A stretch of 64,000 nucleotides of DNA from Roseovarius confluentis (GTDB lineage Bacteria; Pseudomonadota; Alphaproteobacteria; Rhodobacterales; Rhodobacteraceae): NCBI RefSeq assembly GCF_002917925.1, contig NZ_PPFE01000001.1, positions 496,001 through 560,000 of the forward strand. Reading direction: 5' to 3'. This document shows positions 1 to 64,000 of the stretch, one piece after another. The notes beneath the pieces are model-generated. The model was not told where the DNA came from, did not search any database, and worked only from the letters and a program-made list of their open reading frames with translations. A program made the translations under genes and the position numbers. Each line of letters opens with the position of its first letter. The first letter of the stretch is position 1.

Positions 1-417
1 TATGTCGATATTCGGCCTTTGACTATCGAAATACGTAGCATCTTTCTCCCAGATGGGATCAGTCAGCTCCAGATCGCCATGCGCCTCTTTATCAAGCTGT
101 AACAACTGTCGAGAGGTGTAAATGTTGCCATACCGGGCAGAATACAGGTCAAAACCCAAAGCTCTGCGGGTTTCCACAGGAATAGCTTTCAATCCTCGCT
201 GTGGAAAAGGCTCTTCGTCTACGACATTGAACCCTTCTTCTTTGAGCGATCTTCCGATGTGCTGCGCGAAGCAGGACCCGGCCGTTACAAACCGGTCACT
301 CTTTCGGATTGGAAATTTGGGCGTGTACAGCTCATGAATGGCATTCTCATGCCTTTGAACGACACCTTGTCGCCAAAACGCTTGGGGAGGCAACTTGGAA
401 TAAGGTGAGTTTGCCAT
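1..417 (-). CDS. GSCFA-domain protein, 3' end cut by window edge
   Basis: Reading the minus strand from an ATG at 417 gives 139 codons without a stop up to the window edge, so only the N-terminal part is present. Residues 47-51 spell GSCFA within TAGSCFAQHIGRSL, the motif that names the GSCFA family. This family is related to SGNH/PC-esterases and is often found near polysaccharide or surface-glycan genes. The exact substrate is unknown. Base composition is clearly lower in GC than the rest of the window and many codons end in A or T, which suggests horizontal acquisition. An in-frame TAG lies 17 codons upstream of the chosen ATG. The ribosome binding site is weak. Confidence 0.8.
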   Translation of the reverse strand, partial: MANSPYSKLPPQAFWRQGVVQRHENAIHELYTPKFPIRKSDRFVTAGSCFAQHIGRSLKEEGFNVVDEEPFPQRGLKAIPVETRRALGFDLYSARYGNIYTSRQLLQLDKEAHGDLELTDPIWEKDATYFDSQRPNIDI

Positions 418-857
418 ACCAGCTTTCAGTCCACGGGTTTTCGGAAACGTTAATACAACAAGAGACTAGTCGATTCTTTTCAATGATACCAAGGCAGAGT
501 TCTTATGTGGGACCTGCGCGATTTGTTCGGACCAAGGGATAATCCGCCTCGCCAATGAAGCCATCGGCGGTTCCGCGTCTGACCTGCCCACCGAGGTACC
601 TAGCACCCAAGGCCGGACCCGAACCGGCATGCCCTTTAAGGCGGGGGTTTTGACCCCTGCAAACACCTGCGTGTTTCGGCGAACGTGAAAGGCGGGATGC
701 GCCACGTAGGTCTAACGGTGCGTCATAGAGCAAAGCTATTCATCAATCGTCGATTAGTGCCTATACAAAGACGGCCCGAGGGGGTATTGCCCGGCACTTG
801 CCGGCGGTCCAAGCGCCGCCCGGCTGACACGTCTTTCCCAGGAAAAGCACCAGGCCC
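418..857. other. 440-bp gene-free boundary region
   Basis: This stretch separates the low-GC GSCFA gene from the high-GC helicase gene. It holds the tRNA-Leu-like relic described separately at 601-690. A 17-codon reading frame at 505-558 on the plus strand has a purine-rich sequence before its ATG, but nothing supports its expression. The two flanking genes are divergent, so their promoters should lie here; I could not place them with confidence. The drift in composition from left to right is consistent with the edge of an inserted segment. Confidence 0.5.
601..690 (-). pseudogene. Decayed tRNA-Leu(CAA)-like sequence
   Basis: On the minus strand a T-arm is intact: stem GCCGG at 628-624, loop TTCGGGT, stem CCGGC at 616-612. 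It is followed by a 7-nt acceptor-like strand and GCTA in place of NCCA. Upstream, GCAGGGG, TCAAAA and CCCCCGCC resemble the anticodon arm of tRNA-Leu(CAA), but two loop or stem bases appear deleted, so position 33 is no longer U in a 7-nt loop. The D-arm is only vaguely recognisable and no 5' acceptor strand complementary to the 3' one was found. It is therefore read as a non-functional relic, perhaps a former attachment site. A covariance-model scan was not possible. Confidence 0.5.
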
Positions 858-2861
858 TTGAAACACACCCTTGCGAATGCGCTGGCCCGTAAAGGCTATG
901 ACGTCCTGACCCCTGTCCAGCAGGCTGTCACCCAACCTGAACTGGAGGGCCGTGACCTGTTGGTCTCGGCGCAGACAGGATCCGGCAAGACGATCGGTTT
1001 CGGGCTGGCGATCGCCTCCACGCTGCTGGACGACGCGGATACCTTCGAGCAGGCTGACGCGCCCCTGGCGTTAATCGTGGCACCGACCCGCGAGCTTGCG
1101 ATGCAGGTCAAACGCGAGCTTGGCTGGCTTTACGCCGATGCGGGCGCGGTGCTGGCCTCTTGCGTCGGCGGCATGGACATGCGGGATGAACGGCGGGCGC
1201 TGGCGCGCGGCGCCCATATCGTCGTCGCCACGCCCGGGCGGTTGCGGGATCATATCATGCGCGGGTCCATCGACCTGTCGGCGGTACGGGCAGCGGTGCT
1301 GGACGAGGCGGACGAGATGCTGGACCTCGGGTTTCGCGAGGACCTGGAGTTCATCCTGGAGCAGACGCCGGAGGCGCGTCAGACGCTGTTGTTCTCGGCC
1401 ACGGTTCCCACCGCCATTGCCAGGCTGGCGCAAAGCTATCAGCGGGATGCCGAGCGGATCTCGACCGTTGGCGAGGAGGCGCAGCACTCGGATATCGCCT
1501 ATCGCGCGATGTCGGTTGCAGCGCATGACAACGAGAACGCGGTCATCAACGTGTTGCGCTACTATGAGGCGCCGAATGCCATCGTCTTTTGCAACACGCG
1601 GGCCATGGTCGCGCGGCTGACGACGCGGCTGTCGAACCGGGGATTTTCGGTCGTGGCCTTGTCGGGGGAGTTGACGCAGAGCGAACGCTCCAACGCGCTG
1701 CAATCCATGCGCGACGGGCGGGCGCGGGTTTGCGTGGCGACCGATGTGGCCGCACGGGGCATCGACCTGCCCAAGCTGGACCTGGTGGTGCATGCCGAAC
1801 TGCCCAGCAGCCACGAGACACTTTTGCACAGATCGGGCCGCACCGGCCGCGCGGGACGCAAGGGGGTCAGCGCGCTGATCGTCGTGCCCTCGGCCCGCAA
1901 GAAGGCGGAGCGCATCCTGAAGTTCGCCAAGCTGACAGCGGAATGGACCGCCGCGCCGTCGGCGGCGGAGGTGGATGCGCAGGATCAGGTGCGCATGCTG
2001 GATGCCGATGACTGGCAGGCGGAGATCACCGAAGGCGAGCGCGCGTCGGTGGACCAACTGCTGGAACGCTTCACGCCCGAGCAGATCGCCGCCGCCTACC
2101 TGCGTCAGTACAAGCTGCGCCATTCCGCGCCCGAGGATTTGAGCCCCGTCAAACCGGGCAAGCCCGACAAGCCGAAACCGCGCGCCGCGTTCGGCCCCAG
2201 CGTCTGGTTCTCGCTGTCCGAAGGGCGCAACCAGGCGGCCTCGCCCCGACACCTGCTGCCGATGGTTTGCAAGGCGGGCGGGCTGAGCAAGGACGATATC
2301 GGCGCGATCCGCGTGGCCGATGACCTGTCCTATATCGAGATCCGCGAGGCCAGCGTGCCCGGTTTCCTCGACACTATCGGTCCAGGGATGACGATCGAGG
2401 GCAGCAAGAAGCTTCGCCGCCTTGACGCGGCACCGGACCTGCCGCCCTTCCGGCCCGGCAAACCAGAGCGCGGCCCCAAGGCAAAACCGGGGTCGTCCAA
2501 GGGGGACACGACGCCCGTCGATTGGAATGACACGCCCGCGCCGCGCCGCCGCAAGCCCAAGCCCGAGGACCGCAGGGACGCGACACCCCCGGCGCGACAG
2601 CGCGAGACGAAGGCGCCCGATCCGGCGGTGCATGCCCCCTTGGGCAAACCCCGGCACGGGGCGCGGGGCGACGATGACATGCCGAAAGACGCAGGCAAGG
2701 CCGGTAAGGCCGGTAAGGCCAAAGCCGGTGGAAAACCTGCCTCCAAGCGGGCTGGCAAGGGGCCGCCACCGCCGAAGGGCAAGCCCAACAGCAAGAAGAA
2801 CCGGGCGCGCGCGGCGCAGAAGAGAGCGTCGTCCGAGAAGCCGGGGACGCCGCGGCGGTAG
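858..2861 (+). CDS. DEAD-box ATP-dependent RNA helicase
   Basis: The 667-residue protein carries all helicase motifs: AQTGSGKT at 38-45, PTRELA, TPGR, DEAD at 149-152, SAT, ARGID and HRSGRTGRAG. Residues around 440-530 resemble the DbpA-type RNA-binding domain of DeaD/CsdA proteins. The C-terminal 130 residues are a low-complexity Lys/Pro/Gly tail, partly encoded by tandem 9-bp repeats near 2695-2722. The role is RNA unwinding in ribosome assembly or cold-adapted RNA turnover, inferred from the family. The start is TTG at 858, preceded by AGGAAAA about 12 bp upstream; it sits immediately before the Q-motif, so no large N-terminal part is missing. It converges with the ABC permease gene 5 bp away. 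Confidence 0.93.
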   Translation: MKHTLANALARKGYDVLTPVQQAVTQPELEGRDLLVSAQTGSGKTIGFGLAIASTLLDDADTFEQADAPLALIVAPTRELAMQVKRELGWLYADAGAVLASCVGGMDMRDERRALARGAHIVVATPGRLRDHIMRGSIDLSAVRAAVLDEADEMLDLGFREDLEFILEQTPEARQTLLFSATVPTAIARLAQSYQRDAERISTVGEEAQHSDIAYRAMSVAAHDNENAVINVLRYYEAPNAIVFCNTRAMVARLTTRLSNRGFSVVALSGELTQSERSNALQSMRDGRARVCVATDVAARGIDLPKLDLVVHAELPSSHETLLHRSGRTGRAGRKGVSALIVVPSARKKAERILKFAKLTAEWTAAPSAAEVDAQDQVRMLDADDWQAEITEGERASVDQLLERFTPEQIAAAYLRQYKLRHSAPEDLSPVKPGKPDKPKPRAAFGPSVWFSLSEGRNQAASPRHLLPMVCKAGGLSKDDIGAIRVADDLSYIEIREASVPGFLDTIGPGMTIEGSKKLRRLDAAPDLPPFRPGKPERGPKAKPGSSKGDTTPVDWNDTPAPRRRKPKPEDRRDATPPARQRETKAPDPAVHAPLGKPRHGARGDDDMPKDAGKAGKAGKAKAGGKPASKRAGKGPPPPKGKPNSKKNRARAAQKRASSEKPGTPRR

Positions 2862-2866
2862 GATCC

Positions 2867-3715
2867 CTATCGGCGCTGGAACAGGATCACGAGAAGCGCC
2901 AGGAGCGACGAACCCAGCATCAATAGAAGGGAAACCGCGTTCAGAAGCGGCGTCGAACCTTCTTTCAGGCGGTCGAACATGGCGATGGTCAGGGGCGCGT
3001 CGGAGCCGACCAGCATGAGCGTGGTGTTGAAGTTCTCGAAACTCATCAGGAACGCCACCACCAGCGCGCCGATCATCGCCGGCATCAGGAACGGGATGGT
3101 GATCGTGCGCACGGCCGTCAGGCGCGTGGCGCCGAGGTTCAGCGCGGCCTCTTCCAGCGTGCGGTCGAATTTCTGCAGCCGGGCGGTGATGACCAGCGTC
3201 GCGATGGTGGTGATAAAGGAGAACTGCCCAAGGATCACCAGCAGCAATCCGGGGCGCAGCGCCTGGATATCCACTTCCGCCGCGTTCCAGATCCCGTTCG
3301 CCAGCGTCGAGGAGAAGACGAGGATAGATATACCGAGCACGATCCCGGGAATGACCAGCGGCAGCAGCATCAGGACATAAAGCGCGCCCTTGCCGCGGAA
3401 TTCGTAGCGGTTGAACAGGAAGGCGTTCGTGGTCCCGACACTCACCGACAGGACCGCGACGCAGGTGGCGACGAAGGCCGAGGTACCCACCGCGCGCAGG
3501 ATGCCGCGTTCGTGGAAGACGCCGATCTGGGGACGGTCCTCTCCGAAGAACCAGTTCCAGGTGAAGCCTTCCCACGGCAGCGACGGAAACTGGCTGTCGT
3601 TGAAGGCGAAGACGGCGACGACGGTCAGGGGCAGCGCGAGATAGAGGAAGAACAGCAGGACATAACCGCCGTAGAGGACGCGAAAGCTGCGGGAACGTGG
3701 AATGGTCGGGATCAT
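2867..3715 (-). CDS. potC: Polyamine-type ABC transporter permease, PotC-like
   Basis: The 282-residue membrane protein has about six transmembrane segments and the permease EAA loop (EEAALNLGATRL) near residues 190-200, which docks the ATPase. It resembles the second inner-membrane subunit of spermidine/putrescine importers (PotC/PotI). It is the last gene of a minus-strand operon, 3 bp after the PotB-like gene, so the two permeases are probably translated together. The substrate is inferred from the companion binding protein and is not proven; related systems take putrescine, spermidine or other small cations. Confidence 0.88.
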   Translation of the reverse strand: MIPTIPRSRSFRVLYGGYVLLFFLYLALPLTVVAVFAFNDSQFPSLPWEGFTWNWFFGEDRPQIGVFHERGILRAVGTSAFVATCVAVLSVSVGTTNAFLFNRYEFRGKGALYVLMLLPLVIPGIVLGISILVFSSTLANGIWNAAEVDIQALRPGLLLVILGQFSFITTIATLVITARLQKFDRTLEEAALNLGATRLTAVRTITIPFLMPAMIGALVVAFLMSFENFNTTLMLVGSDAPLTIAMFDRLKEGSTPLLNAVSLLLMLGSSLLALLVILFQRR

Positions 3716-3718
3716 GGG

Positions 3719-4576
3719 CTACCCCATCGTTTCCTGCAGGGTGCGGCCCGTCAGGCGCAGCATGCCCCAGACGATCACCGATGACAGCACCAGCAGCATG
3801 AAGCCGAAGGCCGCGCCAAGCTCCCAGTTGGAGCGGACGATGAACTGGTTATAGATCATCTCGGTGAACCACAGGCTGTCCTTGCCGCCCAGCATGGTCG
3901 GCGTGAGGTAGTTGCCCAAGCTGAGCATGAACACCACGATGCAACCCGAGACGATCCCCGGCATGGCGTGCGGGATGATGATCTCGCGCAGGACCGACAG
4001 GCCGCTGCCGCCGAGGTCGTAGCCTGCCTCGACCACGCTGTCGTCGAGGCTTTCCAGCGTCGTGACCAGCGGGACCACCATGAACAGCATCGAGGTATAG
4101 ACGAGGCCCACCATCATGGCCGCGTCGTTGTAGAGCATCTCGACCGGTTGATCGGCCAGCCCCGTCCATTGCAGCAGGTTGGACACGAGACCGGTTTCCC
4201 GCAGCAGGATCATCCAGCCGAAGGTGCGCACCAGTTCCGAGACGTAGAACGGGATCAGGCAAAGCATGAACAGCACTTGCTGCAACCGACCCCGTGCCAT
4301 CTTGGCGATGTAGTAGGCCACCGGAAAGGCGATCAGCAGGGTGATGGCCGTGGCCAGCACCGACATCACCGCCGTGCGCCAGAAGGTGCGCAGGTAAAGC
4401 GGTTCGGTCAGGGCCTTGTCGTATTGCGTCAGGCTGGGCTCGTAGACGCCGAAACTGATGCGTTCGCGCAGCGAGATCATCAGCATGTCGATATGCGGGA
4501 TGACGATCAGCAGCCCCAGCCACAACAAAAGCGGCGTCAGCAGCAGGATGAACCCGATCCGGGCCTCGGCACGCAT
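3719..4576 (-). CDS. potB: Polyamine-type ABC transporter permease, PotB-like
   Basis: The 285-residue integral membrane protein starts with a charged N-terminus and a long hydrophobic helix, and has an EAA-type loop (EAGYDLGGSGLSVLREIIIP) near residue 190. It matches the first permease subunit of PotABCD-type importers. Its ATG overlaps the end of the ATPase gene at 4576, a sign of translational coupling. It would pair with the PotC-like permease to form the channel. Confidence 0.88.
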   Translation of the reverse strand: MRAEARIGFILLLTPLLLWLGLLIVIPHIDMLMISLRERISFGVYEPSLTQYDKALTEPLYLRTFWRTAVMSVLATAITLLIAFPVAYYIAKMARGRLQQVLFMLCLIPFYVSELVRTFGWMILLRETGLVSNLLQWTGLADQPVEMLYNDAAMMVGLVYTSMLFMVVPLVTTLESLDDSVVEAGYDLGGSGLSVLREIIIPHAMPGIVSGCIVVFMLSLGNYLTPTMLGGKDSLWFTEMIYNQFIVRSNWELGAAFGFMLLVLSSVIVWGMLRLTGRTLQETMG

Positions 4577-5667
4577 CAGGCGGCCCCGGCAAAGCAGGTC
4601 GCCTGTGCCGCGCCCCAGCCGATATGCACCATGTCACCACGTTTCAGGCTGGCGAATTCCCCGGTCTGGGGCAGCGTGACTTCGAGCGTTTCGCCGGCGT
4701 CATCTTCGACCAGCACACGCGAGGCGGCGCCGTTGAACAAAATGCTTGTCACGGTTCCCTGCAAACGGTTGTCGAATTGCGACAACGCCTCGGCACTGGC
4801 GGCGAGGTGGACTGACTCGGGCCGGACAAAGATTTCCGCGGCGTCGCCCTTGGCCAGCGCCTGGGCCGCGGTCGCGCGCATGGCAAGGCCGGAATCCGTC
4901 CGCATCTCCAGCATTGAGCCTTCGACGCGGTCGATGCGCCCTATCCAGCGGTTGGCCTCACCGATGAAGCCGGCAACGAAGGGCGTGTCGGGCCTGTAAT
5001 AGAGGTCCTGGCCCGTGCCGACCTGCTCGAACCGCCCGGCGTTCATGACGGCGATCTGGTCAGACATGACCAGCGCCTCGGACTGGTCGTGGGTGATGTA
5101 GACGAAGGTGGTGTCGAAGGCCGCCTGAAGCGCCTTCAGCTCGATCTTCATGTGCTCGCGCAGCTTGAGGTCAAGCGCCCCCAGGGGCTCGTCCAAGAGC
5201 AGCACATCGGGTTCCAGCACCATGCAGCGGGCGATGGCCACGCGTTGCTTTTGCCCGCCTGACAGCTCGTCGACCTTGCGCGCGCCGATGCCGGGCAGGC
5301 CAATGCGGTCCAGCGCCTCGTCCACCTTACGGGCGATCTGGGCCTTGGCCATGCCCTGCCGCCGCAGACCGTAGCCGATATTGTCGGCGATGGTCATCAT
5401 CGGGAACAGCGCGAGGTGCTGGAACACCATGTTCACCGGGCGCTTGTTGGGTGGCGTGTCCAGAACCGTGCCACCCTTGATGCGGATGTCACCCGACGTG
5501 GGTTCCAGAAACCCCGCGATCATGCGCATGATCGTCGTCTTGCCACAGCCCGACGGGCCGAGGATGGAAAAGAAACTGCCCGGCGGCACGGAAAACGACA
5601 CGTTGTCGACGGCGGTCGTGTCGCCGAAACGCTTTACCAGGTCGACGCATTCAAGATCAGGGGTCAT
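4576..5667 (-). CDS. potA: Polyamine-type ABC transporter ATPase, PotA-like
   Basis: The 363-residue protein has Walker A GPSGCGKT near residue 38, the signature LSGGQKQRVAIARC near 135, Walker B LLLDEP and switch THDQSEA, followed by a C-terminal TOBE-like regulatory domain from about residue 280. It powers import through the two adjacent permeases. The gene lies 58 bp downstream of the binding-protein gene, and a strong hairpin occupies that gap. The C-terminal domain and gene order fit PotA/PotG rather than a maltose-type ATPase. Confidence 0.92.
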   Translation of the reverse strand: MTPDLECVDLVKRFGDTTAVDNVSFSVPPGSFFSILGPSGCGKTTIMRMIAGFLEPTSGDIRIKGGTVLDTPPNKRPVNMVFQHLALFPMMTIADNIGYGLRRQGMAKAQIARKVDEALDRIGLPGIGARKVDELSGGQKQRVAIARCMVLEPDVLLLDEPLGALDLKLREHMKIELKALQAAFDTTFVYITHDQSEALVMSDQIAVMNAGRFEQVGTGQDLYYRPDTPFVAGFIGEANRWIGRIDRVEGSMLEMRTDSGLAMRATAAQALAKGDAAEIFVRPESVHLAASAEALSQFDNRLQGTVTSILFNGAASRVLVEDDAGETLEVTLPQTGEFASLKRGDMVHIGWGAAQATCFAGAA

Positions 5668-5686
5668 GCAGGGGGCCGTTCACAGG

Positions 5687-5711
5687 GCGGCACCCTGCGA
5701 AAGGGTGCCGC
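5687..5711 (-). promoter_or_regulatory. Intercistronic stem-loop between potD and potA
   Basis: GCGGCACCCT at 5687-5696 and AGGGTGCCGC at 5702-5711 form a perfect 10-bp stem with a 5-nt loop. On the minus-strand transcript no U-run follows, so it is unlikely to be a complete terminator. Such hairpins after binding-protein genes usually protect the upstream message from 3' exonucleases and raise binding protein over membrane subunits. That function is inferred here. Confidence 0.7.
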
Positions 5712-5725
5712 GTTTTCATGGGCGA

Positions 5726-6790
5726 TCAGTTGGCAGCCTGAACGCGGTCCAGGACTTCGCCTTCGATGGCCTCCAGACCGGCGGGAACCGGCGGGTACCA
5801 CTTGATGTTGTCGACCGCTTCCGGCGGGAAGCTGTCCTGGTACTTGGCCTTGAGCGCGTCCTCGGCATACTCATCAGCCCCGGCAGACGCGGTGAAATTG
5901 CCCGCCGCCGCGGTGATCTTGGCCGAAACCTCGGGCTGCATCACGAAGTTGATCCACTCGTAGGCCACATCGTCGGCCTGTCCCTTGGCGGGCAGAACGA
6001 ACGTGTCGATCCAGCCAAGCGCACCCGAGGCCGGGGCGACGAAGGTGATGTCGGAATTGTCCTCGTTCAGCTTCCAGCCGCCGGTATCCCACGCCATCGA
6101 CGCCGTGACCTCGCCCGAGCGCAGCAGGTTCATCAGCTCGTCGCCGCCGCTCCAATAGGCTTTCACGTTGGACTTGCACTCGGTCAGCTTGGCTTCGACC
6201 TTTTCCATGATCTCTTTGTACTTGGCCTCGTCGCCATAGGCGGCGAACGGGTCCTCGCCCATGGCGAAGGCAAAGCCGATCAGGGTGGGGCGCTTCAGGC
6301 GGTAAGAGACCTTGCCTTCCAGCGCGGGGTCGCAGAGGTCGGTGTAGTCCTTGACCACGTCGCCCGCCTCGGCGGTGTTCATCACCAGGCCGGAGGTGCC
6401 CCAGACATGCGGCACGCCGTAGACTTCGCCGTTCACGGTGGTGTTGCCCTTGGTCGCTTCCAGCATGGAGGGGATGAAGAGCGACTCGTCGATCTTCGAC
6501 AGGTCCATGGGTTTGTAGATGCCGAATTCCATCTGCGGGCCCATGATGCGGTCCTGCGAGGGCTGGGCGAGGTCGAAGCCGCCGCCGCCCGTGGCGCGCA
6601 GCTTGGCGATCATTTCCTCGTTGTTGGACTTGGTGACCTCGACGGTGTGGCCGGTCTGTTCCTCGAACATCTCGACGACCTCGTCGGGCGCGTAGCCGCC
6701 CCAGGTCAGCAGGCGCAGCGTGTCGGCGGTGGCGGCCTGCGACAGGCCGAACACGGCCAGGCAGGTTGTCGTGAGCAGTGTCTTTTTCAT
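5726..6790 (-). CDS. potD: Polyamine-type periplasmic binding protein, PotD/PotF-like
   Basis: The 354-residue protein begins with a Sec signal peptide (MKKTLLTTTCLAVFGLSQAA) with likely cleavage before DTLRLLTWGGY. The motif LLTWGGYAPDEVVEMFEEQTG is typical of the spermidine/putrescine-binding family, and the length is usual. It delivers the substrate to the PotABC-like transporter encoded downstream. The gene is first in its operon and has about 150 bp of upstream DNA with a RutR-like palindrome. Substrate is uncertain: putrescine-like amines are most likely, but homologues also bind other nitrogenous solutes. Confidence 0.9.
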   Translation of the reverse strand: MKKTLLTTTCLAVFGLSQAATADTLRLLTWGGYAPDEVVEMFEEQTGHTVEVTKSNNEEMIAKLRATGGGGFDLAQPSQDRIMGPQMEFGIYKPMDLSKIDESLFIPSMLEATKGNTTVNGEVYGVPHVWGTSGLVMNTAEAGDVVKDYTDLCDPALEGKVSYRLKRPTLIGFAFAMGEDPFAAYGDEAKYKEIMEKVEAKLTECKSNVKAYWSGGDELMNLLRSGEVTASMAWDTGGWKLNEDNSDITFVAPASGALGWIDTFVLPAKGQADDVAYEWINFVMQPEVSAKITAAAGNFTASAGADEYAEDALKAKYQDSFPPEAVDNIKWYPPVPAGLEAIEGEVLDRVQAAN

Positions 6791-6838
6791 GGGTGTCCCC
6801 CTCTGGTGGATGATTATTTACGTGCAGGATGATCAGCA

Positions 6839-6854
6839 TTGACCATTTGGTCAA
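6839..6854. promoter_or_regulatory. RutR-consensus palindrome upstream of potD
   Basis: TTGACCATTTGGTCAA is a perfect inverted repeat that matches the known RutR consensus TTGACCA-NN-TGGTCAA at every fixed base. RutR is a TetR-family repressor that senses uracil or thymine in enterobacteria. The site lies about 50 bp upstream of the binding-protein start, in promoter range. No TetR-family gene occurs in the window, so the regulator must be encoded elsewhere; a related TetR protein with the same half-site is possible. Confidence 0.6.
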
Positions 6855-6940
6855 ACTCTTTGACGAGTCCGTGCCTTTTGCCTGAGTTTCTTGACAGTTT
6901 CTTGTCAGGCCCCCTGCCCGGTCACTTTTTTCCTTTTGCG

Positions 6941-8086
6941 TCAGAGACAAGCCTCGAAAAGCTTTCGCGTATTCTCGGCCGTCATCTCGATCGGGTTGCC
7001 GCCTGTCGACGGATCCCTCAGCGCCGCATCCACAAGCGTGTCGAGGTCGGGGTCGGCAACGCCCAGTTCGGTCAGCGTCTTGGGGATGCCAAGGCTGTCG
7101 TTCAGCTGGTCCACGAAGGCGCAGAACCCGTCAAAGCCGCCCTCGATGCCAAGATAGGCCGCCGCCGGACCGAAACGCTCGCGGATCGCGGGTTCGTTGA
7201 ATTGCAGGACGGCGGGCATGCAGACGGCGTTGGTCGTGCCGTGATGGGTATGGTGATGCGCCCCGATGGGGTGGCTGAGCGCATGGATCGCGCCAAGGCC
7301 CTTTTGAAAGGCCGTGGCGCCCATGGCGGCGGCACTCATCATGTTGGCGCGTGCCTCGATATCGGTGCCGTCGGCATAGGCGCGCGGCAGGTAGTCCTTG
7401 ACCAGCCGCATCCCTTCGAGCGCGATTCCCTGGCTCATCGGGTGGTAGTGCGGGCTGGAATAGGCCTCGACGCAATGGGCGAAGGCATCGAGGCCGGTGC
7501 CCGCCGTGATGTGCTTGGGCATGCCCACCGTCAGTTCGGGGTCACAGATGACGATTGCCGGCAGCATCTTGGGGTGGAAGATGATCTTTTTCTCATGCGT
7601 GGCCGAATTGGTGATGACCGAGGCGCGCCCCACTTCCGAGCCGGTCCCGGCGGTTGTGGGCACGGCGACGATGGGGTGGATGCCGTCGGGGTCGGCGCGG
7701 GTCCACCAGTCGCCGATATCCTCGAAATCCCAGACCGGGCGCGTCTGTCCGGCCATGAAGGCCAGCGTCTTGGCGAGATCAAGGCCGGAGCCGCCGCCAA
7801 AGGCGATGACGCCGTCGAAGCCGCCATCACGGTAGAATTTCAGCCCTTCCTCGACATTCGCGTCCGAGGGGTTGGGATCGACCTCGGCGAAGATCGTCCG
7901 GCCCAGCCCGGCGGCCTCCATCAGGTCGAGCGTCTTGGTGGTGATATCCATGGATTTCAGCCCCCGGTCGGTGACCAGAAGCGGTTTGCTCATGCCCGCG
8001 GCGCGGCACGCCTCGCCGATCTCGGCAATGCGTCCGGCGCCGAAGCGCATGTTCGTGGGATAGGACCAGTTTCCGGTAAGAGCCAT
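6941..8086 (-). CDS. Iron-containing alcohol dehydrogenase
   Basis: The 381-residue protein belongs to the group III (Fe-ADH) family. It has the NAD-binding GGGSGLDLAK near residue 98, PTTAGTGSE near 141, and the metal ligands Asp in LDAFAH and His residues in HALSHPIGAHHHTHHG. It would interconvert an alcohol and an aldehyde with NAD(P). It is the last gene of the minus-strand operon, 1 bp after the aldehyde dehydrogenase gene, so it may produce or remove the aldehyde used by that enzyme. The physiological alcohol cannot be read from sequence. Confidence 0.9.
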   Translation of the reverse strand: MALTGNWSYPTNMRFGAGRIAEIGEACRAAGMSKPLLVTDRGLKSMDITTKTLDLMEAAGLGRTIFAEVDPNPSDANVEEGLKFYRDGGFDGVIAFGGGSGLDLAKTLAFMAGQTRPVWDFEDIGDWWTRADPDGIHPIVAVPTTAGTGSEVGRASVITNSATHEKKIIFHPKMLPAIVICDPELTVGMPKHITAGTGLDAFAHCVEAYSSPHYHPMSQGIALEGMRLVKDYLPRAYADGTDIEARANMMSAAAMGATAFQKGLGAIHALSHPIGAHHHTHHGTTNAVCMPAVLQFNEPAIRERFGPAAAYLGIEGGFDGFCAFVDQLNDSLGIPKTLTELGVADPDLDTLVDAALRDPSTGGNPIEMTAENTRKLFEACL

Positions 8087-8087
8087 G

Positions 8088-9473
8088 TCAGATCTTTCTC
8101 AAGTGATAGGATTTGGGCCGCGTCAGGGCCTGGTAGGCGAGTTTCGACAGCCCCGCGCCGTGGCCGGTATCCTTGCAGCCGGTCCAGCACAAGGCGGGGT
8201 CGAGGTAGTCGCAGCGGTTCATGAAGACGGTGCCGGTCTCGATCCGGTCGCCGATGCGTTCCGCCGCCGCGCTATCGCGTGTCCAGACCGAGGCGGTCAG
8301 GCCAAAGCGGCTGTCGTTCATCAGGCGGATCGCGGTGTCATCATCGGCCACGGGCATGATGCCGACCACGGGGCCGAAGGATTCGTCGCGCATCACCCGC
8401 ATGTCGTGAGTGACATTGGTCAGGACCTGCGGGGTGACATAGGTGTTGGCGCCGTCATCCGCCTGCATCCGGTCGATATGGGCGGTGGCCCCGTCCTCCA
8501 GCGCCTCGGCAATCTGTGCGCGGACTTCCTTGGCAAAGCGGACATTGGCCATCGGGCCAAGCGTCGTCTCGGCCTCAAGCGGGTTGCCCAGTTTCTGCGC
8601 CTTGACCCAGGCGACGGCCTTTTCGACAAAGGCATCGAACAGGGGTTCGGCGACGTAAATCCGCTCGATCCCGCAGCAGCATTGGCCCGCGTTGAACATC
8701 GCACCATCCATCAGCCCGTCGACGGCCGCGTCGAGATCGGCGTCGGCGCGCACATATCCGGGGTCCTTGCCACCAAGTTCGGTCGAGACCGGCGTGAACG
8801 TCCCCGCGGCGGCCCGTTCCATCGCCTGCCCGCCCCCGACCGAGCCGGTGAAATTCACGAAATCCACGTGGCGGCCCGCGATCAGGGCGTCGGTCGTGTC
8901 ATGGTCGATGACCACGTTCTGGAACACGTCCTTTGGCACACCCGCCGCGTGCAGCGCCTCGGCCAGGTGCTCGCCCACCTGCAAGGTCTGGCTGGCATGT
9001 TTGAGGATGACGGAGTTACCCGCGATCAGCGCGGGCGCGACCGTGTTGATCGCCGTCATGTAGGGATAGTTCCACGGCGCCACGACCAGGACGACACCCC
9101 ATGGCACGCGCTTGATGACGCGGCGGGCGGTGTCGCTGTCCTCGATCACGTCCTCGGCCAGCCCCTCGGCGGCGATCTCGGCCATGTAACTCAGGCGTTC
9201 GCTGAAGCCGCCATATTCGCCGCCATAGCGTACCGGACGCCCCATTTGATGCGCCAGTTCAAGCGCCATGCGATCGGTGTCGGCCCCGATGATCTCATCA
9301 GCTTTGCGCAGGGCGGCGACACGCTCGGCCAATGGTTTTGCGGCCCAGCCCGCCTGCGCCGCGCGGGCCTTGTCGGTGGCCGCCACCGCCGCGTCGCGCG
9401 GCAGCACATCGCGCGTGATATAAACCGATCCATCAATCGGCGAAATCAGGTCAACCGTCTTGCTCATGCTCAT
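8088..9473 (-). CDS. NAD(P)-dependent aldehyde dehydrogenase
   Basis: The 461-residue protein has the ALDH fold motifs PWNYPYMTAINTVAPALIAGN, ELGGKDPGYV with the general-base Glu, and FNAGQCCCGIERIYV with the catalytic cysteine in an unusual CCC run. It oxidises an aldehyde to an acid. The ATG overlaps the stop of the PuuA-like gene by 4 bp and the stop is 1 bp from the alcohol dehydrogenase start. In the Puu pathway an ALDH acts after gamma-glutamylation of an amine, and the same order of ligase then ALDH occurs here. The substrate is inferred only from context. Confidence 0.9.
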   Translation of the reverse strand: MSMSKTVDLISPIDGSVYITRDVLPRDAAVAATDKARAAQAGWAAKPLAERVAALRKADEIIGADTDRMALELAHQMGRPVRYGGEYGGFSERLSYMAEIAAEGLAEDVIEDSDTARRVIKRVPWGVVLVVAPWNYPYMTAINTVAPALIAGNSVILKHASQTLQVGEHLAEALHAAGVPKDVFQNVVIDHDTTDALIAGRHVDFVNFTGSVGGGQAMERAAAGTFTPVSTELGGKDPGYVRADADLDAAVDGLMDGAMFNAGQCCCGIERIYVAEPLFDAFVEKAVAWVKAQKLGNPLEAETTLGPMANVRFAKEVRAQIAEALEDGATAHIDRMQADDGANTYVTPQVLTNVTHDMRVMRDESFGPVVGIMPVADDDTAIRLMNDSRFGLTASVWTRDSAAAERIGDRIETGTVFMNRCDYLDPALCWTGCKDTGHGAGLSKLAYQALTRPKSYHLRKI

Positions 9474-10834
9474 GCCCTTTCAAATCCGCGCGCGATTTCC
9501 CAGTCGGTCACGACGGCATCAAACGTTTCCTGCTCGACCTCGGCGGCGCGGGTGTAGTGATCGACCACGGCGTCGCCCATCACCCGGCGCAGCATGTCGG
9601 AGCTGCGCAGGGTTTCCGTCGCGGCCCGCAGGGTGTGGGGCAGCATCGGCACATCGTCCATCTTGTAGACGTCACCGGTGACGGGGGGCGACAGCTCCAG
9701 CCCCTCTTCGATCCCGCACAGCCCGGCGGCCAGTTGCGCAGCGCAGGCCAGGTACGGGTTGATGTCCGAACCCGGCGTCCGGCATTCGATGCGCACGCCT
9801 TTCGTGCCGTCGCCCACCAGCCGGTAACAGGCGGTGCGGTTGTCGATGCTCCACGCGATCTTGGTGGGGGCGAAGGTGCCCGGCATCAAGCGTTTGTAGC
9901 TGTTGATGTAGGGCGCGAGGAAATAGGTGATGTCGGTGGAATATTTCAGCAGGCCCGCAACATAGCTTTTCAGCGTGTCGGACATGGTCAGCTCCGCATC
10001 CGTATCGTAAAACGCCGGCGTGTCGCCTTTGAACAGCGACTGGTGGATATGCGCGGCGGAACCCACCTTGTCGGCGTGCCACTTGGGCAGGAAACTGGCG
10101 GCGTGGCCGTGCTGGTTCGCGATCTCCTTCACGGCCTGCTTGGCGATCGTGTGGTGATCGGCACAGAGCATGGCCTCGGCATAGCGGATGTTCAGTTCCT
10201 CTTGCCCGGTCTCGGCCTCGCCCTTGGTGTTCTCGACCGGCACGCCCGCCTCGAACAGCAGGTTGCGGATCGGGCGCATGACATGCTCTTCCTTCGTGGT
10301 CTGGAAGATATTGTAGTCCTCGTTGTAGCCGCTGATCGGAGTCAGGCTGCGGAAGCCCTCCTTGCGGATCTCGTCAAAGGATTTCTCGAACAGGAAGAAC
10401 TCCAGTTCGGTCGCCATCATCGGGGTAAAGCCCATCGCCTCGGCCCGCGCGATCTGGGCCTTGAGGATCTGGCGCGGGGTATGCGGGACAGGCTCGTGCG
10501 TGTGGTGGTCGATAATATCGCACAGCACCAGCGCGGTGCCCTCAAGCCACGGCAGCCGGCGCAGCGTCCCGAGGTCCGGCTTCATCACGTAATCGCCATA
10601 GCCCTTCTCCCACGAGGTCGCCTGGTAGCCCTCGGGCGTGGCCATCTCGAGGTCCGTGGCCAGCAGGTAATTGCAGCAATGGGTTTCCTCGTACGCGGAG
10701 TCGAGGAAGTTCGAGACATGGAACCGTTTGCCCATGAGCCGCCCCTGCATGTCCACAAGGCAGACGAGGACCGTGTCGATCTCGCCTTTCGAGGCAAGCT
10801 TCTTTAGCGCGTCGAAGCTCAGATTGGCGGTCAT
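9470..10834 (-). CDS. Glutamine synthetase-like gamma-glutamyl-amine ligase (PuuA-type)
   Basis: The 454-residue protein has the glutamine synthetase beta-grasp and catalytic domains: TELEFFLFE near 145, the ATP/metal HIHQSL near 270, and NRTACYRLVG near 340. The N-terminus and active-site surroundings resemble PuuA, gamma-glutamylethanolamide ligase and other GS relatives that couple glutamate to amines, rather than ammonia-assimilating GlnA. It is the fifth gene of the operon, after dctP and before an aldehyde dehydrogenase. It probably activates an imported amine for oxidation. Which amine is not known. Confidence 0.87.
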   Translation of the reverse strand: MTANLSFDALKKLASKGEIDTVLVCLVDMQGRLMGKRFHVSNFLDSAYEETHCCNYLLATDLEMATPEGYQATSWEKGYGDYVMKPDLGTLRRLPWLEGTALVLCDIIDHHTHEPVPHTPRQILKAQIARAEAMGFTPMMATELEFFLFEKSFDEIRKEGFRSLTPISGYNEDYNIFQTTKEEHVMRPIRNLLFEAGVPVENTKGEAETGQEELNIRYAEAMLCADHHTIAKQAVKEIANQHGHAASFLPKWHADKVGSAAHIHQSLFKGDTPAFYDTDAELTMSDTLKSYVAGLLKYSTDITYFLAPYINSYKRLMPGTFAPTKIAWSIDNRTACYRLVGDGTKGVRIECRTPGSDINPYLACAAQLAAGLCGIEEGLELSPPVTGDVYKMDDVPMLPHTLRAATETLRSSDMLRRVMGDAVVDHYTRAAEVEQETFDAVVTDWEIARGFERA

Positions 10835-10856
10835 GTGTGTTCTCCTTGAAATGAAC

Positions 10857-10881
10857 GGAGCGCCTTGGGAAAAGGCGCTCC
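10857..10881 (-). promoter_or_regulatory. Intercistronic stem-loop between dctP and the PuuA-like gene
   Basis: GGAGCGCCTT at 10857-10866 and AAGGCGCTCC at 10872-10881 form a perfect 10-bp stem with a 5-nt loop. It follows the stop of the solute-binding protein gene and has no U-run on the transcript. It parallels the hairpin behind potD and is read as an mRNA-stabilising or partial-termination element that sets a high dctP level. Confidence 0.65.
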
Positions 10882-10897
10882 GGGTCTTTGGGCTGGC

Positions 10898-11935
10898 TTA
10901 CTCGAAGTTGTAGGGCGCGCCGGCCTGGTTGATGACCGAGTTGTACTCGCGGAAGATGCCGACGATCTTCTCGTGAACCTCGCCTTCCTGGGCGACTTCG
11001 TCCCAGAATTCCTTGGCGGCGTTCTCGACCTCGGCCCATTCGGACGCGGCCACAGAGCGCAGTTCCAACTTGTCTCCATTGGCGCGCAGCGCAGCCTCGC
11101 CGCCCCAGTACCACTGGTTGCGATAGGTGTGCCCGGCCTCGACACCGGCCATGACGACCGATTTCAGGTGATCGGGCAATTCGGCCCAGCGTTCCTGGTT
11201 GGCGAACCAAGAGCCGATCCACGCGCCCGAGATGTTGTTGGTCAGGAAGTAGTCGGTCACGTCGGCCCAGCCAACGGTGTAGTCCTCGGTGATGCCCGAC
11301 CAGGCCATGCCGTCGAGCTCGCCCGTTTGCACGGCAACCTCGGCATCCTCGTAGGGGATGTTCACCGGCACGACGCCGAACTTGGCCAGGAACCGGCCCG
11401 CCGTGGGGAAGGTATAGAGCTTCAGCCCGTCAAGGTCGTCGACCGAGGTGATTTCCTTCTTGGTGTTGAAATTGCACGGGTCCTGCCCTGCCGCCGACAG
11501 CCATTGCACGCCGACCTTGCCGTATTCCTCGCGCCAGATATCGGCGAGACCGTACTGGTTGAAGAGCACCGGCACGTCGAGGATGTGCTTGGTCGCAAAC
11601 GGGAAATACCCGCCGAACATGCGCAGCGGCGTGGGCGAGGCCATCGAGTCGTCGTCCGAATGAACACCGTCGATCGTGCCGCGCTGAAGCGCCTGGAAAA
11701 GCTCGCCGGTGGGCACGATCTGGTCGGCATAGAACAGCTCGATCTCCAGCTCGCCATTGGCGTTCGCGTTGATGTAATCGATGGCCGGTTTGGTCACCTG
11801 TTCTCCAAGCGCGCTGCCGGCATAGGTCTGGAAGCGCCACTTGATCGCGGATTGCGCCTTGACGATCGCAGGGGTTGCAAGCGTCGCCGGTACGGCCGCA
11901 CCGGCCGCTCTCAGGAAATTACGTCTTGTCGTCAT
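10898..11935 (-). CDS. dctP: TRAP transporter solute-binding protein (DctP family)
   Basis: The ATG at 11935 is chosen because AGAGGG stands just upstream and the protein then begins MTTRRNFLRAAGAAVPATLA, a twin-arginine signal peptide. A longer frame would overlap the dctM gene. The mature 345-residue-class protein (TYAGSALGEQV, PIDYIN and the conserved arginine/FPTAGRF region) is a DctP/TakP-like periplasmic receptor. Tat export implies folding before secretion. It feeds DctQM encoded upstream in the same operon. Typical ligands are carboxylates; the neighbouring amine-processing enzymes suggest an amine or amino acid derivative. Confidence 0.9.
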   Translation of the reverse strand: MTTRRNFLRAAGAAVPATLATPAIVKAQSAIKWRFQTYAGSALGEQVTKPAIDYINANANGELEIELFYADQIVPTGELFQALQRGTIDGVHSDDDSMASPTPLRMFGGYFPFATKHILDVPVLFNQYGLADIWREEYGKVGVQWLSAAGQDPCNFNTKKEITSVDDLDGLKLYTFPTAGRFLAKFGVVPVNIPYEDAEVAVQTGELDGMAWSGITEDYTVGWADVTDYFLTNNISGAWIGSWFANQERWAELPDHLKSVVMAGVEAGHTYRNQWYWGGEAALRANGDKLELRSVAASEWAEVENAAKEFWDEVAQEGEVHEKIVGIFREYNSVINQAGAPYNFE

Positions 11936-11994
11936 TGTTATACCCTCTCTGTTAGGTTCAGTTGCTCGAACGCCTTGTGACCAAGGTCTTTTGT

Positions 11995-13320
11995 TTAATT
12001 TCCATAGACATACCCCGGCAGCCAAAGCGCGATTTCGGGGAAGATCATAATCGTCGACAGCGCCACCACCATCACCAGCACGAAGGGCAGGATGGAGGTG
12101 TAGATGTCCTTCAGCGTGATCTGGGGCGGCGCCATCGCGCGCATCAGGAACAGGTTATAGCCGAAGGGCGGCGTCATGTAGGCGATTTGCGTGGTGATCG
12201 TGTAGAGCACGCCGTACCAGATCAGGTCGAAGCCGAGCGCGCCCACCAGCGGCACGTAGAGCGGAGCCACGATCACCAGCATCGCGGTGTCGTCGAGGAA
12301 CGTGCCCATCACGATGAACGACAGCTGCATCAGGATCAGGATCATCCAGGGGCTGAGGCCCAGCTGTTCGGTGAAGAGGCTCTCGATCGCCTTGACCGCG
12401 CCCAGCCCGTCGAAGACCGAGCCGAAGGCCAGCGCGGCCAGGATGATCCACATGAACATGCAGGAGATGCCAAGCGTCTTGCGCACCGAGGTCTCGAACA
12501 CCTGCCGCGTCATGCGGCCCTTGACCACGGCGGCCAGGAAGGCGGCAATGGCGCCGATGGCCGAGGATTCCACGAGGGAGGTCCAGCCGTTCACGAAGGG
12601 CACCATCATGGTGAAGAAGATGAAAAGCGGCAGCAGGCCCGCGCCCAGCAGGCGGATTTTCTCGCCCATCGGGATGTTGCGCTCTTCCTTGGGCAGGATC
12701 GGGCCAAGCGTCGGGTTCAGGCGGCAGCGGATCACGATGTATAGGACAAACATCCCCGCCATCATCAGCCCCGGCAACACGCCGGCAAGCCAGAGCTGAC
12801 CGACCGGCTGGCGAGCGATCATGGCATACAGCACCAGCACGACCGAGGGTGGCACGAGGATGCCCAGCGATGAGCCTGCCTGTATCACCCCGGTGACCAT
12901 CCGCTTGTCGTACCCTCGCTTCAACAGCTCGGGCAGCGCGATGGTGGCGCCAATGGCCATGCCCGCCACCGAAAGCCCGTTCATGGCCGAGATCAGCACC
13001 ATCAGCCCGATCGTGCCCACGGCCAACCCGCCCGACAGCCCGCCCATCCAGACGTGGAACATGCGGTATAGATCATCCGCGATGCGGCTTTCCGACAGGA
13101 CGTAGCCCATGAAGATGAACATCGGCAGCGTCAGCAGCGGATACCATTTCATCAGCTTGATCGCGGCGGCAAAGCCGAGGTCATAGCCGCCCCGGTCGCC
13201 CCACAGGAAGAACGCCGCGACGACGGCCACGAACCCGATAGCGCCGAAGACCCGCTGGCCGGTCAGCAGCATCAGCATCATGGAGGCGAACATCAGCGCG
13301 GCGATGGCTTCATACGGCAT
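11995..13320 (-). CDS. dctM: TRAP transporter large permease (DctM)
   Basis: The 441-residue protein is a 12-helix membrane transporter with the DctM motifs AMNGLSVAGMAIGATIALPELL and GSSLGILVPPS near residues 115-160. It carries out sodium-driven uptake with the small subunit DctQ. Its ATG shares one base with the dctQ stop at 13320. Dct genes are cotranscribed with the catabolic enzymes downstream, so the transported compound is very likely their substrate. Confidence 0.93.
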   Translation of the reverse strand: MPYEAIAALMFASMMLMLLTGQRVFGAIGFVAVVAAFFLWGDRGGYDLGFAAAIKLMKWYPLLTLPMFIFMGYVLSESRIADDLYRMFHVWMGGLSGGLAVGTIGLMVLISAMNGLSVAGMAIGATIALPELLKRGYDKRMVTGVIQAGSSLGILVPPSVVLVLYAMIARQPVGQLWLAGVLPGLMMAGMFVLYIVIRCRLNPTLGPILPKEERNIPMGEKIRLLGAGLLPLFIFFTMMVPFVNGWTSLVESSAIGAIAAFLAAVVKGRMTRQVFETSVRKTLGISCMFMWIILAALAFGSVFDGLGAVKAIESLFTEQLGLSPWMILILMQLSFIVMGTFLDDTAMLVIVAPLYVPLVGALGFDLIWYGVLYTITTQIAYMTPPFGYNLFLMRAMAPPQITLKDIYTSILPFVLVMVVALSTIMIFPEIALWLPGYVYGN

Positions 13321-13898
13321 CAGGTGCGGGTCCCCTCGGGCCGGGCGTCAGAACTGTCTTGGTCCTTGGGACCCATGTCGTGCCCCTTCAGACGCAGGAT
13401 ATCCTTGAAGAATTCGCTGATGGCCTGAAGCAGCATCAGGAAGATGCCCACGACCATGATCAGCTTGATCGGCCAGAGGTAAGGCCGCCAGACACTGTTG
13501 CTGCGCTCGCCGCCATACTGGAAGGAATACATCAGGCTGTCCCAGCCACCCCAGAGCAGAAACCCCAAGTAGACGATCAGGAAGAGCACGGTGAAGGCAT
13601 CGACCTGCGCCTTGCGCCGGTCGCTCCACTCGCCATAGAGCAGGTCCATGCGCACGTTCGAGCCCATCTGGATCGAGTACGGTCCGCCGAGGATGTAATA
13701 GGCGACCATCGCGAACTGTGCCATTTCCAGCGTCCAGAGCGATGGGTTGATATCGAGCCCGATATCGCTGCCCAGCTTGGTAAAGGACGACCACAGCAGG
13801 ATCGCCATCATCACGAAGATCCCGTACATCACGATCCGCCCGATCCAGCGGTTCAAGCGGTCGATGACCGCGACGTATTTCAGCATTGCCGCGGTCAT
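13320..13898 (-). CDS. dctQ: TRAP transporter small permease (DctQ)
   Basis: The 192-residue protein has four predicted membrane helices and ends in a hydrophilic tail, the usual form of DctQ, including the conserved region YYILGGPYSIQMGSNVRMDL. Its ATG overlaps the stop of the upstream amidohydrolase-family gene by 4 bp. It stabilises the DctM permease and completes the TRAP system. Confidence 0.9.
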   Translation of the reverse strand: MTAAMLKYVAVIDRLNRWIGRIVMYGIFVMMAILLWSSFTKLGSDIGLDINPSLWTLEMAQFAMVAYYILGGPYSIQMGSNVRMDLLYGEWSDRRKAQVDAFTVLFLIVYLGFLLWGGWDSLMYSFQYGGERSNSVWRPYLWPIKLIMVVGIFLMLLQAISEFFKDILRLKGHDMGPKDQDSSDARPEGTRT

Positions 13899-14677
13899 GC
13901 CGGCGCGCCCTGCAGATCCAGCGCAGCGATCAGCATACCCGCCAGTTCTGTTGCGATCCGGGCCACGTCCGCCTCTGCGGTCAGCAAGTCGTTGCGCACT
14001 TCGATCATCACGTTTTTCAGCCCGCGTGCGATTGCGTGTCGTTCAAGCGTATGGGTCACCCCGTCACGCGCCGAATAGGGCTCGTTCAGATGGGTCACCA
14101 GCGTGGTGTCCGCGACCTGAAGCATTGTCGTCGCAAGTCCAGCATCCGCGTCGTGCAAGAGGCCCAACTGCGTCAGGCGCGGCTTGCCGTCCCAGATAGG
14201 TGCGAAACTGTGGATCGTGACCAGGGCCGGCGGCGCGTCAAAGCCATCGAGCACCTCGGACAACGTTGCATGGAAGGGGTCATAGACCTCCGCCGTGCGC
14301 GCGTCCTTTTCATCCTGGGTCAGGTCGCGATTTCCCGGCACCGGGACATCACCGCTCTGGACGGGCATCGCGTCGGGCGCCTGGGGCGGACGGTTCAGAT
14401 CATAGACCAGCCGCGACACCCGGGCGAGGACCAGCGGCGCATCGAGCCGTGCCGACAACTCGCGGGCCAGCGCCTCGGCACCGATATCCCACACCGCATG
14501 GGAAAACCGGTCCTCCTCGGCCAGGCCAAGCGTGCCGAGCGTGGCAGGGATCACCGCGCTGGCATGTTCACAGACAAGGCAGACGGGCGCCTGCCCACCG
14601 CGGTTGACAACCTGCGACGGGTGCCCGTCTTCGGGCGAAAGAATCCGGTATGTGTTCGATCCATTCACACGGCCCAT
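13895..14677 (-). CDS. N-formylglutamate amidohydrolase-family protein
   Basis: The protein carries CEHASAVIPATLG near its N-terminus, the hallmark of the N-formylglutamate amidohydrolase (HutG-like) family, followed by VWDIGAE and the SFAPIWDGKPR region. Members cleave C-N bonds of formyl- or acyl-glutamates using a metal. In this operon it may remove a glutamyl or formyl group from an imported or ligated compound. The start is uncertain: ATG at 14677 is given, but a TTGACA/ACTAAT promoter overlaps it, so a leaderless GTG start at 14668 is possible, and a longer frame reaches 14737. It is the first gene of the operon. Confidence 0.85.
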   Translation of the reverse strand: MGRVNGSNTYRILSPEDGHPSQVVNRGGQAPVCLVCEHASAVIPATLGTLGLAEEDRFSHAVWDIGAEALARELSARLDAPLVLARVSRLVYDLNRPPQAPDAMPVQSGDVPVPGNRDLTQDEKDARTAEVYDPFHATLSEVLDGFDAPPALVTIHSFAPIWDGKPRLTQLGLLHDADAGLATTMLQVADTTLVTHLNEPYSARDGVTHTLERHAIARGLKNVMIEVRNDLLTAEADVARIATELAGMLIAALDLQGAPA

Positions 14678-14723
14678 TAGTGGGAGGGACCCGAAAACTG
14701 TCAAGAATTTTTCGTAGACGAAA
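14676..14723 (-). promoter_or_regulatory. Promoter and palindromic operator in the divergent region
   Basis: On the minus strand TTGACA at 14704-14699 is followed, 17 bp on, by ACTAAT at 14681-14676, a sigma-70-type promoter for the amidohydrolase-TRAP operon. Just upstream lies TTTCGT-AG-ACGAAA at 14710-14723, a perfect 14-bp palindrome. A second overlapping inverted repeat, GTAG-ACGAAA-CTAC, follows. The position between divergent genes fits binding by the adjacent RpiR-family regulator. Confidence 0.55.
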
Positions 14724-14771
14724 CTACGGCCATACATTATCTTGTAGCAATTGCTTCAAAAGGCGTCGCAG

Positions 14772-15635
14772 GTGACACGGACCGGCATCGTAAAGGACAA
14801 GCTGAAGGACAAGGCCGGCGCGTTGACCCCGGCCGAGCGCCTTTTGTCGGACGTCCTTTTGCGGGATTACCCCATGTCCGGGCTGCAATCGATCACCAAG
14901 CTGGCCGAGGCCGCGGGCGTGTCGACACCGACGGTGATCCGTCTGGCGCGAAAGCTGGGTTTTGACGGGTTCCCGGAAATGCAGGCCGCCCTGCGCGAAG
15001 AAGCGTCGGCCCAGATCAAGAAGCCGATCCTCAAGAGCGAGGGGTGGCCGCAGGGCCGCAAGGATTCCCCCGCCTTCCGCAATTTCGCGGAAGCCGTGTT
15101 CGAAAATCTCAACCAGACGATCGAGCGGCTCGACCCCGCCACGTTCGACGCGCTGGCCAAGGTTCTGGCCGATACACGGCGCAACATCTTTCTGCTGGGC
15201 GGGCGCATCACGCGCTCGAACGCGGATTATTTCTTCAACCACCTTCAGATCGTCCGCCCCGGCGTGACGCTGTTGTCGCAATCCCCCAACGTCTGGCCGC
15301 AATACCTGATCGACATGGGGCCGCGCTCCGTCCTCGTGATTTTCGACATTCGCCGCTACGAGGCAGATTTGGCCCGGCTCGCAAGCCTGGCCAAGGAACG
15401 CGGCGTGGTCATCGTGCTTTTCACCGATCAATGGGGCTCGCCGATCTCGCAAACGGCCGATCACGTCATCAACGCGCTGGTCGAGGTGCCCTCGAGCTGG
15501 GACTCGACCCTTGGGATCAACCTGATCGTCGAGGCGCTTATCGCCGCCATCCAGACCCAACGCCTTGAAAAGGCGCGCGACCGGATCGAGGAACTCGAGG
15601 GCATGTTCCGCTCGACACGGATATTCAGAAAGTGA
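14772..15635 (+). CDS. MurR/RpiR-family transcriptional regulator
   Basis: The protein has an N-terminal helix-turn-helix of the RpiR type (SITKLAEAAGVSTPTVIRLARKLGF, residues about 40-65) and a C-terminal SIS sugar-isomerase-like ligand domain (RRNIFLLGGRITRSNADYF onward). GTG at 14772 is preferred because AAAAGG stands 9 bp upstream; an in-frame TTG at 14751 is the longer alternative. It is divergent from the TRAP operon and is probably its regulator. The ligand of its SIS domain is presumably a phosphorylated or catabolic intermediate, not known here. Confidence 0.9.
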   Translation: MTRTGIVKDKLKDKAGALTPAERLLSDVLLRDYPMSGLQSITKLAEAAGVSTPTVIRLARKLGFDGFPEMQAALREEASAQIKKPILKSEGWPQGRKDSPAFRNFAEAVFENLNQTIERLDPATFDALAKVLADTRRNIFLLGGRITRSNADYFFNHLQIVRPGVTLLSQSPNVWPQYLIDMGPRSVLVIFDIRRYEADLARLASLAKERGVVIVLFTDQWGSPISQTADHVINALVEVPSSWDSTLGINLIVEALIAAIQTQRLEKARDRIEELEGMFRSTRIFRK

Positions 15636-15900
15636 CGCTGCCCAGGTCTACGACCCGGTAATTGGTTCGAAGATGTTGGTCCTGGGGGCGTGATCCTCCA
15701 AAGAAGTTGCGTCGAACAACGTTGGTTTTTCCATATCACCGGCGGCGCCAGACGAACGAAAACAACATTTTGCCCATGAGATGCACAGCTCGCACAGGCC
15801 AGCTGAAGCTGGGTCAAGACAGGCGGAAACCTACCGCGACATTGATGTTCCGAACACGTTTCAATACCGTTCACTAAAAGACAGGCAAGAGGATATGCGC

Positions 15901-16263
15901 ATGGCAGACCAATTTCAGCCGACTCGGGAAACCGCGACACTGGCCCGCCCTGCGTCCGGGACGGTCCATCTGAACCAGTCTGCCGTGGACTGGCAGGATA
16001 CGGGTATCCCGGGCTTCGAGACGAAACCTCTATACGAGGCGGCATCGGGCGAGATGACCATGCTGATGAAGATCGCGCCCGGGGCGTTTTCCGAGGCCCA
16101 CGCACATGAAACGGTCGAGGAAATCTACGTGCTGGAGGGGTCTTTCTTCGACGACGAGAACAGCTATGAGCCGGGCGACCTCATCATCCGCGCACCGGGT
16201 GCCATGCACACCGCAGGCAGCAAGTCCGGCGCGCTGGTGCTGTTGAAGTTCTCGCCCGGTTGA
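15901..16263 (+). CDS. Cupin-domain protein, ChrR-type
   Basis: The ATG at 15901 has AAGAGGA 7 bp upstream and gives a 120-residue single-domain cupin. Its metal motif is visible as EAHAHETVEEIYVLEGSFFDD, the HxH...E pattern of cupin motif 1, with a histidine in APGAMHTAGS for motif 2. The family includes the ChrR anti-sigma C-terminal domain and small dioxygenases or isomerases. It precedes the BKACE gene by 114 bp and may belong with it. Its reaction is not known. Confidence 0.82.
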   Translation: MADQFQPTRETATLARPASGTVHLNQSAVDWQDTGIPGFETKPLYEAASGEMTMLMKIAPGAFSEAHAHETVEEIYVLEGSFFDDENSYEPGDLIIRAPGAMHTAGSKSGALVLLKFSPG

Positions 16264-16377
16264 AGGACCTTCGTTCGCTTTCAGACGCGCATCCAAGGAA
16301 AACAGGTCAGCGCGGCGCCCGTTTCGTACTGCGCCATGTTATCCACTCTCAGGACAATAAGGAAAAGGTGTTCTTCG

Positions 16378-17220
16378 ATGTCTGACGTAGCTGGCAAGCC
16401 CTGCATCCTGTGTTGCGCGATCACCGGGTCGGTGCCGCGCAAGGCGGACAATCCGGCGGTGCCGATCAGCGTGACCGAGCAGGTCGAAAGCAGCCACGCC
16501 GCCGTCGAGGCGGGGGCGAGCATCATCCACGCGCATGTGCGCAACGAGGACGAGACGCCCTCCTCGGACCCCGACCGGTTCGCGGCGCTGAAGGAGGGGC
16601 TCGAAAAGCACTGTCCCGGCGTGGTGATCCAGTTCTCGACCGGCGGACGCTCGGGCGCGGGCAAGGCGCGTGGCGGGATGCTTTCGCTGCGGCCCGACAT
16701 GGCGTCGCTGTCGGTGGGGTCGAACAACTTCCCCACGCGGGTCTACGAAAACCCGCCGGACCTCGTGGCGTGGCTCGCGGGGGAGATGACCCGCTTTGAG
16801 ATCACGCCCGAGATCGAGGCGTTCGACCTGTCGCATATCCTGCAGGCCATCGCCATGCATGACGCGGGCATTGTGCCGGGCCAGCTTTACGTTCAGTTCG
16901 TCATGGGCGTGAAGAACGCCATGCCCGCGGATCGCGAGGTGTTCGACTTCTACGTCAAAACGATGCGGGAGCGTGCGCCCGATGCGGCGTGGTGCGCCGC
17001 GGGGATCGGCGCCAACCAGGTGGTGGTCAACGAGTGGGCCATTGCCGCGGGCGGACATACCCGCGCGGGACTGGAAGACAACGTGCGTCTGGATCGCGAC
17101 ACGCTGGCCCCGTCCAACGCGGCGTTGATCGCGCGGGCCGCCGAGATTTGCGCGAAATACGATCGCCCGGTGGCGAGCATCGCCCAGACCCGCGACATGC
17201 TGGGGCTGCGCCCGGCATAA
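16378..17220 (+). CDS. BKACE-family beta-keto acid cleavage enzyme
   Basis: From ATG at 16378 (AAGGAAAAGG upstream) the protein is 280 residues. ASIIHAHVRNEDETPSSDP contains the HxH metal ligands and loop of the 3-keto-5-aminohexanoate cleavage (Kce/BKACE, DUF849) family. These zinc enzymes condense a beta-keto acid with acetyl-CoA, giving acetoacetate and a new CoA ester. Specificity varies widely, with carnitine and lysine degradation as known cases. No lysine-fermentation or carnitine genes are nearby, so the substrate is open. Confidence 0.88.
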   Translation: MSDVAGKPCILCCAITGSVPRKADNPAVPISVTEQVESSHAAVEAGASIIHAHVRNEDETPSSDPDRFAALKEGLEKHCPGVVIQFSTGGRSGAGKARGGMLSLRPDMASLSVGSNNFPTRVYENPPDLVAWLAGEMTRFEITPEIEAFDLSHILQAIAMHDAGIVPGQLYVQFVMGVKNAMPADREVFDFYVKTMRERAPDAAWCAAGIGANQVVVNEWAIAAGGHTRAGLEDNVRLDRDTLAPSNAALIARAAEICAKYDRPVASIAQTRDMLGLRPA

Positions 17221-17354
17221 ACTCAGATGCGAGTCGCTCCTGGAAGGCGTCGATCCGAGCTGGCGCAGGGCGACGCCTTGCGACGTCGGAACGAATGCTT
17301 GGCGTCTTCGCCTGGAGGGGTGAGGCTGGCGTGGTCCAGTGCCCTCGCCGGTAG

Positions 17355-18806
17355 CTATTGCACCGCGCCGGGCACGTGTTCCGTAACGTCTGATTGAAGC
17401 ACCTTGGCGGCGGCGGCAAGGTCGTGCCGCAATTCCGTGCGCGCCGCCGTCGCCGCAGGGCCGTCAAGGCGCAGGACATAGCTGGGGTGCCACGTCACCA
17501 GCACCGCGCCGCCGTCATGGGCGGTCTCAACCTGGCCACGGCGGGCTTTCATTGGCGCATCGTTGCCGGTCAGGGCATAGGCCGCCGAGCCGCCAAGCGC
17601 GACCGTCAGCGTCGGCTGCACGAACCGGCGTTCGAGGTCGAGCCACCAGCGGCAATGGTCGATCTCGTGCTGGTCGGGGTTCTGGTGCATCCGGCGCTTG
17701 CCGGTGGGGCGGAATTTGAAGTGCTTGACCGCATTGGTCATCCAGCTGTCGCCGACCTCGGCCTCTTGCATGAGCGTGGTCAGCAATTGACCCGCCGGAC
17801 CCACGAAGGGCTTGCCGGCGAGATCCTCGGCATCGCCGGGCTGCTCGCCGACGATCATCAGGTCGGCCTGCGTGTGCCCCCTGCCCCAAACGGTCTGCGT
17901 AGCGACCTCGCACAGACCGCAGCGCTGGCACTGCATGGCGGCGGCGCGGGCCTCTTCCATGCTGTCGGGCATGTCCGTCATCTTGGGTTGCGGCAGTCGG
18001 CTGAGGATGCGTTCGGCATGAGCGGGCGTCTCGGTCGGCATGGCGGCGCGCATCTTTTCCACCCGCGCCTCGGCGTCGGCGAGCATCCGGGGGATGAGGT
18101 CGGTCTCGGGCAGGTTCTTCCAGTACTTCAGCGGCATCTCCGAGCGCATGGCCTGAAGATGCAGGCGCGCGGGATTGAAGATGTTGGCGAAATAGGTGCC
18201 CCACAGCGCCTCTGACGCGTCTTCGGGCAGATCCGGGCGGTCCGCCGGGGGATGGAAGGTAAGTTTGCCATCCTCGAACCGGGCGACGCCCTGCGGCGTG
18301 GCGATCATCCAGTCCATGTCGGCGAAACGCTTGGCGAAAAAGGGCGTGCCGGTTTCCAGGATGTGGTGATCGGGTTCGAACCACGCGCCAAAGCTGCGGC
18401 GATTGCCCTCGGTGGGCAGTTCGCGGAAACGGACGAACGCGTGCATCTTGTGAATGTCGCGGCGCACGGCCTTTTGCAGGACCGACAGCTTGCGCGCGAT
18501 CGGATCGGCGGGGTTGGCGAGCGCGCGGCGGGTGCTCTGGTGGCGATGAAGCGCCTGGTACAGCAGCGTCGGCGCCTCGGTGCCGGAGTGGCAAAGGGCG
18601 GTCTTGGCCAGCGACAGGAACTGTTTGGTCGTGGTCACCGCGTGGGGGCCGTCCGCCTCGGGCAGCGGGTCGGCAGGGAACAGGCTGGTGTCCTCTCCCC
18701 TGCCCCATTCGACCTGCTCCGGCGGGATGGCATGGCTCAGAAGGCGGCGGGCGGCGTCGCGCCATGCCTCGAAAAATCCGAGGTCCGGCAGGGATACGCG
18801 GTACAT
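17355..18806 (-). CDS. udgX: UdgX-family uracil-DNA glycosylase with N-terminal DUF4130 domain
   Basis: The 483-residue protein has an N-terminal DUF4130 region (to about residue 260) and a C-terminal Fe-S uracil-DNA glycosylase domain. Visible features are CQRCGLC for cluster ligands, GEQPGDAEDLAGKPFVGPAG for the uracil pocket, and the UdgX-specific loop KRRMH whose histidine forms a covalent link to DNA in studied members. The final motif is WHPSYVLR. Its start overlaps the stop of the radical SAM gene by one base, so the pair is cotranscribed. The role is excision or tight binding of uracil in DNA under SOS control, the regulation being inferred. Confidence 0.9.
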   Translation of the reverse strand: MYRVSLPDLGFFEAWRDAARRLLSHAIPPEQVEWGRGEDTSLFPADPLPEADGPHAVTTTKQFLSLAKTALCHSGTEAPTLLYQALHRHQSTRRALANPADPIARKLSVLQKAVRRDIHKMHAFVRFRELPTEGNRRSFGAWFEPDHHILETGTPFFAKRFADMDWMIATPQGVARFEDGKLTFHPPADRPDLPEDASEALWGTYFANIFNPARLHLQAMRSEMPLKYWKNLPETDLIPRMLADAEARVEKMRAAMPTETPAHAERILSRLPQPKMTDMPDSMEEARAAAMQCQRCGLCEVATQTVWGRGHTQADLMIVGEQPGDAEDLAGKPFVGPAGQLLTTLMQEAEVGDSWMTNAVKHFKFRPTGKRRMHQNPDQHEIDHCRWWLDLERRFVQPTLTVALGGSAAYALTGNDAPMKARRGQVETAHDGGAVLVTWHPSYVLRLDGPAATAARTELRHDLAAAAKVLQSDVTEHVPGAVQ

Positions 18807-20035
18807 CAGAAGAGGCTCAGCTGTTCCGGCGCGGGCGCGAAGCGGGCGCGCAAGTCAACGCTGTCGGTCAGTCCGGCTGGGGACCAGTCTGGCGTGGTAA
18901 CAAAGGATTTCGCCATGCCCATCCGCGCACCGATGCGCAGAAGGTCGGCATAGCGCAGGACGCCCGAGCGGCGGGCGGTCAGGATGCGATTGACGGTCTT
19001 GGTGCCGAAGCCGGGAACGCGCAGCAGCACGTCGCGCCCCGCGCGGTTCACGTCGACGGGGAATTGCCCGCGATGCGCCAGCGCCCACGCAAGCTTGGGG
19101 TCAATGTCGAGGTCGAGATTGCCCGAGGGAGCCACATCGGTGATCTCGTCCACGTCGAAGCCGTAGAAACGCAAGAGCCAGTCGGCCTGGTAGAGCCGGT
19201 GTTCGCGCACCAGGGGCGGCTTGATCAGCGGCAGCATCGCGGAACTGTCCGGGATGGGGGAAAAGGCCGAGTAATAGACACGGCGCAGCTTGTAGCCTGT
19301 GTAGAGCCGCGATGAGGTCGTCAGGATCGCCTTGTCGTTCGAGCCGTCGGCACCGACGATCATTTGGGTGGACTGTCCGGCGGGGGCGAATTTCGGCGCG
19401 CGTTTCCCGGTGTGGGACCGTTCCTTGCTGGCCTGCTGTTTCAGGCGCACCGACGCCATGGCGGCGCGGATCGACTCGGGGCGCTTTTGCGGTGCGAGGG
19501 TGCGGGTGCTGTCATCCTTGGGCAGTTCGATATTGACTGACAGGCGGTCTGCATAGCGCCCTGCCTCGTCGATCAGCTCCTGGCTGGCCTCGGGGATGGT
19601 TTTGAGGTGGATATAGCCCTTGAAGCCGTGATCCTCGCGCAGCATCCGGGCGATGCGGGTGATGTCGGCCATGGTGTCGTCCGGGCTCTTGATGATCCCG
19701 GAACTGAGGAACAGACCCTCGATGTAGTTGCGGCGGTAGAATTCCAGCGTCAAGGTCACGACCTCTTCGGGGGTAAATCGTGCCCGCTCCACGCCGCTGC
19801 TGACGCGGTTGATACAATAGGCGCAGTCGTAGATGCAGAAATTCGTCATCAGGATCTTGAGCAGGCTGATGCAGCGCCCGTCGGGCGTGTAGGCGTGACA
19901 GATCCCGCTGCCGCCCGCGCTGCCGATGCCGCCATTGCGGCTGTCGCGGCGGGTGGTGCCCGACGACGCGCAGGAGGCGTCGTATTTCGCGGCGTCGGCC
20001 AGGATCGCCAGTTTGTCTGAAAGGGTTTTACGCAT
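18806..20035 (-). CDS. Radical SAM protein, putative DNA modification/repair
   Basis: Starting at ATG 20035 the protein has 409 residues. CIYDCAYC is the CxxxCxxC cluster motif of radical SAM enzymes, and GRDVLLRVPGFGTKTVNRIL near the C-terminus is a helix-hairpin-helix DNA-binding motif. This is the family regularly encoded beside UdgX/DUF4130 genes and annotated as DNA repair; its chemistry is not established. A longer frame begins at 20134, but a LexA box at 20038-20052 lies inside it, which supports the shorter start. No Shine-Dalgarno sequence precedes ATG 20035, so translation may be leaderless. Confidence 0.88.
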   Translation of the reverse strand: MRKTLSDKLAILADAAKYDASCASSGTTRRDSRNGGIGSAGGSGICHAYTPDGRCISLLKILMTNFCIYDCAYCINRVSSGVERARFTPEEVVTLTLEFYRRNYIEGLFLSSGIIKSPDDTMADITRIARMLREDHGFKGYIHLKTIPEASQELIDEAGRYADRLSVNIELPKDDSTRTLAPQKRPESIRAAMASVRLKQQASKERSHTGKRAPKFAPAGQSTQMIVGADGSNDKAILTTSSRLYTGYKLRRVYYSAFSPIPDSSAMLPLIKPPLVREHRLYQADWLLRFYGFDVDEITDVAPSGNLDLDIDPKLAWALAHRGQFPVDVNRAGRDVLLRVPGFGTKTVNRILTARRSGVLRYADLLRIGARMGMAKSFVTTPDWSPAGLTDSVDLRARFAPAPEQLSLF

Positions 20036-20037
20036 GT

Positions 20038-20052
20038 GAACGAAAGTAGAAC
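20038..20052 (-). promoter_or_regulatory. LexA (SOS) box of the radical SAM-udgX operon
   Basis: On the minus strand GTTCTACTTTCGTTC is an exact GTTC-N7-GTTC direct repeat, the LexA box of the alphaproteobacteria. It ends 2 bp before the radical SAM start codon. LexA bound there would block transcription; DNA damage would release it. Confidence 0.8.
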
Positions 20053-20206
20053 ATGCAGGCGGAAATGCAAGAACGTTAATGCACGAGCGCGGTGCATTCG
20101 GCGCGTGTCCGCTTCGGGCGCGGCATCCGCGCACAGGGGTCGGAACATGTGGCGTCCGGCTCGGGTTGAGCCAACAAGTTCATGACGTAACGAGAGAGAG
20201 GTCAGC

Positions 20207-21580
20207 ATGTCCAAGATCGAGACCATCAACCCCGCGACGGCGGAGAAGATCGCCGACTACCAGACCATGAGCGAAGCCGAGGCCATCGAAGCGGTCGAAG
20301 CGTGCCATGCCGCCTTCATCGAGTGGCGTGAAAAGAGCCATGAAGAGCGCGGCGCAGTGCTGAAAGCGATTGCCAAGGAGCTGCGCGAAAACACCGCCGA
20401 GCTGGCGCAACTGATGACCCGCGAGATGGGCAAGTTGCTGAAGGACGGCAAGGACGAAATCGAGCTGTGCGCGCAGATTTTCGAGTACACCGCCGAACAA
20501 GGGCCGGGCCAGCTGAAGGACGAAACCCGGGACCTGGGCGACGGCAACAAGGGGCTTGTAACGTATCAGCCGATCGGCGTGGTCTACTCGATCCAGCCGT
20601 GGAACTTTCCGATGTACCAGCCGGTGCGCGTGCTGGCCGCTGCCCTGATGGCGGGCAATGGCTGTGTCCTGAAACACGCCGAAATCTGCACCGGCAGCGC
20701 CCTCCGCCTGCGCGAGATCTGCATCAAGGCAGGGTTGCCCAACGATATCTTCCGGGTCCTGCTGATTGACCACGACACGTCCGACAAGGTGATCGCGCAT
20801 GACAAGGTGCGCGGCGTGACCATGACGGGTTCGGATGCCGCAGGCAGCCATATCGGCGCAACAGCCAGCAAGGCACTGAAGAAGACCGTGCTAGAGCTGG
20901 GGTCGAACGACGCGTTCCTCGTACTGGAAGATGCGGACGTGGAATTGGCTGTGAAACTGTCGGTTCAGGGTCGGCTTTACAACAACGGTCAGACCTGCGT
21001 GAACGCGAAGCGGTTCATCGTGACCGACAAGGTCTATGATCAATTCGTCGATGCCTATGCCGATGCGATGTCCAAGATCAAGGTGGGCGCTCCCGATGAC
21101 GACGAGACCGAGCTTGGCCCGCTGAGCAGCCAGGAACAGCTTGAGACCGTCATGGAGCAGGTCGAAGAGAGCGTGAAGAAAGGCGCGAAGATCCTCGCCG
21201 GTGGCAAGAAACTGGATCGGGACGGTGCCTATTACCCCGCGACCGTGCTGGGGGACGTCACCCCCGGCATGCCGGCCTATGACGACGAGATCTTCGGCCC
21301 CGTGGCCTCGGTCATCCGCGCCAAGGACGACGAGGACGCGATGCGCATCGCCAATGACAGCCGGTACGGCCTGGGCGGTGGCATCTTTTCGAAAGACACC
21401 GAGCGCGCGGCGGAGATGGCGAAGAAGTATTTCGACACCGGCATGGTGCGGATCAACAGCTTTGGCGCGGCACACCCGAACATGCCCTTCGGCGGCGTCA
21501 AGGACTCGGGCTATGGCCGCGAACATGGCGGCTTTGGCGTGCGGGAGTTCGTAAACATCAAGGGCATCTGGCTGGATTGA
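20207..21580 (+). CDS. NAD(P)-dependent succinate-semialdehyde dehydrogenase-type ALDH
   Basis: The 457-residue enzyme shows YSIQPWNFPMYQPVRVLAAAL, ELGSNDAFLVLEDADVE with the catalytic Glu, and NNGQTCVNAKRFIV with the nucleophile cysteine. The ELGSNDAF form and overall layout resemble the Sad/YneI group that oxidises succinate semialdehyde. AGAGAGG precedes the ATG. It is divergent from the SOS operon and 45 bp upstream of catalase. It could receive succinate semialdehyde from putrescine or GABA breakdown, which would connect to the amine uptake genes at the left; this link is inferred. Confidence 0.87.
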   Translation: MSKIETINPATAEKIADYQTMSEAEAIEAVEACHAAFIEWREKSHEERGAVLKAIAKELRENTAELAQLMTREMGKLLKDGKDEIELCAQIFEYTAEQGPGQLKDETRDLGDGNKGLVTYQPIGVVYSIQPWNFPMYQPVRVLAAALMAGNGCVLKHAEICTGSALRLREICIKAGLPNDIFRVLLIDHDTSDKVIAHDKVRGVTMTGSDAAGSHIGATASKALKKTVLELGSNDAFLVLEDADVELAVKLSVQGRLYNNGQTCVNAKRFIVTDKVYDQFVDAYADAMSKIKVGAPDDDETELGPLSSQEQLETVMEQVEESVKKGAKILAGGKKLDRDGAYYPATVLGDVTPGMPAYDDEIFGPVASVIRAKDDEDAMRIANDSRYGLGGGIFSKDTERAAEMAKKYFDTGMVRINSFGAAHPNMPFGGVKDSGYGREHGGFGVREFVNIKGIWLD

Positions 21581-21625
21581 TCCAGCCGCCCTCGCGCCTG
21601 CCGGAATGAGAAAAGGAGAGTAACG

Positions 21626-23140
21626 ATGACCAAGCGAAAAACACTGACCACCACGTCAGGCAGCCCGTACACAACGAACGAGACCTCACGCACCGCCGGT
21701 GCGCGGGGTCCCGTTATGCTGGAGGACCATCAGCTAATTGAAAAGCTGGCGCACCAGAACCGTGAACGCATCCCAGAGCGGGTCGTGCACGCCAAGGGCT
21801 GGGGCCTTCAGGGCACGTTCACCGTGACCAAGGATATTTCCGAATACACGTGCGCCAAGCTCTTTTCCGAGGTCGGCAAGCAGACCGAGGTGCTGTCGCG
21901 CTGGTCCACCGTGGCGGGCGAAAGTGGCGCTGCGGATGCCGAGCGTGACGTGCGGGGATTCTCGCTGAAGTTCTATACCGAGGATGGAAACTGGGACATG
22001 GTGGGCAACAACACCCCCATTTTCTTTATCCGCGACGGCTACAAGTTTCCCGACTTCATCCGCACCCAGAAACGCCACCCCAAGACCAACCTGCGCTCGC
22101 CCGAGGCGATGTTCGACTTCTGGTCGGCCCAGCCCGAAAGCGTGCACCAGGTGACGATCCTGATGTCGGATCGTGGTATCCCGCGCAGCCCGGCACACAT
22201 GAACGGCTATGGCAGCCACACGTTCTCGATGTGGAATGACAAGGGCGAGCGTCATTGGGTGAAGTTCCATTTCCGCACCCACCAGGGCCACGAGACGCTG
22301 TCCGACGAAAAGGCGGCCGAGATCATCGGCCACACGCGCGAAAGCTACCAGGAAGAACTGTGGCACATGATCGAGGACGGCAACCATCCCAAGTGGACGC
22401 TGTTCATCCAGGTCATGACCGAAGAACAGGCGCTGGAAACGGAGTTCAACCCGTTCGACCTGACCAAGGTCTGGCCGCATGACGACTTTCCGCTGATCGA
22501 GGTGGGCGAGTTGGAAATGCACACCTTTCCGGAGAACTATTTCCAGCTGGTCGAGAACGCCGCCTACAGCCCGAACAACGTTGTGCGCGGTATCGGCTTT
22601 TCGCCTGACAAGATGTTGCAGGCGCGGCTCTTTGCCTACGCCGATGCGCACCGCTATCGCCTTGGCACGCATTACGAGGCGCTGCCTGCGAACGCGCCGA
22701 AAAATGCCGAGGTGCGGCATTATCACAAGGACGGCGCGATGCGGTTCTTCACCAACGATTTCGGCAATCCGAACGCCTATTACGAGCCGAACCAGTATGA
22801 CGGCCCCGTGGCCGACCAAAGCGCCGAGGAGCCGCCCCTGCGGATCGACCCCGAGGCCGTCGTGGGCCGGTTCAAGCAGGAAGAAAGCGACGTCGACTAC
22901 GTGCAGCCTCGCAAGCTTTATGCCGAGGTGCTGAACGATGCCGAGCGCGACCGCCTGCACAAGAACATGGCGGGCGGCATGGCACCTGTGTCGGAGGATG
23001 TTAAGGAACGCTGGCTCGCGGTTTTGAAAAAGGTGCATCCCGACTACGAGGCGGGTGTACGAACGGCGCTGGAGAGCGGCAACCATGGCGAGCCGTCGCT
23101 GCCGGTGACGGACGACACGCCGGTCGAAGCGGCCGAGTAG
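21626..23140 (+). CDS. katA: Monofunctional haem catalase (clade of small-subunit catalases)
   Basis: The 504-residue protein carries the distal histidine in RVVHAKGWG, the asparagine in GNNTPIFFIRDG, and the proximal haem-ligand tyrosine in RLFAYADAHRYRLG. It decomposes hydrogen peroxide. AAAGGAGAG precedes the ATG. The usual RVVHARG is RVVHAKG here, a mild variation. No oxyR gene lies beside it, and the 45-bp gap to the dehydrogenase gene suggests shared transcription with that gene or a weak promoter of its own. Confidence 0.96.
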   Translation: MTKRKTLTTTSGSPYTTNETSRTAGARGPVMLEDHQLIEKLAHQNRERIPERVVHAKGWGLQGTFTVTKDISEYTCAKLFSEVGKQTEVLSRWSTVAGESGAADAERDVRGFSLKFYTEDGNWDMVGNNTPIFFIRDGYKFPDFIRTQKRHPKTNLRSPEAMFDFWSAQPESVHQVTILMSDRGIPRSPAHMNGYGSHTFSMWNDKGERHWVKFHFRTHQGHETLSDEKAAEIIGHTRESYQEELWHMIEDGNHPKWTLFIQVMTEEQALETEFNPFDLTKVWPHDDFPLIEVGELEMHTFPENYFQLVENAAYSPNNVVRGIGFSPDKMLQARLFAYADAHRYRLGTHYEALPANAPKNAEVRHYHKDGAMRFFTNDFGNPNAYYEPNQYDGPVADQSAEEPPLRIDPEAVVGRFKQEESDVDYVQPRKLYAEVLNDAERDRLHKNMAGGMAPVSEDVKERWLAVLKKVHPDYEAGVRTALESGNHGEPSLPVTDDTPVEAAE

Positions 23141-23234
23141 CAAGAAACGGCGGTGACAGGCCGCATATGTGCCTGTCACCACCCGCCGCGTCGCATTCTG
23201 TCAACGAAAAGCCATCATCGCAGTACAATGGATT

Positions 23235-23272
23235 AAAAAAGGCCGGCACCTCGGGCAGAGGTGCCGGCCTTT
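23235..23272 (-). terminator. Rho-independent terminator, mainly for the 23291-23632 gene
   Basis: GGCCGGCACCTC at 23241-23252 pairs perfectly with GAGGTGCCGGCC at 23258-23269 around a 5-nt loop. On the minus strand six U residues follow (23240-23235). On the plus strand only three T follow, but it may also assist termination after the convergent catalase gene. Confidence 0.9.
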
Positions 23273-23290
23273 GCATTGCATAAGATCGCC

Positions 23291-23632
23291 TTAGTTCGAG
23301 GTCGTGGTGCTGCTCGACCCGTCAAGGCCGATAATCAGCAGTGCACCTGCACCGGCAGCGGCGGCAGCCGCTGCGGCCGGGCCCGTCCCCATGCCGAGAC
23401 CGGCGCTGGCACAGCGTGCCTGAACCAGGTCACCGCCAGGGGTGAACGTCGCGCCCACCAGGGTCGCTCCGCCACAAGCGTTCACGCGCATTGCGTAAGC
23501 TTCCGCGGTTTCGCCCGCGGCAACCGGCGGACCGTCTTGAACCGGCAAGGTCTGTGCCGCCTGTGCCGCTGCCTGGATCGGCATGATCGCCCCGAAGGCG
23601 ACCGCGCAGGTCGTTGCTAGAAATTTCTTCAT
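23291..23632 (-). CDS. Small secreted or membrane-anchored protein, unknown function
   Basis: The 113-residue protein opens with a Sec signal peptide (MKKFLATTCAVAFGAIMPIQ, cleavage near AAA). The mature part has two cysteines (NACGGATLVG, ARCASAG), which may form a disulfide, and ends with an Ala-rich hydrophobic helix and SSSTTTSN. I do not recognise the family. It has its own terminator immediately downstream and about 150 bp of upstream DNA, so it is a single-gene transcript. A similar layout is common among small Rhodobacterales envelope proteins. Confidence 0.72.
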   Translation of the reverse strand: MKKFLATTCAVAFGAIMPIQAAAQAAQTLPVQDGPPVAAGETAEAYAMRVNACGGATLVGATFTPGGDLVQARCASAGLGMGTGPAAAAAAAAGAGALLIIGLDGSSSTTTSN

Positions 23633-23780
23633 ATCATTCGCCTCGTTAATTGTTCACCTCTGTGCGCAAGCACTTTTGCAAACACACCCATGCATGTGAA
23701 GCGTAGGGCGCCACACACCATGATCAACCGATTCTAACAGGATAAGCAGCGATCCGCCAGTGATGCTGGTGCTTATGCCT

Positions 23781-25418
23781 TTATTTCGGGCGCGGTGTGT
23801 TTCGTGCAAGCACCCCTCTCGCCCAGCGGACCGAGGCCTGGCCGAAACAATCGTGGATTGAATCCGCGGCGATCACGCTGCCCAGTGCGAGGCGGCCCAG
23901 AAATGCCAGGCCCGGAACTATGGCACCGTGACGGTCCAGCATCTGCCCGTCCGCGGCCACGTTTGCCGCAAGGCCTTCGGCCATGGCGCAGAGCCTGCCT
24001 TGCCGGGTGAGCGCGGTGACGAGCGGCGCGCGCAGTTTTGACAGGTCGGGCGACGGCAGGACACCGTCGACCATGACGGTGGCTTCGGCCCGGTGATCCT
24101 CCGATGCCAGCGTCCAGCCCGCCCCGGTGAGCGTGATGTCGGGATCTGCCGTCAGGTCGAGCGTCACCAAACCGGCTGCGACCAGGGCCGCAACTTCCCG
24201 GCAGGCCGAAACGGGAGGGCCATAGGAATAGCGTTTCAGCCCCTCGTCGAACCCTACCAGCAGGCTGGCCGTTTCGGGCGGTGTGGTCGCGGGGTTGTAG
24301 CCCCGGCGCAACGTGTCCTGCCACTTGCGCCAGACCTGCCCAAAGACGAAGCCCGTCGAGGGCGCGAGGCTGCCGTCGGCCATGGAAATCCCGGCCTGGA
24401 GAGCAGAGATGGCGGGGCCGCTTTCCTGCGATCCGGGGTTCTGCCATTCCCGGGCCAGCCAATTGGCGGCATCCCCGGAGGCTCCGTCCAGCTGATCCAG
24501 CACGCGGCAGACGGCGGCCAGGAGGGCGTCAGACACCAGCCTGCGCGCCACGTCTGGCGGCGCTTCGGCCGCGGAGGATATGGCAGCGGCGAAGCCTTGC
24601 GTTTCCGCCTCGGTCGGGTCGAACCGTGCATCGAGCGCCGCCGTCTCTGGCTTGGGGAAGGGTGGCAAGCCGTCCAGTGAGAACGGCACCAGCAGGCCCG
24701 GCTCGGTGCCCGAGGGGACATAACGCCCGTTCTCGAACCGCCCGCCCTGCCCCAATGTCAGCACCCGGATCACGTCGAAGGCCGACAGCGCGAGCCCCCG
24801 GATCGCAACGGTCTGTCCGGTCCAGCGGGCGGCGTCGCGTTGCAGTTTCCAGGCAGGATAAGCCTGGCGCAGCACCGCGCCGGTATTGGCGGCGTGGGTC
24901 TGCCAGTCGTCAAGCTGCTCGTCGGGGCTGACCTCGGGCTGGCCAAGGGTCAGCAGGACCTCTGCATAGGGGCCGTGCCAGATGTCCGGACCGGCGCGCA
25001 GCATCCAGCCGCCGTCACCATGTTCCAGCCCGTCGATCACGGCGGTGTCATGGCGCAGGGAAAGGCCACCATGGCGGCGCAGCTCGGCATAGCGCGTTTC
25101 GAGATAGCGCCCAAGATCGCGGCGGCGGGGGAACGCATCGGGCGCCAACCCGGCATCCTGCCAATCGGCGAAGGCGCCGCAGCGCGAACCGCGCGGAGGA
25201 CGAATGTCGATATCGCGCATCGGGGTGTTCAACTGACAGACCGGGTTTTCGCCAGGGTCGAAATTGGGGCCGGCGCCTGGGGTGCTGGAGGGCTCGAACA
25301 GATCGACATGCAGCGCCCTTGCGGCGGCGCCTGCCTGCTCGGCCAGCGCCTCGAGTGCGCCGAGCCCCCGTGGGCCAAAGCCGACAACGGCGATTTTCAC
25401 TGTGTTTTCGCCCGCCAT
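23781..25418 (-). CDS. FAD/NAD(P)-binding protein (FAD_NAD_binding_9 type)
   Basis: The 545-residue protein starts with the dinucleotide-binding fold VVGFGPRGLGALEAL and has CQLNTPMRDIDIRPPRGSRC and LTLGQPE, which are features of the FAD-NAD(P)-binding family found in siderophore or amino acid N-hydroxylase-like proteins. It is probably a soluble flavoprotein that oxidises or hydroxylates a small molecule; the substrate is unknown. It is monocistronic and divergent from the glucosylglycerate phosphatase gene. The C-terminal half ends in LGSVIAADSIHDCFGQ, which may form the rest of the FAD site. Confidence 0.8.
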   Translation of the reverse strand: MAGENTVKIAVVGFGPRGLGALEALAEQAGAAARALHVDLFEPSSTPGAGPNFDPGENPVCQLNTPMRDIDIRPPRGSRCGAFADWQDAGLAPDAFPRRRDLGRYLETRYAELRRHGGLSLRHDTAVIDGLEHGDGGWMLRAGPDIWHGPYAEVLLTLGQPEVSPDEQLDDWQTHAANTGAVLRQAYPAWKLQRDAARWTGQTVAIRGLALSAFDVIRVLTLGQGGRFENGRYVPSGTEPGLLVPFSLDGLPPFPKPETAALDARFDPTEAETQGFAAAISSAAEAPPDVARRLVSDALLAAVCRVLDQLDGASGDAANWLAREWQNPGSQESGPAISALQAGISMADGSLAPSTGFVFGQVWRKWQDTLRRGYNPATTPPETASLLVGFDEGLKRYSYGPPVSACREVAALVAAGLVTLDLTADPDITLTGAGWTLASEDHRAEATVMVDGVLPSPDLSKLRAPLVTALTRQGRLCAMAEGLAANVAADGQMLDRHGAIVPGLAFLGRLALGSVIAADSIHDCFGQASVRWARGVLARNTPRPK

Positions 25419-25587
25419 GGTCAGCCTTCGTTTTTTTCCGTCTTTCCCGGATGTTGTAGCGCAATCTCCGCCGCTTCAATAGAAGGGCCGTGCCGTGGCG
25501 CCCGGAAATGGGGCGCGGCAAGATTTTGCGGGCCGCAAGGTGCGTTCCCCGGTCGCCTTGCCGCAACTTGTCGTCTAGTGTCGACAT

Positions 25588-26385
25588 ATGACCCTTGGCC
25601 CGCGCCTCCTTGTGTTTTCCGATCTTGACGGCACGTTGCTGGACCACCGCACATATGCGTGGCAGCCTGCCGCGCCGGCGTTGGAACGGCTGAGACTGGC
25701 GGGCTGCGGTGTGGTGCTGGCCAGCAGCAAGACCGCCGCCGAGATCGCGCCCCTGCGAGACGCGATGGGGCTGTCTGACTGGCCCGCCATCGTCGAAAAT
25801 GGCGGCGGCCTGCTGGAGCCGGGCGCGGACGGCACCGAAGGCGCGCAGACCTACCGGGAACTTCGCGCTGCAATCGCACGTTTACCAAAAGGTTTTACCG
25901 GGTTTGGCGACATGACGCATCAGGATATCGCAGAGCATACCGGCCTGTCGCCTGATGACGCGATACGCGCGCAGGCGCGGCAATTCAGCGAACCCGGTCT
26001 CTGGACCAGACCGGGGGCGGAGCGAGATGCCTTTGTCGCCGCCGCACAAGGCGCCGGGCTGACGGTTCAGGAGGGCGGGCGGTTTCTGACCCTGTCCTTT
26101 GGCGGCACCAAGGCGGACCGCATGGACGAAGTGATCGACCGCTACCGCCCCGAGCATACGCTGGCGTTGGGCGATGCGCCGAACGACGTGGCCATGCTGG
26201 AACGGGCCGAGATCGGCGTGGTGGTGGCCAATTCCGCCTCACCCGGTATCCCGCCGCTTGCGGGCGAGAACAGTTATGGCAAGACGCGCGGACGCATCAT
26301 TCGGACACATGCGGAAGGCCCCGCCGGTTGGACCGAGGCCGTGAACGCGATCCTGGACGATTTAGCAACGACGAAAGACCCCTGA
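25588..26385 (+). CDS. HAD-family glucosyl/mannosyl-3-phosphoglycerate phosphatase
   Basis: The 265-residue HAD phosphatase has FSDLDGTLLD with the nucleophile Asp near residue 11, LASSKTAAE, and GDAPNDVAML for metal binding. It belongs to the mannosyl-3-phosphoglycerate phosphatase group. It lies 4 bp upstream of the GpgS-like gene, so the two form an operon. The pair would make glucosylglycerate, a compatible solute, by adding glucose to 3-phosphoglycerate and then removing the phosphate. Mannosylglycerate is a less likely product because the neighbouring phosphorylase is of the glucosylglycerate type. Confidence 0.85.
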   Translation: MTLGPRLLVFSDLDGTLLDHRTYAWQPAAPALERLRLAGCGVVLASSKTAAEIAPLRDAMGLSDWPAIVENGGGLLEPGADGTEGAQTYRELRAAIARLPKGFTGFGDMTHQDIAEHTGLSPDDAIRAQARQFSEPGLWTRPGAERDAFVAAAQGAGLTVQEGGRFLTLSFGGTKADRMDEVIDRYRPEHTLALGDAPNDVAMLERAEIGVVVANSASPGIPPLAGENSYGKTRGRIIRTHAEGPAGWTEAVNAILDDLATTKDP

Positions 26386-26389
26386 GCAC

Positions 26390-27610
26390 ATGGCCGATTT
26401 TCACCAGAACGGAAATATCACGACGCTGCACAACCTGCGCACCCGCAGCCTGGACGACCTGACCTACGAATTGACGGCCTTTGCCGAGACGCGGAAGATT
26501 TCGCTGATCCTGCCCAGCCTGTATTCCGAACTGGAAGGCCCAGCGCTGGAACACATCGTCGACGAGCTGACCCAGGTGCCCTACCTGCACCGGATCATCA
26601 TCGGCCTGGATCAGGCCGACGAGGCGCAATACCGGCACGCCATCGAATTCTTCAGCCGCCTGCCGCAGCAGCACATGGTGCTGTGGAACGACAGCCCCCG
26701 GATGAAGGCCCTCGGCGCCCGGCTGGAGGAAAAGGGCATCGCCCCCGAGGAGCCGGGCAAGGGCAAGAACGTCTGGACCTGCATGGGGTATCTCATCGCC
26801 TGTGCCGACACGTCCGTCATGGCGCTGCATGATTGCGATATCCTGACCTATGACCGCGAATTGCTGGCGCGGCTGATCTACCCGGCGGCGCATCCCGGCT
26901 TTCGCTACCAGATGGTCAAAGGATACTACCCACGCGTCGACGGCACCAAGCTGAATGGCCGGGTCACGCGATTGCTGGTCAGTCCGCTGCTGATCGCGCT
27001 GAAACGGGTGATCGGGGATCGCGACTACCTCGATTACCTGCGCAGCTTTCGCTATCCGCTGTCGGGCGAGTTCGCCATGCGCACACCGATGCTGCCCGAC
27101 CTGCGCGTGCCCTCTGACTGGGGGCTGGAAATCGGCGTGCTGTCCGAGGCGTGGCGCAATCTGGCGCCGCAATCGGTCTGCCAGGTCGAGATTTCCGACG
27201 CCTACGACCACAAGCACCAGGACCTGTCACCCGAGGACGCCAGCCAGGGCCTCAGCCGGATGTCCACGGATATCTGCAAGGCGATCTTCCGCAAGCTCGC
27301 GTCGGACGGCACGGTGTTCACGCCCAACCTCTTCCGCTCGTTGAAGGCCACGTATTACCGGATCGCGCTGGACCTGCTGGAAAGCTATTACGCGGATGCC
27401 AAGATGAATGGGCTGACCGTGGACCGCCACAAGGAGGAAAAGTCGGTCGAGCTTTTCGCCGAGAACATCATTCGCGCGGGCACGGTTTTCCTGGAAAACC
27501 CGCAAGCGACGCCCTTCATCCCCACGTGGAGCCGCGTACATGCCGCCGACCCGGAGTTCCTGTCGGATCTGAAATCGGCGGCGCTGAAGGACGCCGAGGA
27601 GTTCAGCTAA
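26390..27610 (+). CDS. gpgS: Glucosyl-3-phosphoglycerate synthase (GpgS-like, GT81)
   Basis: The 406-residue glycosyltransferase has a GT-A fold N-terminus (ISLILPSLYSELEG), the acidic metal motif ALHDCDILTYDR near residue 147, and SGEFAMRTPMLPDL and ISDAYDHKHQDLS, which are characteristic of the GpgS/MpgS-type enzymes. It transfers glucose from a nucleotide sugar to 3-phosphoglycerate. It is translated 4 bp after the phosphatase. Osmotic or nitrogen stress is a likely inducer, from family knowledge; no operator was identified. Confidence 0.87.
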   Translation: MADFHQNGNITTLHNLRTRSLDDLTYELTAFAETRKISLILPSLYSELEGPALEHIVDELTQVPYLHRIIIGLDQADEAQYRHAIEFFSRLPQQHMVLWNDSPRMKALGARLEEKGIAPEEPGKGKNVWTCMGYLIACADTSVMALHDCDILTYDRELLARLIYPAAHPGFRYQMVKGYYPRVDGTKLNGRVTRLLVSPLLIALKRVIGDRDYLDYLRSFRYPLSGEFAMRTPMLPDLRVPSDWGLEIGVLSEAWRNLAPQSVCQVEISDAYDHKHQDLSPEDASQGLSRMSTDICKAIFRKLASDGTVFTPNLFRSLKATYYRIALDLLESYYADAKMNGLTVDRHKEEKSVELFAENIIRAGTVFLENPQATPFIPTWSRVHAADPEFLSDLKSAALKDAEEFS

Positions 27611-27611
27611 A

Positions 27612-27719
27612 GCGTTTCGCGATAAACCTGTATCGCAGCTTATCGTGAAACGCGGTGCAATACCCAGTCGTTGCACGCGTTTCGCCTTTAGCTTTTGGTT
27701 CAGGTTAAAGGCAAAACGC
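27612..27719. repeat. Three consecutive intergenic hairpins between convergent genes
   Basis: Outer hairpin one pairs GCGTTTCGCGATAA (27612-27625) with TTATCGTGAAACGC (27640-27653). A small one pairs GTGCAA with TTGCAC (27655-27676). Hairpin two pairs GCGTTTCGCCTTTA (27677-27690) with TAAAGGCAAAACGC (27706-27719). Both large hairpins begin with the same GCGTTTCGC and end in AACGC. They fill the whole gap between convergent gpgS and the phosphorylase gene, so they may act as a two-way terminator. They also look like a palindromic repeat family. Confidence 0.65.
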
Positions 27720-29489
27720 TTAAGGCCGGTCGCCGGGTGCCGCGCCTTCGCGATTGGCGATCCAGCAGCTCTGGTACGGGGCCAGCGTAATCGCCTCTGC
27801 CGCCGCGTCGATCTCTTCGCCCGACAGCAAGTCGCGCCAGTTGTCGTCCTCGATCATGTTCAGTTGATCGGGCGACACGGTGACCGTCTGGTCGCTGACA
27901 TTGTGGATGGCAAAGATCGACTGGTAGCGATCGAGGCTCTGGCGCCAGACCCCGAAAAGCCGCGGATCGAGGCGCAGCGTGAACTGCGTGGCGTTTGGAT
28001 GAAACCCCGGCTGGCGGGCACGAATGCGCAGGCGTTCAGACAAGGTCTTCATCACGCGCGTCTGGTCCGAGCCTTCGTCCTCCATCCGCTCCAACAAGTC
28101 CGGGTAGTGCCAGCGGTGACGGTTGATCGCCCGGTTCATCCCGCGGCGTTCCACCGCCTCGTGATCGCTGGGCGTGGCGAGGAAGGAATGGATGTAGAAG
28201 GCCGGAATGCCCTCGAGCGACATCGGAATGGTCTGGGAACAGATGAAGCGGTCGAAGTGGTGGTCGTCCTCGCCCTTGAAGGTCGTGCGCATCACGTCGA
28301 ACAGAGAACAGTTCAGCTCGTAGGCCTGTTCGGTGCCGTCGGGCATGGTGCGCATCGACACCAGCGCGCCGGCCTGCTGCGCCGTCTCGATCATGCGGTT
28401 TTTCTCGTCAGGGGGCAGCACGCCCTCGGCGGGGCGCATTCCGATCCCGTCATGGCTGGCGGTAAAGTTGAGGTAGGCGCAGCCCAGCTGCGCGGGCGGC
28501 ATGGTGGCCTGCCAGCGGTTGAGATATTCGGCCGAGCCCGACTGCATCGCGTGCAGGATCAGCGGCGGCAGCGGAAAGTTGTAGACCGCGTGCGCCTCGT
28601 TGCGGTTGCCGAAATAGCTGAGATTCTCGCTGCGCGGCACGTTGGTCTCGGTCAGCAGCACCACGGTCTCGAACGTGTAATCTACCAGCAGGCGGATCAG
28701 CTGCACGATGGCGTGGGTCTGCGGCAGGTGGATGCAGGACGTGCCCGGTTCCTTCCAGATGAAGGCCACGGCATCCAGCCGCAGGGTCCGCACACCCTTG
28801 TCGATATGCATCCGGATGATGCGCAGCATCTCCAGCAGCACCTCGGGATTGGAAAAATTCAGATCGATCTGGTCATGGCTGAAAGTGCACCAGACGTGGC
28901 GGTCGCCGTTCCGCGTCTCGATCTTTTGCAAAAGCGGCGTGGTGCGCGGGCGCACGACCGCGCTGAGGTCTTGGTCGGGGTCGGCCTCGTAGAAGAACCT
29001 GTCATAGGGCGCCTTGCCCTGCCGGTACTGGTTGAACCAGTTGCCCTGGCTGGACACGTGGTTCAGCACGAGGTCCGACACGAGATGGAAGTTCGAGGCG
29101 ATGCGGCTGATGTCGCTCCATTCGCCCAGACGGGGGTTGACGGCGCAGTAATCCGTCACGGCAAATCCGTCATCCGAGCTGAACGGGAAGAACGGCAGGA
29201 CATGCACGCCGTCCACCACGCCACCCATGTAGCGCGACAGGAAGTCCTCGAGCAGGTCCAGCGGCTTGTGCACCCCGTCGAGGATGGTGTCGCCATAGGT
29301 GATGAGAAAGGCATCCTTTTCCGACCAGAGCCGGTTGCTGGGCGTGCGGGCACGTTTGCGGGGCACCGAGCCTTCGGGCCAGAACGCCGCGATGATCGCG
29401 CGGGCAAGATCGGACGCGGATTCGTCGGGATAGATCCGGGAGAGCAGTTCGCGCAGGCGCGCGTTCAGCAATTTGTGTTCCTGGTGCAC
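27720..29489 (-). CDS. GH13_18 sugar phosphorylase, probably glucosylglycerate phosphorylase
   Basis: The 589-residue protein is a sucrose-phosphorylase-like GH13 enzyme. VHVLPFFPFSSDDGF and RLDAVAFIWKE hold the nucleophile Asp; LLTETNVPRSENLSYFG holds the acid/base Glu; FTASHDGIG holds the transition-state Asp. The sequence around these resembles GH13_18 phosphorylases of the glucosylglycerate branch. It would split glucosylglycerate with phosphate into glucose 1-phosphate and glycerate. Convergence with the synthesis genes on the other strand puts making and recovering the solute in one locus. Sucrose or glucosylglycerol as substrate cannot be excluded from sequence alone. Confidence 0.85.
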   Translation of the reverse strand: MHQEHKLLNARLRELLSRIYPDESASDLARAIIAAFWPEGSVPRKRARTPSNRLWSEKDAFLITYGDTILDGVHKPLDLLEDFLSRYMGGVVDGVHVLPFFPFSSDDGFAVTDYCAVNPRLGEWSDISRIASNFHLVSDLVLNHVSSQGNWFNQYRQGKAPYDRFFYEADPDQDLSAVVRPRTTPLLQKIETRNGDRHVWCTFSHDQIDLNFSNPEVLLEMLRIIRMHIDKGVRTLRLDAVAFIWKEPGTSCIHLPQTHAIVQLIRLLVDYTFETVVLLTETNVPRSENLSYFGNRNEAHAVYNFPLPPLILHAMQSGSAEYLNRWQATMPPAQLGCAYLNFTASHDGIGMRPAEGVLPPDEKNRMIETAQQAGALVSMRTMPDGTEQAYELNCSLFDVMRTTFKGEDDHHFDRFICSQTIPMSLEGIPAFYIHSFLATPSDHEAVERRGMNRAINRHRWHYPDLLERMEDEGSDQTRVMKTLSERLRIRARQPGFHPNATQFTLRLDPRLFGVWRQSLDRYQSIFAIHNVSDQTVTVSPDQLNMIEDDNWRDLLSGEEIDAAAEAITLAPYQSCWIANREGAAPGDRP

Positions 29490-29792
29490 GAGCGGATGTT
29501 CCCCTGACCTTGTCCCGCGGGCCCGGCGATATCGGACCCGATCCGCCCCGTATTGACCATATCAGTCGGTACGATGAAAGCCGGACAACGCAGTTTGTTC
29601 AAGCCGGAAGCCCTGTTAGCCCGGATTTTGGGCAGTTGGTGACCGCGGCTGCGAGCGCCTGAGCGACAGACCGCCTTGATCGCCGTGTTGGATCCCCGGC
29701 GATGCGGCCCAATGTCCCTGGTCGCGGATCATCCGCGACACGCCCAGATCATACGGCGCGCGGAGGCTCGCAAGGTTTCATCAGGGTCGGCC
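29490..29792. other. 303-bp intergenic region upstream of the phosphorylase gene
   Basis: The region lies between the phosphorylase start and the 3' end of the LuxR-type regulator gene, both on the minus strand. It should contain the phosphorylase promoter. I saw no open frame with coding character, no clear inverted repeat operator and no strong terminator for the regulator transcript. A half-site TGTTAGC occurs near 29615 but lacks its partner. Confidence 0.45.
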
Positions 29793-30458
29793 TCAGTAAT
29801 TGCCGGCCACGTACTTGGCGATGGCCGCCCCGCGGGAATTCACTGACAGTTTCTGATAGATGGCTTTCAGGTAATATTTCACAGTGTTCTCGCTCAGCCC
29901 CAGCCGGGCGGAGATCTGGAAATTGGTCAGCCCGTCGCCCAGAAGTGCGAGGATCTCGTGTTCGCGTCGGGACAGCGCGTCGGTATTCTCGGACGTCAGA
30001 CGCCGCAGGATCTCGGTCGGGACAATGGAATGCCCCTCGATCAGCTTGCCCAGTATCCGCGGCAGGCTGGTCAGGATCTGACCCATCATGCAGACCGAGT
30101 TGGCCCCGGCCTTGATCGCCGTGCGGATGAAGGCGAACTCTGTTTCCTCGGCCACGACGACGACCATCACGTCGGGGTAATCCTTGCGCACGATCGACAG
30201 GACCTGCGTCAAATCGCCATCGGCCAGGCGCACCCCCAGGATCAGGATGGTTTTGCCCCTCGCATGGGCCAGGTGCTTGCGCAGGCTGGCCTTGTCGGTG
30301 GCGTAATGGCCGAGTTCGACCTCGGGAATCTGCGTCACCAGCGAGCCGATTCCCTGGCAGACAATCAACTGCCGGTCGGCCACGATGACCTGCGGCAAGC
30401 CCGTGCTACCACTCGTTTTTTCAGCTGATGTCATGATCGTTCCGGGGGCAGCTTTCAT
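29793..30458 (-). CDS. LuxR/NarL-type regulator with degenerate receiver domain
   Basis: The 221-residue protein has a response-regulator-like N-terminal domain and a C-terminal GerE helix-turn-helix ([20 protein letters not shown], then [20 protein letters not shown]). In the receiver, the phosphorylation site pattern DxRLxDGD reads GVRLADGD, so the aspartate is replaced by glycine, and the usual Thr/Ser and Lys are also missing. It therefore probably works without phosphorylation. It is divergent from the serine-glyoxylate aminotransferase gene and is a candidate regulator of the serine-cycle genes. The start ATG could also be one of the next in-frame Met codons. Confidence 0.85.
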
Positions 30459-30607
30459 GCGCCGGCTCCTTGTTCCTCCTCACCGTCAGCTCCCCAACAG
30501 ACGGCTCTCGTTCAGCCATAACACCAGCAGAAATGACTGAAATCAAAGGAATTTTCTGTATGCCTGTGTATGCCGAGGCGGGTTGGGACGCGATATGTCA
30601 CCCGGGC

Positions 30608-30622
30608 GGGTAGGAAATACCC
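30608..30622. promoter_or_regulatory. GGGTA/TACCC inverted repeat upstream of sgaA
   Basis: GGGTA at 30608-30612 and TACCC at 30618-30622 are separated by GGAAA, in the divergent region between the LuxR-type regulator and sgaA. A related repeat occurs upstream of mtkA at 33399-33420. The spacing between arms differs (5 against 8 bp), so shared recognition is only suggested. Confidence 0.35.
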
Positions 30623-30728
30623 ACCCATCGGGCGGTTTCACCCCGGTTTTGCCGCGAACAAGGCTTCACAGGGCCGATTTGCGTGCTAGGACCCTGCGTC
30701 AAGTCATGTGACAGGGAGCGAGAACATC

Positions 30729-31943
30729 ATGAATGGTTACCAGCATCTTTACATCCCCGGCCCCACCAATGTGCCGGAACCCGTGCGTCAGGCCATGAAC
30801 GTCCCCATGGAGGACATGCGCGCCCCGGATTTCCCCGATCTGGTGACCGGCCTGCTGGCCGACATGAAGAAAGCCTATCGGTTGGAGAACGGCCGGGTCT
30901 TCATTTTCCCGTCCTCCGGCACCGGAGCATGGGAAAGCGCCATCCAGAACACGCTGCAACCCGGTGACAAGGTTCTGATGTCGCGCTTCGGGCAGTTTTC
31001 GCTGCTCTGGGTCGACATGGCCGAGCGACTGGGCCTCGACGTGGTGCTGTGTGAGGTCGAATGGGGCAAGGGCGTGCCGCTGGAGGACTACGCCAAGCAC
31101 CTGAAGGCCGACACCAACCACGAGATCAAGGCAGTTTTCGCCACGCAGAACGAAACCGCGACAGGCGTGACGTCGGATATCGAGGGCGTGCGCAAGATCC
31201 TGGACGATGCGGGCCATCCCGCGATGCTCTTCGTCGACGGGGTCAGTTCCATCGCGTCGATCGAGTTCGAGATGGAGAAATGGCGTGTCGATCTGGCCGT
31301 GTCCGGCTCGCAGAAGGGCTTCATGCTGCCTGCGGGACTTGGTTTCCTCGGCGTCAGCGACAAGGCGCTGGAGGCCAACAAGCGGCTGGCCAATTCCGGC
31401 ATGTCGCGCTGCTATTTCAGCTTCGAGGACATGATCAAGCTGAACGACACCGGGTATTTCCCCTACACGCCTGCCACCCAGCTTCTGCGCGGGCTGCGCT
31501 GTTCGCTGGACATGATCCTGGACACCGGGATGGAAAGCATCTGGGCGCGTCACAAGCGGCTGGCCCAAGGCGTGCGCGCCGCGGTCGAGGCGTGGGACGG
31601 CTGCGAACTGGTGGCGCGCGGGCCGGAATGGGAATCCGACACGGTGTCGGCCATCTATTCGCCCGAGGGCGTGGATGCGCGCGACGTGATCTCGACCGCC
31701 TACAACAAGTACCAGACCTCGCTGGGCACCGGGCTCAACAAGCTGGCGGGCAAGGCGTTCCGCATCGGCCACCTAGGCTCGCTGAACCCGGTGATGCTGT
31801 GTGGCGCGATTTCGGCCGCGGAAATGGCGCTGGTGGATGCCGGGGCCAAGATCGAACCGGGCTCTGGCGTGGCCGCCGCACAGGCCCATTACCGCGACAC
31901 GACACCCGACAACGCCAAGGGCAGCACCGCCAAGGCGGCCTGA
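30729..31943 (+). CDS. sgaA: Serine-glyoxylate aminotransferase
   Basis: The class V, fold I aminotransferase starts at ATG 30729 (GGGAGCGAG upstream) and has 404 residues. IPGPTNVPEPVRQAM opens the protein; FPSSGTGAWESA binds the cofactor phosphate; VSGSQKGFMLPAGLGFL holds the PLP lysine. It transfers the amino group of serine to glyoxylate, giving hydroxypyruvate and glycine. The next gene reduces hydroxypyruvate and malate-CoA ligase follows, which supports serine-cycle use rather than the beta-hydroxyaspartate cycle. Confidence 0.9.
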   Translation: MNGYQHLYIPGPTNVPEPVRQAMNVPMEDMRAPDFPDLVTGLLADMKKAYRLENGRVFIFPSSGTGAWESAIQNTLQPGDKVLMSRFGQFSLLWVDMAERLGLDVVLCEVEWGKGVPLEDYAKHLKADTNHEIKAVFATQNETATGVTSDIEGVRKILDDAGHPAMLFVDGVSSIASIEFEMEKWRVDLAVSGSQKGFMLPAGLGFLGVSDKALEANKRLANSGMSRCYFSFEDMIKLNDTGYFPYTPATQLLRGLRCSLDMILDTGMESIWARHKRLAQGVRAAVEAWDGCELVARGPEWESDTVSAIYSPEGVDARDVISTAYNKYQTSLGTGLNKLAGKAFRIGHLGSLNPVMLCGAISAAEMALVDAGAKIEPGSGVAAAQAHYRDTTPDNAKGSTAKAA

Positions 31944-32022
31944 TCCCAACGGGTTGATTGCAAGTGCCCCGCCCTTGGCGCATTCTGCGCCGAGGGCGGA
32001 TCACGACAAGGGAAGAGACATC

Positions 32023-33000
32023 ATGAAAATTCTGGTAACGCGCGCCTGGCCGAAGGCGACCGAGGACCGTTTGACCAATGCCGGGCTGGGCGACGTGACG
32101 CTGCGCCATCCCGACACACCGATGAGCCATGACGAATGGATGGACGCGGCCAAGACCTACGACGTCATCATGCCCACCGTGTCGGACAAGATCCCGGCCG
32201 AGTTCTATCCGGCGGCCAAGGGCAAGGTGAAGATCTTCGCCAACTATGGCGTCGGCTTCAACCATATCAACATCGACGCGGCGGCGGCCAACGACATCAC
32301 CGTGACGAACACGCCGGACGTTCTGACCGATTGCACCGCCGACCTGGCGATGGGCCTCTTGCTGGCCGCGGCGCGCCGCATCGGCGAAGGCGAGCGCGAA
32401 ACCCGCGCGGGCGGCTGGGAAGGCTGGCGGCCCACCCACATGATCGGCAAGAAAGTCTCGGGCGCGACGCTGGGAATCATCGGCTTTGGCCGCATCGGTC
32501 AGGCGATGGCGCGCCGGGCCCATAACGGGTTCGGCATGCGCGTGGTGTTCCAGGACGCCTGGGAGGTGCCCGAGGACATCAAGGCCGCCAACGGCAATGC
32601 CGAACAACTGCCGAGCATGGTCGAGGTCGCGGCAGAGGCCGACTTCCTGTCGCTGCATTGCCCCGGTGGCGCAGACACCTACAAGATGATCAACGCCATT
32701 ATCTTCAACGCCATGAAACCCGGCGCGATCCTTGTGAACTCGGCCCGCGGTGACGTGGTGGACGAGGACGCGCTCTTTGACGCGCTCGACTCGGGCCAGC
32801 TGAGCGCCGCGGGGCTGGACGTTTATCACAACGAGCCGGCACTCGACCCGCGGTTCCTGGACTACGAGAATATTGTTCTGGCTCCGCACCTGGGCAGCGC
32901 GACCGACGGCACGCGCGAGGCCATGGGTTTCCGCGCGATCGACAACCTCGAGGCCTTCCTCAAGGGCAAAACACCGGGCGACCTCGTGACGCCGAAGTGA
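32023..33000 (+). CDS. D-isomer 2-hydroxyacid dehydrogenase, hydroxypyruvate/glyoxylate reductase
   Basis: ATG at 32023 with GGGAAGAG upstream gives a 325-residue protein. GFGRIGQAMARRA near residue 153 binds the nucleotide; NSARGDVVDE supplies the catalytic Arg and APHLGSAT the catalytic His. It belongs to the GyaR/HprA group. It follows sgaA by 79 bp and would turn hydroxypyruvate into D-glycerate, the second step of the serine cycle after transamination. Glyoxylate reduction is a common side activity. Confidence 0.9.
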   Translation: MKILVTRAWPKATEDRLTNAGLGDVTLRHPDTPMSHDEWMDAAKTYDVIMPTVSDKIPAEFYPAAKGKVKIFANYGVGFNHINIDAAAANDITVTNTPDVLTDCTADLAMGLLLAAARRIGEGERETRAGGWEGWRPTHMIGKKVSGATLGIIGFGRIGQAMARRAHNGFGMRVVFQDAWEVPEDIKAANGNAEQLPSMVEVAAEADFLSLHCPGGADTYKMINAIIFNAMKPGAILVNSARGDVVDEDALFDALDSGQLSAAGLDVYHNEPALDPRFLDYENIVLAPHLGSATDGTREAMGFRAIDNLEAFLKGKTPGDLVTPK

Positions 33001-33041
33001 TGTTCACCGGGTCTTAACCAAGCTGCGCCAAGGATCGGGCC

Positions 33042-33269
33042 ATGAGTCAGAATGGCCCTATCACCCCCGATGCGTGGATGGCGGATGTCTTTCGCGCAAA
33101 AGCCGCCAGAGACGGATGCATCATCCGCCGGCGTCTGCGCGATATCGACCGATATGTAGGTCGCGCGGCATTTCTTTCCGAACTCGAAAGACGAGGTTTC
33201 CAGGCGGTGGAAAACGCCGGGCAGCTTGTGATCTTCTGCAACAGAGAACCGCTTCGCCGGGTGCTCTGA
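33042..33269 (+). CDS. Small conserved basic protein, unknown function
   Basis: The 75-residue protein contains RRRLRDIDRYVGRAAFLSEL and ERRGFQAVENAGQLVIFCNR. I recall proteins of this form in Rhodobacterales that are sometimes named N-(5'-phosphoribosyl)anthranilate isomerase because of genome position, but it is far too short for that enzyme. It is likely cytosolic and has no membrane segment. It lies 41 bp after hydroxypyruvate reductase, and its stop is followed within 2 bp by the palindrome array. Confidence 0.7.
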   Translation: MSQNGPITPDAWMADVFRAKAARDGCIIRRRLRDIDRYVGRAAFLSELERRGFQAVENAGQLVIFCNREPLRRVL

Positions 33270-33270
33270 G

Positions 33271-33361
33271 CCGATTTCTTGCAAGAAATCGGAATGGAAA
33301 ATTGCAATTTTCCAGACCGGAATTTTCGAAAATTCCGGTCACCGTGACCCTCGCACGTGCG
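33271..33361. repeat. Array of adjacent perfect palindromes
   Basis: Three perfect, spacer-free palindromes lie side by side. Number one is 33271-33292 (22 bp, half CCGATTTCTTG), two is 33295-33314 (20 bp, half TGGAAAATTG) and three is 33315-33340 (26 bp, half GACCGGAATTTTC). Their centres, 33281.5, 33304.5 and 33327.5, are exactly 23 bp apart, and each centre reads TTGCAA or TTCGAA. Two smaller ones follow: GGTCAC-C-GTGACC (33337-33349) and CGCACGTGCG (33352-33361). Confidence 0.9.
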
Positions 33362-33398
33362 CCCTGACGGCATCCCGCCGCATTCCGCAGCGCCCGCC

Positions 33399-33420
33399 AC
33401 GGGTAGGATCGGCTACCCGT
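33399..33420. promoter_or_regulatory. Inverted repeat upstream of mtkA
   Basis: ACGGGTAG (33399-33406) and CTACCCGT (33413-33420) are perfect inverted repeats separated by GATCGG, about 107 bp upstream of the malate-CoA ligase start. The GGGTA/TACCC core recurs upstream of sgaA. A further CTACCCG appears near 33454. It is a candidate operator for coordinated control. Confidence 0.45.
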
Positions 33421-33527
33421 TCCGGCCCGAACCCCAACCCGGGGCGTGCATTGCTACCCGGGCGAAAGTATCGCGCAGACCGCATTCCGGACAGGATGAG
33501 ACAACATGATGCGAGGAGGGCATGTGC

Positions 33528-34718
33528 ATGGACATCCATGAATTCCAGGCCAAGGAGTTGTTGAGCGGCTTTGGCGTGAACATACCGCGCGGCGGCATCG
33601 CCTACAGCCCCGAGCAGGCAGTCTATCGCTGTTCGGAACTTTCGGGCAAAAGCTGGGTCGTCAAGGCGCAGATCCATTCCGGCGCACGCGGCAAGGCCGG
33701 CGGCGTCCGCGTCTGCAAGTCCGAGGAGGAGGTCTGGGATGCGGCCTCATGGATGCTGGGCCGCAAGCTGGTGACCCACCAGACCGGCCCGCAGGGCAAG
33801 CTCGTGGGCCGGCTTTATGTCGAGGAAGCCACCGACATAGCACAGGAGATCTACCTGGGCTTCGTGATGGACCGCAAGCTGGAGCGCGTCGTGGTCGTGG
33901 CCTCGGCCCAGGGCGGGATGGAGATCGAGGAGATCTCGGAAAGCGAACCCGACTCGATCATCCGCTCGGTGGTGGACCCCGCCGTGGGCATGCAGAACTT
34001 CCAGGCGCGCGAGATCGCGTTCTCGCTGGGCCTTGATCCCGCACTGATCAACCAGGCGGCCAAGACGATCATGGGCTGCTACCGCATGATGTGGGAAACC
34101 GACGCGAACATGGTCGAGATCAACCCGCTGGTGGTGACCGCCTCGAACGAGATCGTCGCGCTGGACGCCAAGGTCAGCTTTGACGAGAACGCGCTGTTCC
34201 GGCACCCCCACATCTCGGAACTGCGCGACAAGAGCCAGGAAGACCCACGCGAGACATACGCGGGCGACCGCGGACTGAACTACATCGGCCTGGACGGCAA
34301 GATCGGCTGTATCGTCAACGGCGCGGGCCTGGCCATGGCCACGCTGGACATGATCAAGATGGCCGGTGGCGAGCCTGCCAACTTTCTCGACGTGGGCGGC
34401 GGGGCCAGCCCCGAACGGGTGCTGCAATCCTTCAAGTCGGTGCTGAACGATCCCAATGTCGAGGCCATCCTCGTCAACATCTTCGCCGGCATCAATCGCT
34501 GCGACTGGATCGCCGAGGGCGTCATCCTTGCGGTCAAGGAGCTGGACCTGAAGATCCCGCTGGTGGTGCGCCTGTCGGGAACGAACGTGGACGAAGGCAT
34601 GAAACTTCTGGCCGACAGCGGGCTGGAAATCGAAACGGCCTCTTCCCTTGCGGAAGCGGCGGAAAAAGTGGTGGCCGCGTGGCGCTCCACCGACAGCGCA
34701 TATGCGGAGGCAAGCTGA
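33528..34718 (+). CDS. mtkA: Malate-CoA ligase beta subunit (succinyl-CoA synthetase-like)
   Basis: ATG at 33528 is preferred to 33522 because GCGAGGAGGG stands 8 bp upstream and the protein then begins [12 protein letters not shown] as in the family. It has 396 residues, an ATP-grasp domain ([20 protein letters not shown]) and [13 protein letters not shown] and [15 protein letters not shown] in the C-terminal CoA-ligase half. Together with the next gene it forms malyl-CoA from malate, ATP and CoA. Assignment to malate rather than succinate rests on the neighbouring sgaA and reductase genes. No sdh, suc or mcl genes are in the window. Confidence 0.82.
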
Positions 34719-35599
34719 TGGCGATCATCATCGACAAGGATACCCGCGTTCTGGTCACCGGGATCACCGGCCGGATCGGCAGTTTTCACGCCCAGGACAT
34801 GATCAGCCACGGCACGAACGTGGTGGGCGGCGTCACCCCCGGCAAAGGCGGCACCAAGCATCTTGGCCTGCCGGTCTTCAACACGGTCAAGGGTGCAGTC
34901 GCGGAAACCGATGCCGAGCTGGTCGTCAGCTTCGTCCCGCCGCCGTTTGCCGCCGATTCGATCATGGAAGCGGCGGATGCGGGCATCAAGACCTGCGTCT
35001 GCATCGCCGACGGTGTGCCCGCGCAGGACATGATCGACGTCAAACGCTATATGCGCCGGTACAAGGCCGACAAACGCATGCGCCTTATCGGCCCGAACTG
35101 TGCGGGGATAATCACGCCAGGTCAGGCCTTTGCCGGGCTGATGCCGCCGTCGATCTACAAGCCGGGGCGCGTGGGCATCGTCGGGCGCTCGGGCACGCTG
35201 GGCTATGAAGCCGCCAGCCAGATGAGCGCGCATGGCATCGGCGTCAGTTCCTCGATCGGGATCGGCGGCGATCCGATCAACGGATCCAGCTTCAAAGACA
35301 TCCTGGAGCTGTTTGAGGCCGACCCGGACACCGATGCCGTGGTTCTGGTGGGCGAGATCGGCGGCCCGCAGGAAGCCGAGGCGGCGGAGTATATCCGCGA
35401 TCACATGACCAAGCCGGTGGCGGCCTATATCGCGGGCCTGTCGGCCCCCAAGGGACGGCGCATGGGCCACGCGGGCGCCATCGTATCGGCCTTCGGCGAG
35501 TCGGCGCAGGAAAAGGTCGACATTCTCAAGCAAGCCGGCGTGACCATCGTGCCCACGCCCTCGTCCTTTGGCGAGGTGGTCGAGAAAATGGTGGCCTGA
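34718..35599 (+). CDS. mtkB: Malate-CoA ligase alpha subunit
   Basis: The ATG overlaps the mtkA stop as TGATG, so the subunits are made together. The 293-residue protein has the CoA-binding fold VLVTGITGRIGSFHAQ, PNCAGII, and GRRMGHAGAIVSAFG, which holds the phosphohistidine used in catalysis. It is the SucD-like partner of MtkA. Malyl-CoA would be cleaved to acetyl-CoA and glyoxylate by a lyase encoded elsewhere. Confidence 0.84.
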   Translation: MAIIIDKDTRVLVTGITGRIGSFHAQDMISHGTNVVGGVTPGKGGTKHLGLPVFNTVKGAVAETDAELVVSFVPPPFAADSIMEAADAGIKTCVCIADGVPAQDMIDVKRYMRRYKADKRMRLIGPNCAGIITPGQAFAGLMPPSIYKPGRVGIVGRSGTLGYEAASQMSAHGIGVSSSIGIGGDPINGSSFKDILELFEADPDTDAVVLVGEIGGPQEAEAAEYIRDHMTKPVAAYIAGLSAPKGRRMGHAGAIVSAFGESAQEKVDILKQAGVTIVPTPSSFGEVVEKMVA

Positions 35600-35657
35600 C
35601 CCACGTCAGGGCGGCGCGCACTCTCCCAAGCGTTGCGCCGAACCTGGGCCATCAAGA

Positions 35658-35684
35658 AGCCCCGGCATGTCACATGCCGGGGCT
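35658..35684. terminator. Bidirectional hairpin between convergent mtkB and zapA
   Basis: AGCCCCGGCATG at 35658-35669 pairs perfectly with CATGCCGGGGCT at 35673-35684 around a 3-nt loop. On the plus strand GCGTCTTTTC follows, and on the minus strand TTCTTG follows. Its position between two convergent genes fits a shared terminator. Confidence 0.75.
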
Positions 35685-35723
35685 GCGTCTTTTCAACAGC
35701 TTACAAGCCAAAGCTCGTCAGCG

Positions 35724-36107
35724 TCAGCGTTCGATCTGGTCGGCAAGGCTTTCGGCGCGCGCGGCGATCTCGGCCAGCGATTCCGTGACCCGATCGGGTA
35801 TCACCGCCACCTCGACCCTCTCCGGTTCGGGCTGGGGCGCATTGCGCAACTGGTCCAGCTCGGCCTCTTTCTCGGCCATCTTGTCCTCCGCCTCGCGCAG
35901 CTTGTCCTGCACGCCGGCGGTCTTGTCGGCCAACATAAGGCCAGCCATGAGCAACATGCGGGACTCGGGGATGCGGCCGATCTGGGCCGACAGTACGCTG
36001 GCCTCTTCGTCCAGCATCTTCGCGGCGGCGTGCAGGTAGTGTTCCTCGCCTTCCTGGCAGGCGACCTCGAAGGTGCGGCCACCGATCTCGATCTCGACTT
36101 CGGGCAT
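35724..36107 (-). CDS. zapA: Cell division protein ZapA
   Basis: The 127-residue protein begins MPEVEIEIGGRTFEVACQEGEE, the typical ZapA beta-strand domain, followed by a long helix (LMLADKTAGVQDKLREAEDK) that forms the coiled-coil dimer. ZapA crosslinks FtsZ filaments at the division ring. Its ATG overlaps the stop of the upstream coiled-coil gene by 4 bp. The C-terminal part after residue 90 is Pro/Glu-rich and longer than in enteric ZapA. Confidence 0.9.
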   Translation of the reverse strand: MPEVEIEIGGRTFEVACQEGEEHYLHAAAKMLDEEASVLSAQIGRIPESRMLLMAGLMLADKTAGVQDKLREAEDKMAEKEAELDQLRNAPQPEPERVEVAVIPDRVTESLAEIAARAESLADQIER

Positions 36108-36607
36108 CAGGCGTCCTCCGATTTGGGGGTATCAGGTGTCTCCGCGCCTTCCAGCACTGCGGTCAGCTCTGACAGGATCGCGCTGGTTTCGGCGCGGTCG
36201 GCGGCGCGGTTGGCGCGCAGGCTTTCCAGTTCGGCCATCATCGACTTGTTGATCAGGTGCGCCTCGCCCACGCCGGCGGCATTGGCCTCGCGCAGGGCGA
36301 CGTTGTTGTCGCGCAGCTGCTGGTTGGCGCGGCGCAGGGACTGCAACTCACCATCCAGCCGCGACAGGGATTGCGAGTTCTGCTCGCGCAGCGCCTCCAG
36401 TTCCTCTTCCAGCGCGTTGCGCTTGTCGCGCAGGGTCTTCACCCGCTCTTCGAGCTGTTCGTTGGCCAGCTTCTCGTCTTCCAGCGCCTGCTTGGCCTCC
36501 GCCAGTTCGGCCGGGTCCGCGACCGCGCCAGTGCCCGCCTCCAGCCCGCTGCCGATGCGGTCCAGCGCGGCGTTGATGCGCCGCTGCAGTTCCTCTATTT
36601 CGCTCAT
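36107..36607 (-). CDS. Coiled-coil protein upstream of zapA (ZauP-like)
   Basis: The 166-residue protein from ATG 36607 is nearly all coiled coil: MSEIEELQRRINAALDRIGS, then long Glu/Leu/Arg heptads (about 45-110) and an Ala/Glu-rich tail. It has no membrane segment. Its gene is coupled to zapA by an ATGA overlap. In Caulobacter a coiled-coil protein encoded just upstream of zapA, ZauP, links ZapA to the division ring; the same place and shape suggest the same role. The enteric counterpart is ZapB. A longer same-strand frame reaching 38776 overlaps the transketolase gene and is not real. Confidence 0.78.
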   Translation of the reverse strand: MSEIEELQRRINAALDRIGSGLEAGTGAVADPAELAEAKQALEDEKLANEQLEERVKTLRDKRNALEEELEALREQNSQSLSRLDGELQSLRRANQQLRDNNVALREANAAGVGEAHLINKSMMAELESLRANRAADRAETSAILSELTAVLEGAETPDTPKSEDA

Positions 36608-36853
36608 GTCCTCGGTCCCTGTCTCGCGTTGCCTGTCGTCATCGTGGTGCGATCCGATCCGGCCCACTGCATTCCTGTACCGGGCGGCCCGCGAATCGCC
36701 TGCGTTAAGCATGTGCTGCAACTCTACCCAATGGTTGCACAAATTGCTTCCATTAACGTGATACTGCAACTTGGCCGGCGCAGGGGCGCTTGATCTTTGC
36801 TTCGGGGCTGGTATGCACGGCCCCGAACGCCATTTCCAAAAGGACGCTGCCCC

Positions 36854-38869
36854 GTGGATATCGCTGCCCTGCGCTCTGCTCATCCCGATCACTGGAACAA
36901 GGCCGCCGCCATTCGCGCGCTGACGCTCGACGCGGTGCACGCGGCCAATTCGGGTCATTCCGGCATGCCCATGGGCATGGCCGACGTGGCCACGGTGCTT
37001 TACGAAAAGCACCTGAAATTCGACGCGAGCGCCCCCAACTGGCCCGACCGGGACCGGTTCATCCTGTCCGCGGGCCACGGCTCGATGCTGCTTTACTCCC
37101 TGCTTTACCTGACGGGCTACGAGGGCATGACGCTCGACCAGATCAAGAATTTCCGCCAATGGGGCGCGATCACCGCGGGCCACCCGGAAAACTTCCTGCA
37201 TGACGGGATCGAAACCACCACCGGCCCGCTGGGTCAGGGCATCTCGAACGCTGTCGGCTTCGCGATTGCAGAAGAGGCGCTGCGTGCGCGGTTCGGCAAA
37301 AAGGCAGTGGATCACCACACGTATGTCATCGCCGGTGACGGCTGCCTGATGGAGGGCGTCAGCCACGAGGCGATCGGCCTTGCCGGGCGGCTGGGCCTGG
37401 GCAAGTTGATCGTGCTTTGGGACAACAACAACATCACCATCGACGGCAAGGTCGATCTGGCCAGCCGCACCGACCAGGTGAAGCGTTTCCGCGCCGAAGG
37501 CTGGCAGGTGATCGAGATCGACGGGCACGACCCGGAAGAGATCGACGCGGCGCTGACCAAGGCCAAGACCGGCCGCCGCCCGACCATGATCGCCTGCAAG
37601 ACCCATATCGCTTTGGGCCACGCGGCGCAGGACACCTCGAAAGGTCACGGCGCGTTGACCGACGCCGACCAGATGGCGGCGGCGAAAGAAGCCTATGGCT
37701 GGACCACTGGCCCGTTCGAAGTGCCCGCAGACATCAAGAAGGCCTGGGAAGCCATCGGCAAACGCGGCGCCGACGCCCATGCCGAATGGAAGACCCGCAT
37801 GGGCGAGCTGAGCGACCGCCGCCAGGCCGAGTTCACCCGCGTCATGGACGGCGACGTGCCGAAATCGCTGGCCTCGCGCATCCGGGCGCTGAAAAAGCAG
37901 ATTTCCGAGGAATGCCCCAAGGTCGCCACCCGCAAGTCGAGCGAGATGGTGCTGGAGGTCGTGAACCCGGTCATGCAGGAAACCATCGGCGGCTCGGCCG
38001 ACCTGTCGGGCTCGAACAACACCAAGTCGGGCGACATGAGCGTCTTCGACGAGGGCAACCGCAAGGGTCGCTACATCCATTACGGCATTCGCGAGCACGG
38101 CATGGCCGCGGCGATGAACGGCATGGCCCTGCATGGCGGCATTCGGCCCTATGGCGGCACGTTCATGTGCTTCACCGACTACGCCCGCCCCGCGATGCGG
38201 CTTGCGGCGCTGATGAAGGTGCCCAGCGTCTTCGTCATGACCCATGACAGCATCGGCCTGGGCGAGGATGGCCCGACGCACCAGCCGATCGAGCACCTGG
38301 CAATCAGCCGTGCCACGCCCAACACCAACGTTTTCCGCCCTTGCGACACGGTGGAAACCGCCGAGGCGTGGGAACTGGCGCTGACCTCGAAATCCACGCC
38401 GTCGGTCCTGTCGTTGACCCGCCAGGGCGTGCCGACGCTGCGCACCGAGCACAAGCAGAAGAACCTGACCGCGCAGGGCGCCTACGTGCTGGCCGATGCC
38501 GAGGGCAAGCGCCAGGCGCTGTTGATGGCGACCGGCTCGGAAGTGGCGATTGCCATGGCCGCGCGGGATCTGCTGCAGGCCGAAGGTATCGGGACGCGCG
38601 TCGTCTCTATGCCCTGCTGGGAGCTTTTCGAGGAACAGGACGAGGCCTACCGCCGCAAGGTCCTGCCCGCGGGCCCCGTGCGCGTGGCGGTCGAGGCGGC
38701 GATACGCTTCGGCTGGGACCGCTGGCTTTACGGCGAGCGCGGCAAGCGCGAGAAATCGGGCTTTATCGGCATGCACGGCTTCGGTGCATCGGCCCCGGCC
38801 GAGGTCCTCTACGAGCAGTTCGGCATCACCGCCGAGGCCGTGGCCGAGAAAGCCAAGTCGCTGCTCTGA
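36854..38869 (+). CDS. tkt: Transketolase
   Basis: GTG at 36854, with AAAAGG 10 bp upstream, gives a 671-residue protein of normal length. [18 protein letters not shown] and [18 protein letters not shown] bind thiamine diphosphate and magnesium, and [15 protein letters not shown] is the transketolase signature near residue 465. It moves two-carbon units in the pentose phosphate and Calvin-type cycles. It is divergent from the zapA operon. Only one copy is in the window and no other pentose phosphate gene is adjacent. Confidence 0.95.
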
Positions 38870-38880
38870 CGCATCTGTGA

Positions 38881-38907
38881 TCGCGCGCGCGGGAACCGCG
38901 CGCGCGA
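38881..38907 (+). terminator. Long GC stem-loop after tkt
   Basis: TCGCGCGCGCGG (38881-38892) pairs perfectly with CCGCGCGCGCGA (38896-38907) around a GAA loop. It sits 11 bp after the transketolase stop. No U-run follows directly, so it may slow polymerase or block 3' decay rather than terminate fully. Confidence 0.55.
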
Positions 38908-38948
38908 CACCGGGTTTCTGCTTCGATGCATCACAGGAGAAACCCCAA

Positions 38949-40151
38949 ATGAATTTTCGCCCGATCCTGACCGGAACAGCCCTGCTCGTCGCCCTGCCCG
39001 CTTATGGGCAGAATTTCGAGCGCGCGCCGCGCAATACCGACCTCGAGCCGGCCTTCGAGGGCCAGTTTCGCGCCCCGCTGAAAACCAGCGACGTGGCCCT
39101 TGAGGTCACCGACATCGCGACCGGGCTGGAACATCCCTGGGGATTCGCGCTGTTGCCCGAGGACGACGGCTACCTCGTGACCGAACGCCCGGGCCGCCTG
39201 CGCCACGTGGCAGAGGATGGAACCCTGTCCGAACCGATTGCCGGCATGCCGGAGGTGGCGGCGCAGGGCCAGGGCGGGCTGCTCGATGTCGTGCTGTCGC
39301 CCGACTTCGCTGAAAGCCGCCGGATCTACATCAGCTACGCCAAGCCGGTGGGAGATGGCCTGATGGCAACGGCCGCCGCCTACGGCACGCTGAGCGAGGA
39401 TATGACCGAGATCGCCGACCTGACGGACATCTTCGTGCAGGAGCCGGGCGCCACTGTGGCCAAGCATTTCGGCTCGCGGATCGTCTTTGACGACGCGGGG
39501 CATGTGTTCATCACCACCGGCGAACACTCGTCGATGAAGTACCGCGAGTATGCTCAGGATACGTCCAACACCTATGGCGTCATCGTCCGCATGACCCTCG
39601 ATGGCGAGGTGCCAGACGACAATCCCTTCGTCGGCGACGAGAACGCCATCGACAGCATCTGGTCCTACGGTCACCGCAACATTCAGGGCGCGACCATGCG
39701 CGACGGTGTGCTTTGGGAGGTCGAGCACGGCCCCAAGGGCGGTGACGAGTTGAACCGTCCCGAGCCCGGCAAGAACTACGGCTGGCCCGTCATTTCCTAC
39801 GGCGAGACCTATGGCGGTTCGCCCATCGGGTCGGGCGAGGCACAGCGCGACGGCATGGAACAACCGGTTTATTTCTGGGACCCTGTGATCGCGCCCGGCG
39901 ACATGACCACCTATGACGGCGATATGTTCAGCGATTGGGACGGGGATTTCCTGATCGGGTCGCTGAATCCCGGCGGCATTGTCCGGCTGGAAATGGACGG
40001 CGACGGCAAGGTCGCCGCGGAAGAGCGCATGGCGATGGATCTGGGCCGCATACGCGACGTGGACGTGGACAGCGACGGATCGATCCTGGCGATCACCGAT
40101 TATTCGGACGGACGCCTGGTGCGGATCACGACAAACGGCAACGACAGCTAA
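38949..40151 (+). CDS. PQQ-type soluble aldose sugar dehydrogenase (YliI-like)
   Basis: The ATG at 38949 has CAGGAGAAA upstream and gives 400 residues with a signal peptide (MNFRPILTGTALLVALPAYG). The mature protein shows GLEHPWGFALLPEDDGYLVT, TTGEHSSM, and YGHRNIQGATMRDG, the beta-propeller features of the glucose/sorbosone dehydrogenase family. It would oxidise aldoses in the periplasm using PQQ. No PQQ biosynthesis gene lies in the window. The gene follows tkt by 79 bp. Confidence 0.87.
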   Translation: MNFRPILTGTALLVALPAYGQNFERAPRNTDLEPAFEGQFRAPLKTSDVALEVTDIATGLEHPWGFALLPEDDGYLVTERPGRLRHVAEDGTLSEPIAGMPEVAAQGQGGLLDVVLSPDFAESRRIYISYAKPVGDGLMATAAAYGTLSEDMTEIADLTDIFVQEPGATVAKHFGSRIVFDDAGHVFITTGEHSSMKYREYAQDTSNTYGVIVRMTLDGEVPDDNPFVGDENAIDSIWSYGHRNIQGATMRDGVLWEVEHGPKGGDELNRPEPGKNYGWPVISYGETYGGSPIGSGEAQRDGMEQPVYFWDPVIAPGDMTTYDGDMFSDWDGDFLIGSLNPGGIVRLEMDGDGKVAAEERMAMDLGRIRDVDVDSDGSILAITDYSDGRLVRITTNGNDS

Positions 40152-40223
40152 GGCTGACCCCACCCGTCCCGGACTTGATCCGGGACCTCCGCATCACCAC
40201 GGCTCAAAGGTTTCAGGCGCGGC

Positions 40224-41195
40224 TCAATGGGCCGCGCCTTTTCCGAAGACCGACGCCCACACCGGCGCAACGACCTTGGTTCCCAACGGGATAAGCAGCG
40301 TGCCCAGCACCAGCCCGAACACGCCATCCGCCGCCGCCTGCACCGCCCAGGCGACGAAGCCCTGGAACCGGTCGACCGCATGGGCGGCGTCCTCGGCCCA
40401 ATGGTGGATCGTGTCATAGGGCATGGACCAGCCCATTTCGGACAGGCTGTGCAGGATGATCGCGCCACCGACCCACAGCATCGCCGCGGTGCCGACGATC
40501 ATCAGAAGTTTCAGGAAATAGGGCATTCCCTTGACGATCCCTCGGCCCAGGCCGCGCGTCACACCAAGGTTGCCGTTCTGCGCCATGAAAAGCCCCGCAT
40601 CGTCCGCCTTCACGATCAGCGCCACAGCGCCATAGACGGCCAAGGTGATTCCCACCGCGACCACGGCCAGCGTCGCGGCCTCCATCCAGAAATTGCTGGG
40701 CGGAATGTTCGAAAGCGCGATGGTCATGATCTCGGCAGACAGGATGAAATCCGTCTTGATCGCCCCCTCGACGCGTTTCTCTTCCAGATGCGCGGGGTCC
40801 TTGGTCTGGTGGCTGCCATCCGGCCCGCCGTGATGCTTGCCCACCCCGAGCGCATGGGCCACCTTCTCTGCCCCCTCAAAACATAAATACGCGCCCCCCA
40901 GCATCAGCAAGGGGGGGATCAGCCACGGCGCGAAGTTCGATAGGGCCAGCCCCGCCGGCAGCAGGAACACCAGCTTGTTGAACAGCGACCCCCGCGCGAT
41001 TTTCCACACGATCGGCAACTCGCGGGCGGGCGCGAAGCCGGTCAGGTATTTCGGTGTCACCGCCGCGTCGTCGATCGCGGCCCCCGCGGCCTTGGCCCCC
41101 GCCTTGGCCGCCTGCCCCGCCACGTCGTCGATAGACGCCGCCGCCACCTTGACCAGGCTCGCCACATCGTCCAGCAGTGCCAGTAATCCGCTCAT
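40224..41195 (-). CDS. DUF808-family membrane protein
   Basis: The ATG at 41195, with GGGGCAGAGG upstream, gives MSGLLALLDDVASLVKVAAA, the conserved DUF808 (YedI) opening. The protein of about 323 residues has four or more hydrophobic segments (LVFLLPAGLALSNF, LLMLGGAYLCFEG, AVVAVGITLAVYGAVALIV, LKLLMIVGTAAMLWVGG). Its function is unknown. It lies between two divergently or convergently arranged carbon-metabolism genes and seems monocistronic. Confidence 0.85.
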   Translation of the reverse strand: MSGLLALLDDVASLVKVAAASIDDVAGQAAKAGAKAAGAAIDDAAVTPKYLTGFAPARELPIVWKIARGSLFNKLVFLLPAGLALSNFAPWLIPPLLMLGGAYLCFEGAEKVAHALGVGKHHGGPDGSHQTKDPAHLEEKRVEGAIKTDFILSAEIMTIALSNIPPSNFWMEAATLAVVAVGITLAVYGAVALIVKADDAGLFMAQNGNLGVTRGLGRGIVKGMPYFLKLLMIVGTAAMLWVGGAIILHSLSEMGWSMPYDTIHHWAEDAAHAVDRFQGFVAWAVQAAADGVFGLVLGTLLIPLGTKVVAPVWASVFGKGAAH

Positions 41196-41268
41196 CCTCT
41201 GCCCCTCGTTACCATTGGTGTGCTTTGATTGGCCCAATCATGCCCCGGCGCGGCAGGTTTGCGCAAAC

Positions 41269-41282
41269 GGTTAACGCTAACA
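41269..41282. promoter_or_regulatory. CceR (AkgR)-like operator upstream of gap
   Basis: GGTTAACGCTAACA matches 12 of 14 positions of the LacI-type motif TGTTAGCGCTAACA that I recall for CceR of Rhodobacter, a repressor/activator of central carbon genes. It lies 82 bp upstream of the GAPDH start. The regulator gene is not in the window. Confidence 0.5.
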
Positions 41283-41363
41283 CGTCAAACCCTTGCGCTT
41301 TAAGGGTTTCAGCGCGGCACCCTTGGGTCTATATCGCCACCGACACCCGAATAGGAGAACAAA

Positions 41364-42365
41364 ATGACCGTTACCGTCGGCATCAACGGATTCGGCCGGA
41401 TCGGCCGCTGCACCCTGGCGCATATCGCGGCCAGCACGCGCAACGACATCAAGGTCGCCAAGGTCAACGCCACCGGCCCGCTGGAAACCGCGGCGCACCT
41501 GATGAAATACGATAGCGTGCATGGCCGCTTCCCGGGCGACATCACGCTGGGCGACGGCACGATGGATCTGGGCCGTGGGCCGATGGAAATGTTCTCGACC
41601 TACGACATGGACGAGTTGGACTGGTCCGGCGTCGACGTGGTGCTGGAATGCACCGGCCAATTCAATGACGGCGAAAAGGCCAAGAAACACCTGGAGCGTG
41701 GTGCGGGCAAGGTCCTGCTCTCGGCGCCCGGCAAGAACGTCGACCGCACCGTGGTCTTCGGCGTCAACGACGGCGAGTTGCAGGCCGGCGAACGCATGAT
41801 CTCGAACGGCTCCTGCACGACCAACTGCCTTGCACCCGTGGCCAAGGTCCTGCACGAGGCGATCGGCATCGAGAGTGGCATCATGACCACGATCCACGCC
41901 TATACCGGCGACCAACCGACGCTGGACCGCCGCCACAAGGACCTTTACCGCGCGCGCGCCGCCGCGATGTCGATGATCCCAACCTCCACCGGCGCCGCCA
42001 AGGCATTGGGCGAGGTGCTGCCCGACCTCAAGGGCAAGCTCGACGGCTCGGCCATTCGCGTGCCCACGCCGAACGTGTCAGCGGTGGACCTGACCTTCCT
42101 CGCCAAGAAGGACGTGACCGCGGACGACGTGAACGCGATCATGGCCGAGGCGGCGGCAGGTCCGATGAAGGGCGTGCTGGGCTACGATCCCGAGCCCAAG
42201 GTGTCGGTCGATTTCAACCACACCGAGGAAAGCTCGATCTTCGCCCCCGACCAGACCCGCGTGACCGGCGGTCGGCTGGTGCGCGTGCTGGCGTGGTACG
42301 ACAACGAGTGGGGCTTTTCGTGCCGCATGGCCGACGTGGCCGTGGCGATGGCACGGCTGAGCTAA
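41364..42365 (+). CDS. gap: Type I glyceraldehyde-3-phosphate dehydrogenase
   Basis: The 333-residue enzyme has INGFGRIGRCTLAHI for NAD binding, SNGSCTTNCLAP with the catalytic cysteine, and WYDNEWGFS at the C-terminus. It catalyses the central phosphorylating step of glycolysis or gluconeogenesis. The usual Asn-Asp after strand 2 (VAINDL in E. coli) reads VNATG here, so the Asp that selects for NAD is absent; use of NADP is possible. A CceR-like site lies upstream and a terminator follows. Rhodobacterales often carry more than one gap gene, so this may be the gluconeogenic form. Confidence 0.94.
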   Translation: MTVTVGINGFGRIGRCTLAHIAASTRNDIKVAKVNATGPLETAAHLMKYDSVHGRFPGDITLGDGTMDLGRGPMEMFSTYDMDELDWSGVDVVLECTGQFNDGEKAKKHLERGAGKVLLSAPGKNVDRTVVFGVNDGELQAGERMISNGSCTTNCLAPVAKVLHEAIGIESGIMTTIHAYTGDQPTLDRRHKDLYRARAAAMSMIPTSTGAAKALGEVLPDLKGKLDGSAIRVPTPNVSAVDLTFLAKKDVTADDVNAIMAEAAAGPMKGVLGYDPEPKVSVDFNHTEESSIFAPDQTRVTGGRLVRVLAWYDNEWGFSCRMADVAVAMARLS

Positions 42366-42389
42366 ACCGACACCACACCGTTTCGAGGG

Positions 42390-42419
42390 CCCCCGTCGCA
42401 GACCGCGGCGGGGGTTTTT
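42390..42419 (+). terminator. Rho-independent terminator of gap
   Basis: CCCCCGTCGC (42390-42399) pairs with GCGGCGGGGG (42405-42414), with one G-T wobble, and TTTTT follows at 42415-42419. It stands 24 bp after the GAPDH stop. Confidence 0.9.
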
Positions 42420-42572
42420 GCGTTTACCGGCGGCTTTCCGCCATAAACATTGGTTATAGGCCTCGGTGAATGCCCCTTTCGGTCGATAGTGTCAGCCCGC
42501 CGCAATGTGCATCTGTGATCGGCAGGCGGCATCACGCCCCTGCCCTGATCCAACGAACAAGGAACTACAGAC

Positions 42573-42824
42573 ATGACACGTATCATCGCACTTGCCCTCG
42601 CCATCTTTGCCGGCGGCATCGCCTCTGCCTCGGACGACGACGGCAAGCTGGACATGGCAAAGGCCGACCAGATCAAGACGCAGTTGATGGCTGAAGGCTA
42701 CGAGGTGCGAAAGGTCGAAATGGAAGACGGCCTATACGAGGCCTACGCCATGAAAGACGGCGAACGCTACGAGATCTACCTTGATTCCGACCTCAACATC
42801 GTCAAGTCCAAGCGCGACGACTGA
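42573..42824 (+). CDS. Small secreted PepSY-domain protein
   Basis: The 83-residue protein has a signal peptide (MTRIIALALAIFAGGIASAS) and one PepSY-like module: IKTQLMAEGYEVRKVEMEDG, then YEAYAMKDGERYEIYLD. PepSY proteins bind or inhibit periplasmic partners or shape metal-related systems. It begins an operon with cytochrome b561 and a regulator, and it shares this arrangement with many redox modules of the group. Its own role is unknown. Confidence 0.85.
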   Translation: MTRIIALALAIFAGGIASASDDDGKLDMAKADQIKTQLMAEGYEVRKVEMEDGLYEAYAMKDGERYEIYLDSDLNIVKSKRDD

Positions 42825-42878
42825 CCGGTGACAGGGGCCGGTCCTCGCGCCGGCCCCGCCCCAGACGGGAGAGATACC

Positions 42879-43418
42879 ATGACACGCTACAAGGTCTGGG
42901 ACCCGGCCATCCGGGTCTTTCACTGGGCGCTGGCCGCCGGGTTCATCGCCAACGCCTTTCTGATCGACGACGACGCAAAGCTGCATGAATGGGTCGGCTA
43001 TGGCGTCATGGCGCTGGTCGGGCTGCGCATCCTGTGGGGATTCATTGGCCCGCGCCATGCCCGGTTCGCCAGTTTCATTCCCGGCCCCGGCGGAGTGACA
43101 CGGCAGATCACCGACATGGCCCTGCGCCGCCGGCGGACGCATCTGGGGCATTCACCGCTGGGCGCATTCATGATCGCCAATCTGCTTTTGTCGATGCTGG
43201 CGATCGGCGCGACCGGATACCTGATGACCACCAACGCCTTCTGGGGCGTCGAATGGGTCGAAGAGGCGCACGAGGCGTTCGTTCTCTGGGCCGAGCTTTC
43301 GGTGCTGGCCCATGTCGCGGCCGTTGTCCTGGAAAGTTTGCGCACCGGAGTCAACCTGCCCCGCGCGATGATAACAGGGTGCAAGACCGTGCCCGATGAC
43401 GTTAAACTGGAGACATGA
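42879..43418 (+). CDS. Cytochrome b561-family protein
   Basis: The ATG at 42879 has GGGAGAGA upstream, giving 179 residues with MTRYKVWDPAIRVFHWALAA at the N-terminus. It has four hydrophobic helices, with histidines in VFHWALA, KLHEWVGYG, and HVAAVVLE, which fit two haem b ligation. It probably passes electrons between the quinone pool and a periplasmic partner. The stop overlaps the start of the next gene as ATGA. The longer frame from 42828 lacks a binding site for the ribosome. Confidence 0.9.
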   Translation: MTRYKVWDPAIRVFHWALAAGFIANAFLIDDDAKLHEWVGYGVMALVGLRILWGFIGPRHARFASFIPGPGGVTRQITDMALRRRRTHLGHSPLGAFMIANLLLSMLAIGATGYLMTTNAFWGVEWVEEAHEAFVLWAELSVLAHVAAVVLESLRTGVNLPRAMITGCKTVPDDVKLET

Positions 43419-43939
43419 GCCCGCGCAGACACGACAAACCCGGCGCGCTCATCGCGCTGATCGCGGTGCAGAGCCTTTGCGCCGCGTTCTTCTTGTGGGA
43501 CGTGGTGGTCGATCTTGCCCCCTGGGACCTGCGGGCGCTGAGCAACCTGCATATCGTGATCGAGGCGCTGGCCGCGCTGGCGCTGGTGTCGGCCATCGTG
43601 TTCGAGACACGCTATCTCGTGGCCCTGTTGCGGCGGCAGGCGCATCTCGAGTCGCAGGTTTCAATCGCCGCGGGCGCCATGGCGGAAATCATCGAGGCGC
43701 ATTTCGACGAATGGGCCCTCACACCGGCGGAACGCGACGTGGCAATGTTCGCGATCAAGGGCTTTTCAGTGGCCGAAACAGCAAAGCTGCGCGGTGCCGC
43801 CGAAGGCACCGTGAAATCCCAGTTGAATGCGGTCTACCGCAAGGCCGAGGTGCCCGGGCGCGGCGCATTGCTGGGACTCTTGGTGGGCGACCTGCTCGAT
43901 ATGCCACTGGTGCCGCCAGAGACGCGCGCGGCCTCGTGA
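43415..43939 (+). CDS. Membrane-anchored LuxR-type transcriptional regulator
   Basis: The 174-residue protein has two predicted transmembrane helices (ALIALIAVQSLCAAFFLWDV and IVIEALAALALVSAIVFE) and a cytosolic C-terminal GerE-type helix-turn-helix: LTPAERDVAMFAIKGFSVAE, then TAKLRGAAEGTVKSQLNAVY. It would stay in the membrane while it binds DNA. It is coupled to cytochrome b561 by an ATGA overlap, so it may sense the redox state of that protein. No receiver or kinase domain is present. Confidence 0.8.
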   Translation: MSPRRHDKPGALIALIAVQSLCAAFFLWDVVVDLAPWDLRALSNLHIVIEALAALALVSAIVFETRYLVALLRRQAHLESQVSIAAGAMAEIIEAHFDEWALTPAERDVAMFAIKGFSVAETAKLRGAAEGTVKSQLNAVYRKAEVPGRGALLGLLVGDLLDMPLVPPETRAAS

Positions 43940-44020
43940 TTTCCTTGCGCCGTTCGTGTGTCTTGCGGCATACCCGGCAGGCAAGCGGACGTGCGACAAC
44001 GGGCAGGCGATAGTAAGCAC

Positions 44021-44164
44021 ATGACAAACAAGATCGCGGTTTTCCTTGCCCTGCTGATCATCGCGGGGCTTGGCTGGGATTATCTTTACAACGATATGAA
44101 CGCGTCGTTCTTCCTTGCCCGCAAGACGGTCGACCTGATCGAGTGGCTGGCCTTCTGGCGCTAG
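44021..44164 (+). CDS. Small single-pass membrane protein
   Basis: From ATG 44021 the 47-residue protein has a hydrophobic helix (NKIAVFLALLIIAGLGWDYL) and a short polar then aromatic end. The family is unknown to me, although short proteins of this form occur next to gap and related genes in the group. It lies 81 bp after the regulator gene and ends 10 bp before the convergent coaD gene. Confidence 0.6.
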   Translation: MTNKIAVFLALLIIAGLGWDYLYNDMNASFFLARKTVDLIEWLAFWR

Positions 44165-44174
44165 GCCGCGCCGG

Positions 44175-44669
44175 TCAGGCCTTGAACCGGTCTTCCAGCG
44201 CCTCCTTGACGGCCGGCGTCACAAAGCGTGTCACGTCGCCGCCGTGGCGGGCGATCTCCTTGACCAGCTTGCTGGCGATGGCCTGGCGGCGGGCATCGGC
44301 CATCAGAAAGACCGTCTCGATCCGGTCGTCCATGGCACGGTTCATCCCGACCATCTGGAACTCGTATTCGAAATCCGCCACGGCGCGCAGACCGCGGATG
44401 ATCACGCTGGCCCCCACGTCGCGGGCGCAGTCGATCAGCAGGTTTTCGAACGGATGTGCCACGATCTCGGTGCCGGTGGCGGCGCTGATGCCGATGCATT
44501 CGGCCTCGACCATGGCCACGCGCTCTTCCAGCGTGAAAAGCGGGCCCTTGTCGCGGTTGATCGCAACGCCGATGACCAGCCGGTCGACCAGGGTGGCGGC
44601 GCGCGCGATGATGTCGGTATGACCCAGGGTGATCGGATCGAAAGTACCGGGATAAAGTCCGATGCGCAT
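44175..44669 (-). CDS. coaD: Phosphopantetheine adenylyltransferase
   Basis: The ATG at 44669 gives MRIGLYPGTFDPITLGHTDI, the nucleotide-binding (T/H)xGH-type start of CoaD, and 164 residues in total. AIASKLVKEIARHGGDVTRF is the C-terminal family signature. It makes dephospho-CoA from 4'-phosphopantetheine in coenzyme A synthesis. The longer frame from 44705 has no support. Confidence 0.95.
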   Translation of the reverse strand: MRIGLYPGTFDPITLGHTDIIARAATLVDRLVIGVAINRDKGPLFTLEERVAMVEAECIGISAATGTEIVAHPFENLLIDCARDVGASVIIRGLRAVADFEYEFQMVGMNRAMDDRIETVFLMADARRQAIASKLVKEIARHGGDVTRFVTPAVKEALEDRFKA

Positions 44670-44825
44670 GAGGTCTTCCTTCGTGTCGTGACGACCTGCA
44701 AGCAACTACAAACGTTGGAGGAATGCAAGCGACTGCGCCCATATGAGTATTTGTCGAACGATGAAACCCAAATGAGCGCCTGGGCTTCCGGCGTTTCGCA
44801 AAATCTCAATTCATGCCGGTCAGGA

Positions 44826-45263
44826 TCAGTGGCCCATCACCATGCTTTCGAGCGCCGCCTTTTCCATCGACAACTCTTGCAGCCGCGCCTTGACCACGTC
44901 CCCGATGGTGACCATGCCCACCAGTTTCTGTTCGTCATCGACCACGGGCATATGGCGGAACCGTCCATCGGTCATGCGCACCAGTACCGTGTCGGCGCTG
45001 TCCTGCTTGGTGCAACAGACGGGTTTCGGCGTCATCAGGTCCGCGACCTTGTCGTTCAGACAGCCCGAGCCCGACGTGGCGAGGCCGCGCACGATGTCCC
45101 GCTCCGACAGGATGCCATCGGGCGAGGTGCCATCGGCCGACACGATCAGGCCGCCGATGCGGTGCTTGGCCAGCATCGCCGCCGCGTCGGATACCTGCGT
45201 ATCGGGCGTCACGGTGATCAACTTGTCACTGTCTTTCGCTTTCAAAATCTGCTGGACGATCAT
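44826..45263 (-). CDS. CBS-domain protein
   Basis: ATG at 45263 starts a 145-residue protein with two CBS repeats (VSDAAAMLAKHRIGGLIVS and VLVRMTDGRFRHMPVVDD), which usually bind adenine nucleotides. It is a stand-alone cytosolic sensor; the target is not evident. It begins MIVQQILKAK and a longer frame overlaps the LysR gene. Its 5' end is 62 bp from the LysR stop. Confidence 0.88.
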   Translation of the reverse strand: MIVQQILKAKDSDKLITVTPDTQVSDAAAMLAKHRIGGLIVSADGTSPDGILSERDIVRGLATSGSGCLNDKVADLMTPKPVCCTKQDSADTVLVRMTDGRFRHMPVVDDEQKLVGMVTIGDVVKARLQELSMEKAALESMVMGH

Positions 45264-45324
45264 CCGGACCCTCGTTCTTTGGCGTTCAATCGGACTGTCA
45301 GCGTCCCCCAGAACCGTTTTTCTG

Positions 45325-46221
45325 TCAAGCGCCGGCCTCCAGCCGGGCCACCTCGGCGCGAATGCCATCGCAAAGCGCGGTCGCGAAACGGTTCATGCGG
45401 TCCAGCCGCCGGTCGTCCTGATGCCGCACCAGGTAGAAGCTGCGCGTCAGGCTGATCTCGTCCGGCAGGACCTTGTCGAGGCGGCGAAAGAACGGCAGCG
45501 CGAAGTCGTGCACGATGCCGATGCCGCCGCCCTGCTGGATGCAATGGGCCTGCACCGATACCGAGTTCGAGGCCAGCGCGACCCGCTCCGCCCCGGTTTC
45601 GCCGAGATAGTCCAATTCCTTGTCGAAGATCATGTCGGGAATGTAGCCGACCATGCGATGCGCCGCGAGGTCGGCCAACGACGTGATATCCGGCGACTGG
45701 CGCAGGTACCAGCGCACCGCGGCAAGGTGCAGCTTGTAATCGGTGATCTTCTGCACGCTCAGGCGTCCCGCCGAGGGCGGACTGACCGCGATGACCATGT
45801 CCGCCTCGCGCCGGCTGAGGTTGAAGACCCGCGGCAGCGCCACGATCTGCAGGTCGAGGTCGGGATTGTCCTTGGCCATCTGCGCACAGACCTGCGGCAG
45901 GATGAAATTGGCGCAACCATCCGGCGCCCCGATACGGATCTGCCCCGAGAGGCCCCCCGCCTGCCCGGCCATTTCCTCGTCGGCATCCTGCATCGCCATC
46001 TCGGCACGCCCCACATGCCCCATCAGGCGCTGTCCCGCATCCGTCAGCGCATAGCCGCTGGGCGACTTGGCAAAAAGCGGCGCGCCGGTGTCGGCCTCCA
46101 GCCGGGCGATGCGGCGGCCCACCGTGGCGGGGTCGAGTTTCAGCGCCCGGCCCGCGGCGGACAGGCTTTCGGTGCGCGCCACCGCCAGGAATACCCGCAG
46201 ATCGTCCCAGTTCGATACCAT
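45325..46221 (-). CDS. LysR-family transcriptional regulator
   Basis: The 298-residue protein has an N-terminal winged helix (LDPATVGRRIARLEADTGAP) and a periplasmic-binding-protein-like effector domain. It is divergent from mmsA and a T-N11-A palindrome lies between them, so it probably controls mmsA and its own gene. Family members usually activate with a pathway intermediate; here a valine, propanoate or beta-alanine intermediate is plausible. Confidence 0.9.
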   Translation of the reverse strand: MVSNWDDLRVFLAVARTESLSAAGRALKLDPATVGRRIARLEADTGAPLFAKSPSGYALTDAGQRLMGHVGRAEMAMQDADEEMAGQAGGLSGQIRIGAPDGCANFILPQVCAQMAKDNPDLDLQIVALPRVFNLSRREADMVIAVSPPSAGRLSVQKITDYKLHLAAVRWYLRQSPDITSLADLAAHRMVGYIPDMIFDKELDYLGETGAERVALASNSVSVQAHCIQQGGGIGIVHDFALPFFRRLDKVLPDEISLTRSFYLVRHQDDRRLDRMNRFATALCDGIRAEVARLEAGA

Positions 46222-46248
46222 GTCCCTGCCCTCTGATCCGGTATGTTG

Positions 46249-46266
46249 CTTTGCATTCCTGCAAAG
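46249..46266. promoter_or_regulatory. LysR-type operator between the LysR gene and mmsA
   Basis: CTTTGCA-TTCC-TGCAAAG is a perfect 18-bp inverted repeat and contains the T-N11-A LysR box. It lies 28 bp from the LysR start and 75 bp from the mmsA start, in the usual place for control of a divergent pair. Confidence 0.65.
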
Positions 46267-46340
46267 CCCTTTTGAAACATTGCCTCTTTTCCCGCTAAAA
46301 ACGCAACGCTAACCTGCGCGCAAATCCGAGGAGTACCGAC

Positions 46341-47840
46341 ATGAAAGACCTGACGCATTATATCGACGGCGCGCGCGTGCCCGGCCAGTCGGGCCGTTTT
46401 TCCGACGTCTACAACCCGGCCACCGGCGAGGTTCAGGCCCGCTGCCCGCTGGCCAGCAAGGAAGAGTTCGACCAGGCCGTCGAGATCGCCGCCAAGGCGC
46501 AGCCCGCATGGGGCGCGACCAATCCGCAGCGCCGCGCACGGGTGATGATGGAATTCGTCCGCCTGCTGAACCGCGACATGGACAAGCTGGCCGAGGCGCT
46601 CAGCTCGGAACACGGCAAGACCTTCCCCGACGCCAAGGGCGACGTCCAGCGCGGGCTTGAGGTCGTGGAATACTGCATCGGCGCGCCGCAACTGCTGAAA
46701 GGCGAGTTCACCGACAGCGCCGGCCCCGGCATCGACATGTATTCGATGCGCCAGCCGCTGGGCGTGACGGGCGGCATCACGCCGTTCAACTTCCCGGCGA
46801 TGATCCCGATGTGGATGTTCGCGCCGGCCCTGGCCTGCGGCAACGCCTTCATCCTCAAGCCCTCCGAGCGGGACCCTTCGGTGCCGATCATGCTGGCCGA
46901 ACTGATGGAAGAGGCCGGATTGCCCAAGGGTCTGCTGCAAGTGGTCAACGGCGACAAGGAAGCCGTGGACGCGATGATCGACAACGAGACCGTGCAATCC
47001 ATCGGCTTCGTCGGCTCGACCCCGATCGCCGAGTACATCTATGGCCGCGGCTGCTCCAACGGCAAGCGCGTGCAATGCTTCGGCGGGGCCAAGAACCACA
47101 TGATCGTCATGCCCGACGCCGACATGGACCAAGCCGCCGACGCGCTCATTGGCGCGGGCTACGGCGCCGCCGGTGAACGCTGCATGGCCATCTCGGTCGC
47201 CGTGCCGGTGGGCGACGAAACCGCGGATCGCCTGATCGAAAAGCTGGTGCCCCGCATCGAGAAGCTGAAGGTCGGCCCCTACACCGCGGGCGATGACGTG
47301 GATTGCGGTCCCGTCGTGACCGCCGCCGCCAAGGAAAAGATCCTGGGCCTGATCGAAAGCGGCGTGGAGCAAGGCGCGGAGCTGGTCGTCGACGGGCGCG
47401 ATTTCCAATTGCAAGGCTACGAGGACGGGTTCTTCGTCGGCCCGCACCTGTTCGACAAGGTAACGCCGGACATGGACATCTACCGGCAAGAGATTTTCGG
47501 CCCGGTCCTGTCGACCGTCCGCGCCGGCTCCTACGACGAGGCCCTTGGCCTTGCCATGGACCATGAAATGGGCAACGGCACGGCGATCTTCACCCGCGAC
47601 GGCGACGCCGCGCGTGACTTCGCCAACCGGATCAACATCGGCATGGTGGGCGTCAACGTGCCCATCCCGGTGCCGCTCGCCTATCACACCTTCGGCGGCT
47701 GGAAGAAGTCGGCCTTTGGCGATCTCAACCAGCACGGCCCGGACGCTTTCAAGTTCTACACCCGCACCAAGACCGTCACGGCCCGCTGGCCGAGCGGCAT
47801 CAAGGAAGGCGGCGAGTTCAACTTCAAGGCGATGGACTGA
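46341..47840 (+). CDS. mmsA: CoA-acylating methylmalonate-semialdehyde dehydrogenase
   Basis: The 499-residue enzyme has TPFNFPAMIPMWMFAPALAC, GGAKNHMIVMPDAD in place of the usual ELGGK of other ALDHs, and GAAGERCMAIS with the catalytic cysteine, features of MmsA. It converts methylmalonate or malonate semialdehyde to propanoyl-CoA or acetyl-CoA in valine, thymine and inositol breakdown. GAGGAG precedes the ATG. It shares the valine pathway with genes at 51-54 kb, with three unrelated genes between. Confidence 0.95.
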   Translation: MKDLTHYIDGARVPGQSGRFSDVYNPATGEVQARCPLASKEEFDQAVEIAAKAQPAWGATNPQRRARVMMEFVRLLNRDMDKLAEALSSEHGKTFPDAKGDVQRGLEVVEYCIGAPQLLKGEFTDSAGPGIDMYSMRQPLGVTGGITPFNFPAMIPMWMFAPALACGNAFILKPSERDPSVPIMLAELMEEAGLPKGLLQVVNGDKEAVDAMIDNETVQSIGFVGSTPIAEYIYGRGCSNGKRVQCFGGAKNHMIVMPDADMDQAADALIGAGYGAAGERCMAISVAVPVGDETADRLIEKLVPRIEKLKVGPYTAGDDVDCGPVVTAAAKEKILGLIESGVEQGAELVVDGRDFQLQGYEDGFFVGPHLFDKVTPDMDIYRQEIFGPVLSTVRAGSYDEALGLAMDHEMGNGTAIFTRDGDAARDFANRINIGMVGVNVPIPVPLAYHTFGGWKKSAFGDLNQHGPDAFKFYTRTKTVTARWPSGIKEGGEFNFKAMD

Positions 47841-47918
47841 TCCATCTGCCTTGGGCGATGATGACCGGGCCGCGCGGGACACCGTTGCGGCCCGGTTTCG
47901 TTCATGGAGGATAGACCG

Positions 47919-48968
47919 ATGTGGCCCGACACGCGGCTTTGCGAGCTTCTGGGGATAGAGCATCCCATCATCCAGGCCCCGATGGCGGGCACCACCACCC
48001 CGGCCATGGTGGCGGCGGTGTCGAACGCGGGCGGGCTGGGCTCGCACGGCTGTGCGACGCTGTCACCGGAAAAGCTGACCGAGGATATGGAGGCGTTGGC
48101 GGGCGCCACGAACCGGTCGGTGAACCTGAATTTCTTCTGCCACGAACCCGAAGACATCACCGAGGACCATCACGTTGCACTGATCGAAGCCATGCGCCCC
48201 CATTACGAGGCGACCGGGGCGACCCTGCCGGAAGGCTTGCCGACCCCGTCGTTCCAGCCCTTCGGCGCAGCGCAGCTGGACTGCCTGTTGGCGCGGCCGC
48301 CGGCGGTGGTCAGCTTTCACTTCGGTCTGCCCGTGGTCGAGGCCGTGGCGGCGCTGAAGGACAAGGGCTGCAAGATCCTGTGTTCGGCCACCACCGTGGC
48401 CGAGGCCCGCTGGCTGGCCGACCGGGGCGTGGATGCGATCATCGCGCAAGGCTGGGAATCGGGCGGGCACCGGGGCCTGTTCCTCGAACTGGAGAACGAT
48501 GCGCAGGTGGGACTTTTCTCACTGCTGCCGCAGGTCGTGGACGCAGTGGACGTGCCCGTGATCGCGGCCGGCGGCATCGCAGACGGGCGCGGCATTGCCG
48601 CCGCCTTTGCCCTCGGCGCATCGGGCGTGCAGATCGGCACCGCCTTCATCACGGCGGACGAGGCCACCAGAAAGCCCTATCACCCCGAGGCGGTGGAGAT
48701 GGGCACCGATGAAAGCACGCGGGTCACGCGGGCGGGCTCGGGCCGCCCGGCGCGGGCGCACCGCACGAAATGGATCGACGCGATGGCGCAGGTGGACGCC
48801 GCGCCCTTCCCGCTGATGTACCATTACAGCCGCCCGCTGCTGGAGGCGGACGGCCCGGCACATCAGTTTTCCCTTTACGGGCAAAGCGCGGCCTTGGCGC
48901 CGTCGGGCGATGCCGGGGCGAGGCTGAAGGCACTGGTTGCCTCGGCCAAGGAGGCGATGAACGCCTGA
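47919..48968 (+). CDS. Nitronate monooxygenase family protein
   Basis: ATG 47919 has GGAGG 8 bp upstream. The 349-residue protein is a TIM-barrel FMN enzyme: [33 protein letters not shown], and [19 protein letters not shown] with the phosphate-binding loop. It oxidises nitronates or acts as an enoyl reductase-like flavoenzyme; the physiological target is not known. It follows mmsA by 78 bp and may be cotranscribed. Confidence 0.88.
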
Positions 48969-49054
48969 CAGGGCCCGACACCGCACCGGCGCGCAGCAAA
49001 AGCTTGCCAAACCGGCCCGATTCCTGCTGGTATTATCGCACAGGGAGGGCAGCC

Positions 49055-50188
49055 ATGACCCCAGACGGCCCCGATTTCACCATCGGCATCGAGGAAGAAT
49101 ACCTGCTGGTGGACCGTGACAGCCTCGACCTGGCAGAGGCGCCGTCCGAGATGATGGATGCCTGCGCCGAGGAATTGCAGGATCAGGTCGCGCCCGAATT
49201 CCTGAAATGCCAGATCGAGATCGGCACCAAGGTCTGCAAGGACGTCTCCGAGGCGCGCGAGGATCTCAAGCGCCTGCGCAGTACCGTGTCGAAACACGCC
49301 GCCACGCACAATCTGGTGCCTATCGCCGCCTCCTGCCACCCGTTTTCCGACTGGCGCAACCAGCCGCACACCGACAAGGACCGCTACAACACGCTGAGCA
49401 ACGACCTCGCAGGCGTCGTTCAACGGATGCTGATCTGCGGAATGCACGTCCATGTCGGCATCGAGGACCCCGACCGCCGCGTCGACCTGATGAACCAGTT
49501 GACCTATTTCCTGCCGCACATGCTGGCGCTGTCCACCTCGTCGCCCTTCTGGCAGGGGCATGACACCGGGCTGGACAGCTACCGCCTGACGGTGTTCGAC
49601 AACCTGCCGCGCACCGGCCTGCCCCCGCGCATGGAAAGTTTCGCCGAATTCGAACGCTCGGTCGGGTCGCTGACCGATCTGGGCGTGATCGAGGATGCCA
49701 GCAAGATCTGGTGGGATCTGCGCCCGTCGTCAAAGTTTCCCACCATCGAGTCCCGGATCTGCGACGTGCAGCCCCGGCTGGAACACACGCTGATGCTGGC
49801 CGCGCTGACGCAATGCATCACGCGGATGCTGTGGCGGCTGGCCACGCGCAACCAGCGCTGGCGCATCTATGACCCTTTCCTGGTGAACGAAAACCGCTGG
49901 CGCGCGCAACGCTACGGCACACGCGAAGGGTTGATAGATTTCGGCCGCGGCGCGATCGTGCCCGTCGCGGAACTGGCCGAGGAACTGCTGGAACTGATCG
50001 AGGAAGACGCCCGCTATTTCGCCTGCATTACGGAGGTCGAGACCATGCGCGAGGTGATGCGCACCGGCACCTCCTCGACTCGCCAGCGCCGGGCCTTCGA
50101 CACGGCAAAGGACGACGGCGCCGAACGGGACGCCGCCCTTCGCGCCGTCGTCAGCCACCTTGTCGAAGAATTTCACGCCGACCTGTGA
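49055..50188 (+). CDS. ybdK: Carboxylate-amine ligase YbdK family (GCS2-like)
   Basis: ATG 49055 with AGGGAGG upstream gives a 377-residue protein. [20 protein letters not shown] opens the glutamate-cysteine ligase 2 fold, and [20 protein letters not shown] and [17 protein letters not shown] carry conserved metal and substrate residues. It weakly ligates glutamate and cysteine in E. coli; its true substrates are uncertain. It is single and not linked to glutathione synthetase. Confidence 0.88.
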
Positions 50189-50328
50189 CCCGAATGCACG
50201 GATCGGCGCCTTATCGCCGGCCCGCCTCTTCAAACCTGCGTGAGGCGGCAAAATCGCGCGGGTTTTCCCTTAACCTTTCTGTCGATCCAGTTAAATAGAA
50301 CGAAAATTCTCGTACACGGAGCAATCCA

Positions 50329-50898
50329 ATGTCAAAGACACGCTTCACGCGCCGCGCCACGCTTCTGGGCGCCGCCGCCACCCTTGCCACCCCGTCCCTG
50401 CTGCTGGCGCAGGACAATTCGCCTTTGTCGTCTTCGGTCAAGCGCAACGCGTCGTCTTTCACCACCCGCGACTGGAACGACTATTTCGACAGCCTCGGCG
50501 CGGGCCGTATCGTCTGCGACATCAACAGCCGTGCCGTGCACCACTGGAACTCGGATGGCGTTTACTCGCTCTATCCGTCCTCCGTGCCGATGACCGACGA
50601 ACTGACCCGCCGCGGCTATACCGAGATCGTGCGCAAGAAAGTCGGGCCCACCTGGACGCCGACCGAGAGCATGAAGGAGCGCGACCCAAGCCTGCCCGAT
50701 TTCATGGATGCCGGACCGGGCAACCCTTTGGGCACCCACGCAATGTACCTTGCCTGGCCCGCTTACCTGATCCACGGTACGCATGATACGCGCAAGATCG
50801 GCCGCCGGTCGTCCTCGGGCTGCATCGGCCTGTACAACGAGCATATTGCCGAGCTGTTCGCCAAGACAGCCGTCGGCACGAAGGTGCTGGTGCTCTGA
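50329..50898 (+). CDS. L,D-transpeptidase (YkuD family)
   Basis: The 189-residue protein has a twin-arginine-like signal (MSKTRFTRRATLLGAAATLA) and the catalytic HGTHDTRKIGRRSSSGCIGL with the conserved His, Ser-x-Gly-Cys motif of YkuD enzymes. It would form L,D-crosslinks or attach lipoproteins to peptidoglycan in the periplasm. The Tat signal is unusual for this family, which normally uses Sec. A strong terminator follows. Confidence 0.9.
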   Translation: MSKTRFTRRATLLGAAATLATPSLLLAQDNSPLSSSVKRNASSFTTRDWNDYFDSLGAGRIVCDINSRAVHHWNSDGVYSLYPSSVPMTDELTRRGYTEIVRKKVGPTWTPTESMKERDPSLPDFMDAGPGNPLGTHAMYLAWPAYLIHGTHDTRKIGRRSSSGCIGLYNEHIAELFAKTAVGTKVLVL

Positions 50899-50926
50899 TC
50901 GGGCCCTCCCATGATTAAACGCAAAG

Positions 50927-50961
50927 GCGCTGCACCCAAGGTGCGGCGCTTTTTTCTTTTT
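50927..50961 (+). terminator. Rho-independent terminator of the L,D-transpeptidase gene
   Basis: GCGCTGCACC (50927-50936) pairs with GGTGCGGCGC (50940-50949), with one wobble, around a 3-nt loop. TTTTTT then CTTTTT follows. It is 28 bp after the stop. Confidence 0.9.
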
Positions 50962-51076
50962 AGGGGTGCGGACTGCGCGGCACATCCCTCGGGCATCCGC
51001 ACTTGTATCGGTGGCGCTGGTTCTTCAAGCTGAGTGCGGGCCGTCATCGCGGCTTGCGACGCCGCTGCGAAAAGGT

Positions 51077-51098
51077 TAATTAAACACACGTTCAATTA
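51077..51098. promoter_or_regulatory. Inverted repeat upstream of the valine operon
   Basis: TAATTAAAC (51077-51085) and GTTCAATTA (51090-51098) form a 9-bp inverted repeat with one mismatch, spaced by ACAC, 31 bp upstream of the acyl-CoA dehydrogenase start. The AT-rich half-site around TAAAC/GTTCA resembles TetR-family operators of acyl-CoA genes. No TetR gene is adjacent. Confidence 0.5.
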
Positions 51099-51129
51099 CC
51101 CAACCGGGTACGACGAGGAGGACCCCGCG

Positions 51130-52272
51130 ATGGATTTCGCGCTCAGCGAGGAACAGACCGCCATTTTCGACATGGCCCATGCCTTCGGACAGGACGCCAT
51201 CGCGCCTCATGCCCGCGACTGGGAGACGCAGGGCACCATCCCGAAAGAGCTGTGGCCGCAGGTGGGCGAGCTGGGCTTCGGCGGGCTTTACGTCAGCGAA
51301 GAGTCCGGCGGCGCGGGCCTTTCCCGTCTCGACGCGACGCTGGTGTTCGAGGCGCTCAGCATGGCCTGTCCCTCCGTCGCCGCCTTCCTGTCGATCCACA
51401 ACATGTGCGCCCGGATGATCGACAATTTCGCCAGCGACGCCTTCAAGGCCCGCGTCCTGCCCGACGTGATCCCGATGAAGACGGTGCTCTCCTACTGCCT
51501 GACCGAACCCGGCTCCGGCTCGGACGCCGCCGCGCTGAAAACCCGCGCCGCACGCACCAACGATGGCTACACGCTCAACGGCACCAAGGCGTTCATCTCC
51601 GGCGGCGGCTATTCTGATGCCTATGTCTGCATGGTCCGCACCGGCGAGGATGGGCCCAGGGGCATCTCCACCGTCTATGTCGAGGACGGCACGCCCGGCC
51701 TCTCTTTCGGCGGGCTGGAAGACAAGATGGGCTGGCGCAGCCAACCCACGGCTCAGGTGCAGTTTGACGATTGCACCATCCCAGCCGAGAACCTCGTGGG
51801 CGAAGAAGGCAAAGGGTTCAGCTATGCCATGGCCGGGCTTGACGGCGGCCGCCTCAACATTTCCGCCTGCTCATTGGGGGCTGCACAACAGGCGCTCGAC
51901 ATGACCAAGGCCTACATGCGCGAGCGCAAGGCCTTCGGGCAAAGCATCGACCAGTTCCAGGCCCTGCAATTCCGCCTCGCCGACCTGGAGATCGAGTTGC
52001 AAGCCGCCCGCGTCTTCCTGCGCCAGGCCGCGTGGAAGCTGGACACCAAGGCGCCCGACGCCACGAAATACTGCGCCATGGCCAAGAAATTCGTCACCGA
52101 AGCGGGCAGCCGGATCGTCAACCAGTGCCTGCAACTGCATGGCGGCTACGGCTACCTTGCCGATTACGGCATCGAGAAACTGGTCCGCGACCTGCGCGTG
52201 CACGAGATCCTCGAAGGCACCAACGAGATCATGCGCCTGATCGTGGCGCGGCACATGCTGGCGGAACAATGA
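51130..52272 (+). CDS. Acyl-CoA dehydrogenase, probably isobutyryl-CoA dehydrogenase
   Basis: ATG 51130 with GAGGAGG upstream gives 380 residues. YCLTEPGSGSDAAALKTRAA binds FAD and the acyl chain; HGGYGYLADYGIEKLVRDLR and HEILEGTNEIMRLI include the catalytic Glu. It oxidises a short-branched acyl-CoA. The two following genes, HIBCH and mmsB, point to isobutyryl-CoA from valine. The longer frame from 51034 spans the putative operator and is not favoured. Confidence 0.92.
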   Translation: MDFALSEEQTAIFDMAHAFGQDAIAPHARDWETQGTIPKELWPQVGELGFGGLYVSEESGGAGLSRLDATLVFEALSMACPSVAAFLSIHNMCARMIDNFASDAFKARVLPDVIPMKTVLSYCLTEPGSGSDAAALKTRAARTNDGYTLNGTKAFISGGGYSDAYVCMVRTGEDGPRGISTVYVEDGTPGLSFGGLEDKMGWRSQPTAQVQFDDCTIPAENLVGEEGKGFSYAMAGLDGGRLNISACSLGAAQQALDMTKAYMRERKAFGQSIDQFQALQFRLADLEIELQAARVFLRQAAWKLDTKAPDATKYCAMAKKFVTEAGSRIVNQCLQLHGGYGYLADYGIEKLVRDLRVHEILEGTNEIMRLIVARHMLAEQ

Positions 52273-53306
52273 CCGACATCTCGATCCGAAAGACTGGCCG
52301 TGCGGGCCGCATCACCCTCACCCGCCCCAAGGCGCTCAACGCCATGTCCTACGACATGTGCCTGGCTATCGAGGCGGCGCTGGACGATTGGGCCTCCGAT
52401 GACGATGTCGCGCTTGTGATCATCGACGCGGAGGGCGACAAGGCCTTCTGCGCGGGCGGCGACATCCAGCAGCTTTACGACACCGGACGCGCGGGTGATT
52501 TCGCCTATGGGCAGACCTTCTGGCGCGACGAATACCGCCTGAACGCCAAGGTTGCCGAATATCCCAAGCCCTATGTCGCCTTCATGCAGGGCTTCACCAT
52601 GGGTGGCGGCGTCGGCATTTCCTGCCACGGGTCGCACCGGATCGTCTGCGACAGCAGCCAGATCGCCATGCCGGAATGCGGCATCGGCCTCGTGCCCGAC
52701 GTCGGCGGCTCGCTGATCCTGGCAAACGCGCCGGGCCGGCTTGGTGAATATCTTGGCCTGACCACCTCCCGCATGGGACCTGCCGACGCGATTTATGCAG
52801 GGTTCGCCGACACCTTCATCCCGCAGGACGCGTGGCCTGCCCTCATCGAGCGGTTGGAAGAAACCGGCGATCCGGCCCAGATCGACACCGCCAGCGAGAC
52901 GCCCCCGCAAGGCGCGATGCGCGAGCTTCAAGCGGATATCGACGCCCATTTCGCCGGCGAAGACCTGCAATCCATCGTCAATGCGCTCAAGGCGTCCGAA
53001 AGCGCGTTTGCCGCCGACGCGCTCAAGGCCATGGGCCGCAACTCGCCCCTCTCCATGGCGTGCGCCGTGGAAATCCTGCACCGCTTGCGCGGGCCCGCAG
53101 CCGATATCCGCCGCGCGCTGGAATTGGAGTACCGCTTCACCTTCCGCGCCATGGAACAAGGCGATTTTCTGGAAGGCATCCGCGCCGCCGTGATCGACAA
53201 GGACCGCAGCCCTAACTGGCAGCATGACCTGGAAAAACCGCCCACGATGGCGGCCACGCAGATGCTCTTGCCTTTGGGCGAGCACAAGATGACATTCAAC
53301 GCCTGA
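52269..53306 (+). CDS. 3-hydroxyisobutyryl-CoA hydrolase (enoyl-CoA hydratase family)
   Basis: The ATG overlaps the dehydrogenase stop (ATGA). The 345-residue protein has the crotonase fold: AFCAGGDIQQLYDTG, QGFTMGGGVGIS for the oxyanion hole, and PECGIGLVPDVGGS with the Glu/Asp of the hydrolase subgroup. The C-terminal extension beyond 250 residues is typical of HIBCH rather than hydratases. It frees 3-hydroxyisobutyrate for MmsB. Some members also act as hydratases, so one or both steps could be covered. Confidence 0.9.
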   Translation: MTDISIRKTGRAGRITLTRPKALNAMSYDMCLAIEAALDDWASDDDVALVIIDAEGDKAFCAGGDIQQLYDTGRAGDFAYGQTFWRDEYRLNAKVAEYPKPYVAFMQGFTMGGGVGISCHGSHRIVCDSSQIAMPECGIGLVPDVGGSLILANAPGRLGEYLGLTTSRMGPADAIYAGFADTFIPQDAWPALIERLEETGDPAQIDTASETPPQGAMRELQADIDAHFAGEDLQSIVNALKASESAFAADALKAMGRNSPLSMACAVEILHRLRGPAADIRRALELEYRFTFRAMEQGDFLEGIRAAVIDKDRSPNWQHDLEKPPTMAATQMLLPLGEHKMTFNA

Positions 53307-53322
53307 AACAGGGGGGACTGAC

Positions 53323-54198
53323 ATGAAGATCGGATTTATCGGGCTGGGCAACATGGGCGCGCCGATGGCCGCGAACCTCGCCGCCGCCGGCCATGACGTG
53401 GCGGGCTTTGATACAGCGGGCACAACTGCCGAAGGCGTGTCCGTCGCCACCTCCGCCACCGACGCCGCGAGCGACGCGGACGTGGTCATCACCATGCTGC
53501 CCAATGGCCAGATCCTGCGCGCCGTCGCCGACCAGGTGATCCCGGCCATGAAACCCGGCGCGGTCCTGCTTGATTGCTCGACAGTCGACGTTGACAGCGC
53601 CCGCGCCGTGGCCGAGCAGGCCAACGCGGCGGGCCTCGGGGCGCTCGATGCGCCGGTCTCGGGCGGGATCGGCGGGGCGCAGGGCGGCACGCTGACCTTC
53701 ATGGTGGGCGGAGACGAGAGCGCCTTTGCCACCGCCAAGCCGCTCTTCGACATCATGGGCCAGAAAGCCGTGCATTGCGGCCCCTCGGGCAACGGACAGG
53801 CCGCCAAGATCTGCAACAACATGATTTTGGGCGCCACGATGATCGTCACCTGCGAGGCCTTCGCGCTGGCCGACAAGCTGGGCCTTGACCGGCAGGCGAT
53901 GTTCGACGTGGTCTCGACCTCCTCGGGCTCGTCGTGGTCGATGAACACCTATTGCCCGGCCCCCGGCATCGGTCCGCAATCGCCATCCGACAACGACTAC
54001 AAGCCCGGCTTCGCCGCCGAACTGATGCTGAAGGACCTGACGCTGGCCATGCAGGCCGCCGAGACCGCAGATGCCGACACGCCGATCGGCCAGGCCGCCC
54101 GCGACCTCTATCGCCGTTTCGTCGAGGACGAAGACGGCAATGGCCGCGATTTCAGCGCGATGCTGCCCCGGTTCGAGAAACGCGGGCACGAAGGCTAA
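53323..54198 (+). CDS. mmsB: 3-hydroxyisobutyrate dehydrogenase
   Basis: The 291-residue enzyme starts MKIGFIGLGNMGAPMAANLA with the NAD-binding fold and has DAPVSGGIGGAQGGTLTFMV and GQAAKICNNMILG with the catalytic lysine. It oxidises 3-hydroxyisobutyrate to methylmalonate semialdehyde, the substrate of MmsA encoded 5.5 kb upstream. It is 16 bp after the hydrolase gene and closes the operon. Confidence 0.94.
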   Translation: MKIGFIGLGNMGAPMAANLAAAGHDVAGFDTAGTTAEGVSVATSATDAASDADVVITMLPNGQILRAVADQVIPAMKPGAVLLDCSTVDVDSARAVAEQANAAGLGALDAPVSGGIGGAQGGTLTFMVGGDESAFATAKPLFDIMGQKAVHCGPSGNGQAAKICNNMILGATMIVTCEAFALADKLGLDRQAMFDVVSTSSGSSWSMNTYCPAPGIGPQSPSDNDYKPGFAAELMLKDLTLAMQAAETADADTPIGQAARDLYRRFVEDEDGNGRDFSAMLPRFEKRGHEG

Positions 54199-54205
54199 GC
54201 CGCCT

Positions 54206-54257
54206 CTTCCTCTGGCCAAAAATATCCCGGGGGAGCGCCGAAACCTCGTTTCGGTGC
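54206..54257. repeat. Intergenic element, copy A: conserved head plus hairpin
   Basis: CTTCCTCTGGCC, then A, then AAAATATCCCGGGGG (54206-54233) recurs with one mismatch at 58756-58783. The head is followed at once by a hairpin: GCGCCGAAAC (54235-54244), CTC loop, GTTTCGGTGC (54248-54257). It stands in the gap after mmsB. The hairpin arms differ between the copies. Confidence 0.8.
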
Positions 54258-54389
54258 GACGGCAGCGCCCCTTTCGCCGGCCCGGCGCCTACGCTCTGGC
54301 CCAACCGGCACGAAACCGCCAGCGCACATGATCGTGAGGAACGCTCCCTCTGCACATGTGTTATCAGCCTAAGCAAAAGGAGAACGCCA

Positions 54390-54734
54390 ATGTGGAAACC
54401 CATCCTGACCGCATCCGTCGTCGCCGTGTCTTTGGCCGGTCCCGTGGCGGCCAAGTCCAACTGCCCTCCCGGTCTTGCGAAAAAGGCCGTGCCTTGCGTG
54501 CCGCCGGGCCAGGCCAAGAAGCATTCCGGATATGACCGGGACCGCGATTACTATGACGGTTATCGCCGGGGGGACGTGATCCGCGGTGACTATATCGTCA
54601 TCCGCGATCCGGGCCGCTACGGGCTGGACCCCTACGGTACGTATTACCGGGTCGGCGACCAGGTGCTTCGCGTCGACCGAGACACCCGGGAAGTGCTTGA
54701 CCTTATCGGCGCAGCGGCCCGTATTCTGAATTAG
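54390..54734 (+). CDS. RcnB-like periplasmic protein
   Basis: ATG 54390 follows AAAAGGAGA. The 114-residue protein has a signal peptide (MWKPILTASVVAVSLAGPVA) and a C-terminal region GDYIVIRDPGRYGLDPYGTY then VGDQVLRVDRDTREVLDLIG that resembles RcnB-family proteins, which influence nickel and cobalt homeostasis in enteric bacteria. The middle is rich in Asp, Tyr and Arg, and a proline-cysteine pair (SNCPPGL, AVPCVPPG) precedes it. Metal function is inferred. Confidence 0.75.
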   Translation: MWKPILTASVVAVSLAGPVAAKSNCPPGLAKKAVPCVPPGQAKKHSGYDRDRDYYDGYRRGDVIRGDYIVIRDPGRYGLDPYGTYYRVGDQVLRVDRDTREVLDLIGAAARILN

Positions 54735-54767
54735 GACCGTTGATCAAGCCCTTCAGAAGACTTGTTT

Positions 54768-55132
54768 TTACGGGCTGACCGATACGCTCGGTCGCCCGCT
54801 CACGCCGGTGACATACCCTTCGCACCGCGCCAGCCCCTCCGCCAGCAGAACCTGCCCATCAGTGCCCTGAGGCAGGTCGCGCCACGCTGCCACCCAGCCG
54901 TCGAAAAGCATATTTCCAGCCGTTTCCCCGTGAAATGCCTGCACACGCGCCCGCATTTCGTTGGCCCGGGCCCGCAAGTCGGCCTCGAATGCGGCATCGC
55001 CGTCGCCAACCTCCAGCACGGCATAAAGCCCACCGCAGAAACACGGCTCTTCTGCAAATCCACACTCCGGTCCGGTTTGCGCCCATGCCCCGCAGGGCAG
55101 CATCAGCCCAAGCAGGACACCAGCGGCAAGCC

Positions 55133-55136
<4 letters not shown>
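54768..55136 (-). CDS. Secreted cysteine-containing protein cotranscribed with uvrA
   Basis: The 122-residue protein opens with a signal peptide ([20 protein letters not shown]). The mature part has [20 protein letters not shown] with clustered cysteines and a later LARCEGY, so disulfides are likely. No family was recognised. Its ATG overlaps the uvrA stop by 4 bp, so it is read from the same mRNA, an unusual partner for a cytosolic repair gene. Confidence 0.72.
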
Positions 55137-58003
<2,867 letters not shown>

Positions 58004-58069
58004 ACTGCCCCCGGTGTCTCACCCGTTGACAGATAGTTTACGCCGCCAATTCTTCCAAGGGGAAAAACG

Positions 58070-58084
58070 GAACATAGCGCGAAC
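58070..58084 (-). promoter_or_regulatory. LexA (SOS) box of uvrA
   Basis: On the minus strand the 15-bp GTTCGCGCTATGTTC is a perfect GTTC-N7-GTTC repeat, the alphaproteobacterial LexA motif. It lies 67 bp upstream of the uvrA ATG. LexA control of uvrA is established in related bacteria, which supports the reading. Confidence 0.85.
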
Positions 58085-58125
58085 ACGGGTCACCCGCTGT
58101 CAGCAGCGCCTGCTTTATCCACAGT

Positions 58126-58683
58126 TTATTTTTGCGCCAGCGCCCAAGAACAGATCGGAAAGGCCGGATCATTGTCCAGATTGTCGCGCTCCGGGTCATA
58201 TTCCGGCGGCCAGTCCTCGCCCAGGTTCCGCAGTCCGGCCAGCCGGTTGCCCCATTGCTCGGACCGGATCTTGTCCTCCGGGAACCCGGCCTCGATCAGC
58301 AGGTTCTTCAGCCCCCGCGCCGTCCAGCGCGAGCAATCCACCGGATCGCCGTGATAGGGGATGAAGAACGGCACCGCGACCCAGAAATACCCGCCGGGCC
58401 GCAGCATCTCCAAAACGTTTCGCGTCGCGGCATAGGGCCGGTCCAGATGCTCCCATACCTGGTTGGCCAGCACGATGTCGAACTGCCGCACGGTGCCCGC
58501 CTCGTCGGCATAGGGCCCCTTGCAGATGTCATAGGCCGGAAAGCGGAAGCGTTCATAGCTCTTGAACTCATAACGCCGGCCATGTTTGCCCGACACCTCG
58601 GCCGCCTTCATCTCGGAAAGGTTCATATCCTCGAACCATTTCCGGGAACTTTGATACATCACGATACGATTGAGGCTCGCCAT
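58126..58683 (-). CDS. SAM-dependent methyltransferase-like protein
   Basis: The 185-residue protein resembles class I methyltransferases of the Methyltransf_11 type: [20 protein letters not shown] is motif II-like, and [15 protein letters not shown] is motif III-like. The SAM-binding glycine motif near the N-terminus ([12 protein letters not shown]) is weak, and the protein is short, so it may be a degenerate or non-standard form. Its substrate is not known. It is one gene upstream of uvrA in orientation, but the LexA box lies between them, so it probably has separate control. Confidence 0.75.
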
Positions 58684-58755
58684 TCCGCTACACTTTCACC
58701 GTCACCGACAAGCGCACCATCTCAGATGCGATCCGATGCGGAAAGCCCCGCACTG

Positions 58756-58805
58756 CTTCCTCTGGCCGAAAATATCCCGGGGGGGGTGGGGGACTGGTCC
58801 CCCAC
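58756..58805. repeat. Intergenic element, copy B: conserved head plus hairpin
   Basis: The 28-bp head CTTCCTCTGGCC, G, AAAATATCCCGGGGG (58756-58783) differs from copy A at one base. It is followed by GTGGGGGAC (58786-58794) and GTCCCCCAC (58797-58805) around TG, a perfect hairpin. It stands between the methyltransferase start and the lpd stop. Confidence 0.8.
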
Positions 58806-58857
58806 TGGCCTGCGTGGCCCGAACGCGATCCAAACCAGCGCGCCGCAGGCGCTCGTT

Positions 58858-60252
58858 TCAGTAATGCACCGCCCGCTCGTAAGCGTCCAGCACGCTTTCG
58901 TGCATCATCTCGCTGAGCGTCGGGTGCGGGAAGACCGTGTGCATCAGGTCTTCTTCCGTGGTCTCAAGTTGACGGCCCACGACATATCCCTGGATCAGCT
59001 CGGTGACTTCCGCGCCGACCATGTGCGCGCCCAAAAGCTCGCCGGTCTTGGCGTCGAAGATGGTCTTGATCATGCCCTCGGCCTCGCCCAGGGCAATGGC
59101 CTTTCCGTTGCCGATGAAGGGGAAGTTGCCGATCTTCACGTCGTATCCCGCCTCCTTGGCCTTGGCCTCGGTCAGGCCCACGCTGGCCACCTGCGGGTGG
59201 CAATAGGTGCAGCCGGCAATGCTGTCGGGGCGCACCGGGTGCGGGTGTCCGCCCGCGGCCAGTTCCGCCACCATCACGCCCTCGTGGCTGGCCTTGTGCG
59301 CCAGCCAGGGCGCGCCGGCCAGATCGCCGATGGCATAGACCCCCTCGACGCCGGTGCGGCAGTATTCGTCCACCACCACGTGCGTGCGGTCCACCTTGAT
59401 CCCCAGTTCTTCCAGCCCGAGGTTCTCGGTATTGCCGACGATCCCTACGGCGGAAATCACCGTGTCGAACTCCAGCTTCTCGGTCTTGCCGCCTTTCTCC
59501 ACGTGGGCGGTGACCTTGCCCTTGGCGCGGTCCAGCTGCTTGACCGTGGATTTCTCCATGATCTTCATGCCCTGCTTTTCGAACGCCTTTTTCGCGAATT
59601 TCGCGATCTCGGCATCTTCGACCGGCAGGATGCGGTCCATCACCTCGACCACGGTCGTCTCGGCACCCAGCGTGTTGTAGAAGCTGGCGAACTCGATCCC
59701 GATCGCGCCCGAGCCGATGACCAGCAGCTTCTTGGGCATCCGGGGCGGCTTCAGCGCGTGCTTGTAGGTCCACACGAGGTCGCCATCGGCCTCCAGCCCG
59801 GGCAGTTCCCGCGCCCGCGCACCGGTGGCCAGAACGATGGTCTTGGCGGTCAGCTCCTCGCTGCCTTTCTCGGTCTTGACCGAGACCTTGTCCTTACCCG
59901 TCAGCCTGGCCTCGCCCATGATCGTCGTGATCTTGTTCTTCTTCATCAGGTGGCCCACGCCCGAGGTCAGCTGCTTGGCCACGTCGCGCGACCGCTTGAC
60001 CACCGCATCAAGATCGTAATCGATCTTCTCGGCCTTCAACCCGAATTCCTTGGCCCGGTGCATCAAGTGAAACACCTCGGACGAGCGCAGCATCGCCTTG
60101 GTCGGAATGCAGCCCCAGTTCAGGCATATCCCGCCCAGGTGCTCGCGCTCGACCACGGCCACCTTCAGGCCCAGCTGCGCGCCGCGGATTGCGGCCACAT
60201 AGCCGCCCGGCCCTGCCCCGATTACGATCATGTCAAAGGATTGCGCGGCCAT
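58858..60252 (-). CDS. lpdA: Dihydrolipoamide dehydrogenase
   Basis: The 464-residue flavoprotein has GAGPGGYVAAIRGAQLG, the redox disulfide GGICLNWGCIPTKAML near residue 40, and the HPHPTLSEMMHE His-Glu pair at the C-terminus. It re-oxidises lipoyl groups of 2-oxoacid dehydrogenases or the glycine cleavage system. No E1 or E2 genes are adjacent, so it serves a complex encoded elsewhere. An inverted repeat lies 33 bp upstream. Confidence 0.94.
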   Translation of the reverse strand: MAAQSFDMIVIGAGPGGYVAAIRGAQLGLKVAVVEREHLGGICLNWGCIPTKAMLRSSEVFHLMHRAKEFGLKAEKIDYDLDAVVKRSRDVAKQLTSGVGHLMKKNKITTIMGEARLTGKDKVSVKTEKGSEELTAKTIVLATGARARELPGLEADGDLVWTYKHALKPPRMPKKLLVIGSGAIGIEFASFYNTLGAETTVVEVMDRILPVEDAEIAKFAKKAFEKQGMKIMEKSTVKQLDRAKGKVTAHVEKGGKTEKLEFDTVISAVGIVGNTENLGLEELGIKVDRTHVVVDEYCRTGVEGVYAIGDLAGAPWLAHKASHEGVMVAELAAGGHPHPVRPDSIAGCTYCHPQVASVGLTEAKAKEAGYDVKIGNFPFIGNGKAIALGEAEGMIKTIFDAKTGELLGAHMVGAEVTELIQGYVVGRQLETTEEDLMHTVFPHPTLSEMMHESVLDAYERAVHY

Positions 60253-60284
60253 GCGATGCTCCGTTTCCCGGTCCGTTTCAAAAT

Positions 60285-60304
60285 ATAGTTTGATATTAAA
60301 CTAT
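60285..60304. promoter_or_regulatory. Palindrome upstream of lpdA
   Basis: ATAGTTT (60285-60291) and AAACTAT (60298-60304) are perfect inverted repeats around GATATT, 33 bp upstream of the lpdA start in an AT-rich patch. The overall TAGTTTGATATTAAACTA form resembles MarR-family operators. No MarR gene is adjacent, so the binding protein is unknown. Confidence 0.5.
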
Positions 60305-60401
60305 CTTGCGGCCCACCACAACGCGGCAGAGCCTGCCCGCAACAAGATGCCACGGGCCAGCGCGGTTTGTCCATGTTTTCCAGGGTATCGCGTATGGAAC
60401 G

Positions 60402-60989
60402 TCAGGCGGCGGCGTCAGCGTCCTGCAACTCGCGCACCACGCTGCCGTAACCGCCCTTTTTCATGAAGGCCTTCTCGGCGTCCGAACTCGTGCGGCCCAG
60501 CGCCTCGTTTCGGTGCGGGAAGCGGCCGAACCTGCGGATCACTTCGCGATGCGCGCGCGCATGCAACAGGTTGTCGTCGCCGCCTTCGGGCATCCGCTCG
60601 CAGATCAGGCGCACGCAACGATCCTGATCGCACAGGTTTTCCGAATGCATCAACGGAAGATAGAAGAACTGCCGCGCCGGTTCGTCGATACGCGTGTCCC
60701 AGCCCTTGTTGATCGCCGCCTTGGCCGCGGCCAGCCCGAACTTGTCGGTCGCAAAGGCCTGCGCGTCATCGCGGAACATGTTGCGCGGGAACTGGTCCAT
60801 CAGGATGATATAGGCCAACGTCCCGTTGGGATAGGTCAGCCACAGCCCGTTGGTGCCGTCGCAGGCGCGGTGATAGGCATCGAGAAACCTGTCCCGCACG
60901 CTCTTGTCCAGTTTGTCGGACGCCTCGTACCAGCCCTTCGGCCCGACCTCGTCGAGCCAGAAACTCAATATATCTTCGGGCGCTGTCAT
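60402..60989 (-). CDS. DUF924-family protein
   Basis: The 195-residue protein contains ILSFWLDEVGPKGWYEASD, MDQFPRNMFRDDAQAFATD, and FFYLPLMHSENLCDQDRCV, the conserved segments of DUF924. These proteins are alpha-helical, resemble tetratricopeptide-like folds and have no agreed function. It is cytosolic, without signal or membrane segments, and seems to be transcribed alone. Confidence 0.9.
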   Translation of the reverse strand: MTAPEDILSFWLDEVGPKGWYEASDKLDKSVRDRFLDAYHRACDGTNGLWLTYPNGTLAYIILMDQFPRNMFRDDAQAFATDKFGLAAAKAAINKGWDTRIDEPARQFFYLPLMHSENLCDQDRCVRLICERMPEGGDDNLLHARAHREVIRRFGRFPHRNEALGRTSSDAEKAFMKKGGYGSVVRELQDADAAA

Positions 60990-61122
60990 CCTATCCTCCC
61001 GTAGTGGGCAGCACGCATATGTAACAGGTTAACGACATCCCCGGCCCCAGGGACAGTAAAGAATTGCAACAATGGCAACCTTTCGTGACATTCGCCTACC
61101 TGTGCCGTGCATATGTGCAGTC

Positions 61123-62388
61123 TCACGCGGCCTGTCCATCCACGTCGTTTTCCTCCGCCGCCTCCATGGCAACTTCCTGCGCATAGGTCACCGCCATGGG
61201 CGACGCGCTCGGCATGACGGCGGTATAGCTTTCGGTGTCGTCCGCCGAGGGTGCGGCCCTTTGCGTCATACGGTAGGCCGCATAGGCCGCCATCATCGTG
61301 CACAGGGTCGCGATGTGCAGGAAATACCCGCTGGGACCAATCACCCCCATGATCCACCCGGTGATGATGGGTCCGAACACCGCGCCCAGCCCGTTGATGA
61401 ACACCATGCCCCCTGCTGCGGCCGCCATGTCGTCGGAGCCGAGAAAGTCGTTGGTGTAGGCAATGAGCAACGAATAGAGCGGGTTCGACATACCGCCCAC
61501 GAGGAAGGCCGCCACCAGCAACAGCCAGAACACGCTGCCCAGCGCCATGCCGATCACCGCGCCAAGCGCCGCAATCGCCGCCGCGATCAGGATCAGCAAC
61601 CGCCGGTCCATCCGGTCCGACAACCAGCCCAGCGGGTACTGCACCAGCATCGCGCCCACATAGAAGGTCGCGACGAAGGTCGAGATCTGCCCCACGGTCA
61701 GCCCAGCTTCGGCGCCGTAGACCGCCGCCATGCCGAACTGCGCCGCAAAGACCCCGCCCAAAAGGAACATGCCGACACAGCCCAGCGGAGAGATCTTCAT
61801 GATCTCGCGCAGGGTCATCGGCTTGGTGGTGTCGAAGGCCGGTGTCGGGCTGATCGACAGCAGAATGGGCGCGAAGGACAATGAGATCAGCACCGACGGG
61901 ATGATGAACAAAACAAAGCCGCCGGGATCGGCGGTCAGCATCAGCGCCTGCGCGCTGACGATGCCCACCATCTGCACGATCATGTACAGCGACAGCGCCT
62001 TGCCGCGATTGTCGTTCGTGGCAGCGTTGTTCAGCCAGCTTTCCGCCGTCACGTACACGCCGGAAAAGCAAAAGCCGATCAGAACGCGCCCCACGCCCCA
62101 GGCCCAGGGGTTGGCGAAGGCCGGATAAAGGATCATCACAGCCGAAATCATCGAGGCCAGAGCCGCAAAGACCCGCACGTGCCCCACCCGCCGGATCATG
62201 TCCGGCGCCTTGCGCGACCCGAACAGGAAGCCCAGGAAATAGCCCGACATCACCAGCGACATTTCCAGCGTGGAAAAGCCTTCCATCTGGCCGCGCACAC
62301 CCAGAAGCGTGCCTTGCATGCCGTTGCCGACCTGCAAGAGCATCATGCCCAGGAGCAGGGCCCAGGCGCTGGAAAGAACGGAAAACAT
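61123..62388 (-). CDS. MFS transporter
   Basis: The 421-residue protein has about 12 hydrophobic helices and an MFS-type cytoplasmic loop (FLFGSRKAPDMIRRVGHVRV, GWLSDRMDRRLLI). It belongs to the YcaD/UMF-like group of sugar or drug exporters. The C-terminal tail beyond 395 is hydrophilic. No substrate can be given. It is downstream of the 96-residue membrane gene, separated by 185 bp, and read in the same direction. Confidence 0.88.
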   Translation of the reverse strand: MFSVLSSAWALLLGMMLLQVGNGMQGTLLGVRGQMEGFSTLEMSLVMSGYFLGFLFGSRKAPDMIRRVGHVRVFAALASMISAVMILYPAFANPWAWGVGRVLIGFCFSGVYVTAESWLNNAATNDNRGKALSLYMIVQMVGIVSAQALMLTADPGGFVLFIIPSVLISLSFAPILLSISPTPAFDTTKPMTLREIMKISPLGCVGMFLLGGVFAAQFGMAAVYGAEAGLTVGQISTFVATFYVGAMLVQYPLGWLSDRMDRRLLILIAAAIAALGAVIGMALGSVFWLLLVAAFLVGGMSNPLYSLLIAYTNDFLGSDDMAAAAGGMVFINGLGAVFGPIITGWIMGVIGPSGYFLHIATLCTMMAAYAAYRMTQRAAPSADDTESYTAVMPSASPMAVTYAQEVAMEAAEENDVDGQAA

Positions 62389-62573
62389 GCGGATGCTCCA
62401 ATAACTTTGTGCCCGTCTAGCGGGGCGTTACACAACGGGTCTGCCTCAATCGCGACTCGATCCGTCGCTGATGCAGGCCTTGCCAGTGTTTTCCGGAGGT
62501 TTCAACAGCGCCCGCGCCGACCGACGACGCCCCTGCGCGAAACCCCGCGCGGCGGCGCGTCCCGGCCGGGTTT

Positions 62574-62864
62574 TCAGCTGGCGGGCGGGTCGTCGGGGTC
62601 GCGCGTGCCACGGTCCGAGGCGGATCCTCCGGCCTGAGCGTCGGCAAGTGTCGCGCGTTCCAGCTCTTCCTTCGACATGCCTGTAAGCACGCGAAACACC
62701 CATAGCTTGACCGGCTCGCGCTTGAGGGCAAGGTTGGCGGCAAAGACGATGGATGCACAGACAAGCCCCGCGATCACGTAGTTCAGGATCAACAGCGCCG
62801 CGCTGGTAATCAACCCCACCCACATGACGCGGCTGACGAATCCCGGCACCTTGTTGAGTTTCAT
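62574..62864 (-). CDS. Small membrane protein downstream of queA
   Basis: The 96-residue protein has two hydrophobic helices ([20 protein letters not shown] and [19 protein letters not shown]) and an acidic, Asp/Pro-rich tail. Its ATG overlaps the queA stop as ATGA, so it is cotranscribed. Its family is not recognised. Confidence 0.75.
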
Positions 62865-63928
62865 TCTGTCCTCCTCCCGTCCTGCGGCACCAGCAGAGAC
62901 GAATCCCCGTAGGAGAAGAATCGATACTCATTCTGGATCGCGTAAGTGTATATATCCTTAATCCGGCCCGGCCCCATCAGGGCGCTGACCAGCATCATCA
63001 GCGTGCTTTTGGGCAGGTGGAAATTTGTCATCAGCGCATCGGTGACCTGAAACTCGAAACCGGGATAGATGAAGATATCGGTCTCGCCCCGCCAGGGCGC
63101 GATCGTCCCATTGCGGGCGGCGCTCTCGATCAGGCGCAGCGCCGTGGTACCGACGGGAATGACCCGCCCGCCCTCCGCTCTGGTGGCGGCAATTTCGGCG
63201 GCAGCGGCCTCGCTGACCTCGCCCCACTCGGCATGCATGCGGTGGGTCGTCACATCCTCGACCTTGACCGGCAAAAAGGTTCCCGCGCCGACATGCAGGG
63301 TGACTTCGGTGAACGCCACACCCTGCGCTGCCAGCCCGGCCAGAAGGTCATCGTCGAAATGCAGGCTTGCGGTGGGGGCCGCCACCGCGCCGGTCTCCTT
63401 GGCGAAGACGGTCTGATAATCGTCCCGGTCGCGGTCATCGGCGGCGCGCTTGCTGGCGATGTAGGGCGGCAACGGCATCGCGCCCGCCGCGTTCAGGGCC
63501 ACGTCGAAATCGTCGCCGGACAGGTTGAAGCGCAGCACGCCCTGCCCGTCCTCCTTGTCCAGCAGCGTCGCCTGCAACCCCGCGTCGAACCGCACGGTCT
63601 CGCCGATCCGCAGCTTCTTGAGCGGCTTGATCATGGCCTGCCAGTCACCCTCGGGCGTGGCGTCCAACAGCGTCACCTCGATCCGCGCCTCGGTGTTTCC
63701 CTGGGCACTCTCGCGCCGCCGCACTCCGGACAGCCGCGCCGGGATGACCTTGGTGTTGTTCAGGATCAACCGGTCGCCGGGCCGAAGGTACTGACCGAGG
63801 TCATAGACCCGCGCATCGGTGATCCTGTCCCCCTGCGCCACCAGCAACCGCGCCGACGGTCTCGGCCTTGCGGGCCGGGTCGCAATCAGCGCCTCGGGCA
63901 GGTCGAAATCGAAATCCGACAGCTTCAT
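62861..63928 (-). CDS. queA: tRNA preQ1(34) S-adenosylmethionine ribosyltransferase-isomerase
   Basis: The 355-residue enzyme starts [20 protein letters not shown] and has [20 protein letters not shown] ([18 protein letters not shown]), [20 protein letters not shown] and [14 protein letters not shown], the QueA family core. It builds epoxyqueuosine on tRNA wobble position 34. The downstream membrane gene overlaps its stop, and an upstream reading frame overlaps its start. No tgt gene is seen within the window. Confidence 0.95.
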
Positions 63929-64000
63929 CGGCCGTTTTCGCGATTGTCGAAGTCGCGCACGCGCGAGTTGCTCTGCGGTGCTTGCGACTGTGGCCTGCCT
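63925..64000 (-). CDS. C-terminal tail of an upstream gene, cut by window edge
   Basis: One minus-strand frame entering at the right edge reads 24 codons (ending [15 protein letters not shown]) and stops at a TGA that overlaps the queA ATG as ATGA. The overlap pattern fits a cotranscribed neighbour, but the piece is too short to identify. An alternative frame would extend queA upstream and is less likely. Confidence 0.3.

Follow-up and report, generated by a model that had tools for sequence, protein, structure and literature searches.

The window, a stretch of 64,000 nucleotides of Roseovarius confluentis DNA, carries on its plus strand an open reading frame for a conserved small gene of 75 amino acids (33042..33269), which has relatives in the genus, and mtkA (33522..34718), which encodes malate--CoA ligase subunit beta (NCBIfam NF010647, scoring 693.9 bits where the cut-off is 604). 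An array of palindromes follows the stop of the small gene; the earlier note placed it between a small conserved gene and the malate-CoA ligase operon. Neither Pfam nor NCBIfam contains a match to the 75-aa protein at E<=0.001. The window also encodes a class-V aminotransferase (30708-31943) near a hydroxyacid dehydrogenase and malate-CoA ligase; its best NCBIfam match is BhcA, L-aspartate--glyoxylate aminotransferase, at 556 of 650 bits and so below the cut-off, and this neighbourhood probably belongs to serine-cycle or glyoxylate metabolism.

The array consists of three perfect palindromes to which no strand is assigned. Hairpin A (33271..33292), class A of the order A-B-C, is a palindrome of 22 bp with a TTTCTTGCAAGAAA core and begins one base past the stop codon of the 75-aa gene, which ends at 33269. 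Hairpin B (33295..33314) spans 20 bp around a GGAAAATTGCAATTTTCC core, and hairpin C (33315..33340) spans 26 bp around a CCGGAATTTTCGAAAATTCCGG core. Their lengths, their centres at 33281.5, 33304.5 and 33327.5 and the resulting steps of 23.0 bp are confirmed as first described. These are the only perfect palindromes of at least 20 bp in the window, compared with a mean of 0.12 in 50 Markov sequences with the window's composition. The two smaller palindromes reported alongside them do exist (GGTCACCGTGACC at 33337-33349 and CGCACGTGCG at 33352-33361), but they do not belong to the element: both are out of the 23-bp phase and both are missing from G370, a sister species with a 97% identical 75-aa protein, and they are therefore regarded as incidental.

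Folded as RNA, positions 33260-33375 form the three hairpins together with weaker outer pairing at -44.9 kcal/mol (z = -4.3; none of 200 shuffles equalled this), and the single hairpins A, B and C have energies of -10.1, -5.7 and -14.4 kcal/mol. A stable hairpin directly past a stop codon recalls an intrinsic (Rho-independent) terminator. However, the G+C-rich stem followed by a T-run that defines such terminators was not found, with 0 T-tailed terminator-like sites in 32900-33700, and the array differs further in having several hairpins in a row and few G-U pairs. The absence of a T-tailed site and the low G-U content of the array stems lead to the rejection of a plain intrinsic terminator. 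No Rfam 15 family matches the window above its gathering score.

The three palindromes belong, as a single copy, to a short dispersed repeat family and are not a lone regulatory site. A BLAST search with the window array found similar arrays in many places of the same genome. When ten triples from this genome were aligned, they shared the polar order A-B-C with 94.1% of cells paired, and changes on both sides were seen in 10 of 27 pairs, such that arm sequence varies while pairing is kept; 0 of 500 shuffles were as high for either paired cells or both-side changes. The covariance model R1, built from this alignment, delimits in the window a dispersed A-B-C element of about 70 bp (33270..33339, no strand assigned), whose near-identical copies are sharp-ended. 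With matches on both strands and overlapping matches merged, R1 recovers 25 A-B-C triple sites in the genome at E<=1e-3, the scores of the ten source triples being inflated by construction. The ~70-bp triple in fixed order A-B-C is the commonest form in Roseovarius, arrays range from 2 to 5 hairpins, and the longer ones carry the order on cyclically. One five-hairpin array occupies the same site in two species (G000:C1:774223 and L204 of G006); its first four units read A-B-C-A, which suggests growth by a higher period of 69 bp. The genome is unevenly populated, with 1 array in C1:1-400000 and 10 in the equally long C1:572691-972690, and genomes G016 and G035 also have long stretches without strong matches among the matches listed.

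The spacing of the units follows from their anatomy. Each hairpin has a stem of about 8-11 bp, a loop of about 3-6 nt and a linker of 0-3 nt, and the period is near 23 bp because these sizes sum to it. When even-centred palindromes were scanned over C1:572691-972690, a region not picked by the 23-bp model and already known for its BLAST matches, ten pairs lay 23 bp apart and three lay 46 bp apart, while every other spacing up to 60 bp occurred at most once; the same scan at the same threshold gave no pairs in C1:1-400000. A wider sample of 80 loci from seven genomes (this one and six others of the genus) contained 89 arrays, in which neighbouring units scoring at least 7 were spaced 23.0 bp 129 times, 23.5 bp eight times and 24.0 bp seven times, a count biased by the selection of the loci as best matches of the 23-bp R1 model. 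The 89 arrays include three chance pairs, G+C-rich and spaced 22.5 bp (two at L149/L203 and one at L179), and unit order was analysed in all but ten arrays whose order is unclear. Stem mismatches amount to about 2% in the 80 loci, and self-complementarity is often absent from the four central bases. Orthologous sites recur in these and the later counts of spacing, order, context, mismatches, pair changes and divergence. Other genera have different loops and linkers, and periods from 22 to 25 are common there. The search for 23-bp-phased arrays proposed in the earlier note recovers a regularity shared by this genome and its kin, but one that gives way to 22.5/22.5, 24/24, 24 or 25 at the orthologous locus elsewhere.

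These observations bear on the proposal that the array is a phased operator, bound by three protein dimers at intervals of about two helical turns. The symmetric centres would be expected of such a site, as would a strict period, which is kept at 23 bp in Roseovarius and in nine of the ten arrays sampled from Pseudooceanicola. However, 23 bp corresponds to 2.19 helical turns, or a rotation of about 69 degrees per step, so three sites would not be exactly on one face of the helix. Additionally, a conserved half-site sequence at fixed spacing was not found at orthologous sites: arm sequences change among copies and species, the period shifts to 22.5, 24 or 25 at the orthologous locus, and one-base loop insertions (L006 and L007) keep the hairpin while shifting the distance between half-sites. 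Promoter-type, divergent gaps are also under-represented among the sites. The operator is consequently considered very unlikely. Of the two possibilities raised at first, a hairpin array or phased dimers, the hairpin array is supported, but dimers bound on one side are at odds with the variable spacing, the changing arms and the rotation.

The element appears confined to one family in the samples examined. Within the genus, R1 finds the A-B-C triple in 29 of 36 genomes at E<=1, and no array was detected in the other seven; at E values of 0.4-1, three of 24 other class members were also matched, which is chance-like. Across the family, 68 of 295 genomes carry the triple at E<=0.001, and among 289 genomes of the class no match at this threshold lay outside Rhodobacteraceae, all 3 positives falling within the family. 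Double arrays are also present in other genera, with ten in 200 kb of Pseudooceanicola nanhaiensis and one in 200 kb of Sulfitobacter marinus, compared with 0 in the Markov controls (each a single sequence). Nine of the ten Pseudooceanicola arrays are spaced at exactly 23.0 bp; the tenth, G+C-rich and spaced at 25.5 bp, is probably unrelated. The copy number in Pseudooceanicola may be higher than the approximately 25 of the R. confluentis genome. The Pseudooceanicola loci (L376-L385) include two recurring double-array subtypes, GGAAAAT/CCGTTTTC and AAATTCTTCGAAGAATTT/CAAGAATTTTCGAAAATTCTTG, which are twice found as neighbours about 85-87 bp apart.

The locus behind the 75-aa gene can be followed across both genus and family. 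mtkA was located in 57 of 60 genomes of the genus; of 30 mtkA loci taken, 14 including that of the window have the 75-aa gene nearby, its relatives in the 13 other genomes being 56-97% identical, and the array was judged in those 14. At least two phased hairpins lie behind the stop of the gene in 13 of the 14 loci, the window included, and the fourteenth (G008) retains one hairpin that scores, next to a second that has visibly decayed. Spacing is 23/23 in five of these loci, 22.5/22.5 in one and 24/24 in two, and is 23, 24 or 25 in the two-unit arrays. Relatives of the 75-aa protein are present in many genera of Rhodobacteraceae, and none was found in viral contigs. A scan of genomes with six 75-aa proteins yielded 153 loci, 80 of them named; an array with units at most 120 nt from the stop follows the gene in 51 of the 80, while 0 of 800 random control windows from the same loci pass the same rule. 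In 31 of these loci, at most 15.5 nt separate the centre of the first hairpin from the first base of the stop codon. Of the 29 named loci without an array, 17 have a stop at least 54 nt past the match and resemble longer paralogues. The downstream neighbour, in part called crudely as the longest open reading frame, belongs to several unrelated groups on either strand; mtkA occupies this place in the window and in other Roseovarius without being a constant partner of the array. As the downstream gene varies, it is the end of the 75-aa gene, and not the neighbour, that the array accompanies.

Two variants were observed behind relatives of this gene. In Roseicyclus and a relative (L348, L352 and L355), the arrays have three or four hairpins whose arms differ and whose centre is mostly CTGCAG, as if this were the recognised part. 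At five other loci (L320, L333, L338, L343 and L347), the gene is followed by a different single hairpin, which is CGAAATCTTTTCAAGATTTCG in three of them and carries paired changes in the other two.

An association with gene ends extends to the dispersed copies. A home-made gene caller places 69 of the 89 arrays between genes, with 28 in convergent, 35 in codirectional and 6 in divergent gaps, a tally in which orthologous sites are counted repeatedly and which leaves out 20 arrays overlaid by the caller's open reading frames. The loci of the R. confluentis genome alone give 6 convergent, 10 codirectional and 1 divergent, and those of G016 alone give 7, 8 and 2 (excluding the unrelated pair at L179), compared with 56 convergent, 208 codirectional and 102 divergent among background gaps of 75-600 bp in 864 kb of the former genome. 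Arrays favour convergent genes, and divergent gaps are under-represented. In codirectional gaps, the array is closer to the stop of the upstream gene than to the next start in 28 of 35 cases, and the A-B-C polarity is random with respect to the direction of transcription. Contexts and distances are approximate, since the caller overlooks small genes including the 75-aa gene; with the same caller, four of the nine Pseudooceanicola arrays lie within open reading frame calls and the others show no clear pattern. The earlier note had held that similar clusters throughout the genome, if plain terminators, would undermine its proposal; clusters are indeed found through the genome and mostly at gene 3' ends, which nearly fulfils what the note had set as its refutation, but the window array lacks the T-tailed site of a terminator.

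Comparison of orthologous sites in close species, where the array is usually present if both flanks can be matched, indicates that the stems change slowly. In 23 of 30 locus pairs, the remaining seven being left out of the count, stems differ at 28 of 1086 positions (2.6%), loops at 49 of 268, linkers at 66 of 387 and flanks at 735 of 5437 (13.5%), so that loops and linkers diverge by 17-18%. Among changed stem pairs, 29 are one-sided and 1 is compensated in 26 locus pairs, a set that omits the four pairs with cassette-level differences; all 30 pairs together give 34 one-sided, 7 compensated and 6 changed on both sides without pairing. The predominance of one-sided changes implies that paired change is slow, or proceeds by exchange of whole cassettes. 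It also disfavours an explanation in which template-switch (quasipalindrome) correction, and not selection, keeps the arms perfect. Template switching is a known process, described as making imperfect inverted repeats perfect or more perfect (PMC7202029), and it would not favour G-U pairs. However, correction of this kind is difficult to reconcile with the ratios of 29:1 and 34:7 or with stems that are slower to change than loops, and it is regarded as extremely unlikely.

Cassette-level differences occur at two orthologous sites, where array identity is 0.65-0.69 and flanks are 83-93% identical. At the L003 site, the arrays of R. confluentis and G012 are TTGCAA-type and those of G006 and G035 are GCGC-type, while the window array has an identity of 0.65 to that of G006 and 0.69 to that of G012. 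Copies also disperse, since G016 has arrays identical at 69 of 70 positions in flanks that are unrelated, with identity at chance level. One site in G006 (L195) is occupied where four relatives are empty; no target duplication can be read there, the occupied site being about 140 bp longer and including other sequence around the array. At another site, G035 lacks about 46 bp, or two periods, and the R. confluentis copy is decayed. Such loss and decay, together with the 29 of 80 loci without an array and the 7 of 36 genomes in which none was detected, show that the element is not essential.

This behaviour is what would be expected of a neutral or selfish REP-like repeat with no role at its sites: genomes of the genus differ in copy number, starting from 0, near-identical copies have unrelated flanks, sites are occupied or empty with copies decaying, and whole cassettes differ at two orthologous sites. 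However, the gap between the divergence of stems and that of flanks, as well as the recurrence of the array after one and the same gene in many genera, require either selection or repeated targeted insertion, and make a repeat without any role improbable.

REP and BIME elements lie at gene 3' ends, and the RIME/ABC-type elements of rhizobia are alphaproteobacterial intergenic palindromic mosaics. By description the present element can be likened to the latter, though R1 has no match outside the family in the sample of 289 class genomes. It resembles REP/BIME in being short, extragenic, palindromic, dispersed and a mosaic of unit types (PMC3116915), and its short palindromic unit is repeated in intergenic space, with 25 sites in the genome and 69 of 89 arrays intergenic. 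Unlike REP/BIME, which have a conserved unit, an imperfect core and hundreds of copies, it has varied and nearly perfect stems and about 25 copies, and it is distinguished by its fixed period of about 23 bp, its A-B-C order and its restriction to Rhodobacteraceae in the samples examined. A REPIN, defined as a pair of inverted REPs associated with a RAYT gene (PMC3116915), likewise unites several palindromes that spread together; the present element instead joins three different units in polar order. Membership in the REP/RAYT group is rejected, as the Y1/RAYT transposase (PF01797) has 0 matches in the R. confluentis genome (G000), while 5 of 14 control genomes are positive.

Whether the stems act as RNA or DNA can be approached through their mismatches. 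On the sense strand, the stems behind the 75-aa gene have 8 mismatches in 1179 pairs, 3 of them G-U (57 of 80 named loci; the other 23, mostly longer paralogues, have neither array nor trace), and those of 33 codirectional Roseovarius loci have 6 in 807 pairs, 2 of them G-U. Together the sets, which share two orthologues of the window locus, give 5 G-U and 5 A-C. Single T-tailed hairpins in the same genome have 50 mismatches in 878 pairs, with 26 G-U and 6 A-C; the ratios of 26:6 and 5:5 rest on few events, and it is mainly the scarcity of wobble pairs in the arrays that makes the contrast. One-sided changes between close orthologues comprise 9 GU and 11 AC. Stems oriented by A-B-C order give 12 GU and 6 AC, an asymmetry that is uninformative because this polarity is random to transcription. 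Additionally, the central dinucleotide is complementary in 159 of 199 cases, where 132.5 are expected from the marginals, and in 52 of 81, where 30.5 are expected, the count from the named loci omitting 25 of 80 (those without arrays and two doubles); in Pseudooceanicola it is complementary in 19 of 26 against 17.2 expected from the marginals.

The array stems lack the wobble expected of selection on RNA only, and this is the main result against a transcript-end model. It is in keeping with a DNA-level element, in which the palindromes would work in the form of cruciforms or of hairpins in single-stranded DNA; they could, for instance, provide gene ends with a site of topology or gyrase type, or be what a mobility enzyme works on. 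The lack of preference for G-U over A-C (5:5 and 9:11) is as if both strands matter, and the random polarity, the dispersal of copies and the excess complementarity of a central dinucleotide that is unable to pair in a hairpin agree with such a role. However, the wobble argument is softened by the short, AT-rich stems, which may not afford wobble, and by the small number of events, only ten being of wobble type; the central-pair excess may have been inherited from a perfect ancestor; and presence behind one gene with a bias towards stop codons fits a role at transcript ends better. A DNA-level function is accordingly considered rather unlikely.

The analysis establishes a genuine element that is widespread in the family, has conserved stems and is tied to gene ends. 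The moderately favoured explanation is that of a dispersed Rhodobacteraceae repeat of back-to-back hairpins acting as a 3'-end element of the preceding gene, based on its position close behind stops, its recurrence at the same gene across genera, its slowly changing stems and its dispersal. Consecutive hairpins in the transcript would define its 3' end by pausing or by termination together with Rho, and may form a barrier to 3'-5' exonucleases that protects this end. Each palindromic unit would serve both strands, which would fit the excess at convergent genes. These roles in termination and mRNA protection are suggested by place and structure, and the element is best read as BIME/REP-like at the 3' end in its likely working, yet failing REP/RAYT membership. 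A further and doubtful possibility is that it represents a dedicated multi-hairpin mark of transcript ends at stop codons in Rhodobacteraceae, tandem, perfect, without a T-tail, effective on both strands and spread without RAYT, which would be read by a family-specific protein or DNA structure. No description of such an element was found in open-licence PubMed Central papers, including the excerpted texts of PMC3116915 (REPINs), PMC12306157 (RepRanger), PMC7202029 and PMC6060812.

For this widespread bacterial family, the finding adds a family-wide repeat of strict architecture that probably marks or protects the ends of messages. It raises a question of mobility, as copies are dispersed in a genome that lacks the transposase by which REP elements are explained in other bacteria. 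Furthermore, it turns the ending and protection of transcripts at tightly packed and at convergent genes into a question that is testable at a named locus.
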